Assembly (NCBI GenBank): GCA_944323695.1
Contig: CALUTI010000010.1
Location: 1-42,833 of the forward strand
DNA from: Candidatus Gastranaerophilales bacterium
GTDB lineage: Bacteria > Cyanobacteriota > Vampirovibrionia > Gastranaerophilales > Gastranaerophilaceae
Reading direction: 5' to 3'
DNA length: 42,833 nucleotides
Under the pieces are notes generated by a model. It was not told the DNA's origin and ran no database searches. It saw only the letters and a list, made by a program, of their open reading frames with translations. How positions within the stretch are numbered: the first letter of the stretch is position 1; each line of letters starts with the position of its first letter. Both the position numbers and the translations under genes were made by a program. Positions 1 to 42,833 of this stretch are shown here, one piece after another.

Positions 1-60
1 CAAAGAGAAAGAAAACGCTTGCAAAAGAAAGAGAAACACGCGACCGAAATGAACGAGTGA

Positions 61-274
61 GCAGGGGACACCCCTGCCACCCCGTTAAAGCCGGCTATGC
101 CGGCTCCGCGCCGTGATTATAGGCGCGGTGAACGATTGCAAGCGTCAGCTTGCAACGGCACGGATGTGCGCCCGTCAGGGCTTGAGCAATCCGAAGGATT
201 GCAAGTAAACACGCGTGTTTTTCTTTTTCGGTTCACTTTTTCTTTTTACATCGCAATAAAAAGAAAAAGTGAAC
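61..274. repeat. Array of seven consecutive perfect hairpins
   Basis: There is no convincing gene in the first 479 bases. Instead seven inverted repeats follow one another: 61-67/71-77, 89-95/99-105, 106-112/122-128, 136-143/148-155, 186-192/196-202, the 14-base palindrome 207-220, and a 17-bp stem 231-247/258-274 with a 10-base loop. All arms are perfect complements. The stretch is visibly richer in G and C than its surroundings. The last hairpin has A/T-rich arms and could act as a bidirectional terminator. The composition and density suggest a dispersed palindromic element or a structured transcript; I cannot tell which. Confidence 0.75.
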
Positions 275-284
275 AAAAGATTCC

Positions 285-409
285 GATAATAGTTATTATT
301 TAAAGCGATATTACTAATGATTGTATTATTTTACAAATAATCGTATAAAGCGCCTTTGCCAATGTTGGCACAATATGTTGTCCTGCCTCAGGCAGATAAT
401 AGTTATTAT
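285..409 (+). repeat. Duplicated 15-mer upstream of the dehydrogenase gene
   Basis: The 15-mer gataatagttattat occurs at 285-299 and again at 395-409. Each copy contains the inverted pair ataata/tattat, so it could be an operator half-site arrangement. Between them, 383-395 forms a small hairpin (ctgcct/aggcag). The second copy ends 12 bases before the -35 box of the downstream gene. A regulatory role is inference. Confidence 0.4.
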
Positions 410-421
410 GTAAGATAATTA

Positions 422-450
422 TTGCAAAAGATGAATTTATGCATTACAAT
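422..450 (+). promoter_or_regulatory. Promoter of the alcohol dehydrogenase gene
   Basis: TTGCAA at 422-427 and TACAAT at 445-450 are separated by 17 bases. Transcription would start near 457, leaving a short leader that holds the Shine-Dalgarno AAAGGAG (465-471) 8 bases before the ATG at 480. Confidence 0.6.
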
Positions 451-479
451 ATACTTGTAGTAAGAAAGGAGAGTTTATT

Positions 480-1688
480 ATGTGGGAAAAAGACATTAAT
501 ATTAACGACATCCGCGAAATCAGAACACGTACTTCTGTATTTTTTGGTGTTGGTGCTATTAAAAAAATTGAAGATATCGCAAAAGATTTAAAAACAAAAG
601 GAATTGATAAAGTTATCGTAATGTCAGGCAGAAATGCTTATAAAGCAACCGGTGCATGGGATTACGTTGAAAAAGCATTACAAAACAACGGCATAGGTTA
701 CGTAAATTATGATCAGGTAACTCCAAACCCGACAACACATCATGTTAATGAAGCAGCAAAACTTGCACACGACTTTGGCGCAAAAGCTGTTATTGCTATC
801 GGCGGAGGTTCTCCGACAGATGCAGGCAAATCAGTTGCTATCTTAATAGAATATCCTGACAAAAATGCAAATGATATTTACGAATTCAAATTTACACCGG
901 AAAAAGCTGCGCCGATTGTGTCAATTAACCTTACACACGGTACCGGTACAGAAACAAACAGATTTGCAGTTGTTACGGTTCCTGAAAAAGACTTCAAACC
1001 GGCAATTGCTTATGACTGCATCTATCCGATGTATGCAATAGATGACCCGCAATTAATGACTAAATTGTCACCGAAACAAACTCGTTTCGTATCAATTGAT
1101 GCGGTAAACCATGTTGTTGAAGCTGCAACAAGCACCGTTACATCACCTTATGCCGTAACTTTGGCACGCGAAGTTATTGCAGATGTTGTAAAATATTTGC
1201 CAAAAGCTCTTGAAAATCCTGATGATTTGGAAGCAAGATATTATTTGGCTTATGCGGCTATGATGGGCGGTGTATGCTTTGATAACGGTATGTTACACTA
1301 TACACATGCTCTTGAACACCCGTTGAGCGGCGTTAAACATGAACTTGCACACGGTCTTGGACTTGCAATGCTCTTACCGGCTGTTATAAAAGTAATTTAC
1401 AAAGACAGAGCAAACACACTTGCAGACATTTTAGCACCGATTGTCCCTGGCTTAACAGGTAATCCTGCGGAAGCTGAAAAAGCGGCAAAAGGCGTTCAGG
1501 ATTGGTTATTCTCAGTAGGTGTAACAGAAAAACTCATAGATGAAGGTTTCAGCGAAAATGATGTTGAAAGACTTGTAGATCTTGTTTACACAACACCTTC
1601 ATTGAGCGGTCTTTTAGATATCGCGCCGTCAGGAAACGGACGTGAGGTGGTTGAAGAAATTTACAGAAATTCTTTAAGACCTCTATAA
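480..1688 (+). CDS. Iron-containing alcohol dehydrogenase
   Basis: A 402-residue group III (iron-dependent) alcohol dehydrogenase, expected to interconvert alcohols and aldehydes or ketones with NAD(P)(H) in the cytoplasm. The N-terminal Rossmann-type domain carries the nucleotide-binding GGGSPTDAGK at 108-117. The C-terminal helical domain has the metal ligands in family order: D207 and H211 in SIDAVNHVVEA, H276 in HALEHPLSG, and H291 in the following HG pair; H280 matches the catalytic His. Length is normal for the family. A clear Shine-Dalgarno fixes the ATG at 480. The gene is monocistronic, with its own promoter and a strong terminator, which suits a highly expressed fermentation enzyme. 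The exact substrate cannot be told from sequence. Confidence 0.92.
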   Translation: MWEKDININDIREIRTRTSVFFGVGAIKKIEDIAKDLKTKGIDKVIVMSGRNAYKATGAWDYVEKALQNNGIGYVNYDQVTPNPTTHHVNEAAKLAHDFGAKAVIAIGGGSPTDAGKSVAILIEYPDKNANDIYEFKFTPEKAAPIVSINLTHGTGTETNRFAVVTVPEKDFKPAIAYDCIYPMYAIDDPQLMTKLSPKQTRFVSIDAVNHVVEAATSTVTSPYAVTLAREVIADVVKYLPKALENPDDLEARYYLAYAAMMGGVCFDNGMLHYTHALEHPLSGVKHELAHGLGLAMLLPAVIKVIYKDRANTLADILAPIVPGLTGNPAEAEKAAKGVQDWLFSVGVTEKLIDEGFSENDVERLVDLVYTTPSLSGLLDIAPSGNGREVVEEIYRNSLRPL

Positions 1689-1692
1689 TGTG

Positions 1693-1722
1693 ATAAAAGC
1701 CCTCAATTATGAGGGCTTTTAT
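1693..1722. terminator. Bidirectional terminator between convergent genes
   Basis: Perfect 12-bp stem 1693-1704/1711-1722 with a 6-base loop, followed by a T-rich run on the plus strand. It serves the dehydrogenase gene. Its right arm overlaps the stop codon of the convergent AlkD-like gene, so on the minus strand it may also end the long operon. Confidence 0.9.
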
Positions 1723-2387
1723 TTTTTCATTTTTTTCAATAATTCTTTTTTCTCAGCTGAAATTCTATACGATTCACAGGCTTTTTGAATTGATTTATTG
1801 TAAACCCATTTTGAAATATTTGATTTTTCAAAATATTTTAGAGTTTTATCCCAATATTTTACAAAGCATATTGAAAATGCCCATGCAACAGCCATTTTTG
1901 CATAATAACCTTCGTGATCAATGCTATCCAAAATCCTTATAACTTCGTCTATATATTCATCATCCAAAAAATAGCTCAACAACATTACAACGCCGAAGCG
2001 TATTTCAAACTCCTTATCGGAATTCAAATAATCCTGCAAAAAATTCCAGACAAGCGCCTTATTTTTGGTGGTAAATTTCAGATTTGAACAAACCACATCG
2101 CATACACCCCAGCTTGTAATCTTTGGCACAAATTCTTTCAAAAGCTCAAGCCTTTTTCCAGCATCAAGTTTGGCATAGCCTATCAAAAGCCCCTGTATCA
2201 TTAATTCTTCATAATACAAATCATCTTTATAATTCTGCCAGTCCGGATTTTTAGAAAGCTCCTTTGCAATTTTTCTGATATCAGGAACACGTATTCCCAA
2301 AACATTATTAACATTCGGTACTAATGCCGAATGAAATTTTTTATATTTTTCATCCTGAAGCTCTAAAAGTCTTTCTCTCACATTCAT
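1719..2387 (-). CDS. DNA alkylation repair protein (AlkD-like HEAT repeat)
   Basis: A 222-residue all-helical protein of the AlkD/DNA alkylation repair family, which removes bulky or alkylated bases from DNA. The N-terminal block (residues about 5-45: FHSALVPN, then LGIRVPDIRKIAKEL) and the inner segments SWGVCDVVCSNL and RFGVVMLLSYF are typical of this HEAT-like family. The frame is open upstream to 2459, but I place the start at 2387 because family members begin with this block, and because this ATG overlaps the stop of the upstream TPR gene as ATGA, a usual translational coupling. It is the last gene of the minus-strand run. Family is clear; the base substrate is not. Confidence 0.85.
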   Translation of the reverse strand: MNVRERLLELQDEKYKKFHSALVPNVNNVLGIRVPDIRKIAKELSKNPDWQNYKDDLYYEELMIQGLLIGYAKLDAGKRLELLKEFVPKITSWGVCDVVCSNLKFTTKNKALVWNFLQDYLNSDKEFEIRFGVVMLLSYFLDDEYIDEVIRILDSIDHEGYYAKMAVAWAFSICFVKYWDKTLKYFEKSNISKWVYNKSIQKACESYRISAEKKELLKKMKK

Positions 2388-2941
2388 TGCCGGTAAACCA
2401 ATTCCTTTATATATTTTTTTATTGATGGTGTAATAATCAAATCCGGTTCCGTCATACAAAATTCATCCAAAATTGTAATTGCTCTTTTTGTTTCACCCTT
2501 TTGTGCATATAAAACGCCAAGCATGACTTTATTTAACGGATTGGATTCATCGGAATATTTTATAATCTGCTCATCAACAGTTCCAAGAGCCTTAAATGTC
2601 TTAGCAAGATTTTGATAATACTTAAAATTAAGGCTGAACTGGGTTAAAGCCCTTTGAAAACAATCTAAAGCATAATCCGGATAACCTATTGTTAAATAAA
2701 CCTCACCCAAATTATTGTAATAAACAGCCGTTGCCTGAGTATTCGGGTTGAGGCTTATTGCAATTTTATATTCCTGAATTGCCGCATAATAACATTTTTC
2801 ATTTACATACATCAAGCCCAAATTATTGTGCATATAGGCGTTTTTTTCAGCATCAATGACATAAACATCAGGTTTTTTATACGCTGATGTCAAAAAGGAC
2901 ATGACTATTAATGCTGTTAAAAAAAACTTTTTCATTACCAA
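2384..2941 (-). CDS. Exported TPR-repeat protein
   Basis: A 185-residue protein with an N-terminal signal-type segment (MVMKKFFLTALIVMSFLTSA) and at least two tetratricopeptide repeats, visible as YMHNNLGLMYVNEKCYYAAI and VYYNNLGEVYLTIGYPDYAL, with a third, more degenerate helix pair near residue 140. TPR domains bind partner proteins; the partner is unknown. It probably sits in the periplasm or is membrane-anchored. It is separated by 15 bases from the upstream hydrolase gene, lacks a good Shine-Dalgarno, and couples by ATGA to the downstream AlkD-like gene. A second start (MKKFF) two codons later is possible. Confidence 0.75.
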   Translation of the reverse strand: MVMKKFFLTALIVMSFLTSAYKKPDVYVIDAEKNAYMHNNLGLMYVNEKCYYAAIQEYKIAISLNPNTQATAVYYNNLGEVYLTIGYPDYALDCFQRALTQFSLNFKYYQNLAKTFKALGTVDEQIIKYSDESNPLNKVMLGVLYAQKGETKRAITILDEFCMTEPDLIITPSIKKYIKELVYRQ

Positions 2942-2956
2942 ATTATTAATATTTTT

Positions 2957-3886
2957 CTATAAAATTTCAAGTTCCAGACCTTCATGTGCCATAACAACTC
3001 TGTCAGGGAATTTATTTGAATAGTGTTCTTTGATTCGGTTTAATTTTTCATCATCATATTCGGGATCAAAGTGGAAAAAGACAAGTTTGTCAGCATTAGT
3101 CTGTCTCTGGGCTTCAATTGCCATATCGAATGTAGAGTGCCCGTACCCTTGTTTTGGAACATGCTGATTCAGATAATCTTCAGTCGTATATTGCGCGTCA
3201 TGAATAAGAACATTACAGCCCTTTGCAAAATCAACCAATCTTTTATCACCGCCAAGATAACCTTCCTTATCCGTTGCATAAACAATTGATTTATCCTTAT
3301 ATGCAATTTTATAAACCATTACACCATCTTGCGGATGGGCATAAGATTTATAACATGTAATAATAACATCATCATTTTGAGGCTGAATATTTGAAGAAAC
3401 TTCAACAACTTCCGGCTCAACACCATGTCTTAAAATAATTGCCTGCTTTGAATTAATATTTCTAATATTAAGTTTTCCTGCAATATCACCCAAATCGAGC
3501 GGAAAAGTTTTGCCGAATAATATATTTGACAGTTCATCAGATAAATTTTCTTCTTCACAAACAGAGCCAAAAACCGCCAAACGTGTTGAATTCAGATGCA
3601 AAGGTCTGAAAAATGTGAACCCCTGGATGTGATCCTGATGAATATGAGATAAAAGCACAGTAGCTTTTACCGGCTGTCTTTCCTCAGGTGTCATGCCGGA
3701 AGTTATATATTTTTCCATTAATTCATTACCGACATCAATCAGCCCAGTTCCTGCATCAAGAATTATAAGGTGTCCGCCTGCATTAACTTCAACACATGCA
3801 GTATTGCCTCCATACTGCAAATAATCTTTATTAGCTATCGGATAACTTCCTCTGACACCTCTGAATTTTAAACTAAATTCACTCAT
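2957..3886 (-). CDS. MBL-fold metallo-hydrolase
   Basis: A 309-residue metallo-beta-lactamase fold hydrolase. The opening FRGVRGSYP and GGNTACVEV...LIILDAGTG are the usual first strands of this subfamily. The zinc motif HIHQDH is at 81-86; a later metal-ligand aspartate is in YATDKEG and a further histidine in FFHFDP. Relatives act on phosphodiester or cyclic nucleotide substrates (PhnP / class II cyclic phosphodiesterase-like), but the substrate here is not determinable. There is no signal peptide, so it is cytoplasmic. Its start overlaps the end of the upstream metallophosphoesterase by 8 bases, indicating a shared transcript; two phosphoesterase-type hydrolases side by side suggest related work. 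Confidence 0.85.
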   Translation of the reverse strand: MSEFSLKFRGVRGSYPIANKDYLQYGGNTACVEVNAGGHLIILDAGTGLIDVGNELMEKYITSGMTPEERQPVKATVLLSHIHQDHIQGFTFFRPLHLNSTRLAVFGSVCEEENLSDELSNILFGKTFPLDLGDIAGKLNIRNINSKQAIILRHGVEPEVVEVSSNIQPQNDDVIITCYKSYAHPQDGVMVYKIAYKDKSIVYATDKEGYLGGDKRLVDFAKGCNVLIHDAQYTTEDYLNQHVPKQGYGHSTFDMAIEAQRQTNADKLVFFHFDPEYDDEKLNRIKEHYSNKFPDRVVMAHEGLELEIL

Positions 3887-4862
3887 TGATACCTCGCTGT
3901 TTTTTAATTACGAAAACTCCGTTTTGATCTTTTTCTTCACCGCTATATATAGAAGATGCAAATACCATAAGTTTTGCAAGCTTTTGAACATTTTTCAAGC
4001 GGGTTTCTTTAAACTGTATCTCAAAAATAACTTTATTTCTTTTATTGATAATATTAATAACCCTGAAGGCATTGGGATAAGATACAAGAGAAGGTGTGCT
4101 TACATATAAAACATTATTATTCTGTATAATTTTTGCGGCATGATAGTGACCGGTAAAAACACCTATAGGATTTTTATATTTTTCTATCACAGCTTTAACA
4201 TCCTCAGCATTTTTCATTTTGTGGTTGGGACTTGGAAAAGGCTCAATCACAGGTACATGCATAAAAATAAGCACTACATCTTTTTGTGAATTTTTCAACT
4301 CTTCATCAAGCCATTTTAACTGTTCCGGATAAATATACCCGTTTGCAGTAATTTCTGTATCTATGATACTATCCAGTACTATAACCTTGTAACCTTTTTT
4401 AGGAACAAAAGAATAATATGGTTTTTCAAATGTAAAATTCGGATTATTTTCTCTCAAAATACTCAAATACATACTTTTTGTAAGATAGCCGCCAACACAT
4501 ATATCATGATTCCCAAAAGAAAAATACCAGGGAGCAGTCAAATTATTCAAATGCGGTAATACTGCATGCAGCTCTTTTTCAAAAGGCTTATCAATCAAGT
4601 CACCGGTAAACATTACAAAATTCACGTTTGGTATGGCATTTATCTGATCAATAGCATCATCCAAAAGTTTAGGCGATTCAGCAATCATTTTAAATGTAGT
4701 ATTCGGGGAATCCTTTAAAAAGTGATCATCTGTTATTTGAACAAACTTCAAACCGGATGCGTTAGTATAACCCTGAACCCAAAATAGCATTAAACCAACA
4801 AGGATAAATGTAAATACCCAATTTTTTAATTTAGTTATAAACTTCTCTTTTCTGTGTCTCAT
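3879..4862 (-). CDS. Membrane-anchored calcineurin-like metallophosphoesterase
   Basis: A 327-residue phosphoesterase with a short basic N-terminus and one membrane segment (about residues 15-31), placing the catalytic domain outside the cytoplasmic membrane. Family motifs appear in order: a DxH-type motif (TDDHF, 44-48), GD in FTGDLID (87-88), GNHD (117-120), a later metal His in FMHVP, and GHYH near residue 240. Such enzymes hydrolyse phosphomonoesters or diesters using two metals. Its ATG follows the stop codon of the upstream TPR gene directly (TAG then ATG on the minus strand), and its 3' end overlaps the MBL hydrolase gene, so the four genes are probably translated from one message. Confidence 0.88.
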   Translation of the reverse strand: MRHRKEKFITKLKNWVFTFILVGLMLFWVQGYTNASGLKFVQITDDHFLKDSPNTTFKMIAESPKLLDDAIDQINAIPNVNFVMFTGDLIDKPFEKELHAVLPHLNNLTAPWYFSFGNHDICVGGYLTKSMYLSILRENNPNFTFEKPYYSFVPKKGYKVIVLDSIIDTEITANGYIYPEQLKWLDEELKNSQKDVVLIFMHVPVIEPFPSPNHKMKNAEDVKAVIEKYKNPIGVFTGHYHAAKIIQNNNVLYVSTPSLVSYPNAFRVINIINKRNKVIFEIQFKETRLKNVQKLAKLMVFASSIYSGEEKDQNGVFVIKKQRGINE

Positions 4863-5747
4863 CTACTTCCCAATCTTTGATTTTATCTCATTATACTTTG
4901 CATTAACTGTTTTGTCTTCATCAAAGAGTATGATTGATTTATCCAAATTGTTCAACGCTGCGGAATAATCTCCTAACTCTGCATAACAAAGCCCGATATA
5001 TTTATATATTTCAGCTGTTTGAATTTCTCCGGTTAGTTTTTCAAGCTTATCTTTTGCCTGTTCATATCTTTTCATATTGTATAAGATTTTACCTTCCAAA
5101 AATCTGTTATCAATAGAATTTTCCAGAGCAATTGCCGTTAAAATATCGCTCAATGCTACATCATTATTGTTCATATTTGCTTCACACCTGGCTTTTAAAG
5201 CATAGGCAAAATCATCCTGAGGATTAACTTTTAAATACTGATTCAGATAAGTTAAAGCCTGTTGAAAATTGCCAAGCTCAAAATAACAAACTGCAATTTC
5301 AAGATAACACTGGTTAAAACTTGGTTTTGCATTAACGGATTTAATAAAATAGCTTATTGCCTGATTGTAATCCTTATTTTTGCGGTGGAATTGTCCTAAA
5401 AAATAGTATGCCCAGTAATCACTGCCTGCCGTGAGAGAGGTTAATTCTCCTTGTTTGTTACCTAATTTTTTATAATTTACGGCTTGTTTTACGGCATTAC
5501 TTTTCGGAAGGACAAATGAGGTATTTTTACCTTGAATAATTTGTCTTAAACCGTTCCTCAAATCCTCTACGTTTTTATTATCAGGCTCAATCAACAAAAT
5601 TTTATCCAGATAATTTGCCGCCTCATTGTAATTTCCTTCAATACAATAATTTGTTGCAATATCGAAATAGTCCTCTACAACTTCATTTGCAAATACAAAC
5701 GGACAAAACAATGCTAAAAATAATCCTGTTAAAAACAGTTTGTTCAT
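4863..5747 (-). CDS. Exported TPR-repeat protein, larger paralogue
   Basis: A 294-residue protein with a clear signal peptide (MNKLFLTGLFLALFCPFVFA, cleaved before NE) followed by TPR units through the whole length; the clearest are around residues 110-180 (YYFLGQFHRKNKDYNQAIS and CYLEIAVCYFELGNFQQAL) and 250-285 (YKYIGLCYAELGDYSAAL). It is probably a periplasmic scaffold. Its partner may be the neighbouring membrane phosphoesterase, since the two genes abut with no gap. It starts 33 bases after thrC and has its own TATAAT box 6 bases before the ATG, so it may be transcribed both from the hom promoter and from a leaderless internal promoter. Confidence 0.8.
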   Translation of the reverse strand: MNKLFLTGLFLALFCPFVFANEVVEDYFDIATNYCIEGNYNEAANYLDKILLIEPDNKNVEDLRNGLRQIIQGKNTSFVLPKSNAVKQAVNYKKLGNKQGELTSLTAGSDYWAYYFLGQFHRKNKDYNQAISYFIKSVNAKPSFNQCYLEIAVCYFELGNFQQALTYLNQYLKVNPQDDFAYALKARCEANMNNNDVALSDILTAIALENSIDNRFLEGKILYNMKRYEQAKDKLEKLTGEIQTAEIYKYIGLCYAELGDYSAALNNLDKSIILFDEDKTVNAKYNEIKSKIGK

Positions 5748-5753
5748 AACAGG

Positions 5754-5759
5754 ATTATA
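5754..5759 (-). promoter_or_regulatory. Candidate -10 box of a leaderless TPR gene
   Basis: TATAAT on the minus strand ends 6 bases before the ATG at 5747, with no Shine-Dalgarno in between. No good -35 box is seen 17 bases upstream, so this is weak on its own. It matters because the same spacing recurs at hom, uvrC, the carbonic anhydrase and parvulin genes. Confidence 0.35.
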
Positions 5760-5780
5760 TCATAAAATTCACAAAAATTT

Positions 5781-6833
5781 CTAAATATTCATCACTTTAA
5801 GGATTTCAGACAAATCCGCCGGAGTTTTCTTAACATCCGCATTAGAATATTTTATGGCATTATCAGGATCCTTCAAGCCGTTTCCCGTAAGGATACAAAC
5901 AACTTTTGAGCCAGGTTGAACTTTATCTTTAAACTTAATCAATCCTGCAACTGATGCTGCGCTTGCGGGTTCTGCAAGAACACCTTCCGTTGATGCAATA
6001 AGTTTGTAAGCTTTTACGATTTCTTCATCAGACACAAAATTAATCATGCCGTTACTTTCATCACGTGCGGCTTCCGCTTGTTTCCAGCTTGCGGGATTTC
6101 CGATTCTTATGGCTGTTGCAAGGGTTTCGGGATGCATAATTCTTTCACCTTTAACAATTGCGGCAGAACCTTCCGCTTCAAATCCCATCATTTTAGGTAA
6201 TTTTTTAGACTTTCCAAGTGAATAAAATTCCTTGTAACCTTTCCAATATGCCGTAATATTTCCGGCATTTCCAACAGGAATAAAGTGATAATCCGGCGCA
6301 TCTCCGAGTGCATTACAAATTTCAAACGCACCTGTTTTTTGACCTTCAATCCTGTATGGGTTAACTGAATTTACCAGAGTTATCGGATAATTATCGGAAA
6401 TTTTTCTAACCATTTCCAATGCTTCGTCAAAATTTCCCTGAATAGCGATAATTTCCGCACCGTACATCATTGCCTGAGAAAGTTTTCCGAGCGCAATGTA
6501 ACCGTCGGGGATAAGAACATAAGTTTTAAGTCCGCCGCGTGCGCCGTATGCTGCAGCAGAGGCGCTTGTATTGCCTGTAGAGGCACATATAATTGCTTCA
6601 GAGCCTTCTTCCTTTGCTTTGGAGACCGCCATTGTCATTCCGCGGTCTTTAAAACTTCCTGTCGGGTTTGAACCTTCGAACTTTAAATAAATTTCCGCAT
6701 CCAATCCGATTTTACGTGCCAAATTGTCTGCTTTTATTAACGGTGTGTTGCCTTCATTTAAAGTAATCACCGGAGTTTTGTCACTGACAGGAAGATATTC
6801 CCTGAACGTATTTATTAAACCTTGATAATACAT
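5781..6833 (-). CDS. Threonine synthase
   Basis: A 350-residue PLP-dependent synthase that converts O-phospho-L-homoserine to L-threonine in the cytoplasm. The motif GSFKDRG places the PLP lysine at K62; [11 protein letters not shown], the substrate and PLP phosphate loop region [19 protein letters not shown], and the C-terminal [11 protein letters not shown] are all typical of the short bacterial ThrC. Length is normal. The gene lies 3 bases after hom, so both are cotranscribed for threonine synthesis. thrB is not present in this window. Confidence 0.95.
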
Positions 6834-6836
6834 AAT

Positions 6837-8114
6837 TTACACCTGCACTCTTATTAAACTGTTTACATTATTGATAAAACCGCTTTCTTCAAAGGCTTTT
6901 ACTGCATTTTGCATATTTTTTTCTTTGCAAATCTCGGTAATCACCGTAATATCGGCAGTATTATTCTGCGAAACATTTTTCTGCACAATGCTTTCAACGC
7001 TAATATCGCATTCCGCACAAATGTTTCCGATATTGCCTATAACACCTTTGTTATTTTTTGCATTCAAAGAAAGATAATATTTATTTTCCGTATTCAAAAT
7101 ATTTATGCAATCCGCGAGTTCTTCGTGGTGGCAGCGCATCATAGGCAAAAGATAATCAGTCGTACCGATTTCAGCCGCGATAGCCAAAATATCACCGACA
7201 ACAGAGCTTGCCGTGGGGAATTCTCCCGCACCGGGACCGGAAAGCGTAATATGACCTATCGGGTGCCCTGTGAGACTAACCGCATTTGTAACATAATCAA
7301 TATGAGCCAGCGTAGAATCTTTGGAAACAAGCATCGGATGAACTCTCACATCAGCCTGACCATTTTCGTTCATTTTAGCAGATGCAATAAGTTTAATTTT
7401 ATAACCCAAATCATTTGCGGCTTTCATATCTTCAACACGGACTTTTGTAATCCCTTCTCGATAAACATTTTCAAATTTAATCCTCTTTTTAAAAGCAAGA
7501 GTAGCAAGCGTTGTAATTTTATAAGCCGCATCAAAACCTTCAACGTCACCTGTAGGGTCGGTTTCAGCATAACCAAGCTCCTGTGCTTCTTTTAAAACAT
7601 CATCATAAGAGGCGCCTTGAACATCCATTTTTGTCAAAATATAATTTGTTGTACCGTTTAGGATTGCCTCAATTTTATTAATTTTATTACCTGCAAGAAT
7701 TGTTTTTATAGGCATAATAATCGGGATACCGCCCGCGATTGCGGCTTCGTAGAGAATAACTTTGTTATGCTCTTCCGCAAATTTAAAAATCTCCACCCCG
7801 CGTTTTGCAAGAAGCTCTTTATTTGCAGTAACAATATGTTTGCCGTTTTCAATTGCCTTTGTAATCAAATCATACGCCGGCTCCATACCGCCTATAAGTT
7901 CGCATACGATATCAATTTCAGGATTATTAACAACCTCGTACGGATCATCCGTGATTAAACTTTCGTCTAAATTTGGGATATCGCGTTTTTTATTTTTATT
8001 TTTAACCGCGATTTTAACCACTTCAATATTATCAAAAGCTCCGAGCGTCTTATAAACCCCTGAACCTACAGTACCTAAACCAATTAACCCTATTTTAATT
8101 TTCTTATTTTCCAT
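6837..8114 (-). CDS. Homoserine dehydrogenase with ACT domain
   Basis: A 425-residue enzyme reducing aspartate semialdehyde to homoserine, the branch step toward threonine and methionine. The NAD(P)-binding GLIGLGTVGSG is at 9-19. The catalytic domain has GGIPII and the long conserved stretch beginning LNGTTNYILTKM. The last 75 residues (from about 350, NKYYLSLNAKNNKGVIGNIG) form an ACT domain, normally the site of threonine feedback inhibition. It heads an operon with thrC. There is no Shine-Dalgarno; a TATACT box lies 6 bases before the ATG, so the mRNA is probably leaderless. Confidence 0.95.
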   Translation of the reverse strand: MENKKIKIGLIGLGTVGSGVYKTLGAFDNIEVVKIAVKNKNKKRDIPNLDESLITDDPYEVVNNPEIDIVCELIGGMEPAYDLITKAIENGKHIVTANKELLAKRGVEIFKFAEEHNKVILYEAAIAGGIPIIMPIKTILAGNKINKIEAILNGTTNYILTKMDVQGASYDDVLKEAQELGYAETDPTGDVEGFDAAYKITTLATLAFKKRIKFENVYREGITKVRVEDMKAANDLGYKIKLIASAKMNENGQADVRVHPMLVSKDSTLAHIDYVTNAVSLTGHPIGHITLSGPGAGEFPTASSVVGDILAIAAEIGTTDYLLPMMRCHHEELADCINILNTENKYYLSLNAKNNKGVIGNIGNICAECDISVESIVQKNVSQNNTADITVITEICKEKNMQNAVKAFEESGFINNVNSLIRVQV

Positions 8115-8120
8115 ATTTTA

Positions 8121-8149
8121 AGTATAGCATAAATAAATAATTAAATGAA
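8121..8149 (-). promoter_or_regulatory. Promoter of hom, leaderless arrangement
   Basis: Minus-strand TTCATT (8149-8144), 17-base spacer, TATACT (8126-8121), then 6 bases to the hom ATG at 8114. The expected start point falls on or next to the A of the ATG. Confidence 0.5.
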
Positions 8150-8157
8150 ATTTAGAT

Positions 8158-8295
8158 CCTCACCCGAATTTTTAAATTCAGCCCCTTTCCCGTCCTTCGG
8201 ACTCCCTCCCCCTCAAGGGGGGAGGGTGGCACGCAGTGCCGGGAGAGGGGCTTTCACATCGTACCGACAACAAGATACCGGAACAAGTCCGGTAT
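8158..8295. repeat. Palindromic repeat element (CCTCACCCG family) plus a second hairpin repeat
   Basis: Starting with CCTCACCCG, this stretch folds into a nested structure: outer arms 8180-8191/8241-8252 enclose two hairpins, 8204-8212/8218-8226 and 8228-8232/8236-8240 (ggcac/gtgcc). A second element follows with the perfect stem 8275-8282/8288-8295 (ataccgga/tccggtat). Related copies begin at 15417 (partial), 16688 and 33205, and shortened forms lie inside the ABC ATPase gene. It is non-coding and fills the gap between hom and prepilin 1. Confidence 0.75.
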
Positions 8296-8324
8296 GACGG
8301 ATTCGCTATAGGTAGGGGACACAA

Positions 8325-8350
8325 AAAAAGGGCGCTTGCGCGCCCTTTTT
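8325..8350 (-). terminator. Terminator of prepilin 1
   Basis: Perfect 11-bp stem 8325-8335/8340-8350 with a TTGC loop and GC-rich core, followed on the minus strand by a run of U. It lies 20 bases past the stop of prepilin 1. Confidence 0.9.
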
Positions 8351-8369
8351 ATTATCTTTATTCAATAAA

Positions 8370-9128
8370 TTACTTACCGAATAATACTGCTCTTGCTGAA
8401 TCTGTTGCAGGCTCAACTGTTTGACCGTGGAAGATTACCGGATATAAATCAGTAATTTCTGCTGATGTACAAGTACCTTCTGCAGCATCTGCACAAGAAA
8501 TAACAGTATTAGGACCCGTAGCACCGTTTACGTCGATAAAACCATAGCAACCCTTTTCTGCTGCTGCCGCATCAGTACAAGTTTCTGCATTTTTATAATA
8601 CCAAAATGCTGTACCATCTGCAAAAGAATATTTATTATAATCACTTAACGTTGTTGACATCGTAATTGTAGCATCAATATTTCCATTCTCATCGCATGTT
8701 CCCGTTACAGGTTTTCCGTCAGGTCCATTAGGCTTTGTCCAGCTACCAGCACTGCCGCCACATTTTGTAGTATAAGTCAATTTAGGGGATGTAGCACTTT
8801 CACCTGTACCCTCTAATAAAGTAATACCTGTATCTGGATATGAATCAGAAATTTCTGTTGCTGATTGCATACGATCAGTTAAAATATCAGATAATTTAGT
8901 ACCAGAATCTGCAGAATCTTTTACTATAGTTGAAAAATCAGTATCTTCCATTGCAATATTCATCAATACTGCCTGATTCAATGTTGATAATGCTTTTTTG
9001 TAAGCTGTTTTGAATTGTGCGCCATTTGTGTTTGAAATCAATGTCGGAATTGTCATGGCAGCTACAACGCCGATAATACCTAATGTAATCAATACTTCTG
9101 CCAAAGTAAAACCAAATCTTTTTGTCAT
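8370..9128 (-). CDS. Prepilin-like protein 1 (type IV pilin / pseudopilin fold)
   Basis: A 252-residue protein with a class III signal: short basic leader MTKRF, then G-FTLAEVLITLGIIG with Glu at mature position 5, followed by the hydrophobic helix. A prepilin peptidase would cut after the Gly and methylate the Phe. The C-terminal half is rich in Thr, Asp, Ala and Cys. Its end (YPVIFHGQTVEPATDSARAVL) is almost identical to the end of prepilin 2, as is the first 60 residues, so the two differ mainly in the central exposed region (about 65-215). A Shine-Dalgarno-like AAAGG precedes the ATG. A long leader and a poly-G promoter lie upstream. Whether it is a pilus subunit, a secretion pseudopilin or an adhesin is not known. 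Confidence 0.88.
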   Translation of the reverse strand: MTKRFGFTLAEVLITLGIIGVVAAMTIPTLISNTNGAQFKTAYKKALSTLNQAVLMNIAMEDTDFSTIVKDSADSGTKLSDILTDRMQSATEISDSYPDTGITLLEGTGESATSPKLTYTTKCGGSAGSWTKPNGPDGKPVTGTCDENGNIDATITMSTTLSDYNKYSFADGTAFWYYKNAETCTDAAAAEKGCYGFIDVNGATGPNTVISCADAAEGTCTSAEITDLYPVIFHGQTVEPATDSARAVLFGK

Positions 9129-9335
9129 AATCTTTTTTACCTTTCTTTTTTATACAACTATCTCTTGGTTATTCACGCATAACCATGCGTTGACATCATA
9201 GCCCCATTGCAGCCCAAGTTGTTACAATTATCGAAAGGTGAAATCAATATTGTATCAACATGACAAGTAAGACCCGTCATATTTCGTTTGTTCATAGCGA
9301 TTACGGGCCGCAACAGGGTTGTGATATCAAATAAA
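9129..9335 (-). ncRNA. Long structured 5' leader of prepilin 1
   Basis: The promoter at 9342-9370 predicts a leader of about 207 nt. Most of it is conserved in the leader of prepilin 2 (16280-16480). Minus-strand pairs: P1 joins 9318-9310 (ccctgttgc) to 9210-9202 (gcaatgggg); P2 joins 9309-9303 (ggcccgt) to 9277-9271 (acgggtc). In the other copy both arms have changed bases yet still pair. No known riboswitch class was recognised. A cis-acting RNA element is inference from two copies. Confidence 0.55.
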
Positions 9336-9341
9336 TTCTCT

Positions 9342-9389
9342 ATTATACGGAAAAGTCTCTTAAATCCTAAAGAATGGTACCCCCCCCCC
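9342..9389 (-). promoter_or_regulatory. Prepilin 1 promoter with poly-G tract
   Basis: Minus strand: TATAAT at 9347-9342, 17-base spacer, TTAGGA at 9370-9365, 9 more bases, then a run of ten G (9389-9380). The -10, -35-like box, spacing and tract length are the same at prepilin 2. Upstream of the tract, conserved islands (such as ctagtcatggcaagggttt on the plus strand at 9401-9419) look like activator sites. Slippage in the tract would shift these sites relative to the promoter. Confidence 0.6.
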
Positions 9390-9537
9390 GACTTGTGAGC
9401 TAGTCATGGCAAGGGTTTTAGACATTTCTATATCTATATTAATCTTTTCCATATCTTTTTTAATCATGACAACATTATATTTGTTTTTCGGTTTTTGTCA
9501 AGATGTTCATAAGAAAATACAACAAATGTATAATTTA

Positions 9538-9566
9538 TTGCAGAAATAAATTTAAAACTATATAAT
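9538..9566 (+). promoter_or_regulatory. Promoter of uvrC, leaderless arrangement
   Basis: TTGCAG at 9538-9543, a 17-base spacer, TATAAT at 9561-9566, then only 7 bases to the ATG at 9574. There is no Shine-Dalgarno. Confidence 0.65.
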
Positions 9567-9573
9567 ATAGTTG

Positions 9574-11232
9574 ATGAATGAGCGATTAAAAGAAAGCTTA
9601 AAACTTTTGCCGTCATTACCCGGATGTTATATTTATTACAACAAGGATAATGAAATAATTTACGTGGGCAAAGCAAAAATTCTCAAGCGCCGTGTGAAAA
9701 GTTACTTTAACAAAAAACACGACAGCGTAAAAGTTCAGGTGCTTGTTTCCCAAATCGACCACCTTGAATACATAATTACAAATACGGAAGTCGAAGCCCT
9801 GATTTTGGAAAGCCACTTAATCAAAAAACACAAGCCCCGTTATAATATTCTTTTAAAAGACGACAAAAAATATCCGTATTTTCTTGTGACGGATGAAGAT
9901 TTTCCAAGAATTTCAATAGTCCGCAAGAAAAACTTAAACCCTGAAAAAGGGCGCTATTACGGTCCATATACGGATGTTCGCGCAATGCATTCAACACTTG
10001 ATTTTTTGAAAAAAATCTTTCCTTTAAAGCAATGCCGCACCCCGAAATTCAAAGACAGACCATGCCTTTACTATCAAATAGGGCGCTGTCTTGCGCCATG
10101 CCAGAACATGGTCACAAGCGACGAATACAAAGCCGTTGTTCATCAGGCTGAATTGTTCTTATCAGGCAAACAGTCAGAATTAATGAAACAGTTAATGGAA
10201 CAAATCCAAAAATATTCTGACAGTCTTCAATTTGAAAAAGCCGCGCGGCTCCGCGACAGTTACCTTGATTTGAAAAAGACTCTGGAAAAACAAAAAGTAG
10301 TTTACGAAAACACCAGACTTAATGAAGATGTGATTTCGCTTGCAGCAGATGACGGAATTTTTGCAATTGTAATTTTAATGGTTCGGGAAGGCAGGCTGAT
10401 AGACAAAAAAGACTTTGTTTATGACGTGGAAGAAGAAGACCGCACGGAATTTTTCGCAACATTTTTCAAGGAATACTACAGCACCCTTACTCTTGGCTAC
10501 CCTGACAAAATTGTTTCAAATGAATTGGAAGCCGTTGGGGAAAAAGCACTTTATGAAGAATGGCTTGAAATTCTTGCACAAAAGAAGGTCAAAATAAGTT
10601 ACGGAAAATCAGCGCAGGGCAAAGAGCTCCAGATGCTTGCAGACAAAAACGCAAATGTTGTTCTTCAAAACGCTAAAATAACCAAAATGGCAAAAATCAG
10701 AGATGATTTTAACGAAATCGGATCATATCTGGCTGAAAAATTACAGCTCAAAAACTTTCCGCACCGTATGGAATGCTACGATATATCTCATATTCAAGGC
10801 ACAAACACCGTTGCATCAATGGTAACCTTTATCAACGGGGTTAAGAAAAAATCCGAATACAGAAAATTTAAAGTAAATTCAACCGAAGGCAAACCGGACG
10901 ATTTTCTTTCAATGAAAGAAGTTCTCACCCGCAGACTGACACATCTTGGTGAAAAAAAATGGGAAAAACCCGATTTGATTATAATCGACGGCGGCAAGGG
11001 GCAGCTTTCAAGTGTTATGGAGATTATAAAAGAACTCGGCATCACGGGAATTGATGTGGTGAGTTTGGCAAAACGCAATGAAGAAGTATTTTTACCCGGC
11101 AAATCAAAACCCGTAATCTTACCCCGAAACTCGAGCGCATTATTCTTATTCCAAAGAATAAGAGATGAAGCACACAGATTTGCTATAACTTATCACAGAC
11201 AATTACGGGCAAAATCAATGAAAAATCAATAA
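9574..11232 (+). CDS. Excinuclease ABC subunit C, lacking the C-terminal HhH domain
   Basis: UvrC of 552 residues, the nuclease of nucleotide excision repair that cuts on both sides of a lesion bound by UvrB. Domains: GIY-YIG nuclease (about 10-95, with PGCYIYY and IIYVGKAK), a cysteine cluster (about 150-175, CRTP...PCLYY...CLAPC), UVR domain binding UvrB (about 197-230, FEKAARLRD), and the RNase H-like second nuclease (about 365-545, CYDISHIQG, LIIIDGGKGQL, RDEAHRFAITYHR). The protein stops shortly after YHRQLRAK, where most UvrC proteins continue into a helix-hairpin-helix pair. The frame can be opened by a TTG at 9571, but ATG 9574 is preferred. The gene is single, with its own leaderless-type promoter, and abuts a convergent gene with no spacer. 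Confidence 0.95.
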   Translation: MNERLKESLKLLPSLPGCYIYYNKDNEIIYVGKAKILKRRVKSYFNKKHDSVKVQVLVSQIDHLEYIITNTEVEALILESHLIKKHKPRYNILLKDDKKYPYFLVTDEDFPRISIVRKKNLNPEKGRYYGPYTDVRAMHSTLDFLKKIFPLKQCRTPKFKDRPCLYYQIGRCLAPCQNMVTSDEYKAVVHQAELFLSGKQSELMKQLMEQIQKYSDSLQFEKAARLRDSYLDLKKTLEKQKVVYENTRLNEDVISLAADDGIFAIVILMVREGRLIDKKDFVYDVEEEDRTEFFATFFKEYYSTLTLGYPDKIVSNELEAVGEKALYEEWLEILAQKKVKISYGKSAQGKELQMLADKNANVVLQNAKITKMAKIRDDFNEIGSYLAEKLQLKNFPHRMECYDISHIQGTNTVASMVTFINGVKKKSEYRKFKVNSTEGKPDDFLSMKEVLTRRLTHLGEKKWEKPDLIIIDGGKGQLSSVMEIIKELGITGIDVVSLAKRNEEVFLPGKSKPVILPRNSSALFLFQRIRDEAHRFAITYHRQLRAKSMKNQ

Positions 11233-11571
11233 TTATTCTGCGCCCTTAGCTTTACCTATTTGTTTTTCAGCACGTTTATATGCTTCAAGCAATTCTTGTT
11301 TATTTGACCCTCTATCAATCCAACGATAAACATATTTTTCATCAGGTCCCAATCCACCGGATAATTTTTCACCGGTAATCAAATTAAATGTAGCTTCAGA
11401 CATACCTATTGTAACGATAAATTGGGGAATTTTAGTTGTTCTGGGATCCGGTACCTCAATTTTTAAATTGTTATATCTATATTGTTTAATACCCGCAGAA
11501 TTGTGCGCATCTTGATTTTCTGTTATAAATTCCTTTAATGATGATGATAATTCATTTAATGTTTTTGCCAT
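11233..11571 (-). CDS. Small protein of unknown function
   Basis: A 112-residue soluble, charged protein that I do not recognise. It has no signal peptide, membrane segment or cysteine motif. The N-terminal 25 residues look helical, the middle (YRYNNLKIEVPDPRTTKIPQ, then FIVTIGMSEATFNLITGEKL) looks like beta strands, and the C-terminus is a basic helix. The start has a Shine-Dalgarno (AAGGA) and lies 9 bases after the UPF0210 gene, so it is probably the last gene of the stator-UPF0210 operon. Confidence 0.6.
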   Translation of the reverse strand: MAKTLNELSSSLKEFITENQDAHNSAGIKQYRYNNLKIEVPDPRTTKIPQFIVTIGMSEATFNLITGEKLSGGLGPDEKYVYRWIDRGSNKQELLEAYKRAEKQIGKAKGAE

Positions 11572-11580
11572 GCATTTTCC

Positions 11581-12942
11581 TTAATTGTTTAAACTGTGAA
11601 TTGGCGCAGGAATTCTGCCTCCGCGGCATACAAATTTTTCAGAAGAAAGTCTATTAACAGGCATAATAGGTGCTTCTCCCAAAAGTCCGCCATATATAAC
11701 CTTATCTCCTACACCTTTTCCGACAACCGGAATAATTCTGACAGCTGTCGTCTTTTTATTTATCATACCGATTGCCATTTCATCCGCAATAATACCTGCT
11801 ATAGTAGATGTCGAAGTGTCACCCGGGATTGCTATCATATCAAGCCCGACTGAACAAACTGACGTCATTGCCTCTAATTTATCAAAAGTTAAATAACCGT
11901 TTGTTGCTGCCTCAATCATACCTGCGTCCTCTGATACAGGAATAAATGCGCCTGATAAGCCGCCAACATGAGAACTTGCCATAATTCCGCCTTTTTTCAC
12001 GGCATCATTAAGCATAGCTAGCGCTGCCGTTGTTCCATGTGCTCCTGCATGCTCCAACCCCATTGCCTGAAATATCCCGGCAACACTGTCACCTTCCGCC
12101 GGTGTCGGTGCTAAGGATAAATCAATTACGCCAAAGGGAATATCAAGGCGTTTTGCAAGTTTACGCCCTACAAGTTCACCTGTTGTTGTAATTTTATATA
12201 CAATCTGTTTAATTTTATTTGCCAATTCACTCATATCAGCGTTTTCAGGCATTGATTCTATTGCAGCTCTAACAACCCCCGGACCTGAAACCCCGACATT
12301 TAACGCGCATTCAGGTTCGCCAAATCCGCAATATGCCCCTGCCATAAATGGATTGTCATTTGCTGAATTACAGAAACAAACAAGTTTTGCAGCACCTATT
12401 CCGTCACGGTCTTTTGTAAGCTCCGCCGCTTTTTTTATGGTTTCTGCCATCTTTAAAACGGCATCCATATTAATTCCTGCCTTTGAAGATGCAAGGTTAA
12501 TTGAAGAACAAAGTCTTGCCGTAACCGCCAATGCCTCCGGAATAGACTCCATCAACAGTTCATCACCCTTTGTAAACCCTTTTTCTACAAGTGCTGAAAA
12601 CCCTCCGACAAAATTTACCCCGACATCATGTGCCGCTTTATCAAGAGTTTTGGCAATCTTTACATAATCCGGATTTTTGCAGGATTCCCCCAGTATAGAT
12701 ACCGGTGTAACTGCAATTCTTTTATTTATTATCGGTATTGAATAATCATTTTCCAAGTCGTTTGCATATTCTACAAGATTTTTTGCATATTTTGTAATTT
12801 TGTTATAGATTTTTTCACAAACAACATCTATATCTTCCGATATGCAGTCCCTCAGGCTTATCGCAAGCGTTACGGTCCGTATGTCCAGATTGTAAAGCTT
12901 TATCATATTTATTGTTTCAAGAATTAAGCTTTCATTTATCAT
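11581..12942 (-). CDS. PFL family / UPF0210 (DUF711) protein
   Basis: A 453-residue protein of the UPF0210 family, in which members are annotated as PFL-like. Typical blocks are [15 protein letters not shown] near the start, the Gly-rich [15 protein letters not shown] around residue 215, [17 protein letters not shown] around 270 and [22 protein letters not shown] around 325. The fold resembles glycyl radical enzymes, but no glycyl radical motif was noted and the reaction is unknown. It is cytoplasmic. In many bacteria this gene pairs with an ACT-domain regulator; here its neighbours are a membrane stator-like pair upstream (2-base gap) and a small unknown protein downstream. Confidence 0.85.
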
Positions 12943-12944
12943 GT

Positions 12945-13631
12945 TTATAACCCAAATGCCTGTGAGATATCCCAGCGTTTTACGGTAAGCTTAAGCTCTA
13001 CACGTCTGCTTTTGTCAAAATCTTCCGTACCGTCGCTTTTTAAAATTGGTTCAGAAAAACTTTTACCTTCAACAATAAGTCTGTCCCTTAATTGTTCGCT
13101 GTATGTTTTATTATAGTTTGTTTGAAACATATATGCCGCAACCGAATTTGCACGTTTTAAACTCAATTCCATATTCTTTGCAAACTGTTCATCCTTTGTC
13201 TTTAACCCGGAAAAAGACTGAGAATCCGTGTGACCTTGAACAACTATATTGTTAATTCCGTCAACCAATTCAGGTTTCGAAAATATCGTATTTACATATA
13301 TCGGAATAAGTTTATCAAGATATTGCTTACCTTTAGGTGAAAGATTCCAGCTGTTTACTTCAAATAATTCCAAATCAGAAATCTTAATATCACCGGTCAT
13401 TTTATCAACTTCAGCCTGAATATTTTCTTTTTCAAGTTTTTCAATCAATTCTTCAGATGCCTTAATCTGTTCTTGTTTCTGCTGAATAGAATTTTGGGTA
13501 AAACCTGTCATGGCAAGTACAAATAATGTCATGAAGATAATTGCCAACCCTAACAAAAGGTCTGCCATCGTCGTCCAGAATATATTGTCGCCTGCTTCTT
13601 GAGCCTTACCTTTTTTTGCCAAAATCGCCAT
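12945..13631 (-). CDS. OmpA-domain stator protein (MotB/ZorB-like)
   Basis: A 228-residue inner-membrane protein: short cytoplasmic N-terminus, one membrane helix (about 17-42) with an aspartate at D24 where MotB, ExbD and ZorB carry their ion-binding Asp ([11 protein letters not shown]), a coiled-coil-like linker (48-75), and a C-terminal OmpA-type peptidoglycan-binding domain (about 100-228; [30 protein letters not shown], the last replacing the usual NRR). It would pair with the 3-TM protein encoded just upstream (10-base gap) to form an ion-driven unit anchored to the cell wall. No ZorC or ZorD helicase-type gene is nearby. Confidence 0.8.
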
Positions 13632-13641
13632 TTGTCACCTG

Positions 13642-14544
13642 CTAAAATAAATCGTCCACAGAATCGCCACCAGCCTTGGCATTCTCTTTCAATTGTTTAT
13701 TCATTTGGTTGATACCGAAGATTAAGTTTTCCAGATACGGAACCAAATTACTTGCAATACCGGCATTCAAAGCTGTTTTAAAATGGTTAGGCATTGCAAC
13801 AATTAAATTTGAGACTGAATTGTTTTGAATTTTTGTTTCTCTTAAAAGTTCAAACAAGAATTTTTCTGATGAAATATTATCAAACAAATGCGCTATAGTA
13901 TCTTGGACTTTTCCAAGAGGCCTTGCACACATTTGACCATATAAAATTCTTTCTATAATAAGGAATATAAGTGATGAACCTACCGCAATAACTGATACTA
14001 ATGCTGCGACCTGCATGCTGCTCATCAAACCTGCAACTGATGCAATTGTTCTTTCCTGCGTTGAAAAGTCGATTTTACCGAACGCTATTGCGATGTTCAA
14101 GAATGTAAATAACGGACCGAAACCTGTCAAAATTGTCGGAATTGTTTGTAACAATTTAAAATTAAATTTTGAAGTTACAAGGGTTTCTTCATTAAAAAAG
14201 TATAACGGATCCACGGTAGTTTGGATATTTTGAACGGTTGATGATACCTCCTGATATGTTAAATCATCATCTTCACCCTTTAAGGCTACGGATTCAGAGA
14301 ATATCAAGGTGTTTTTAAATTCCAGCCAGCTTGCTGAAACATAAGGGTTTATACTCATCCATTCATCTATCTCTTTAAATCTGAAATTCAAATCACTCTT
14401 ATTAAAATTCACCAAAAAGTTAAGGAAAAAAATAAGATTTTTGTGGACAAACAAATATTTCCTTATACAAAAAACAATTGATGATACAAAAGTGAATAAA
14501 ACTATTAATATCGGAATATCCGTAAAAATATGCATTAAGTTCAT
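13642..14544 (-). CDS. MotA/TolQ/ExbB/ZorA-like proton channel protein
   Basis: A 300-residue inner-membrane protein with a membrane segment near the N-terminus (8-28), a cytoplasmic stretch of roughly 100 residues, and two adjacent hydrophobic helices (IPTILTGFGPLFTFLNIAI and VAALVSVIAVGSSLIFLII) as in MotA/TolQ/ExbB and ZorA. The TGFGPLFTF segment matches the conserved Gly-Thr-rich helix of that family. A helical tail follows. The frame is open to 14616, but the promoter at 14569-14597 lies downstream of that, and AAAGGAG is 11 bases before ATG 14544. It forms a pair with the OmpA-domain gene. Power source for the envelope or defence against phage are both possible. Confidence 0.75.
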   Translation of the reverse strand: MNLMHIFTDIPILIVLFTFVSSIVFCIRKYLFVHKNLIFFLNFLVNFNKSDLNFRFKEIDEWMSINPYVSASWLEFKNTLIFSESVALKGEDDDLTYQEVSSTVQNIQTTVDPLYFFNEETLVTSKFNFKLLQTIPTILTGFGPLFTFLNIAIAFGKIDFSTQERTIASVAGLMSSMQVAALVSVIAVGSSLIFLIIERILYGQMCARPLGKVQDTIAHLFDNISSEKFLFELLRETKIQNNSVSNLIVAMPNHFKTALNAGIASNLVPYLENLIFGINQMNKQLKENAKAGGDSVDDLF

Positions 14545-14568
14545 AGAAAAAACTTCTCCTTTAGCAGG

Positions 14569-14597
14569 ATTATACCATACAACATGTAATGTGGCAA
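14569..14597 (-). promoter_or_regulatory. Promoter of the stator operon
   Basis: Minus strand TTGCCA (14597-14592), 17-base spacer, TATAAT (14574-14569). The start near 14562 leaves a leader that holds AAAGGAG before ATG 14544. A divergent TATAAT at 14624-14629 may serve the plus-strand gene at 14700. Confidence 0.7.
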
Positions 14598-14699
14598 ATA
14601 ATAACAAAATTAGCAAATACTACTATAATAACCTATACCTTTCGGGGATTATTTCCGTTACAAAGTTATTTAAAATTCAAATATAACAGGAGATGTATT

Positions 14700-14999
14700 A
14701 TGCTTATGGAAAACAGTTGCGGCAAATACAACCGACTGGAGATGAAAAATGTTGATAAAAATATCATCGGTTGGCTAGAAGATATTATTGAAGAAAACAA
14801 CAGCCGCATAGAAAGAAAAGAATGGAAAAGTAAATATAACAGTTATGTAGTATATGATTACGAGCCATTTTGTACTGACGGGTTTGAAATTAACCTTGTC
14901 ATAACGTCATACGATGCAGCTTATTTAAATTTTATAAAATACCTTTATGACGAAAAAATAAACACTATAGAATACTTAAATAACTGTATAAATGTTTAG
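14700..14999 (+). CDS. Small acidic protein of unknown function
   Basis: A 99-residue protein that I do not recognise. It is rich in Asn, Glu, Lys and Tyr, with a helical centre (WLEDIIEENNSRIERKEW), a beta-like segment (YVVYDYEPF, FEINLVITSY) and no signal peptide or membrane helix. GGAG 7 bases upstream selects ATG 14700 (an ATG two codons later is also possible); the frame opens further upstream but across the divergent promoter. It is transcribed away from the stator operon and ends in a hairpin shared with a convergent gene. Confidence 0.55.
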   Translation: MLMENSCGKYNRLEMKNVDKNIIGWLEDIIEENNSRIERKEWKSKYNSYVVYDYEPFCTDGFEINLVITSYDAAYLNFIKYLYDEKINTIEYLNNCINV

Positions 15000-15021
15000 A
15001 GGGGTCTTATAAACCCCTCTA
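14997..15021. terminator. Hairpin between convergent genes
   Basis: 8-bp stem 14997-15004/15014-15021 (tagagggg/cccctcta). It includes the stop codon of the plus-strand gene. Neither side has a long T run, so termination may be modest. Confidence 0.55.
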
Positions 15022-15026
15022 AAACT

Positions 15027-15314
15027 TTATTCTTGAGTATTTTCTTCTGAAAGTTTTGTAAAGCATTCTTTGCAATAAACTTCCCTGCCTTCAATAGGTC
15101 TAAAAGGAACCTGTGTTTGAGCACCGCATTTAGAGCAAACGGCGTCATACATTTTTCGGTTTCTTCTGTTGTTTTGTCTGCGTTTTTTCCTGCATTCAGG
15201 GCATCTTTTCGGCTTATTTACAAGACCTTTTTCTGCATAAAATTCCTGCTCGCCTGATGTGAAGATAAATTCAACTCCGCAATCTTCACAAACTAATTTT
15301 TCATCTTCGTACAT
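15027..15314 (-). CDS. Zinc-ribbon protein with four CxxC pairs
   Basis: A 95-residue basic protein. Cysteine pairs: CEDC (9-12), CPEC (38-41), CSKC (60-63) and CKEC (81-84), which would bind two zinc ions in two ribbons. The linker RKKRRQNNRRNRK is strongly basic, suggesting nucleic acid or ribosome contact. Proteins of this layout are common as small uncharacterised zinc ribbons; the function is unknown. AGGAG is well placed before the ATG and a consensus-like promoter precedes it, so the gene is expected to be well expressed by itself. Confidence 0.75.
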   Translation of the reverse strand: MYEDEKLVCEDCGVEFIFTSGEQEFYAEKGLVNKPKRCPECRKKRRQNNRRNRKMYDAVCSKCGAQTQVPFRPIEGREVYCKECFTKLSEENTQE

Positions 15315-15372
15315 GGTTTTTCTCCTGATTTGTTAATACTAAAAAGAAACCTTAATTCCTTTTATTCTTGAA

Positions 15373-15401
15373 ATTATACACTATTTTTGAAAATCATGCA
15401 A
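15373..15401 (-). promoter_or_regulatory. Promoter of the zinc-ribbon gene
   Basis: Minus strand TTGCAT (15401-15396), 17-base spacer, TATAAT (15378-15373). A partial CCTCACCCG repeat (15417-15450) lies just upstream of it. Confidence 0.7.
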
Positions 15402-15458
15402 GGGGTAAAAGCTAAAACCCTCACCCGGCACATGCTTGCCTAGTACGAGTCTAAAAAA

Positions 15459-15484
15459 CCGGTCGGAATAAATATTCCGACCGG
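15459..15484 (-). terminator. Terminator of prepilin 2
   Basis: 12-bp stem 15459-15470/15473-15484 (ccggtcggaata and its complement), followed on the minus strand by six U. It lies 24 bases past the prepilin 2 stop. Confidence 0.9.
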
Positions 15485-15508
15485 CTGATGAATATATAAT
15501 CTTAACGA

Positions 15509-16279
15509 TTATTTGCCAAATAATACTGCTCTTGCTGCATCTGATGCAGGTTCAACTGTTTGTCCATGGAAAAATACAGGGTAAATATCATATACGCCTG
15601 CGGAGTTAACTTCGCAAGCACCGCTTGTCGTACCATTTGCAGCACCTGTACCACCTTCTTTACCTGCTGTACATACGGTTGCGGAATTTGGTGCAGTTGA
15701 ACCGTTTACATCAATAAAACCTACACAAGTAGCACTTTGTGATGTACAGTTTGTTGCAGCACCATTATAGGCAAATGCTGTACCATCCGCAAAAGAATAT
15801 ACTGCCCAGTTTGCATCTACAGTTACGTCTTCATCCACTGTTTTTTCATCATCCGTAGAGTTACAACCGGTTGTAGCTTTATTTGTCACATCATCATCAG
15901 TACATTGAGCTTTTAGGTAATAATGAATTGTTGGATATTCTGTATTACCATCAGTATTTTCACTAAAATAAGTATCTGTAATATTAGTTGCTGACTGCAT
16001 TCTTTCTTTCAAAATCCAAGACATACTTTGTGGTTCAGAACCATCAGCGTCTACACCTTTTGGATCATCAGCCTTTAATGTTGACAAATCGCTATCTTCC
16101 ATTGCAATATTCATCAAAATAGCCTGGTTTAAAGTTGACAATGCTTTTTTGTAAGCAGTCTTAAACTGTGCGCCTTGTGTGTTTGAAATCAATGTCGGAA
16201 TTGTCATGGCAGCTACAACGCCGATAATACCTAATGTGATCAATACTTCTGCCAAAGTAAAACCAAATCTTTTTGTCAT
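15509..16279 (-). CDS. Prepilin-like protein 2 (paralogue of prepilin 1)
   Basis: A 256-residue prepilin with leader MTKRF, cleavage Gly, then FTLAEVLITLGIIG and the same first 60 residues as prepilin 1 with few changes. The C-terminal block (VGFIDVNGSTAPNSA..., then YPVFFHGQTVEPASDAARAVL) is also shared. The middle (about 65-200) differs strongly and holds several cysteine pairs that could form disulfides outside the cell. Conserved ends with a divergent centre suggest duplication followed by selection on the exposed face. It shares with prepilin 1 a leader, a promoter and a ten-base poly-G tract. No prepilin peptidase or pilus ATPase is in this window. Confidence 0.88.
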   Translation of the reverse strand: MTKRFGFTLAEVLITLGIIGVVAAMTIPTLISNTQGAQFKTAYKKALSTLNQAILMNIAMEDSDLSTLKADDPKGVDADGSEPQSMSWILKERMQSATNITDTYFSENTDGNTEYPTIHYYLKAQCTDDDVTNKATTGCNSTDDEKTVDEDVTVDANWAVYSFADGTAFAYNGAATNCTSQSATCVGFIDVNGSTAPNSATVCTAGKEGGTGAANGTTSGACEVNSAGVYDIYPVFFHGQTVEPASDAARAVLFGK

Positions 16280-16480
16280 AATCTCTTACCTTTCTTTTTT
16301 GTAACAACTATCTTTTTGGTTAATTATTTTTTAACCTATCGCTATGTTTTTGCAGCCCTGTTGCAGCTCAAAATACGATTATCGAAAGGTGAAATCAATA
16401 ATTCGCATTGACAAGTAAGACCCGTCATATATTGTTTGTTCATAGCAATAACGAACCACAACAGGGGTGTAAAAACATAA
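16280..16480 (-). ncRNA. Long structured 5' leader of prepilin 2
   Basis: Second copy of the prepilin leader. Minus-strand P1 joins 16466-16458 (ccctgttgt) to 16364-16356 (gcaacaggg); P2 joins 16457-16451 (ggttcgt) to 16425-16419 (acgggtc). Compared with copy 1, P1 exchanges U-G and G-U pairs for U-A and G-C, and P2 exchanges C-G for U-G, so pairing is kept while sequence changes. An intervening island (gacaagtaagacccgtcat on the plus strand) is identical in both. Confidence 0.55.
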
Positions 16481-16486
16481 TCTTCT

Positions 16487-16534
16487 ATTATACGGAAAAG
16501 CCGCTTACAGCCTAAAAGATGGTACCCCCCCCCC
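16487..16534 (-). promoter_or_regulatory. Prepilin 2 promoter with poly-G tract
   Basis: TATAAT at 16492-16487, 17-base spacer, TTAGGC at 16515-16510, 9 bases, then ten G (16534-16525). Geometry is identical to prepilin 1. The weak -35 box suggests dependence on an activator bound beyond the tract; conserved islands continue to about 16625. Confidence 0.6.
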
Positions 16535-16687
16535 AGCAACGACACTAGTCATAGCAAGGGTTTCAGCTACCTCATTGAAAAATTGATCTTTTCCATATAT
16601 TTTTTTAATCATGACTTCATTATATTTGTTTTTAGCGTTTTGTCAATAGATTTACAAAAAAGTCCTACTTTTGTTGCAGTATTTTTA

Positions 16688-16830
16688 ATAACCCTCGCCC
16701 GAATTTCTAAATTCACTTACGTTCATTAAGAAATTCTACCCTCTCCCGGGGGAGAGGGTAATTTTGCAGGTCATCCTGAGGCTTTAGCCGAAGGATCTCT
16801 GGGATTCTTCGCTCGCGCTCAGAATGACAG
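16688..16830. repeat. Palindromic repeats between prepilin 2 and the GGDEF gene
   Basis: A copy of the CCCTCGCCCG-type element ending in a perfect 11-bp hairpin (16737-16747/16750-16760, taccctctccc and complement). It is followed by a second element at about 16770-16830 whose ends tcatcctgag and ctcagaatga nearly pair. Both are non-coding and of the dispersed kind seen at 8158 and 33205. The remaining gap to 16897 holds only a terminator. Confidence 0.7.
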
Positions 16831-16840
16831 GAAAAAATAG

Positions 16841-16859
16841 GTTGGGCTTTCAGCCCAAC
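16841..16859 (-). terminator. Probable terminator of the GGDEF/HD-GYP gene
   Basis: Perfect 8-bp stem 16841-16848/16852-16859 (gttgggct/agcccaac), loop ttc, followed on the minus strand by a T-rich run a few bases later. Confidence 0.65.
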
Positions 16860-16897
16860 AATAAATTCTTAGTGTCCTTCTATCTTAGTCACTTCAC

Positions 16898-18868
16898 TTA
16901 CACACTGGTAGAAAGAGACGGCGCAATAGATATAAAATGTCTGACCAAATCAGCATCCCATTGCGTGCCGGAGCCCATCTGTAAAATTTCGCATGCCTTT
17001 TCTACCGGCATACCTTTACGATAAGGTCTATCGCTAATCAATGCATGATAAGCATCCGCAACGGATACGATTCTTGCCGCAAGCGGAATTTTGTCACCCT
17101 TAAGCTGTTCCGGATAACCTTTTCCGTCAATACGTTCATGGTGATACTTAACAATCGGAATTAAATCTCTTAAAGCTTCATTTGGTTCAAGCACTTTTTC
17201 CGCACCGATTACAGGGTGCTGTTTCATGATTTCCCATTCATCGTCAAGCAATTTATCAGGTTTTTTCAAAACACTTTCAGGAATACCGATTTTACCAACG
17301 TCGTGCAATAAAGCACCTAATTTTATGCGCTCAACTTCTTCTTCCGGAAGATTAACCGCACGGGCAAGAGCTTCCGAATATCTGGAAACGGATGTTGAGT
17401 GATCCTTTGTATACGGATCTTTAGCATCAATTGCACCCGCTAAAGACGTTGCCATTTCCATCAAGTGATTGTGTGATTTTATTTGTTCATTATTGAATTT
17501 GTCAATTAATTCTTCTTCAAAATTAATACCGATTTGTGCATGACGCTTTGTTAAAATTTCGGCAAAAGAATTTAGCGCAACATCATCCCAGAAGTTATAA
17601 TCAGAAGAGCTTATAATTGCTGACATGCCTTCTTTATAACCTTTTGCCTGTGAAATATACATAGCTTGTTCCGCCAGAATAAGAAGTTTTTCCTGATCTT
17701 TTGTACATTCAGGGAAGGTCGAAATTCCGACGGCAACTTTTACAGGGCCAACATCATCCACAAAACAACATGAAAGACAATACGTAATATATTCCGCCAG
17801 ATATTTTGCCTCTTTTGTATCTGTATTCGGCATTATAATTGCGATTTCATCACCGCCGTATCTGCCGGCACTGTCTGACGGACGGATGTTTTGCTTTACT
17901 TTTTCAGCAACAAGTTTAATCACTTCATCGCCTTTTGCATGCCCGAGTTCACGGTTGATTTTTGAAATATTATTTACATCCAGCATTACAACTGAAAGTG
18001 AGGTCTTATTATCCTCAGCTTTTTGAAGTTCTGAAGATAATATTTCCTGGAATCCTCTATGGTTGTAAAGTGAAGTTAGGGTATCAGTGTTGGCGTATTT
18101 GTTTGTTTTTGCCATTAATTCGACATTGTGCATAAACATGGCAAGATAATTTGCAAAAAGCTCCAACAGATTAACATTAACGTTTGAGCTTTCTTTGCCC
18201 AAAATTAAAACACCTATACACTGGTTTACGGAAATCATAGGAAGAACTAATGCAGATGAGTTTTGCATATATGGAATGTTCAAAAATTTTATATCATCTC
18301 TGGAGACGGTCATTGAATTTTTAAAACATTTAATAACCGGGTTTGCATCATCTGACAATAATATTTTAGATGAGTAGGTTTCCCCGCGCTTTGTATATAA
18401 TTTTAAATTAATACATTTAGATTTTTCATGGAACATGCCAAACGCCGTAAAATTACAGTCCATTTGTTCATGCAATGTAGTATTAATTGCATTAAACATC
18501 TCATTCAATGAAGAACTCTGTTTGAATTTCTCGCCTAATTCCTGTAATAAATCAGCATAATTTATAATCTTATTATTTGTGGCAACAGGATTTGTTATGC
18601 CGCCGGAATACAGACGGTTATTAGTTCTGTAGGTGTTAAAATTATTGATTTTGGCAACAATACTATTAGTCTTATCAGAAAACGGATTAGAAACTTTTTC
18701 AGAAATCTCTGTATCCTGTTTGGGCGTGACAGATTTAACAATCCTGTCAACAATAGGATTCGATGCCTTGCCTAAAAGAGGATTTGAGCTTAAAGACTTT
18801 TTTTCAGTCTGCTTTTTATTATTTTCTACCTTATTTTTTTCCAAAACTGAGTTCCACCTACTTATCAT
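16898..18868 (-). CDS. Cyclic-di-GMP protein: GAF-GGDEF-HD-GYP
   Basis: A 656-residue cytoplasmic signalling protein. Residues 1-100 are Lys/Asn-rich and look disordered. A GAF-like sensor follows (about 105-250, ALVLPMISVNQCIGVLILG), then GGDEF (about 258-415; active-site RYGGDEI at 336-342), then HD-GYP (about 465-650; HD at 522-523 in LLHDVGKIGIP, and HHERIDGKGYP at 576-586). GGDEF makes cyclic-di-GMP and HD-GYP degrades it; both active sites look intact, although GGDEI replaces GGDEF. No membrane helix. It is a single gene next to the prepilin cluster, and c-di-GMP commonly controls pili, so a link is plausible but not shown. No Shine-Dalgarno is obvious. Confidence 0.92.
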   Translation of the reverse strand: MISRWNSVLEKNKVENNKKQTEKKSLSSNPLLGKASNPIVDRIVKSVTPKQDTEISEKVSNPFSDKTNSIVAKINNFNTYRTNNRLYSGGITNPVATNNKIINYADLLQELGEKFKQSSSLNEMFNAINTTLHEQMDCNFTAFGMFHEKSKCINLKLYTKRGETYSSKILLSDDANPVIKCFKNSMTVSRDDIKFLNIPYMQNSSALVLPMISVNQCIGVLILGKESSNVNVNLLELFANYLAMFMHNVELMAKTNKYANTDTLTSLYNHRGFQEILSSELQKAEDNKTSLSVVMLDVNNISKINRELGHAKGDEVIKLVAEKVKQNIRPSDSAGRYGGDEIAIIMPNTDTKEAKYLAEYITYCLSCCFVDDVGPVKVAVGISTFPECTKDQEKLLILAEQAMYISQAKGYKEGMSAIISSSDYNFWDDVALNSFAEILTKRHAQIGINFEEELIDKFNNEQIKSHNHLMEMATSLAGAIDAKDPYTKDHSTSVSRYSEALARAVNLPEEEVERIKLGALLHDVGKIGIPESVLKKPDKLLDDEWEIMKQHPVIGAEKVLEPNEALRDLIPIVKYHHERIDGKGYPEQLKGDKIPLAARIVSVADAYHALISDRPYRKGMPVEKACEILQMGSGTQWDADLVRHFISIAPSLSTSV

Positions 18869-19104
18869 GCTAAACCGTCGAGCCGCATTTTTTTGTTAGC
18901 TTAACTTATAAATTTAACATTACTTAAAATAATTTTACACTATTTTTACTCTTATGCAATACGCTATTTAGATGGCAAAATACGACAATTATAATATTTC
19001 TTACTATAATTGCTGAGATTTATTTCATAAACACTTACCCTATTTTTGGTATAACTCTTTTTTTATATTTTTTCTAGTGATAATATTTTAAATTTTACAA
19101 AAAT

Positions 19105-19119
19105 TAAGAATTATTCTCA
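19105..19119 (-). promoter_or_regulatory. Possible Fur-type operator before the ArsB/NhaD gene
   Basis: The 316-base gap 18869-19184 is AT-rich and holds no gene. On the minus strand 19119-19105 reads TGAGAATAATTCTTA, matching the 7-1-7 Fur core TGATAATnATTATCA at 11 of 14 positions. In AT-rich DNA this is weak evidence. A wider inverted repeat ttaagaat/attcttaa surrounds it. A TATAAA box (19162-19167) and AAGGAG (19173-19178) lead to the ATG at 19185. Confidence 0.25.
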
Positions 19120-19184
19120 TAATTATATTCTTAATAGACATTTTATCAATTAATATGATATTATAAAACAATAAGGAGTTAATC

Positions 19185-20522
19185 ATGTTTAATAATTTTA
19201 TAACAACACATGCAATGGTAATTTCAGGCGCAATTCTTTTAATTGCATATATATTTATTGCAACGGAAAAAATCCAAAAATCCGTTGTGGCATTAGTCGG
19301 CGCAGGTTTAACACTTTTACTGGGCTTATTACCGTTTCACGCGCATTACGATGAGGCTGCCGGAGTTTATGTAAAATCTGTTTTTGAATACATATCCTTT
19401 GATGTCATATTTCTGCTTGTCGGTATGATGATTTTAGTTGAAATTGCAAGTAAAAGCGGAGTTTTTAAATGGATGGCACTGGAACTTTTAAAAATGACAA
19501 AAGGTCATCCAAAATGGGTTCTTTTCACTCTTGCGGCATTTACAGCGGTTGCATCCGCATTTTTGGACAACGTAACAACTGTTGTGTTAATGATGCCCGT
19601 GACTTTTGTAATCGCAAATGAGCTTGATATTGATCCTGTGCCGTTTTTAATAACGGAAGTTCTGGCATCAAATATAGGTGGAACCGCCACTCTTATCGGA
19701 GATCCACCAAATATTATCATTGGTGCAAAAGCAGGATTAAGCTTTATGGACTTTATATATGAGTTAACGGATATTGTAGCAATAATATTTTTGGTATCTA
19801 CTTGTGTACTTATTTTTATGTTTAGAAAACAGCTTGTTTCAACACCTGAAAAAATGACGCATGTGGCAAACATAGACAATTCAAAAACAATTACCGACAA
19901 AAAATTAATGATACGTTCAATGGTTGTCCTATTCCTTGTTATTCTGGGTTTTGTAACCCATGATATGACAGGCATTCCGGCATATGTATTTGCTCTTGCA
20001 GGTGCTGCAATCCTCTTAATTTTTGAAAAACCAAAAGAAATTTACGAAAATGTGGAATGGATGACAATATTTTTCTTTATTGGTCTATTTATTATAATAG
20101 GTGGATTTGAGGCAAACGGAGGCATAAGCTTTTTGGCAGACAAATTAATTGAGCTTACGCAAGGTAGCCTTACTGCAGCAACAATGTTAATTCTTTGGGG
20201 CTCCGGTATTTTATCAGGGATAGTGGATAATATTCCATATACAGCTACAATGGCACCTTTGATTGCAGAAGTACAGCACACTATGCCATTTGCCGCACAT
20301 ATTCATGAACACCATCCATTATGGTGGTCTCTTTCTTTGGGTGCCTGTCTTGGCGGAAACCTCACAATTATCGGTGCCGCTGCAAATGTTATTGTGAGCG
20401 AAACTGCAGCATCTAAAAATTATCCTATAACATTTATGCGATTTATGAAATACGGTGCTTTAGTAACTTTCATTTCACTTACATTAAGCTCTATCTATCT
20501 TTATTTAAGATATTTACGCTAA
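19185..20522 (+). CDS. ArsB/NhaD-family ion transporter
   Basis: A 445-residue integral membrane protein with about 11-12 hydrophobic helices, of the ion transporter superfamily that includes ArsB, NhaD and the P/OCA2 permease. The first half-repeat contains ASAFLDNVTTVVLMMPVT and NIGGTATLIGDPPNIIIG; the second half repeats the pattern with GIVDNIPYTATMAPLIAE and LGGNLTIIGAAANVI. These paired hairpin loops form the transport site. A charged cytoplasmic loop separates the halves (about 215-245). The substrate could be Na+/H+, arsenite or an organic anion; no arsR or arsA neighbour argues for arsenite. A Shine-Dalgarno AAGGAG precedes the ATG. It converges with the glycosyltransferase gene. Confidence 0.85.
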   Translation: MFNNFITTHAMVISGAILLIAYIFIATEKIQKSVVALVGAGLTLLLGLLPFHAHYDEAAGVYVKSVFEYISFDVIFLLVGMMILVEIASKSGVFKWMALELLKMTKGHPKWVLFTLAAFTAVASAFLDNVTTVVLMMPVTFVIANELDIDPVPFLITEVLASNIGGTATLIGDPPNIIIGAKAGLSFMDFIYELTDIVAIIFLVSTCVLIFMFRKQLVSTPEKMTHVANIDNSKTITDKKLMIRSMVVLFLVILGFVTHDMTGIPAYVFALAGAAILLIFEKPKEIYENVEWMTIFFFIGLFIIIGGFEANGGISFLADKLIELTQGSLTAATMLILWGSGILSGIVDNIPYTATMAPLIAEVQHTMPFAAHIHEHHPLWWSLSLGACLGGNLTIIGAAANVIVSETAASKNYPITFMRFMKYGALVTFISLTLSSIYLYLRYLR

Positions 20523-20527
20523 AATTT

Positions 20528-22204
20528 TTATTTACCTTTTATAAGATGATAACGGCGGCCGGTTTTTATAATATCATACTGTTCGCCGTTCATAACTCTG
20601 TCGAGATCGCGCTTTAAGATTACTACGACTTTATTTTTATCTTTAAGCATCTCTTTTGATTCTTCATCTTCTCTGTAATCGACTTTCTTGCCGCCGTAAT
20701 ATAACAGAGAATATTTACGTTCAAGATTAACCGCGCCTATGTCATAGTTGTTTTCTTTTGCATATTGAGCAAATTGTATCAAATCATTTTGGCCGAATGC
20801 ATAATCAACTTCAAAAAATTCTTCAGTCGCAAAAGCCGAAACAAAAAGAATAAACCCTGCTAAAACCGCAAAAAGCGCATAAGGTTTGTGTTTTTTCGTA
20901 AAATATATTGTCAATACACCTACAACAAATAATACAACTATACAGAACCACTTTATAGTCAAAATATCCTGATAAAGCTGTGACGGTAAATATAACGGGG
21001 TACATAATCCGGCAATAAATGCAACAAGAACAATTCCACCTAATATATAGGATGAAATATCAAGTTGTTTTTTAAAATTATCATAATGATTCCAGATATA
21101 ACCACCTATAAATGCCGCGGATATATATATCGGAAGAAGATATGTTATAAGCTTTGTGCTTGAGATTGAAAAGAAAACCATAATCCACAAAAATGTTATG
21201 GAATTTAAATAAAGAAACTTTTGTTCATCTGTCAAAGTTTCATAATTATATATTTTAATTGACTTAAATTTTGCAACAATGGCTGCGATAAATGAAAAAA
21301 TCCAAGGGAAAAAGCCCCACAATAAAGTTATAATAAAGAAATAAAACGGCTGTTCACGACCTATGTAATCAGAGGTGAAAAACCTTTCTATATGATGTTT
21401 TATAATATATTCTTTAAAAAACAGCGGGTCATGAATTTTAAACATCAAAGCATGCCAAGGTACAACTACCAGCAAAAATAAAATCATACCGGGGATCCAA
21501 TATACAGGCTTAAAAAGCTCTTTAAAACGTTTCGTTGCAATAGCAGTAAAAAACATTGTCCCGAAAGGAACAACAAAACCCGGAATTCCTTTTGCCATTA
21601 CCGCTAAACCTGAAAATATATAAAACAGCCACCAAAAATATTTTTTATTCTGCTCCTTACAAAAATAAGTTAATAATCCAAAACAAACTGAAAATGCCGT
21701 GCACATTGCAAGAACAATATCAAGAATTGCAAATTTTGCCAGAATTACAAATTCCAAACTTGTTGCAAGGATTAATGCTGACAATACACCGAATTTTCTT
21801 GATACAATTTTGCGTCCTGTAAAATACACAAGAAAACATGTTAATGTACCATACAAAGCTACCGGAAATCTTGCGGTGAATTCATTTATCTTTCCAAACA
21901 GCGCAAAAAATAAGCACTCACCCCAAAAATATAACGGAGGTTTTTCAAAGAAATATTCCCCATTCAAATAAAGTGTCATGAAATCTTTTGATTGAAACAT
22001 ATCACGTGCCATTGAAACATATCTTGTTTCATCAACATCCATCAATGCGTATGTTCCTATATCATTAAAAAATATATAATAAAAAGCAATTAATAACCCT
22101 ATTATAGTAAACAATTCAGGATGAGCCGCAATAAAATTCCATAATTTGCTATTCTTAATTCCAATCAGTTTGTTATTTAAATTTTTTATAATTCCCATAA
22201 TCAA
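20528..22204 (-). CDS. GT39 / ArnT-like membrane glycosyltransferase
   Basis: A 558-residue membrane protein with about 11-12 helices and a soluble C-terminal domain (about 455-558). The first periplasmic loop carries DVDETRY (56-62), the acidic catalytic motif of GT39/ArnT enzymes, then GEYFFEKPPLYFW, also typical. Such enzymes move a sugar from a polyprenyl-phosphate donor to lipid A, protein or another acceptor on the outer face of the membrane. The acceptor is unknown; transfer to pilins or surface proteins is possible. The start may be M1 or M3; no good Shine-Dalgarno is seen. The stop lies 5 bases from that of the convergent transporter gene. Confidence 0.85.
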   Translation of the reverse strand: MIMGIIKNLNNKLIGIKNSKLWNFIAAHPELFTIIGLLIAFYYIFFNDIGTYALMDVDETRYVSMARDMFQSKDFMTLYLNGEYFFEKPPLYFWGECLFFALFGKINEFTARFPVALYGTLTCFLVYFTGRKIVSRKFGVLSALILATSLEFVILAKFAILDIVLAMCTAFSVCFGLLTYFCKEQNKKYFWWLFYIFSGLAVMAKGIPGFVVPFGTMFFTAIATKRFKELFKPVYWIPGMILFLLVVVPWHALMFKIHDPLFFKEYIIKHHIERFFTSDYIGREQPFYFFIITLLWGFFPWIFSFIAAIVAKFKSIKIYNYETLTDEQKFLYLNSITFLWIMVFFSISSTKLITYLLPIYISAAFIGGYIWNHYDNFKKQLDISSYILGGIVLVAFIAGLCTPLYLPSQLYQDILTIKWFCIVVLFVVGVLTIYFTKKHKPYALFAVLAGFILFVSAFATEEFFEVDYAFGQNDLIQFAQYAKENNYDIGAVNLERKYSLLYYGGKKVDYREDEESKEMLKDKNKVVVILKRDLDRVMNGEQYDIIKTGRRYHLIKGK

Positions 22205-22251
22205 AAATCCAATCTCTCTACTTTGTCGATTATATACCAGTCAATGTTTAG

Positions 22252-22280
22252 TTGCAATATATTGATAAGTATTATAAAAT
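22252..22280 (+). promoter_or_regulatory. Promoter of the carbonic anhydrase gene, leaderless arrangement
   Basis: TTGCAA (22252-22257), 17-base spacer, TAAAAT (22275-22280), then 6 bases to the ATG at 22287. There is no Shine-Dalgarno. An overlapping TATAAA at 22273 would give a 15-base spacer. Confidence 0.6.
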
Positions 22281-22286
22281 AAATTT

Positions 22287-22871
22287 ATGATACCTGAAAA
22301 ATCAAAAAAAGAACTGGAAAAACTTTTAAATGGCAATAAAAACTTTGTAAACGGCACACCAACCGCAAAAAACATGTGCCTTGAAACGTTAAAGAAATTT
22401 GCCTATCATCAAGAACCTTATGCGTGTGTATTAACATGCTCTGATTCAAGGGTAGTGCCGGAAATTATCTTTGACTGTGGAATTGGCGAGCTTTTTGTAG
22501 TAAGAGTTGCCGGTATGACAACAGGAGCTAATGTTGTTGAAAGTATAGAATATGCGGTAAAAAAATTACAAGTTCCGTTGTTAATTCTTCTCGGACATGA
22601 CGACTGCGGGGTTATGAAGTATGCAAAAGAGCATTACCCTGAGCCTATGAATGACTTTTCATCAATATTAAAATGTGTTTATCCTGTATTGGATAAGAAA
22701 GAGGACATAACCTGCCACAACTTTTTTGCACAGGAGCACACAAAATGGGTTGAAGATTATTTAATGAAACATTCCGTTATCATTAATGACGCAGTAAAAA
22801 ACAATGAGTTATATATTGCAAAATGTCATTTTAACCACGACAGCGGATATGTTGAATTATTAGAGGAGTAA
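22287..22871 (+). CDS. Beta-class carbonic anhydrase
   Basis: A 194-residue zinc enzyme that interconverts CO2 and bicarbonate. Zinc ligands C51 and D53 lie in CSDSR (51-55); H104 and C107 lie in GHDDCG (103-108). GELFVVRVAG and the following helices are family-typical. Length is slightly short of average but complete. No signal peptide, so cytoplasmic, likely supplying bicarbonate for carboxylations. The downstream Cys-rich peptide gene begins 4 bases after the stop, with its Shine-Dalgarno inside this gene's end, so the two are cotranscribed. Confidence 0.93.
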   Translation: MIPEKSKKELEKLLNGNKNFVNGTPTAKNMCLETLKKFAYHQEPYACVLTCSDSRVVPEIIFDCGIGELFVVRVAGMTTGANVVESIEYAVKKLQVPLLILLGHDDCGVMKYAKEHYPEPMNDFSSILKCVYPVLDKKEDITCHNFFAQEHTKWVEDYLMKHSVIINDAVKNNELYIAKCHFNHDSGYVELLEE

Positions 22872-22875
22872 AGTA

Positions 22876-23064
22876 ATGAAAAATGCATTAATTATTCTTT
22901 TACTTTTAAGCATTTGTACAGGAGCAAGCTGGGCAGTAATGACAAGTTTTGATATTCTAAACCGCCGCGGCTGCTGTTCAAGTCATGGCGGGGTCTGCGG
23001 ATGCTCAGGCGGAAGCGCAAAATGCTGCGACGGAACACTCAGCCCCACCTGCGGCTGCGACTAG
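22876..23064 (+). CDS. Small exported cysteine-rich peptide
   Basis: A 62-residue protein with a signal peptide (ALIILLLLSICTGASWA, cleaved near residue 20) and a mature part holding nine cysteines in the pattern GCCSSHGGVCGC...KCCDGTLSPTCGC. The motif GCCSxHGGVCGC with CCDGTLSPxC is one that I recognise from small uncharacterised bacterial proteins, probably disulfide-bonded or metal-binding outside the cytoplasm. AGGAG precedes the ATG. Cotranscription with a carbonic anhydrase is unusual; a role in zinc delivery is speculation. Confidence 0.75.
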   Translation: MKNALIILLLLSICTGASWAVMTSFDILNRRGCCSSHGGVCGCSGGSAKCCDGTLSPTCGCD

Positions 23065-23070
23065 AAAACA

Positions 23071-23373
23071 TTATAGTATTGAACAAATATCCTGATACGT
23101 AGTTAATACTCTCAATATCCTTAAAATTTTGTCATCAATTATTCTATAAATTACTAAATAATTCTTTTTAACTATATAAAATTTTACATCCAAATATGTA
23201 AAATCTTCTCTTATTTTTCCAAGATTTGGATGTTTACATAAAGTTTCAAATGTTTTGTTAAATAATTTTACAAATTTTATTGCTGCATTTTTATTATCTT
23301 GAGCAATATAATCAGAAATTATTTCAATATCATTATATGCTTTACCTGTAATTTCAAGTTTCAAACTATTCAT
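23071..23373 (-). CDS. RelE/ParE-family toxin
   Basis: A 100-residue basic protein of the RelE/ParE superfamily. Visible features are the N-terminal strand-helix (LEITGKAYNDIEIISDYIA), the HPNLGK loop, and the C-terminal strands YIVKKNYLVIYRIIDDKILRI. Relatives either poison DNA gyrase (ParE) or cleave mRNA on the ribosome (RelE). It overlaps the antitoxin gene by 8 bases, antitoxin first, the normal order. The gene ends 6 bases from the convergent Cys-rich peptide gene. Confidence 0.85.
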   Translation of the reverse strand: MNSLKLEITGKAYNDIEIISDYIAQDNKNAAIKFVKLFNKTFETLCKHPNLGKIREDFTYLDVKFYIVKKNYLVIYRIIDDKILRILRVLTTYQDICSIL

Positions 23374-23602
23374 ATTTTTTTATTAACTTTTCCATAGCGG
23401 AATGCCCGTCTAAAATTACAGTATCATTCCAACCTTCTTCAATTTCTTTGTTTAATTGCACAATTCTTTCCTGTGAAATTCTGTCTTTTGAAGCCATCAT
23501 TCTTAATGCTTCTCTGATAACTTCGCTTACGGAATTGTATAAGCCTGATGCAACTTTGTCCTGCACAAATTTTTCTAATGTCGGAGTTAATGATATGTTC
23601 AT
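23366..23602 (-). CDS. ParD-type antitoxin
   Basis: A 78-residue ribbon-helix-helix antitoxin (MNISLTPTLEKFVQDKVAS, then YNSVSEVIREALRMM), with a C-terminal tail that would wrap the toxin. The frame is open to 23623, but ATG 23602 is preferred: GAGG stands 7 bases upstream and the family starts with this block. It would repress its own promoter by binding the palindrome at 23634-23658. Confidence 0.87.
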   Translation of the reverse strand: MNISLTPTLEKFVQDKVASGLYNSVSEVIREALRMMASKDRISQERIVQLNKEIEEGWNDTVILDGHSAMEKLIKKYE

Positions 23603-23633
23603 ACTATACCTCATTAATAACAAATTATATCTT

Positions 23634-23663
23634 AATTATAACAAAAATTGTTATAATTTTCAA
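23634..23663 (-). promoter_or_regulatory. parDE promoter with overlapping operator
   Basis: Minus strand TTGAAA (23663-23658), 17-base spacer, TATAAT (23640-23635). A perfect 11-bp inverted repeat, 23634-23644/23648-23658 with a 3-base centre, spans the entire spacer and -10 box. This is the expected place for ParD autoregulation. Confidence 0.75.
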
Positions 23664-23672
23664 GTATACATA

Positions 23673-23700
23673 ATTAAAGGCTCTAAAAAGAGCCTTTAAT
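23673..23700. terminator. Terminator of the ferritin-like operon
   Basis: Perfect 12-bp stem 23673-23684/23689-23700 with an AAAA loop and AT-rich outer arms giving a T run on both strands. It overlaps the stop codon of the small membrane protein gene. Confidence 0.85.
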
Positions 23701-23950
23701 TATTGCATATTTTCCATTCCATCTGCTCATAGAGTTTTTGGAGTTTATCATGTTTAGCGAGACGTTTTTCGGTAGCTGCAATTGCCTTGTTCATGTCGTG
23801 TGTAATCTTTTTAAACATGTCGATTGTATATTGACCCGTATGAAGTTTTGCTATACGGCGTTCTTTTTTCTTTTTGATTAGAAGCAATACCATAACCGCA
23901 CCGGCTGTTACAGCCGCAGCGCCTAATATTATTCCTGTTACTTTGTTCAT
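23696..23950 (-). CDS. Small single-pass membrane protein
   Basis: An 84-residue protein with one N-terminal membrane helix (about 5-25, GIILGAAAVTAGAVMVLLLI), a basic stop-transfer cluster KKKKERR, and a helical cytoplasmic tail (about 45-80, DMNKAIAATEKRLAKHDKL) that may form a coiled coil. I do not recognise a family. It follows the ferritin-like gene by 3 bases and probably works with it, for instance as a membrane anchor; this is inference from the layout. Confidence 0.65.
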   Translation of the reverse strand: MNKVTGIILGAAAVTAGAVMVLLLIKKKKERRIAKLHTGQYTIDMFKKITHDMNKAIAATEKRLAKHDKLQKLYEQMEWKICNN

Positions 23951-23953
23951 AAT

Positions 23954-25261
23954 TTATTCCTCCTCAAAGTTATAAACTTCAACATCTGTCATGCGTTCAT
24001 ATTCAGCAACGGAAACAGTATCCGGTGCTTGAGCTTTTCTTTCCAAGCCTCTTTCAAGAAGCTCAGGCTGTTTTTTAACAAGCTTTTTATCCGCACAGAC
24101 TATATCTCGATTAAGGGTTGATTTAATAAGCCGAATTGTTTTTTCAGTCGGAGCTCCCTTGCCGTTCATTGCTTTTTGAGCCTCGTAGCTTGCCCAGGTG
24201 TCAGGAAGCTTATCAATAGTTGTATAACCCAAATTTTCATCAAGACGTTTGCCGACTTCATTTTCCAGAATATTTGTTACATATTCTTTCTGGCTTTCAA
24301 AATGACATGGCAATATAATATCCGTGCCGATAATTTCTTCAGGATCACGGTTTTCGTGCTTTTTGAAAATCTCTGCAGCAGCTTGCAAATGACCGATTTC
24401 CATAGCAAGCATTTCTTCCCAAATGAGTTTAAGACGCTTGTCTATTTCATCAACATAGCAATTGTAATAGTTACAAACCTCCGTAAATTCATGGATGAGC
24501 CATTTTTCAAGCGGGGTTTCCGTAGGGTCAATTAAAGACTCATACATGGTGACGTGTTCTTCTTCAACGTCGCAAATTTCAGCGTAAGTTTTTTTCAAAT
24601 CATCATTTCCGTACATAAAACCGTGTTCGGCGTAATAATTATGGGTTTGCTGCTCGCCTGATACCAGCGTTAAAATATTAACCTTTGTCTGCGGAGCGGC
24701 AGTATTTTTATCGTAGTGTTTTCTAAGCCTTACCGCGTTATCATTATGGTGGTTTTGGGTCGGTCTGCCGATTACAACATCCGTCATCCCCTGCAAAATA
24801 TCATCCGGATTGTTCCCTTCATACATATAAGCCCACTGGGCATATCTATACAAGTGGTCGAAGTCTTCTAACAAACCAAAATCGTAAGTTTCTTTAACAT
24901 ATTCATCGGGTTCATTTTGAGCAAGCCATGCCGTTAAATCTACTGCAACCTGTTCATAACCTAAAGTTGTATCAAGCACGGTTTGATTTACAGGCGAAAG
25001 CCAGTTAACAGTCGTCTGCTGCATATCTTCAATACGGCGGATTTTTGCAAGCAAAACTTTCAAATCCTGATTTTCACATTTTCTTGCAAAACAATGTTTA
25101 AAGCCCCAGGCTTCCGTTTCTATACCGTTCATCAAAATTTGTCTTGTTCTTGTATAGCAGTCAACCTCCATCCTTTTATATGGTCTTTTAACAATATCAT
25201 GCCAGGATTTTAACTGTTTTTCTATTGGAATTCCCTTTTCTTTTAATGCATTAAATGTCAT
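23954..25261 (-). CDS. Ferritin-like domain protein
   Basis: A 435-residue soluble protein built of long helices. Repeated E-x-x-H motifs (EDFDH around 135, EEEHV around 237, EIGHL around 293) with further Glu residues (GYEQ near 103, HEFTE near 257) look like two or more four-helix di-iron units of the ferritin/rubrerythrin type. The C-terminal 100 residues are outside this core. The family is known only as uncharacterised ferritin-like proteins. It might bind iron, reduce peroxide or oxidise a substrate. It is followed at once by a small membrane protein gene. The ferritin gene at 27004 is separate and on the other strand. Confidence 0.65.
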   Translation of the reverse strand: MTFNALKEKGIPIEKQLKSWHDIVKRPYKRMEVDCYTRTRQILMNGIETEAWGFKHCFARKCENQDLKVLLAKIRRIEDMQQTTVNWLSPVNQTVLDTTLGYEQVAVDLTAWLAQNEPDEYVKETYDFGLLEDFDHLYRYAQWAYMYEGNNPDDILQGMTDVVIGRPTQNHHNDNAVRLRKHYDKNTAAPQTKVNILTLVSGEQQTHNYYAEHGFMYGNDDLKKTYAEICDVEEEHVTMYESLIDPTETPLEKWLIHEFTEVCNYYNCYVDEIDKRLKLIWEEMLAMEIGHLQAAAEIFKKHENRDPEEIIGTDIILPCHFESQKEYVTNILENEVGKRLDENLGYTTIDKLPDTWASYEAQKAMNGKGAPTEKTIRLIKSTLNRDIVCADKKLVKKQPELLERGLERKAQAPDTVSVAEYERMTDVEVYNFEEE

Positions 25262-25273
25262 AGTTCTCCTTTC

Positions 25274-26593
25274 TTATAAGCCTAATGCGTGGGCAAAAAG
25301 CTCACCTGCTTTGTGGTTATAAAATTTTCCGTCATCTTTAGCAAATAAATTTTCCCAATGGCTTTCGGGGGTGCCGTTTTCAGAATATGAAGGATTTGTC
25401 ATCATTATATGATGTGTATTTGTGTCATATCTCAAAGGAAAAATATCACCAGTCTGCATAAAGCTCGGCAACTTATCGCTTGCAAGATAAAACCCGAAAA
25501 GCGCTGAATTAATCCTGTTAAGCCTTTGTTCATAAGACAAACCGCCTTCGTTGTTGTCATTTTCGACCTCAACGCCGGGTGCGTAATCCCTCATATATTT
25601 GCATTTTTCAGATAAATCTCTTACTGCAAAAAAATCATCCCCCGTAATATAGTCAGTCCCTGCGGTTAAACCCATATTTCTATATCGTTCAAAGTCATCG
25701 GAACTTTTTTCACCTACAAAACTGATATCCGTCTTCCCGGAACGTAAACGGATTTCGTTCAAAATATACTGCATCTGCGAATATTCAGGCAAAGCCCCTA
25801 CACCTGTGTAATTCTCCATATCATACCCGCCAATGTGTTTTGCAGAATCAATAAACATAGCTTCAAATCCTAAGTTCATAAGTTTCACACATTCATTGAT
25901 ATAAATTTCAACATGCTCGGGGTTTTGCCAATCAAAAGTTACATCTTGCTTATCCGGATAGGAAACCTTCATCTGATCGGCAGAAATCACCATTCTAAAG
26001 CCTGATTTTATACCTCTAAAATGCACCAAATCGTTAAACGCTTTCAATTGTTCTTCCGGTGAAATTTTGTCTGAAATACCATACGAAATAACATTATCAC
26101 TATATCCGGCATTGAGTTTTATGCCGTAAATTGAATTTTCTTCGTGTGGTCCTTTGTTGTAGCCGTCTCCGTAAATATTCGGAAAAATTTGCGAAATGAT
26201 AACGCAATTTGCCCAACTTTTTGCAGAAGGCGGAATTGCCGGAAGAATTTTAATCATACTCAAAATCCCGCAGCAGTCTTTTTCCTTGTGCATTTCAGAT
26301 ATTGCGCGGTTATTTATCTCTATATAATTTGCAAGACGTCCCCACCTGTCGCCATAATTCGGGGTTTCTATAATGTCGGGGAATCTTTCAAAAAATATAT
26401 TCCCTTCCGAAAGTGTAACAATTGACTCGACAGCTTTTTTTAAAGAACGTTTTAAAAGCTCGGCGGGTACTATATTTGCCACCCATTTTTTAGTGGTATT
26501 TATAGCATAATAAGTATGTATTTCTGTCCAGATATCTTTATTAAGCTTTGTCGTATGTCCTAAAGCTTTTAAAAGTTTATTAACACAATTCAT
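25274..26593 (-). CDS. GH13-like (alpha-amylase superfamily) protein
   Basis: A 439-residue protein with landmarks of the alpha-amylase TIM barrel: a beta-4-like segment GFEAMFIDSAKHIGG with the nucleophile Asp, a beta-5-like ISFVGEKSS with the acid Glu, and a later ALFGFYLASDKLPSFMQTGDIFPL resembling the closing region of GH13. The usual NHD/HD pair in region IV is not obvious (there is ENDNNEGG), so activity may be altered or lost. No signal peptide: intracellular. The frame is open to 26749, but that would cross the neighbouring antisense promoter; ATG 26593 starts a normal N-terminus, with TATATT 7 bases upstream and no Shine-Dalgarno. The gene starts 12 bases upstream of nothing conserved and ends 12 bases from the ferritin-like gene. 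Confidence 0.55.
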   Translation of the reverse strand: MNCVNKLLKALGHTTKLNKDIWTEIHTYYAINTTKKWVANIVPAELLKRSLKKAVESIVTLSEGNIFFERFPDIIETPNYGDRWGRLANYIEINNRAISEMHKEKDCCGILSMIKILPAIPPSAKSWANCVIISQIFPNIYGDGYNKGPHEENSIYGIKLNAGYSDNVISYGISDKISPEEQLKAFNDLVHFRGIKSGFRMVISADQMKVSYPDKQDVTFDWQNPEHVEIYINECVKLMNLGFEAMFIDSAKHIGGYDMENYTGVGALPEYSQMQYILNEIRLRSGKTDISFVGEKSSDDFERYRNMGLTAGTDYITGDDFFAVRDLSEKCKYMRDYAPGVEVENDNNEGGLSYEQRLNRINSALFGFYLASDKLPSFMQTGDIFPLRYDTNTHHIMMTNPSYSENGTPESHWENLFAKDDGKFYNHKAGELFAHALGL

Positions 26594-26663
26594 AACAACC
26601 AATATATAAATAAAATTAACAATTATTTCATTACCCGAAATACTTACAACACAGGATAAACAG

Positions 26664-26691
26664 TTGACAAAGCCCAAAAACGAGTTATAAT
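26664..26691 (+). promoter_or_regulatory. Strong promoter of an antisense RNA
   Basis: TTGACA (26664-26669), a 16-base spacer and TATAAT (26686-26691): both boxes are full consensus. Transcription would start near 26698 and run through the small-peptide gene on the other strand. Confidence 0.75.
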
Positions 26692-26702
26692 ATAAATAGG
26701 GT

Positions 26703-26722
26703 GGCTGTCGCGCCCGACAGCC
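26703..26722 (-). terminator. Hairpin at the 3' end of the small-peptide mRNA
   Basis: Perfect 8-bp stem 26703-26710/26715-26722 (ggctgtcg/cgacagcc). On the minus strand it follows the peptide stop by 10 bases and is followed by an A/T-rich stretch, so it may end the mRNA; it also forms the 5' hairpin of the antisense RNA. Confidence 0.5.
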
Positions 26723-26732
26723 TTTACAGACC

Positions 26733-26807
26733 CTACAAGAAAAGAACAATAATTTGTAAAAATGCTATCAGTGCGTTGATAGCATTTTTTGCTATCTTTC
26801 TTTTCAT
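26733..26807 (-). CDS. Candidate type I toxin: 24-residue hydrophobic peptide
   Basis: A 25-codon frame (24 residues) starting MKRKIAKNA and ending IAFLQIIVLFL: basic N-terminus, then a hydrophobic helix long enough to enter a membrane. AAGGAGG (26822-26816) lies 8 bases before the ATG, the best Shine-Dalgarno in the region. A consensus-like promoter lies upstream, with a leader of about 70 nt that can hide the Shine-Dalgarno. A convergent antisense RNA covers most of the frame. These are the hallmarks of type I toxins such as Fst, TxpA or AapA, but the peptide does not match a family that I know. The hairpin 26758-26789 lies within the frame, so the same sequence must be read through by the mRNA. 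Confidence 0.55.
   Translation of the reverse strand: MKRKIAKNAINALIAFLQIIVLFL
26758..26790 (+). terminator. Terminator of the antisense RNA, inside the peptide gene
   Basis: Perfect 13-bp stem 26758-26770/26777-26789 with a 6-base loop and a run of six T (26785-26790). Being palindromic with A/T tails, it could also partly terminate the minus-strand peptide mRNA. Confidence 0.8.
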
Positions 26808-26813
26808 TGTTAC

Positions 26814-26862
26814 CACCTCCTTCCCACCTTTTTACAGTAAAGTTTGTTGTGCGATGGAGGTG
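26814..26862 (-). promoter_or_regulatory. Shine-Dalgarno sequestering pair in the peptide leader
   Basis: On the minus strand CACCTCC (26862-26856) is perfectly complementary to GGAGGTG (26820-26814), which contains the Shine-Dalgarno of the peptide gene; the stem extends by a U-G and an A-U pair. The nascent leader would fold and block ribosome entry, as in known type I toxin mRNAs. Confidence 0.55.
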
Positions 26863-26882
26863 ATTTGGTCTACCCTGTTTAA

Positions 26883-26911
26883 ATTATAACAACTTAATTT
26901 TTATTGGTCAA
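26883..26911 (-). promoter_or_regulatory. Promoter of the small-peptide mRNA
   Basis: Minus strand TTGACC (26911-26906), exactly 17 bases, TATAAT (26888-26883). The start is expected near 26876. Confidence 0.75.
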
Positions 26912-27003
26912 CAAAAACAGGAAATATTATTAATAAATTAAATTTATTCCATTTTTATTTTTACGTGTTAAACTAAAATCGTAAAGATAAAAAGGAGAGA
27001 ATT

Positions 27004-27513
27004 ATGATTTCTGAAAAAATGGAAAAGGCTTTTAACGAACAAATTAACAAAGAATTATTCTCTGAATACCTGTATTTATCTATGCAGGCATATTTTGAAA
27101 GACAAAATCTAACAGGTTTTACCAACTGGATGACAGTTCAGGTACAAGAAGAACATGCACATGCTATGGGTATGTATAATTATTTACATGAAAGAGGCGG
27201 AAAAGTTGAACTTTTAGCAATAGAAAAACCTCAAACCGACTGGTCATCACCTTTGGATGTATTCAAAAGCGTTCTTGAGCACGAACAATATGTAACATCA
27301 TGCATTAACAAATTAATGGATGTTGCAGAAGAAGAAAAAGACCGTGCAGCATTGTCATTCTTGGACTGGTACTTAAAAGAACAGGTTGAAGAAGAAAATA
27401 ACGTAGGCGGAGTGCTTGCAAAACTGGAACTTATTGGCGAAGACAAACACGCATTGTTGCTGCTTGACAAAGATCTTGCAACAAGAACTTTTGTTGCTCC
27501 GGTTATTGGTTAA
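27004..27513 (+). CDS. Ferritin (FtnA type)
   Basis: A 169-residue non-haem ferritin, forming a 24-mer shell that oxidises Fe(II) and stores the mineral. The ferroxidase residues fall at the same numbers as in E. coli FtnA: E17, E50, H53, E94 and Q127. Length is normal. AAGGAG precedes the ATG. It is monocistronic and ends at a strong bidirectional terminator. With the ferritin-like protein at 23954 it makes two iron-handling genes within 4 kb. Confidence 0.96.
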   Translation: MISEKMEKAFNEQINKELFSEYLYLSMQAYFERQNLTGFTNWMTVQVQEEHAHAMGMYNYLHERGGKVELLAIEKPQTDWSSPLDVFKSVLEHEQYVTSCINKLMDVAEEEKDRAALSFLDWYLKEQVEEENNVGGVLAKLELIGEDKHALLLLDKDLATRTFVAPVIG

Positions 27514-27544
27514 AAATAGGGTTGGAAAATTCCAACCCTATTTT
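27513..27544. terminator. Bidirectional terminator between ferritin and prepilin 3
   Basis: Perfect 15-bp stem 27513-27527/27530-27544 with A/T tails on both sides, GC-rich core gggttgg. It ends just beside the prepilin 3 stop codon at 27546. Confidence 0.9.
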
Positions 27545-27545
27545 A

Positions 27546-28288
27546 TTAATGAAAAACATCCGCATACATCTGTTTAAACGAACGTCCGCCTTCTTCTGCT
27601 GATATGCAAATATCACCTTCATATCTAAATCTATTACCATCAGACTTGATTGATAATGAAAACAAATCGTAACCCCATTTATTCGGACCGTTCATTCCAT
27701 TTATATCAAGCCCAATTATCAAACAACCAGTTTGGTCATAAAAAAATAATATTGTACCATCAGCCAAAACATAACTGGAATTTCTATTACGAATATTTGA
27801 CGTACTAAATCCGCCGCAATTTCGAATTGCATAATCCTGCCAGTAATCTTCATCATAATCCTCATCATCCTTATGCTGTTCTTTTAAAATATCATCTACA
27901 CCCCTATATTCTGGTATACAACCATTTTCAAAGGCATGATCTTTACAAGTTTTTACTATTTTTAAAGATGATAAAAAATTTTCAGTTAATTCTGTGCATC
28001 CGCTAACAGTATTTGGTGTGTTGGCATTATATTCATAATAGCATTTTGGTAGATAACCTAATTGACTTTGTGCACTCAACAATGCTTGATTAAGTACTGC
28101 ATAACTTCTTTTAAACTGGTTTTCTAATGCTTTTTCTTTGTAATTCGCTATCAACGTCGGAATAGTCATTGCTGCCACTACGCCGATTATGCCAAGAGTA
28201 ATTAAGACCTCGGCAAGCGTAAAACCCTTGTCCCAACTACTTAGAGGAGATGCCCCCCCCCGTTTCTTAGTTTTTTCATAATTTCCAT
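27546..28288 (-). CDS. Prepilin-like protein 3, out of frame at a poly-G tract
   Basis: The main frame (27546 to about 28265) encodes a class III signal (DKGFTLAEVLITLGIIG), the hydrophobic helix and about 200 further residues including a VLADGTILFFYDQTG / LDINGMNGPNKWG block like the C-terminal part of the other two prepilins. The only start with a Shine-Dalgarno (AAGGAG, 8 bases before ATG 28288) opens MEIMKKLRN and enters nine G (28261-28253). With nine G this start reads into a stop six codons after AAC; with ten (or seven) G it joins the prepilin frame and gives 247 residues with the cleavage Gly after a 21-residue leader. Thus the gene is off as written: phase variation, a mutation or an assembly error. 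The promoter and Shine-Dalgarno look intact. Confidence 0.75.
28253..28261 (-). repeat. Homopolymer tract of nine G in the prepilin 3 leader peptide
   Basis: Nine C on the plus strand, nine G in the coding strand, located between codon 9 and the prepilin cleavage site. The tract length sets the reading frame. Confidence 0.85.
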
Positions 28289-28313
28289 AAGCTTTTCTCC
28301 TTCTTTTTGTTTT

Positions 28314-28342
28314 ATTATAGCATTTTTTTCATATTTAGGCAA
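28314..28342 (-). promoter_or_regulatory. Promoter of prepilin 3
   Basis: Minus strand TTGCCT (28342-28337), 17-base spacer, TATAAT (28319-28314). The leader is about 20 nt, unlike the long leaders of prepilins 1 and 2. Confidence 0.7.
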
Positions 28343-28363
28343 GAAAATTATAGACTTTACTAA

Positions 28364-28392
28364 TTGCATTTATTCAAAAAATATTATAAAAT
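28364..28392 (+). promoter_or_regulatory. Promoter of the parvulin gene, leaderless arrangement
   Basis: TTGCAT (28364-28369), 17-base spacer, TAAAAT (28387-28392), 6 bases, ATG 28399. There is no Shine-Dalgarno. Same pattern as at the carbonic anhydrase gene. Confidence 0.6.
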
Positions 28393-28398
28393 TACATT

Positions 28399-28749
28399 AT
28401 GATTAAAACACTTTCAAAAATATTTACGGTATTTATTTTATTATGCGGAACGGCTTTTGCCTATGATGAAGCAAAGCAGGTAAGAGCAAGCCATATTCTG
28501 GTAAAAACCCGCGCAGAAGCCATCCAGATTAAAAAAGACATTGATAACGGCGGCGATTTTGCATATTATGCAAAAACATATTCTCTTTGCCCTTCAGGTC
28601 AAAATGGCGGGGATCTTGGTTATTTTTCAAGAGGTCAAATGGTGCAGCCGTTTGAAGATGCTGCATTTGAACTTCCTGTCGGAGAAGTTTCAGACCCCGT
28701 TGGCACTGAATTTGGCTGGCATTTGATTAAAGTTACGGATAAAAAATAA
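28399..28749 (+). CDS. Exported parvulin-type peptidyl-prolyl isomerase
   Basis: A 116-residue protein: signal peptide (about 1-21, ending GTAFA) and one rotamase/PpiC domain (RASHILVKTRAEA, GGDFAYYAKTYSLCPSG, GGDLGYFSRGQMVQPFEDAAF, FGWHLIKV). It helps fold exported proteins by proline isomerisation. It lacks the SurA-like N-terminal chaperone domain. Its stop overlaps the Ogt start by one base (TAATG), so the two are cotranslated, an unusual pairing of periplasmic folding and DNA repair. Confidence 0.92.
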   Translation: MIKTLSKIFTVFILLCGTAFAYDEAKQVRASHILVKTRAEAIQIKKDIDNGGDFAYYAKTYSLCPSGQNGGDLGYFSRGQMVQPFEDAAFELPVGEVSDPVGTEFGWHLIKVTDKK

Positions 28750-29201
28750 TGTTCTACTATGGGTACAACACAAAGTTCGGCAAAATTTACATTTCTGCCG
28801 ACGAAAAGAATATTCTGGAAATATCTTTTAATAAACCAAATTACCGCACACAGGAAACGCCTTTAATTAAAAGGGCATTTTCAGAATTGGAAGAATATTT
28901 TAACGGTCAGAGGAAAACTTTTGACCTTCCTTTAAAGCTTGAAGGAACGGAATTTCAAAAAAAAGTCTGGCAAGAATTAATTAAAATTCCGTACGGTAAA
29001 ACAATAAGCTACAAAGAACTTGCAACATCCGTTGGCAATGAAAAGGCCTGCCGGGCAGTCGGTCTGGCAAATAACAAAAATAAAATTATGATAGTAATTC
29101 CATGCCATCGTGTTATTGGCTCCAATGGTGATTTAACAGGTTATGCCGGCGGTTTAAATATCAAAAAACAACTGCTTGATTTGGAAGCACAAAAACGCTA
29201 A
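28749..29201 (+). CDS. Methylated-DNA--protein-cysteine methyltransferase
   Basis: A 150-residue Ogt/MGMT protein that removes alkyl groups from O6-alkylguanine in a suicidal transfer to cysteine. The active motif IPCHRV has the acceptor at C119; the helix-turn-helix DNA reading segment (GKTISYKELATSVGNEKACR) with the Arg finger precedes it. The N-terminal domain is short, as in many Ogt. No Ada regulatory domain. It is coupled to the parvulin gene by TAATG. Confidence 0.95.
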   Translation: MFYYGYNTKFGKIYISADEKNILEISFNKPNYRTQETPLIKRAFSELEEYFNGQRKTFDLPLKLEGTEFQKKVWQELIKIPYGKTISYKELATSVGNEKACRAVGLANNKNKIMIVIPCHRVIGSNGDLTGYAGGLNIKKQLLDLEAQKR

Positions 29202-29225
29202 AATTGACAATATTCTTTAAATATG

Positions 29226-29246
29226 TTAGTATCTAAAATATACTAA
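29226..29246. promoter_or_regulatory. Probable HxlR operator
   Basis: Inverted repeat TTAGTAT/ATACTAA (29226-29232/29240-29246) with a 7-base centre, located just after a TTGACA (29204-29209) and before the GAGG of the HxlR gene. HxlR regulators bind such palindromes, so autoregulation is likely. Confidence 0.5.
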
Positions 29247-29256
29247 TGAGGTAAAA

Positions 29257-29598
29257 ATGGAATTAAAAGAGCTTCCCAAATGTCCTGTTGAAACAACTTT
29301 GAAATTATTAAGCACTAAATGGAAATTTTTAATTATCCGCGATTTGTTAGGGGGAACAAAACGTTTTGGCGAATTAAAACAGTCACTCGGTACAATTACG
29401 CAAAAGGTTTTGACAACAAATTTACGCGATATGGAAGAATCCGGACTTGTGATGAGAAAAGTTTATAATCAAATCCCTCCAAAAGTAGAATATACCCTTA
29501 CAGACATAGGTTACAGCCTTGGCGTAGTACTTGACGGCATGGCTGATTGGGGCAGCGGCTATAAAGAATATTTAAAACTTCTGGCAAAACAAAAATAA
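29257..29598 (+). CDS. HxlR-family transcriptional regulator
   Basis: A 113-residue winged-helix regulator. Family blocks: CPVETTLKLLSTKWKFLIIRDLL, RFGELKQSLGTITQKVLTTNLRDMEESGLV and KVEYTLTDIGYSL. One cysteine (C9) sits at the position which in some HxlR proteins senses electrophiles. A palindrome precedes it. Possible targets are itself or the convergent DedA gene, whose stop lies 2 bases from its own stop; no divergent target gene is present. Confidence 0.9.
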   Translation: MELKELPKCPVETTLKLLSTKWKFLIIRDLLGGTKRFGELKQSLGTITQKVLTTNLRDMEESGLVMRKVYNQIPPKVEYTLTDIGYSLGVVLDGMADWGSGYKEYLKLLAKQK

Positions 29599-29600
29599 AT

Positions 29601-30224
29601 TTACTCTTTTAAATGTTTAAAATGTTTGTAAACATATAAAATCCCTAACACGCCAAAGATAACTACAATTAAAATATCAAACTTGTGCCAGAGATGTTTG
29701 AACATTTCCATATTCTGCCCAAATTTTACACCCACATACACAAGCACATAACTCCAAACAAGAGAACCTAAAAAGGTTAAAGTAAAAAATACTCTTTTGC
29801 GAGCTTTTAAAATACCGGCAGGTAAAGAAATAAATGTTCTTATTACCGGCAGCATTCTGCAAATAAAAAATGCCCAGTCACCGTATTTTTCAACCCATTT
29901 GTCAGCATCTTCAAGATCTTTATGAGAAATTAAAAAATATTTTCCGTATTTTTCAATAAATTGGCGGCCGCCAAAATATCCGAGGTAATAAGAAGGAATT
30001 GAACCTAAAACACACCCGAAAGCACCTGCCCAAGCAGCAACATGAAAGTTCATTTCTCCTTTGCTCACAATATATCCCGCAAAAGGCAAAATAGCTTCAC
30101 TCGGAAGCGGGATATTACAGGATTCTATTGCCATAAGCAAGCTTATGCCAAACGGCCCCATATATGTGATTACATGTTCTATAAAATTAACAAGATAAGA
30201 TAAAATTAAATTAATAAATTCCAT
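29601..30224 (-). CDS. DedA-family membrane protein
   Basis: A 207-residue membrane protein of the DedA/VTT family, thought to move lipids such as undecaprenyl phosphate across the membrane. Typical blocks: GISLLMAIESCNIPLPSEAILPFAGYIVS, GSIPSYYLGYFGG, and FICRMLPVIRTFISLPAGI with the conserved Arg residues. There are about five hydrophobic segments. The frame opens at 30266, but ATG 30224 begins the conserved N-terminus. Confidence 0.92.
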   Translation of the reverse strand: MEFINLILSYLVNFIEHVITYMGPFGISLLMAIESCNIPLPSEAILPFAGYIVSKGEMNFHVAAWAGAFGCVLGSIPSYYLGYFGGRQFIEKYGKYFLISHKDLEDADKWVEKYGDWAFFICRMLPVIRTFISLPAGILKARKRVFFTLTFLGSLVWSYVLVYVGVKFGQNMEMFKHLWHKFDILIVVIFGVLGILYVYKHFKHLKE

Positions 30225-30358
30225 ATAATTTTCCAGTTCTCTTATTTTGTATAATAACAAAAACAAATATAAATTTAAATCAAATTATATTAAAATAAAT
30301 TTTCTTATTTGAAAAGCAATATATCTTTTAATATAATTTTCCAACAATTTATACAAAC

Positions 30359-30387
30359 TTGACACAATCAAACGTTTGTTTTATAAT
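30359..30387 (+). promoter_or_regulatory. Promoter and operator of the efflux operon
   Basis: TTGACA (30359-30364), 17-base spacer, TATAAT (30382-30387). The spacer holds the perfect palindrome CAAACGTTTG (30369-30378). A TetR protein bound there would block RNA polymerase, so the first gene probably controls the operon through this site. Confidence 0.8.
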
Positions 30388-30411
30388 CAGATTATTAAGT
30401 TGAAGTTTATA

Positions 30412-31041
30412 ATGGAAAAAATGAAAGAGGATAATTCAAAAGCAAGGATTTTGGAGGCTGCAACACATCTTTTTGCTAAAAACGGATTTGACGGAACAAG
30501 CATTAGAGAAATCTGTAAAGCTGCTGAAGTCAACATTTGTATGATTTCATATTATTGGGGTGGGAAGCAGGAGTTATACAAGGGAATTATTGATAATCTT
30601 CTTGAAAAGCAGATTGAATATTCCAAGGGATTTCTTGATTTAGACAAAAATCCCAGGGATATGAGTATAGATGAATGTATAAAATTATTGATGATTATAG
30701 CGGAAAAATTCGTTGATTTTTTCTATACAAATGTTTCTTCAGATTTAATAGTATTACTTTTAAAAGAGCAGCAAAAACCTGACTTTATTGTAAAGTCTCA
30801 GGTTTTGGACTATATGCGAAGTGTAATTGCTAGAATTTTAAACAAAGATGTAAATGACAGGCTCGTAATATTCAAAACACTTTTTATGCTTTCGCAGGTA
30901 AATTCACCGAGAATTCTTCCTGCATTTTCACTTAGACTGCTCGGGCAGGAGAATTTTTCTCAGGAAGATATTAAAATCATAAAAGAAAATGTAAAACTAT
31001 ATATTAATGCTGTTATAAAGGAGGGGGTAAATGAAAATTAA
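30412..31041 (+). CDS. TetR-family repressor of the efflux operon
   Basis: A 209-residue regulator with an N-terminal TetR helix-turn-helix (about 8-55: ARILEAATHLFAKNGFDGTS, then IREICKAAEVN) and a helical ligand domain. It corresponds in place to CecR (YbiH) in front of ybhGFSR in E. coli. The frame is open from 30376, but that lies inside the promoter; ATG 30412 follows the predicted start by about 18 bases. A second ATG at 30421 is possible. Its 3' end overlaps the TolC-like gene by 11 bases. Confidence 0.9.
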   Translation: MEKMKEDNSKARILEAATHLFAKNGFDGTSIREICKAAEVNICMISYYWGGKQELYKGIIDNLLEKQIEYSKGFLDLDKNPRDMSIDECIKLLMIIAEKFVDFFYTNVSSDLIVLLLKEQQKPDFIVKSQVLDYMRSVIARILNKDVNDRLVIFKTLFMLSQVNSPRILPAFSLRLLGQENFSQEDIKIIKENVKLYINAVIKEGVNEN

Positions 31042-32350
31042 AAAATTGCTCCTTGTATTAGTTTTGTTATTTACTGCGCAAAGCTGTTTCGCAGTTAATG
31101 TTCAGGAATTGAATATTGATTTTTTCAAAAGGTTTAATGATGAATATTTGAACTGTTATATTCAAGAGGCATTGAACAATAATCATGATCTTAAAAAAGC
31201 ACAGCATGTTGTTGAGCAATACCGTCAGCAGACAAAATATTCGCTCGGAAAAGAGCTGCCCTCATTCAGTGTCAGCGCGAATTATCTTGGGATAAAAGTT
31301 CCGCGGTTAGACAATTTTCAACTAAAAGATAACGCTTTTATCCTTCCTTTTATGGCAAGTTACGAAGCGGATTTGCTTTTGAAAAACAGGGATAAAACAA
31401 AAGCTGTAAAGAAAACTTATGAGGCAGCACAATTTAATGAAAAAGCAATTTATTTAGCGCTTTTGAGTGATGTCGCGACTGTGTATACGAATATTCTGCA
31501 ATATGATGATTTGATTGAAAAGCAGACGGAACAACTCCAAAATCATGAAGAAATTCTAAAAAGAAGCAATAAAAAATTCGAGCGAGGGGTTATAAACTCA
31601 AACGAATTGAATAATGCTAAAAAAAGTGTTGAAACAAGCAAAAGCAGCCTTGAAAAATTACAGAAAGAACGTGAAATTGCAATGATGCAATTGGCTGTTT
31701 TGACGGGTAATTCTTCATCAAATATATCAGACATGAAAGTGGGGAATCTGGATAATTTTGAATATTCAGGAGAAATTCCAACCGAAGTAAGCTCAGATGT
31801 AATTTTTAGCCGACCTGATGTAAAAATTGCAGAGGCAAATCTTGAAAAGGCAAAAATTGATGTCAGAGTTGCCAAAAAAGAATTCTTCCCGAGATTCAAT
31901 ATAGTTGGTGTCTGGGCATTTAATACAATTGCGCCCGGAACATTTTTCTCCTGGGAATCTTCTCTTGCCGCTATTTTAGCCGGTGCAACACAGGATATTT
32001 TTAGAGGCGGGATGAAGGTTGCAACTCTAAAAATTCAAAAAGCAAAATATGAAGAACTTTTTGAAAATTATAACCAAACAAACTTAGATGCTGTAAAAGA
32101 AGTTAATACTGCGCTTTGTATAATTAAGCATGATAAACAAATTGAAAATAATACAAAAACTGAATTAGCTCTTGAAACAGCAAATTTTAATAATGCTCAA
32201 AAGAAAATTCAAAGAGGTGTAATTTCCGAACCTGAATTTTTATTGGAAGAAAATAAATTTATAAATTCTCAAACAAGTTATACACAGGCAAAAACCCAAA
32301 GAATAGTAAATTATTTTACATTATATAAAGCCGTCGGAGGTCAGCTATGA
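31031..32350 (+). CDS. TolC-family outer membrane efflux protein
   Basis: A 439-residue outer-membrane factor with a signal peptide (about 1-21, AQSCFA). It shows the duplicated long-helix pattern of TolC/NodT proteins: two regions of coiled coil (about 35-90/125-200 and 240-310/345-420), with repeated motifs such as FSRPDVKIAEANLEKAKIDVRVAKKEFFPRF in family style. It would form the trimeric channel taking drugs from the ABC pump across the outer membrane. A basic AGGGG lies before the start. The end overlaps the adaptor gene as ATGA. Confidence 0.9.
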   Translation: MKIKKLLLVLVLLFTAQSCFAVNVQELNIDFFKRFNDEYLNCYIQEALNNNHDLKKAQHVVEQYRQQTKYSLGKELPSFSVSANYLGIKVPRLDNFQLKDNAFILPFMASYEADLLLKNRDKTKAVKKTYEAAQFNEKAIYLALLSDVATVYTNILQYDDLIEKQTEQLQNHEEILKRSNKKFERGVINSNELNNAKKSVETSKSSLEKLQKEREIAMMQLAVLTGNSSSNISDMKVGNLDNFEYSGEIPTEVSSDVIFSRPDVKIAEANLEKAKIDVRVAKKEFFPRFNIVGVWAFNTIAPGTFFSWESSLAAILAGATQDIFRGGMKVATLKIQKAKYEELFENYNQTNLDAVKEVNTALCIIKHDKQIENNTKTELALETANFNNAQKKIQRGVISEPEFLLEENKFINSQTSYTQAKTQRIVNYFTLYKAVGGQL

Positions 32351-33201
32351 AGAAAAAAGTAATTGTTTTAATCCTGTTAATACTGGTGATTGGCGGAACT
32401 TTAGCGTTTTTATATTTTAAAAACAGAAAAGTGGCCAATGAACTCACACTTTACGGTAACATTGAAATTCGTCAGGTAGATTTGAGCTTTCAAGTATCGG
32501 GCAAGATTGAAAAAATGCTGAAAGAAGAAGGTGATACCGTAAAAGCCGGAGAATTAATTGCCGTTATAGATGACAAAGATTATGTCTCAAATTTTGAAAA
32601 AGCCGAGGCCGACGTTGAAAAAACACTTGCCCTAAAAGACGATGCCGAATCAAAATTTGAACGTCAGGCACCTCTCGTTGAAGATAATACTATATCCAAA
32701 CAGGATTATGATACTCTGTTAAATACGAAAAACAGATCAAAAGCTGATTATGATGCTGCGGTTGCACAGAAAAATTTTGCCAAAAACCAGCTTGACTATA
32801 CAAAGGTTTATGCCCCGGAAGAAGGCATAATCATGGTAAGAGTTCAAGAACCGGGTGCTAATGTTTCTAAAGGTCAGCCCGTTTATACAATGGCAAAAAC
32901 AAAACCCGTCTGGGTAAGAGCTTATGTAAACGAAACCGATTTGGGCAACATTAAATACGGTCAGGAGGTAAATGTATATACTGATACTGTTAACCCCAAA
33001 ACCGGAGAAAAAAGAATGTATAAAGGTCAAATCGGATATATTTCGCCTGTTGCGGAATTTACGCCGAAAACCGTTCAATCAACCGATATAAGAACAAATT
33101 TGGTTTATCGCATCAGAGTTTATATTTATGATATAGATGAATACCTTCGTCAGGGCATGCCCGTAACAATTAAGGTTGATTTAGCAGGTGATAAAAAATA
33201 A
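32347..33201 (+). CDS. HlyD-type periplasmic adaptor (YbhG-like)
   Basis: A 284-residue membrane fusion protein with an N-terminal membrane anchor (about 4-23), a split biotinyl-lipoyl domain (GKIEKMLKEEGDTVKAGELIAVID and APEEGIIMVRVQEPGANVSKGQPV), a coiled-coil hairpin between them (about 80-150) and a beta-barrel domain. It links the ABC permeases to the TolC-like channel. Its start overlaps the TolC-like gene. An 84-base gap with a palindromic repeat separates it from the ATPase gene. Confidence 0.9.
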   Translation: MKKKVIVLILLILVIGGTLAFLYFKNRKVANELTLYGNIEIRQVDLSFQVSGKIEKMLKEEGDTVKAGELIAVIDDKDYVSNFEKAEADVEKTLALKDDAESKFERQAPLVEDNTISKQDYDTLLNTKNRSKADYDAAVAQKNFAKNQLDYTKVYAPEEGIIMVRVQEPGANVSKGQPVYTMAKTKPVWVRAYVNETDLGNIKYGQEVNVYTDTVNPKTGEKRMYKGQIGYISPVAEFTPKTVQSTDIRTNLVYRIRVYIYDIDEYLRQGMPVTIKVDLAGDKK

Positions 33202-33204
33202 AAA

Positions 33205-33283
33205 TTTTCCCCTCTCCCCTTGAGGGAGAGGGCGCAGACGTACGAAACGACAGTGAATTACGTATGCGGGTTAGGGGTAAAAA
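33205..33283 (+). repeat. Palindromic repeat inside the efflux operon
   Basis: Fills the gap between adaptor and ATPase genes. It has the hairpin ccctctccc/gggagaggg and, on the minus strand, starts with CCCCTAACCCGCATACG, like the CCTCACCCG elements at 8158 and 16688. Its plus-strand end TTAGGGGT provides the only Shine-Dalgarno-like sequence before the ATPase ATG at 33286. Confidence 0.7.
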
Positions 33284-33285
33284 CA

Positions 33286-34878
33286 ATGAACACCGTAGAA
33301 ATTAAAAATTTAACAAAAACTTTCGGAAAAATAACAGCACTGAATGACCTTTCTCTAAATATTGAAAAAGGTAAAATCACAGGGCTAATCGGTGCTGACG
33401 GTGCAGGAAAAACAACTCTTTTAAGAACAATTATAGGGCTTTTAATTCCTGATAGCGGTGAAATTTCTACTCTCGGATTTGATCCCGTAACCCAAAAAGA
33501 TGAATTAACCCCGCTTATAGGTTATATGCCTCAAAAATTCGGGCTTTATGAGGACTTGACTGTTATAGAAAACTTAACGCTGCATGCTGATTTAAAAGGG
33601 ATTTCCCTCGCCCCTTGTGGGAGAGGGATTAAGGGTGAGGGGTCAATACTTAATAAAATGCTGGAATTTACAAAGCTTGCACCGTTTCAAGACAGGCTTG
33701 CAGGAGCATTATCAGGCGGTATGAAGCAAAAATTGGGATTGGCATGTACACTTCTCGGAAATCCTGAATTCTTACTCCTTGACGAGCCTTCCGTCGGGGT
33801 TGACCCGATTTCGCGCAGAGATTTAATGCAAATGGTAAGGGAGATGATAAACCCCGAGACAACAGTTTTGTGGTCAACAGCATATTTGGATGAGGCGCAC
33901 AGTTTTGATACTGCTGTTGTGATTGACAAAGGTAAAGTAATTTATGAAGGAAATCCGCACGATTTAGGGGCGACGGCACAGGAATTTGAGAACAAAGTAA
34001 TTGACCTTATGGGCGGCTACAAGCAAGAAGAATCTTTGATTGCGAAAAATTATGAATACACCCCTCACCCTAACCCTCTCTCACAAGGGGCGAGGGAAAA
34101 TATTTGCACTGTTGAAGCTGATAATCTTGAAAAAAAATACGGAAATTTTTATGCGGTTAAAAACAATTCTTTCTGTATACAAAAGGGAGAAATCTTCGGA
34201 CTTCTCGGTCCCAACGGAGCGGGAAAATCAACGTCATTCAAGATGATGTGCGGACTTGCAAAACCTACAAACGGCACCGCAAGGATTATGGGTATTGATA
34301 TTACGCAAGATCCGGAAAAAGCACGTTCAAACCTGGGTTATATGGCACAAAAATTTTCACTTTACGGAAGCCTCACAGTAAGAGAAAACCTTGATTTTTT
34401 TGCATCAGCTTACGGTATAAAATTCAAAAACAGAGCCGCTAAAGTTCAGGAAATTATTGAAGTTTTTGGTCTAAAAGATTATGCGGAGCAAAAAAGTGAA
34501 GAACTGCCGTTAGGATTAAAACAAAGATTATCCATGGCATGTGCCTTAATCCATAACCCGCCGGTATTGTTTTTGGATGAGCCGACCTCCGGAGTAGATG
34601 TCATTACACGCCGGGATTTTTGGAACCATATCACTTCCCTCGCGAAAAAGGGGGTAACAATTCTTGTTACAACGCACTTTATGGATGAAGCAGAATACTG
34701 TGACAGAATAAGCCTTTTTTATCACGGTGAAACAATAGCCCTCGGCACCCCGCAAGAATTAAAACTAAAGGCATTGAGGTTAATTAACCCCTCACCCCTG
34801 CCCGCTAGCGGCGAGGGAGAACTTCCGACAATGGAAGAAACTTTCATAACCCTTATTAAAGAAAGCGAGGGAGAATGA
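33286..34878 (+). CDS. ABC transporter ATPase with two nucleotide-binding domains (YbhF-like)
   Basis: A 530-residue double ATPase. Domain 1 (about 4-240): Walker A GADGAGKT at 36-43, signature LSGGMKQ, Walker B LLLDEPSVGVDP. Domain 2 (about 275-500): Walker A GPNGAGKS at 308-315, Walker B LFLDEPTSGVD, but a degenerate signature (LPLGLKQ), so one of the two ATP sites may be weak. It powers the two ABC-2 permeases downstream. The frame opens at 33220 within the repeat; ATG 33286 starts the normal N-terminus. Three short palindromic repeats are inserted in frame (residues about 107-119, 259-271 and 501-511), adding foreign peptides such as LAPCGRGIKGEGS. The end overlaps the permease gene as ATGA. 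Confidence 0.92.
   Translation: MNTVEIKNLTKTFGKITALNDLSLNIEKGKITGLIGADGAGKTTLLRTIIGLLIPDSGEISTLGFDPVTQKDELTPLIGYMPQKFGLYEDLTVIENLTLHADLKGISLAPCGRGIKGEGSILNKMLEFTKLAPFQDRLAGALSGGMKQKLGLACTLLGNPEFLLLDEPSVGVDPISRRDLMQMVREMINPETTVLWSTAYLDEAHSFDTAVVIDKGKVIYEGNPHDLGATAQEFENKVIDLMGGYKQEESLIAKNYEYTPHPNPLSQGARENICTVEADNLEKKYGNFYAVKNNSFCIQKGEIFGLLGPNGAGKSTSFKMMCGLAKPTNGTARIMGIDITQDPEKARSNLGYMAQKFSLYGSLTVRENLDFFASAYGIKFKNRAAKVQEIIEVFGLKDYAEQKSEELPLGLKQRLSMACALIHNPPVLFLDEPTSGVDVITRRDFWNHITSLAKKGVTILVTTHFMDEAEYCDRISLFYHGETIALGTPQELKLKALRLINPSPLPASGEGELPTMEETFITLIKESEGE
33605..33642 (-). repeat. In-frame palindromic insert 1 in the ATPase gene
   Basis: 38 bases whose reverse complement (cccctcaccct..., ending caaggggcgaggg) is almost identical to insert 2. 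It encodes LAPCGRGIKGEG between helix segments of domain 1, ahead of the signature motif, and keeps the frame. Confidence 0.75.
34061..34096 (+). repeat. In-frame palindromic insert 2 in the ATPase gene
   Basis: 36 bases, the inverted counterpart of insert 1 with two small gaps. It encodes TPHPNPLSQGARE in the linker between the two ATPase domains, where a loop would be tolerated. Confidence 0.75.
34788..34818 (+). repeat. In-frame palindromic insert 3 in the ATPase gene
   Basis: 31 bases beginning cccctcaccc and ending gcgaggga, with the centre gcccgctagcggc replaced relative to insert 2. It encodes NPSPLPASGEGE near the C-terminus. Confidence 0.7.
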
Positions 34879-36026
34879 AAATACTTTTAGCTCTTATAAA
34901 AAAAGAAATAAAACAAATTCTTCGTGATCCGAGCAGTATAATAATAGCTTTTGTTCTGCCGTTTATTTCTATTATGATTTATATGTACGGTATAAATTTG
35001 GATTCCGTAAAAGTCACAATGGGAATTAAAAACGACGATCCGACACCTGAAGTTGCAACACTTGTAAAATCTTTCGGGCACAGCAAGTATGTAAATTCAA
35101 TCTATTTTGACAATATAAAAGATATAGAAACCGCGATTGTAAGATCAAAAATCAAAGGGGCGGTTATAATTCCGAACGACTTTTCAACAAAACTTGCAAA
35201 AGGACAAAATGCCGATTTGCTTGTAATAACTGACGGTTCTGAAGTTAATACAGCAAATTATGTTCAAAGTTATGCACTTGCTATTGCAAACAGTTGGCTT
35301 GCTACAAGTAAATATGCAGGTTCAATCAAACAGCCTTCAATAAATGCTGAAGTCCGAACCTGGTATAATCCTGACTTAAACAGCCATTATTTTATTGTAC
35401 CCGGTTCAATTGCAATTACAATGACACTTATAGGAATTCTCTTAACCTCACTGGTTGTTGCACGGGAATGGGAACGCGGAACAATGGAGGCTATGCTTGC
35501 AACATCAGTAAAAACTATTCATATAGTTTTGGGAAAATATATTCCTTATTTTATTTTAGGAATGTTGTCGCTTACTTTTAATATTTTCCTGTGTATAGTT
35601 ATTTTCCAAATACCGTTCAGGGGAAATTACCTTGTATTATTACTGGTAAGCAGCTTATTCCTTTTTACGTCTCTTGGAATAGGTTTGAATGTATCATCAG
35701 TATTAAAAAATCAATTTTTAGCAAGTATGGTGGCAATGAGTGTCGGATTTATGCCTGCTTTAATGCTTTCAGGTTTAATGTTCCCGATAAATTCAATGCC
35801 GGTATTTTTCCAGCATTTAACAAGAATTTTGCCGCCAAGGTATTATGTTTCGTTTATAGAAAGTGAATTTATGGCCGGTACGGTGCCTGAAATTGTTATT
35901 GCCAATGCAATATATTTGACAATTCTGGGTTTAATTTTGTTTGCAGCGGTTTATAAAAATACCCTAATGCGATTGGAAAACGCTAAAGCGCAGCATATTT
36001 CAAAAGAAAAGGCGGTGAAATCATGA
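34875..36026 (+). CDS. ABC-2 type permease (YbhS-like)
   Basis: A 383-residue permease: one N-terminal membrane helix (about 22-42), a large extracytoplasmic domain (about 43-175), then five helices at 175-370 with the ABC-2 signature region (LVVAREWERGTMEAMLATSV, cytoplasmic coupling helix, and LMFPINSMPVFFQHLTRILPPRYYV). It pairs with the next gene to make the membrane channel of a drug exporter. ATGA overlaps link it to both neighbours. Confidence 0.92.
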   Translation: MKILLALIKKEIKQILRDPSSIIIAFVLPFISIMIYMYGINLDSVKVTMGIKNDDPTPEVATLVKSFGHSKYVNSIYFDNIKDIETAIVRSKIKGAVIIPNDFSTKLAKGQNADLLVITDGSEVNTANYVQSYALAIANSWLATSKYAGSIKQPSINAEVRTWYNPDLNSHYFIVPGSIAITMTLIGILLTSLVVAREWERGTMEAMLATSVKTIHIVLGKYIPYFILGMLSLTFNIFLCIVIFQIPFRGNYLVLLLVSSLFLFTSLGIGLNVSSVLKNQFLASMVAMSVGFMPALMLSGLMFPINSMPVFFQHLTRILPPRYYVSFIESEFMAGTVPEIVIANAIYLTILGLILFAAVYKNTLMRLENAKAQHISKEKAVKS

Positions 36027-37138
36027 TAAGAGATTTTTTCCGCAGAGTTCTGGCGTTAATGAAAAAAGAATTCATAACAATCTGGAATGATCCTAAAACA
36101 AAAGGGATAATTATAGGGCTTCCTATAGTACAGCTTTTGATTTTTTCAAATGCAGCAACTATGGAAGTTCAAAATATTGATGTCGTTACGCTTGACCGTT
36201 CGCAAAGTGTTGAATCAAGAGAGCTGCTATCCGGATTTGAGAATTCTCCGAGGTTCAGAAATTTTTATTATGTTGATAATGAGGATGAATTTAAAAAGAA
36301 ACTTGATACCCAAAAGGTACAAATAGGGTTAATGATAAATAATGATTTTTCACGCGATATTAAATCCGGAAAAATCGCTACAGTTCAGGTGATAGCAGAT
36401 GGCAGGCAGACAAATTCCGCATCCATTGCATCAGGTTATGCCTCACAGATTATTTCCGGATACGGAGCAGAAGTTTCACCCCAAAAAAGCGGTGCAAGTA
36501 TAAATCCTTCTGTGCGCAACTGGTTTAACCCGAACCTTGAATACAAATGGTATATTTTGACAGTAATCGTCGCAATGCTTTCACTTGTAACCACTTTAAT
36601 ATTAACGGCACTGTCAATTGCAAGAGAAAGAGAACTCGGAACCTTTGACCAGCTTATTGTAAGCCCGTTATCATCACTTGAAATTCTTTTGGGGAAATCC
36701 ATTCCCCCGCTCATTATTGCAATGGCATTAACAATGGTAATGACGGCAATTGTAATAATATTTTTCCATATACCGTTTGCCGGTTCATTTATTTTGTTTA
36801 TGATTGCGATTTTTATTTCATTGCTTGCAATAGTCGGTGTGGGGCTTTATGTTTCTGCAATATGTAACACGCAGCAGCAGGCTATTTTATCTGCCATGAC
36901 ATTTATGATGCCTGCGGTACTTTTATCGGGTTTTATTTCTCCGATTGAAGATATGCCGATTGCCCTGCAGTATTTGACCTGGCTAAATCCTGTAAGATTT
37001 TTTATGGTCTTAACCCGCGGAATATTTTTGAAAGGAATGGGAATAGCTGATGTCATAACTAATATTATTCCCCTGATTATAATTGCAACTATAACACTGA
37101 CTCTTGCCGGAAGAACATTTAAAAGAAAGCTGGGCTAA
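36023..37138 (+). CDS. ABC-2 type permease (YbhR-like)
   Basis: A 371-residue paralogue of the preceding permease with the same plan: N-terminal helix, extracytoplasmic domain (about 45-170) and five C-terminal helices, with ALSIARERELGTFDQLIVSP and GFISPIEDMPIALQYLTWLNP. It is the last gene of the efflux operon and ends just before a hairpin. Confidence 0.92.
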   Translation: MIRDFFRRVLALMKKEFITIWNDPKTKGIIIGLPIVQLLIFSNAATMEVQNIDVVTLDRSQSVESRELLSGFENSPRFRNFYYVDNEDEFKKKLDTQKVQIGLMINNDFSRDIKSGKIATVQVIADGRQTNSASIASGYASQIISGYGAEVSPQKSGASINPSVRNWFNPNLEYKWYILTVIVAMLSLVTTLILTALSIARERELGTFDQLIVSPLSSLEILLGKSIPPLIIAMALTMVMTAIVIIFFHIPFAGSFILFMIAIFISLLAIVGVGLYVSAICNTQQQAILSAMTFMMPAVLLSGFISPIEDMPIALQYLTWLNPVRFFMVLTRGIFLKGMGIADVITNIIPLIIIATITLTLAGRTFKRKLG

Positions 37139-37141
37139 AAT

Positions 37142-37164
37142 GGGACTATATAAATTATAGCCCC
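37142..37164. terminator. Hairpin after the efflux operon
   Basis: Stem 37142-37150/37156-37164 (gggactata/tatagcccc) with a single A-C mismatch, between convergent genes. T runs are short, so strength is uncertain. Confidence 0.5.
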
Positions 37165-37175
37165 GTTAACTTTTC

Positions 37176-38033
37176 TTATTCTTCAAGAGATTTTTCACCC
37201 ATAACTTCTTTCAAGGTTCTGAGTGCTGCAAGTGTATTCGGAAATCCTACATAAGGCAGACATTGAATTATTGCTGCCGTTACGGTTTCTTTTGAATTTC
37301 CGGCTTTTATACTTCCCTTAATATGGCTTTTTAAAGTTATTGTATTTCCTGTTGTAACAAGTGCAGAAATAAACAGTAATTCTCTTGTTTTAACATCCAG
37401 CCCTTCTCGTGTATAAAAATCACCAAAGCAGACTTCTGTTAAAAATCTTGAAACATCAGCACCCATATCTTCAGGAAGTCCTTCCATTGACTGTTTTATT
37501 TCGTCGCCGTATAAAGGATTTTGTATTGCAAAACCTTTTTCATAGCGCTCATCTTCTTTAACTGTTGCAGTTGACTTAAGAGGTGTTTCAATTCCTCTTT
37601 CTTTAAATACTTCGTTTAGAACTCCAAGTGCATTCAACGTTTTCGGAAATCCTATAAACGGTGCAAGCTGGTAAATTGCTTCTCTTAATTCAATCGGAGT
37701 TGCCCCTGCATTTAAAGCTCCGTTAGTATGAGCCTTCAACTGCGGTAAGGTCTGCTGAACCGCAAGAGAAGTTACTGTTATTAATTCTCTAGTTTTAATA
37801 TCAAGTTCGCCGACTGTAAAAACTTCACCGAAAATATATTTTTGCAAAATTGCCATCATCTCCGGATCATCGCCGGTAGGTGTAAGAGCTTCACCGCCAA
37901 AAAGTGTTTTATAATTCTTTTTACAAATATCTATTCTTGTCATGACTGTTCCCTCATTTTGTAATCCTTTCGCAACAATAAAGTTTTGCGAAAGGATTAT
38001 AGCTAAAGATAATATCAATACCTTTTTTATCAT
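37176..38033 (-). CDS. Exported carboxymuconolactone decarboxylase-like protein
   Basis: A 285-residue protein with a signal peptide (about 1-21) and two CMD/AhpD-like helical domains (about 65-145, LKAHTNGALNAG, and 195-280, LKSHIKGSIKAG). The Cys residues of the AhpD CxxC redox motif are absent in both repeats, so a peroxidase role is unlikely; the family activity is not clear. Both repeats end with the matching YQLAPFIGFPKTLNAL and IQCLPYVGFPNTLAAL. It follows the alpha/beta hydrolase by 7 bases in one operon. Confidence 0.85.
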   Translation of the reverse strand: MIKKVLILSLAIILSQNFIVAKGLQNEGTVMTRIDICKKNYKTLFGGEALTPTGDDPEMMAILQKYIFGEVFTVGELDIKTRELITVTSLAVQQTLPQLKAHTNGALNAGATPIELREAIYQLAPFIGFPKTLNALGVLNEVFKERGIETPLKSTATVKEDERYEKGFAIQNPLYGDEIKQSMEGLPEDMGADVSRFLTEVCFGDFYTREGLDVKTRELLFISALVTTGNTITLKSHIKGSIKAGNSKETVTAAIIQCLPYVGFPNTLAALRTLKEVMGEKSLEE

Positions 38034-38040
38034 AATGCAC

Positions 38041-39063
38041 CTATTTTAAGTAAGTTGTAAAGAATTTTTCAATTTTATCAAACGGGATTTTTTCCAAATT
38101 ATCATACAAATCAACATGATTTGCACCATCAATAATAAGGAGTTCTTTGTTATCGCCTTTGAGTTTTTTGAAAGCATCCTCGCTAAAGTATCTGCTATGT
38201 GCTTTTTCTCCGTGAATCATTAATACCGCGTTTTTAATTTCATTGCTGTAAGCTAAAATCGGCATATTAATCAATGAAAGAGAAGCTGTTGTATTCCAGT
38301 TTCCGTTAGAGTTTATTGAACGCTTGTGGAAGCCCCTTTCAGTTTTGTAATATCCGTAGTAATCTTTTACAAACTGCGGTTCTTCGCCTGTTAATTTTTC
38401 AGGAAGCCCCGCAGCTTTAGCATAAGTTCCGTTTTTAAAATCTTCAGTTCTTTGTTTGTTCAAGGATTCTTTTAATTCATAGCGTGCTTTTTCATCCATT
38501 GAATCAAAATAGCCATTTGCCGTAACTCTTGTCATATCGTACATTGTAACAGTAACAGTGCCTTTAATTCTTGTATCAATCGCAGCAGCATTCAAACCGA
38601 ACCCGCCGAATCCGCAGATACCGATAATTCCTATTTTATCAGGGTTAACGTCTTTTTGATTGCTCAAAAAGTCAACGGCTGCGCTAAAATCTTCCGTATT
38701 GATTTCAGGGGAAGAAACATTCCTTGGCTCTCCGGAGCTTTCGCCGGTATAAGAAGGATCAAACGCTAATGTTACAAAACCCCTTTCTGCCATTGCTTGA
38801 GCATAAAGGCCTGATGCCTGTTCTTTTACTGCTCCGAAGGGGCCTGCAACTGCAATAGCAGCCATTTTTTCAGACGATTTACTTTTCGGGGTGTACAAAT
38901 CTCCGACAAGGGTAATGCCGTACCTGTTTTTAAAACTTACTTTTTTAACTTCAACTTTGTCGCTTTTAGGGAAAGTTTTGTCCCAATTATTACTTTTTGC
39001 CATGCTTGTTCCTCCCATAATTAATATAAACATAACTATAAAAACTAAAACTTTTTTAAACAT
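38041..39063 (-). CDS. Exported alpha/beta hydrolase with a cysteine nucleophile
   Basis: A 340-residue hydrolase with a signal peptide (about 1-22). The nucleophile elbow reads GICGFGG with C150 in the place of the usual Ser, as in dienelactone hydrolase. The catalytic His is probably in ANHVDLYD near the C-terminus. The substrate is unknown; members of this group are often annotated as alpha/beta hydrolases acting on xenobiotics or esters. GAGG precedes the ATG. The gene pairs with a CMD-family protein, a combination recalling aromatic catabolism. The upstream 236 bases carry no gene but include one of the 46-bp repeats. Confidence 0.85.
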   Translation of the reverse strand: MFKKVLVFIVMFILIMGGTSMAKSNNWDKTFPKSDKVEVKKVSFKNRYGITLVGDLYTPKSKSSEKMAAIAVAGPFGAVKEQASGLYAQAMAERGFVTLAFDPSYTGESSGEPRNVSSPEINTEDFSAAVDFLSNQKDVNPDKIGIIGICGFGGFGLNAAAIDTRIKGTVTVTMYDMTRVTANGYFDSMDEKARYELKESLNKQRTEDFKNGTYAKAAGLPEKLTGEEPQFVKDYYGYYKTERGFHKRSINSNGNWNTTASLSLINMPILAYSNEIKNAVLMIHGEKAHSRYFSEDAFKKLKGDNKELLIIDGANHVDLYDNLEKIPFDKIEKFFTTYLK

Positions 39064-39221
39064 TTATTACCTCTTTAATATATTTTAAAAGATACCGACA
39101 AAATTTATTAAGAGTAAAAAACATACAAAATAACTTCTTATTTATTATTATTTACGCAATTTTAAAAAATAGCAAATACTTATGTTGTATTGGCTACTAT
39201 ACCCAATAAGCATAGTTTTAA

Positions 39222-39267
39222 TGTAAAAGGACACATGGTTTGATTATTTGTTCCACATGGTTTGATT
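39222..39267 (+). repeat. 46-bp direct repeat, copy 1
   Basis: Starts tgtaaaagg and contains acacatggtttgatt-type units twice in tandem, 26 bases apart. The same 46 bases recur at 40370-40415 with two differences. The two copies flank the CheR-like gene. Confidence 0.8.
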
Positions 39268-39299
39268 TTTTTTGCAAATTGTGGTTGTACCCAAATAAA

Positions 39300-40271
39300 T
39301 TATTTTATTTTTTGCCATATTAAAGGGAGTTTTAAAGTGTTATTACCTAAGCTTGGAATCAAAAATTCAAATAGAGGTTTGAATCTGCCGTTTTTCTTTA
39401 ATGCTTCAATAACCGGATGGGTTTTCATAAATCTGATATTTCTTGCATCATCGACTAATACGGTGTCTTCTAATGGAATAGTTCTATCTGCAATATAAAG
39501 ATGTTCTTGTAAATGATTTCCAAGTATGAATATACCATTCATCTCTAGCTTGTTATATATTTTATCAATAAGTTCCTGTATTATTTTTCTTTTATTTGTT
39601 TCCAGGTTAGGGCTGTCTCCATGTTTAAATACTCCGCTTAAATTGTTATCTGTCAGCTGATAAATTGCATTTCTGAAAAATATTGCACCTGCTTTTTGAT
39701 GATTATTAAATGCTTCTATATCTTTAATATCTTCCTTAATAAAGCTAACATTTTCCTTAAAAGATTCTTTGGGAATAAAATATCTTTGCGGATAAAGATC
39801 AATATTATCAAATCGTATTGTATAAATAGGATCAGAAACATTATTAACAGGGAATGAGGGTTTATCTGTTTCTATAAAATTTGTATGAAAAATTTTACTT
39901 AAGAATTGTTTATTATTTTCACTATTATGGTTTACTAAAAATCCGTCTTCTGCCAGAGGATGTATGGCATAAATACCTTTACGAGCAAAATCTATAGCTT
40001 TGCTGCTTTTATCTAAAGAATAAATATTATATTTGAAGCGCTTGTCAAATAGTGTGTTAATAGATAGAGCTTCTTCTCCGTTAGAACCCGCATACACTAA
40101 GATATTCGTTCCTTTCGGGAATTCATTCTCTATAATCTTAACAGCCTTTTGTAAGACTTCTGAATCATGATAAAAATTAGTACTGATTGAATTTCCTGTA
40201 TTATTATCAATCATATTATAACTTTTAAAATTTATACTAGAATATGTATGTTTAACAGAATTAATTTTCAT
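39300..40271 (-). CDS. CheR-like SAM-dependent methyltransferase
   Basis: A 323-residue protein resembling the SAM domain of CheR: ILVYAGSNGEEALSIN is motif I, YSLDKSSKAIDFARKGIY holds the acidic ribose-binding Asp and the typical CheR helix, and AGAIFFRNAIYQL corresponds to the CheR F-RN segment. The N-terminal CheR receptor-binding helical domain is reduced. C-terminal blocks (GIFILGNHLQE) also fit. The frame opens at 40292 but ATG 40271 is preferred (MKINSVKH). It stands alone between two direct repeats, with no chemotaxis genes nearby, so a target other than a chemoreceptor is possible. Confidence 0.7.
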   Translation of the reverse strand: MKINSVKHTYSSINFKSYNMIDNNTGNSISTNFYHDSEVLQKAVKIIENEFPKGTNILVYAGSNGEEALSINTLFDKRFKYNIYSLDKSSKAIDFARKGIYAIHPLAEDGFLVNHNSENNKQFLSKIFHTNFIETDKPSFPVNNVSDPIYTIRFDNIDLYPQRYFIPKESFKENVSFIKEDIKDIEAFNNHQKAGAIFFRNAIYQLTDNNLSGVFKHGDSPNLETNKRKIIQELIDKIYNKLEMNGIFILGNHLQEHLYIADRTIPLEDTVLVDDARNIRFMKTHPVIEALKKNGRFKPLFEFLIPSLGNNTLKLPLIWQKIK

Positions 40272-40369
40272 ATTTATAAAAAAACAGAACAAAACTTTTT
40301 TTGCGTATAAATACTGTTAACACAATGTTTAATACAACCACTTTAGGCTTCGCCTTGGTGGGTTCTCAT

Positions 40370-40415
40370 TGTAAAAGAACACATGGTTTGATTATTTGTT
40401 ACACATGGTTTGATT
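40370..40415 (+). repeat. 46-bp direct repeat, copy 2
   Basis: 44 of 46 bases match copy 1 at 39222. It follows a hairpin-like stretch (40336-40363, centre ggcttcgcc). The rest of the 222-base gap 40293-40514 is AT-rich with no gene seen. Confidence 0.8.
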
Positions 40416-40514
40416 ATTTTGGGCAACATAAATTTGAAATATTAAATAAATGAGCAAATTTGCAATTTTAAGAATATAAAGTTACTGTCATAAAAACAAA
40501 TTAAAATATATAAG

Positions 40515-40823
40515 TTAACTCTGCATTTTATCAAGCAGAGTTTTAATTTCCATAATTTTTTCTTTTGCAATTTCAGAATCAGAAAAAGACTTAGCAACAC
40601 ATTCTTCAAGATGTGTTTTCAATATATTGCTTTCAACATGTTTTATTGCTGAACGTACAGCCTTGAGCTGCACAATAATATCCGGACAATATCGTTGTTC
40701 TTCAATCATTTTCTTGATACCTTCCAACTGACCTATTGCCCTGTTTAGGCGAGGTATCTCATGTTTATGGCTCGGATTTTCTGATTTTTTTATGTTCATA
40801 TCGTTTGTAAACTCTTTTTTCAT
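40515..40823 (-). CDS. CsoR-type copper-sensing repressor
   Basis: A 102-residue all-helical repressor of the CsoR/RcnR family. The metal ligands are C46, H71 and C75, with the spacing 25 and 4 of the Cu(I) sensor CsoR (C-H-C). Binding copper releases it from DNA. Two CsoR-type palindromes lie upstream of the cotranscribed metallothionein-like gene (41022-41072). The start is uncertain: TATAAT lies 6 bases before ATG 40823, while another ATG at 40799 gives 94 residues. The frame also opens at TTG 40853. Confidence 0.87.
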   Translation of the reverse strand: MKKEFTNDMNIKKSENPSHKHEIPRLNRAIGQLEGIKKMIEEQRYCPDIIVQLKAVRSAIKHVESNILKTHLEECVAKSFSDSEIAKEKIMEIKTLLDKMQS

Positions 40824-40881
40824 TCTTTCATTATACACAAAAAGGAGCAGCAACGCCGATCCTTAATCCCAAAATAATATT

Positions 40882-41001
40882 CTATTTTTTAGGAAGTTCA
40901 TTGCACTCAGGCGGGCAATTACATTTGTCTTCGGTGCAAGTACAGTTGTCTCCGCATTTGCAGTTAACGCATTTGCAATGTGGATTTGAACATTTAGCCA
41001 T
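40882..41001 (-). CDS. Metallothionein-like cysteine-rich peptide
   Basis: A 39-residue peptide beginning MAKCSNPHCKCVNCKCG with ten cysteines, mostly as CxC or CxxC, plus one His; no aromatic residue. This is the composition of a metallothionein, which wraps soft metals such as Cu(I), Zn or Cd in thiolate clusters. AAGGAGG lies 5 bases before the ATG, an ideal Shine-Dalgarno. It is the first gene after the promoter with two CsoR boxes and is followed by csoR, so copper would induce both. It was too short to stand out as a frame by itself, but the context is strong. Confidence 0.85.
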   Translation of the reverse strand: MAKCSNPHCKCVNCKCGDNCTCTEDKCNCPPECNELPKK

Positions 41002-41021
41002 ATTAGCCTCCTTTTTCTTTT

Positions 41022-41038
41022 ATACCCACAGGGGGTAT
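41022..41038. promoter_or_regulatory. CsoR box 2
   Basis: The plus strand reads atacccacagggggtat, an ATACCC/GGGTAT palindrome of the CsoR kind. It lies after the -10 box and before the metallothionein Shine-Dalgarno. Confidence 0.7.
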
Positions 41039-41052
41039 CTAACTACATGTAC

Positions 41053-41081
41053 ATAATACCCTATAGGGGTATATTTGTCAA
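41053..41081 (-). promoter_or_regulatory. Copper-regulated promoter with CsoR box 1
   Basis: Minus strand TTGACA (41081-41076), 17-base spacer, TATTAT (41058-41053). The spacer holds the palindrome 41056-41072 (ataccctataggggtat on the plus strand), close to the known CsoR operator with a GGGTAT arm at each end. Apo-CsoR would block the promoter. Confidence 0.8.
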
Positions 41082-41107
41082 GTGGTCTTTTTATGATAAA
41101 TCGTGTA

Positions 41108-41467
41108 TTAATCCATCTCACCCTTGTAGGCGCAGGGGATATTTTCTTCTTTTAAATAATTCATTCCCCACTTGTTTAACTCAATAATTGCAGGAATAAG
41201 TGTTTCACCTCTTTTAGTGAGAGAATATTCAGTTTTTGGCGGCACTACGGGATAAAGTTTTCGTTTGATTATTCCATCTGTTTCAAGTTCTTTTAACTGT
41301 TGTATAAGCATTTTGGGAGTTGCGTGTGAAATCAATTTTTGTAGTTCATTATATCTCAATGTTTTATTTATAAGGTGTCCGATTATAACTCCTTTGTATT
41401 TCCCACCGATTATCTCCATTGTTGCCTCAAGCGGACATTTATATTCATCTTTCTTATGCTTAGTCAT
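41108..41467 (-). CDS. HxlR-family transcriptional regulator
   Basis: A 119-residue winged-helix regulator (CPLEATMEIIGGKYKGVIIGHL, RYNELQKLISHATPKMLIQQLKELE, PPKTEYSLTKRGETL). It is divergent from the MBL hydrolase gene at 41575, its likely target, with both promoters in the 107-base gap. C11 at the HxlR-conserved position may sense a reactive electrophile or redox change. Confidence 0.9.
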   Translation of the reverse strand: MTKHKKDEYKCPLEATMEIIGGKYKGVIIGHLINKTLRYNELQKLISHATPKMLIQQLKELETDGIIKRKLYPVVPPKTEYSLTKRGETLIPAIIELNKWGMNYLKEENIPCAYKGEMD

Positions 41468-41499
41468 AATTAAAGTCCCTAATTTACTTTTTGGTAAGT

Positions 41500-41527
41500 A
41501 TTATACAAAAAAGTGCATTCTTGTCAA
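41500..41527 (-). promoter_or_regulatory. HxlR promoter in the divergent gap
   Basis: Minus strand TTGACA (41527-41522), 16-base spacer, TATAAT (41505-41500). A near palindrome of acttttt and aaaaagt surrounds the -10 box and may be the HxlR site. The hydrolase gene has AAAGGAGG before ATG 41575. Confidence 0.65.
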
Positions 41528-41574
41528 AATGATAATAAATGTATAAAATTGCTTTATTAAAGGAGGAAATCTAA

Positions 41575-42366
41575 ATGAAAATTACACAGGTAAGAAGTGC
41601 AACAATTATAGTTGAATATAATAATACAAAATTTTTAATTGACCCATGGCTTATGCCCAAAGATTATATGCCCGGGTTTGATGTTGCAATAAATTCCGAT
41701 GTCAGACAGCCAAGAGTGGAGCTGCCTTTTGGAATTGAAAAAATTGTTGATGTTGATGCTGTTATTATCACTCATATCCACCCTGACCACTGGGATGAAT
41801 TTGCAGAAAAAGCTCTGGATAAAAATATAAAAGTTTTTGTTCAATCTTCTGTTGATAAAGACTACGTTATCTCAAAGGGTTTTACAAATGTTGAGATTAT
41901 ACAAGAATCCGGAATAGAATATAATGCCATAACCCTATACAAAACAGGAACTCAACATGGCAAAAGAGAGATAATAAAACCGTTATGTGATTCTGTTGGC
42001 TTGCCTTATGATGCAATGGGTGTTGTTTTTAAATCAAATAATGAAAAATCATTGTATATTGCAGGCGATACAATTTGGTGTGAGGAAGTAAAAGATGTCT
42101 TAGGCAAATACAAGCCTGAAGTTATAGTAGTAAATGCCTGTGCGGCAACTCTTTTGAACGGAGAACGCATAATTATGAATATTGAAGATGTAAAAAATGT
42201 TTTGGATGCTGCGCCTGACGCAAAAGTAATTGCAAGTCATTTAGATACAGTCAGCCATCTTTCTGTTACAAGAGAAGATTTAAAAGAATTTAAAACTAAA
42301 AATAATATTGGTAATCTGTTAATCCCTGATGATGGAGAAACGCTTGATTTTATAGGCAATAATTAA
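41575..42366 (+). CDS. UlaG-like MBL-fold metal-dependent hydrolase
   Basis: A 263-residue hydrolase of the UlaG/metal-dependent hydrolase branch. The zinc motif HIHPDH is at 67-72; LIDPW near residue 21, YIAGDTIWC around 160 (metal Asp) and ASHLDTVSH near 222 follow the family. No signal peptide. The substrate is not evident. An HxlR regulator is divergent, which suggests induction by a toxic compound. Confidence 0.88.
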   Translation: MKITQVRSATIIVEYNNTKFLIDPWLMPKDYMPGFDVAINSDVRQPRVELPFGIEKIVDVDAVIITHIHPDHWDEFAEKALDKNIKVFVQSSVDKDYVISKGFTNVEIIQESGIEYNAITLYKTGTQHGKREIIKPLCDSVGLPYDAMGVVFKSNNEKSLYIAGDTIWCEEVKDVLGKYKPEVIVVNACAATLLNGERIIMNIEDVKNVLDAAPDAKVIASHLDTVSHLSVTREDLKEFKTKNNIGNLLIPDDGETLDFIGNN

Positions 42367-42394
42367 AATTTTATACTAATGAAGTTGCTCAACC

Positions 42395-42422
42395 CAAGGT
42401 CGGAAAAATTTTCCCGACCTTG
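42395..42422. terminator. Terminator of the MBL hydrolase gene
   Basis: Stem 42395-42403/42414-42422 (caaggtcgg/ccgaccttg), extended inside by ggaaaa/ttttcc with one bulge, followed by a T-rich stretch. Confidence 0.8.
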
Positions 42423-42493
42423 TTTCAAATTCTCAAACCTTATGATATTTTTGTGAAAATTTGCGGAACTGGACTATTCCTAAATAATCAAAT

Positions 42494-42671
42494 TATCCGT
42501 ACAGTTCAAATTTGGTGCGTATCTCACTGATAATATACAAATCTCAATCTATCCGTACAGTCCAGAAAAAGTCCAGTTTTCCAGTTTGATTTTTTTGGAA
42601 CACTTAATTTTTCCGACCCGAAAACGCCCACACAAAGCCTGCTTTACCAAAATAATCTATCTAGCCGTACA
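42494..42671 (+). repeat. CCGTACA repeats in the gap before tRNA-Met
   Basis: The gap 42423-42720 has no gene. CCGTACA occurs at 42497, 42553 and 42665; the first two sit in an identical 12-mer (tatccgtacagt at 42494-42505 and 42550-42561). Start distances are 56 and 112 bases. CTGGAC/GTCCAG words are scattered between them. Confidence 0.5.
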
Positions 42672-42720
42672 AATCAACCTGGACAAAAAACTACATTTAA
42701 TCTATAACTTTTTAAAAAAT

Positions 42721-42754
42721 AAAAAAGAGATAAGTTTAAACTTATCTCTTTTTT
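42721..42754 (-). terminator. Terminator of the tRNA-Met gene
   Basis: A perfect 34-base palindrome (arms of 17, with a run of A/T at each end) three bases after the tRNA 3' end. It gives a strong hairpin with a U run on the minus strand. Confidence 0.9.
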
Positions 42755-42756
42755 AT

Positions 42757-42830
42757 TAGCAAGGGAGAGATTCGAACTCTCGACCTCACGGGTATGAGCC
42801 GTGCGCTCTCACCAACTGAGCTACCTTGCC
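42757..42830 (-). tRNA. tRNA-Met (CAT), elongator
   Basis: A 74-nt cloverleaf: acceptor GGCAAGG/CCTTGCT with a G-U first pair, D arm GCTC...GAGC, anticodon stem CACGG/CCGTG with loop CTCATAC (anticodon CAT), T arm GAGAG-TTCGAAT-CTCTC, discriminator A. The CCA is not encoded. The anticodon stem lacks the three G-C pairs of initiator tRNA and the acceptor lacks its C-A mismatch, so it is an elongator or possibly the lysidine-modified Ile tRNA; similarity to Bacillus elongator Met makes the first more likely. Confidence 0.93.
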
Positions 42831-42833
42831 ACA

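What the first reader, a model, noticed from the sequence alone, without database searches (positions are those of the whole stretch)
26698..26911. Candidate new type I toxin-antitoxin locus with a 24-residue hydrophobic peptide and a convergent antisense RNA
Seen: a minus-strand promoter (TTGACC-17-TATAAT), a leader of about 70 nt, AAGGAGG 8 bases before an ATG, and a 24-residue basic-then-hydrophobic peptide (26807-26733). A perfect plus-strand promoter (TTGACA-16-TATAAT, 26664-26691) faces it and would make a 93-nt RNA ending in a strong terminator inside the peptide gene. The leader carries CACCTCC complementary to the GGAGGTG over the Shine-Dalgarno. Known: Fst, TxpA, AapA and other type I toxins have this layout. 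Inference: that the peptide is toxic and belongs to no family known to me.
Basis: partly seen in the sequence, partly recalled or inferred. Interest (0 to 1): 0.85.

Follow-up and report, generated by a model that had tools for sequence, protein, structure and literature searches.

The report
New antisense-controlled micro-toxin family in Gastranaerophilales
This short stretch is one of at least five copies, in a gut relative of cyanobacteria, of a previously undescribed gene pair in which a tiny membrane-type peptide, probably a self-toxin, is kept silent by its own folded messenger and by an antisense RNA; the family is widespread in this one bacterial group and extends this kind of system to a lineage where it was not known.

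Summary
The 24-aa peptide, strong Shine-Dalgarno (SD), both promoters, the anti-SD in the leader and the antisense terminator inside the gene are present at the stated places. The locus has four relatives in its own genome, and I collected 74 coding variants (73 distinct peptides) in all. In a scan of about 85,000 bacterial and archaeal species, 51 of 56 hits are true members; nearly all carry Gastranaerophilales, Melainabacteria or cyanobacterial names or are unnamed MAGs. The peptide frame is under purifying selection (dN/dS 0.44). Independently, the RNA is under selection: the 5' and 3' ends of the mRNA are complementary and covary, the SD:anti-SD helix covaries, and the CDS hairpin exceeds synonymous recodings. 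The antisense RNA is specific to its own copy. The same RNA chassis also carries other peptides (24 to 32 aa). Pfam, NCBIfam, Rfam, PADLOC and PHROGs have no match. Best reading: a new type I toxin-antitoxin-like family whose mRNA is folded into a closed, SD-sequestered form and whose 3' half is targeted by the antisense RNA. Transcription and toxicity are untested.

The parts
26919..26931 (-). conserved box AATAATATTTCCT just upstream of the sense -35, role unknown
   Evidence: present upstream of the sense -35 in copies of the genus; four exact sites in the genome, three of them at elements
26883..26911 (-). sense (peptide mRNA) promoter TTGACC-17-TATAAT
   Evidence: 11/12; position conserved, -10 end to start codon 73-80 nt in most copies
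26867..26876 (-). 5' end tag AGGGTAGACC of the mRNA, complementary to the post-stop tag and the 3' end
   Evidence: cognate pairing -9.41 vs non-cognate -7.10 kcal/mol, permutation p <= 1e-4
26856..26862 (-). anti-Shine-Dalgarno CACCTCC in the leader
   Evidence: cognate SD pairing -18.30 vs non-cognate -15.34, p <= 1e-4
26814..26820 (-). Shine-Dalgarno GGAGGTG, predicted buried in all modelled states
   Evidence: unpaired probability about 0.0 for the window copy
26733..26807 (-). 24-aa basic-then-hydrophobic peptide MKRKIAKNAINALIAFLQIIVLFL with TAG stop (putative toxin)
   Evidence: dN/dS 0.44 across the family
26758..26789 (.). hairpin inside the coding sequence; on the + strand it is followed by T6 and is the antisense RNA's predicted terminator
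   Evidence: fold stronger than synonymous recodings, z -2.8 in the window copy and 33 of 43 copies below -2
26727..26735 (-). post-stop tag TAGGGTCTG that pairs with the 5' tag
   Evidence: in 28-32 aa variants the tag lies after a separate TAA stop, so it is an RNA element
26703..26722 (.). 3' UTR hairpin; forms the 5' hairpin of the antisense RNA
   Evidence: loop differs between paralogues
26698..26702 (-). ACCCT, 3' partner of the 5' AGGGT
   Evidence: invariant CCCT in the family alignment
26664..26691 (+). antisense RNA promoter TTGACA-16-TATAAT
   Evidence: 12/12; conserved in the family
26698..26790 (+). predicted antisense RNA (antitoxin), about 93 nt, covering the 3' UTR and the ORF up to about +18
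   Evidence: inferred from promoter and terminator; fold z -5.3; at most 16 nt complementary to paralogous mRNAs

Best explanation
The locus is a type I toxin-antitoxin-like module of a new family found in Gastranaerophilaceae. Sense transcription from 26911 makes an mRNA of about 180 nt. Its leader hairpin (CACCTCC:GGAGGTG) buries the SD, and its 5' end pairs with the region at and after the stop codon and with the 3' end, so the finished mRNA is a closed, translationally poor, stable structure. A constitutive-looking perfect promoter on the other strand makes a ~93-nt antisense RNA that starts at the mRNA's 3' end, covers the 3' UTR and most of the ORF, and terminates at the hairpin embedded in the ORF, about 16 nt from the start codon. 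Binding of this RNA would block the initiating ribosome's footprint and mark the duplex for RNase III-type cleavage. When antisense RNA falls, mRNA that is remodelled or processed would be translated into a short cationic-hydrophobic peptide that acts on the cell's own membrane. Shown here: sequence anatomy, conservation, covariation, peptide selection, antisense specificity by sequence. Inferred: transcription, duplex formation, the activation step, and toxicity.
For: The whole layout recurs in five copies of one genome. Across relatives there are 74 coding variants encoding 73 distinct peptides. In a whole-collection pattern scan, 51 of 56 genome hits are true members, and the Anaerolineae, Chloroflexi, archaeal, Cerina and Weeksellaceae hits are chance (internal stops or no promoters). 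The peptide frame is selected: dN/dS 0.44 (0.36-0.57); pN/pS 0.49 in frame vs 0.93 and 1.33 in the other frames. The RNA is selected independently: 5'/3' tags and SD/anti-SD pair better with their own partner (p <= 1e-4 each), and the CDS hairpin exceeds synonymous recodings, mean z -2.86. Antisense RNAs of the five own-genome copies share at most 16 nt complementarity with paralogous mRNAs. Neighbouring genes differ between copies. The site is occupied, empty or decayed in close relatives, and broken copies occur. Peptides average charge +2.5 and residues 9-24 average 2.4 on the Kyte-Doolittle scale.
Against: No expression data exist here for either strand. No toxicity was measured. No intrinsic terminator for the sense transcript was identified. 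In equilibrium folds the SD stays buried in full-length, 3'-truncated, nascent and antisense-bound forms, so the activation step known from hok and aapA (3' trimming frees the SD) is not reproduced and must be something else.
Confidence: 0.75

Rival explanations
1. A short leader peptide that regulates the downstream gene by attenuation or translational coupling.
For: In the window the peptide lies upstream of, and on the same strand as, a gene of unknown function (25274-26590).
Against: Neighbours differ from copy to copy (prs, a NUDIX-type gene, hisS, a DNA polymerase III subunit-like gene, ferritin) in either orientation. One contig has three copies in a row (L017). The unit carries its own antisense promoter and 5'-3' closing pairing.
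Confidence: 0.04
2. A pair of regulatory RNAs in which the peptide is incidental: the conserved object is the structured RNA and its antisense.
For: RNA structure is strongly selected. The same chassis carries dissimilar peptides.
Against: In-frame purifying selection (dN/dS 0.44), also outside the hairpin codons (0.45). Strong SD and near-constant length in copies found without reference to the ORF (39 of 43 with 24 aa). All variants are hydrophobic.
Confidence: 0.08
3. An antisense-controlled membrane peptide that is not a self-toxin (for example a small membrane regulator, stress peptide or exported antimicrobial).
For: Sequence alone cannot distinguish a toxin from another small membrane peptide; in the Microcystis study four of six tested candidate type I toxins were not toxic in E. 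coli (PMC12390103).
Against: Multi-copy, patchy, decaying copies with several layers of silencing are typical of type I toxins (own knowledge); no export or processing genes were recognised next to the copies.
Confidence: 0.12

Closest known systems
aapA/IsoA type I toxin-antitoxin family (Helicobacter, Campylobacter)
   Same: multi-copy chromosomal loci, ~30-aa membrane-type peptide, highly folded mRNA whose 5' and 3' ends pair, CU-rich anti-SD elements, antisense RNA (PMC6733600)
   Different: no detected peptide similarity; in aapA the 3' end itself supplies an anti-SD and truncation frees the SD, whereas here the anti-SD is in the leader and truncation does not free the SD in silico; here the antisense covers the 3' half of the mRNA (IsoA position from own knowledge)
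bsrG/SR4 and txpA/RatA (Bacillus)
   Same: antisense RNA overlaps the 3' end of the toxin mRNA and SD accessibility is part of the control (bsrG/SR4: PMC8309996; txpA/RatA from own knowledge)
   Different: 38-aa (BsrG) or longer toxins with cationic or polar C-termini; no detected similarity to this 24-aa peptide; here the antisense terminator lies inside the toxin ORF
par / Fst (RNAI/RNAII, Enterococcus) and Fst/Ldr superfamily
   Same: small hydrophobic peptide, SD sequestered in an intramolecular stem-loop of the toxin mRNA, convergent RNAs (PMC8309996)
   Different: the conserved APXXXGXXX motif is absent (no proline in the window peptide); no shared bidirectional terminator or direct repeats were seen
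hok/Sok
   Same: 5'-3' fold-back of the toxin mRNA and antisense control (PMC6733600)
   Different: peptide about twice as long, no sequence relation, antisense targets the mok leader (own knowledge)
msoT1/msoA1 (Microcystis aeruginosa), the first type I candidate reported in Cyanobacteria
   Same: related phylum; antisense overlapping CDS and 3' UTR (PMC12390103)
   Different: 63-aa toxin with two predicted membrane segments, homologues reported only in other cyanobacteria; the ten Microcystis candidates are 39-81 aa, none of 24 aa

Membership tests
type I toxin-antitoxin system | small ORF with strong translation signals encoding a hydrophobic peptide, conserved as protein | tested here: met
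type I toxin-antitoxin system | RNA complementary to the toxin mRNA encoded with its own promoter and terminator | tested here: met
   by sequence only:
type I toxin-antitoxin system | both RNAs are transcribed | not testable with these tools
   no transcriptome held
type I toxin-antitoxin system | the peptide is toxic and the antisense RNA neutralises it | not testable with these tools
   needs expression experiments
aapA/IsoA | long-distance 5'-3' pairing of the toxin mRNA | tested here: met
aapA/IsoA | 3' truncation exposes the SD | tested here: not met
   SD unpaired probability stays about 0.09 on average after truncation in equilibrium folds
aapA/IsoA | peptide homologous to AapA | not tested
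   no direct comparison was run; library searches gave no match, but whether those libraries hold an AapA model was not checked
Fst/Ldr superfamily | conserved APXXXGXXX core | tested here: not met
   no proline in the window peptide nor among the five commonest residues at any position of the 69 distinct 24-aa peptides
bsrG/SR4, txpA/RatA | antisense overlaps the 3' end of the toxin mRNA | tested here: met
bsrG/SR4, txpA/RatA | toxin sequence similarity | tested here: inconclusive
   no Pfam or NCBIfam match; direct pairwise comparison not run

The most novel reading that the evidence does not exclude
One antisense-controlled RNA chassis serves as an interchangeable cartridge: the same leader, 5'-3' closing tags, 3' hairpin and antisense promoter carry at least four dissimilar hydrophobic micro-peptides (24-aa MKRxIIKxAL type, 24-aa MxFxITEKALWLIL type, 24-aa MVDKIIMLLLAFSxAVIAL type, 28-32-aa LKEKAPELELLELFL type), so control and toxin have recombined or diverged separately, in a bacterial lineage where no type I system has been described.
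Probability: 0.5. Interest if true: 0.75.

Novelty: new variant of a known kind. Interest (0 to 1): 0.63.

Why it matters
Type I toxin-antitoxin systems have been reported only in Proteobacteria, Firmicutes and Tenericutes, plus one recent candidate in Microcystis (PMC12390103). A large, multi-copy family with over 70 natural peptide variants in Gastranaerophilaceae extends the range. It supplies a natural covariation data set for how a toxin mRNA is kept closed. It makes testable whether one RNA control module can drive different toxins, and why an uncultured gut lineage keeps several mutually specific copies. It also shows that such loci are invisible to present family libraries.

Tried and rejected
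Automatic RNAalifold on the MAFFT alignment found only 5 pairs, because tag and hairpin registers shift between subtypes; I replaced it with cognate versus non-cognate pairing and synonymous-recoding tests. Rfam at permissive E-values gave only scattered chance matches. Weak Pfam, NCBIfam and PHROGs hits (BRX_N, SbtA, PHROGs of unknown function) are far below cut-offs or insignificant. Phage or plasmid origin: the same pattern in viral contigs gave one chance hit with an internal stop; the leader pattern gave 75 hits with at most one that also had the downstream antisense motif and no plausible ORF; the plasmid collection had no match. Leader-peptide reading rejected by variable context. Hits L007 and L008 are chance. 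No covariance model was built, and no structure was predicted because the peptide is below the length limit.

Full report
What is there. On the minus strand of 26930-26698 a consensus promoter (TTGACC-17-TATAAT) precedes a leader of about 69 nt, a strong SD (AAGGAGGTGG), and a 24-codon ORF, MKRKIAKNAINALIAFLQIIVLFL. A perfect promoter on the other strand (TTGACA-16-TATAAT, the only 12/12 site in 2.5 kb) faces it and would make an RNA of about 93 nt ending at a hairpin plus T-run inside the ORF. The minimum-energy fold is a closed multibranch structure of -74.1 kcal/mol, z -9.1 against dinucleotide shuffles. The antisense RNA also folds strongly (z -5.3).

It is a family. A DNA search of the genome found the window copy, a clear second and third copy, and the promoter-side end of a fourth; reading these loci showed four intact units, each with exactly 24 codons. 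A pattern search found a fifth with a different peptide, MVFSITEKALWLILIILIVLKIKR. A profile of the first four peptides matched many genomes of the same genus. A mechanical scan of fetched loci showed nearly the same spacing in most copies: 73-80 nt from the -10 box to the start codon and 41-63 nt from the stop to the antisense -10 box.

Distribution. A pattern for SD, 24-codon ORF, post-stop GG and CCCTAT was scanned through 84,980 species genomes. Of 56 stretches, 51 are members; three have internal stops and two lack promoters. Record names are overwhelmingly Candidatus Gastranaerophilales, Melainabacteria, uncultured cyanobacterium or unnamed MAGs; a few odd names (Fusobacterium sp. CAG:439, Muribaculaceae NALB_7821b_15, Acinetobacter RUG672) are probably mislabelled bins and were not checked. 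In order-wide and phylum-wide samples, matches at E <= 0.001 fall in the window's own family: 71 of the 73 positive genomes in the order sample and all 39 in the phylum sample. Copies appear chromosomal: no plasmid match and no credible viral match.

Selection on the peptide. Among 34 independent pairs, dN/dS is 0.44 (bootstrap 0.36-0.57), and 0.45 outside the hairpin codons. The pN/pS ratio is 0.49 in frame but 0.93 and 1.33 in the other two frames. Some bias remains because copies were collected with an ORF filter. A search without reference to the ORF still gave 39 of 43 elements with 24 aa, although it was run on loci already fetched with the peptide. The peptides average charge +2.5, with a strongly hydrophobic residue 9-24 segment.

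Selection on the RNA. In 43 non-redundant elements the 5' tag pairs better with its own post-stop tag than with others (-9.41 vs -7.10 kcal/mol, p <= 1e-4). The SD region pairs better with its own leader (-18.30 vs -15.34, p <= 1e-4). The CDS hairpin is stronger than synonymous recodings (mean z -2.86; 33 of 43 below -2). Typical tag pairs are AGACC/GGTCT, AGTACCC/GGGTACT and AGCTCC/GGAGTT. So the ORF is doubly coding: its hairpin is both the antisense RNA's terminator and part of the folded mRNA. Relatedness of copies is not corrected for in the permutation tests.

Specificity. Each antisense RNA is by construction fully complementary to its own mRNA but shares at most 16 continuous nt with paralogous mRNAs, so the copies should be mutually insulated. 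This is a sequence inference.

Mobility and decay. The window site, between a gene of unknown function and ferritin, is occupied in the own genome and two relatives. It is empty in a relative whose ferritin is 99% identical, and a decayed remnant without the peptide gene remains in another. No target-site duplication was seen. Elsewhere copies sit beside prs, a NUDIX-type gene, hisS, or polymerase-subunit genes, and one relative has three in a row at prs (gene names from sequence recognition, not tested). Frameshifted and fused copies exist.

One chassis, several peptides. A leader-only pattern matched 25 of 191 genomes of the family, with no match for the reversed control. All 28 distinct hits examined are followed by the antisense -10 motif (a stricter form of that motif is kept by 16 of the loci). 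The ORFs include the 24-aa type and a conserved 32-aa type, MxLGFFLILDFIIKxLKEKAPELELLELFLNS. In the latter type, where read in full, the stop is TAA and the TAGGG tag lies beyond it, so the tag belongs to the RNA and not to the ORF. Whether the peptide classes are unrelated or diverged is open.

Mechanism. The SD stays buried in full-length, truncated, nascent and antisense-bound folds (mean unpaired probability about 0.09). Thus, unlike aapA, where 3' truncation activates translation (PMC6733600), an extra activation step such as leader processing, a standby site or remodelling is needed here. The nearly invariant CACACA...AAGAAATCGG segment of the leader loop is the obvious candidate for that step. 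The antisense RNA ends about 16 nt from the start codon, within a ribosome footprint (own knowledge), and covers the 3' half, as SR4 does on bsrG (PMC8309996). I infer blocked initiation plus duplex cleavage.

Known or new. Pfam, NCBIfam, Rfam, PADLOC and PHROGs have no match. No held paper links type I toxin-antitoxin with Melainabacteria; two papers mention Gastranaerophilales and toxin-antitoxin together and appear unrelated from their abstracts. The only cyanobacterial type I candidate found is msoT1/msoA1 of Microcystis, with a 63-aa toxin. I file this as a new variant of the type I toxin-antitoxin kind, not as a member of any named family; toxicity and transcription are the untested steps.

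Noticed in passing
window 23071-23623 (-): Two small overlapping genes that look like a ParE/RelE-type toxin with its ParD-type antitoxin, an ordinary type II pair (recognised by eye, not searched).
   Followed up: no
window 26919-26931 and L168 (G000:C9:82708-82720): The box AATAATATTTCCT upstream of the sense -35 occurs exactly four times in the genome, three at elements and once at a site that, by eye, lies near the end of an rRNA operon.
   Followed up: partly
leader loop, window about 26821-26855: A nearly invariant CACACA...AAGAAATCGG segment (CACAACAAACTTTACTG in the window copy) is conserved across all peptide classes; function unknown.
   Followed up: partly
L009 about 3380-3400 and L017: The antisense -35 box TTGACA overlaps the stop codon of prs (ribose-phosphate pyrophosphokinase) in L009; another species has three elements in a row next to the same gene (L017).
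   Followed up: no
L177, L183, L191, L195-L197: A conserved 32-aa peptide (LKEKAPELELLELFL) on the same RNA chassis.
   Followed up: partly
L150 (G009): Decayed copy at the ferritin site: antisense promoter and 3' hairpin remain, peptide gene deleted.
   Followed up: yes
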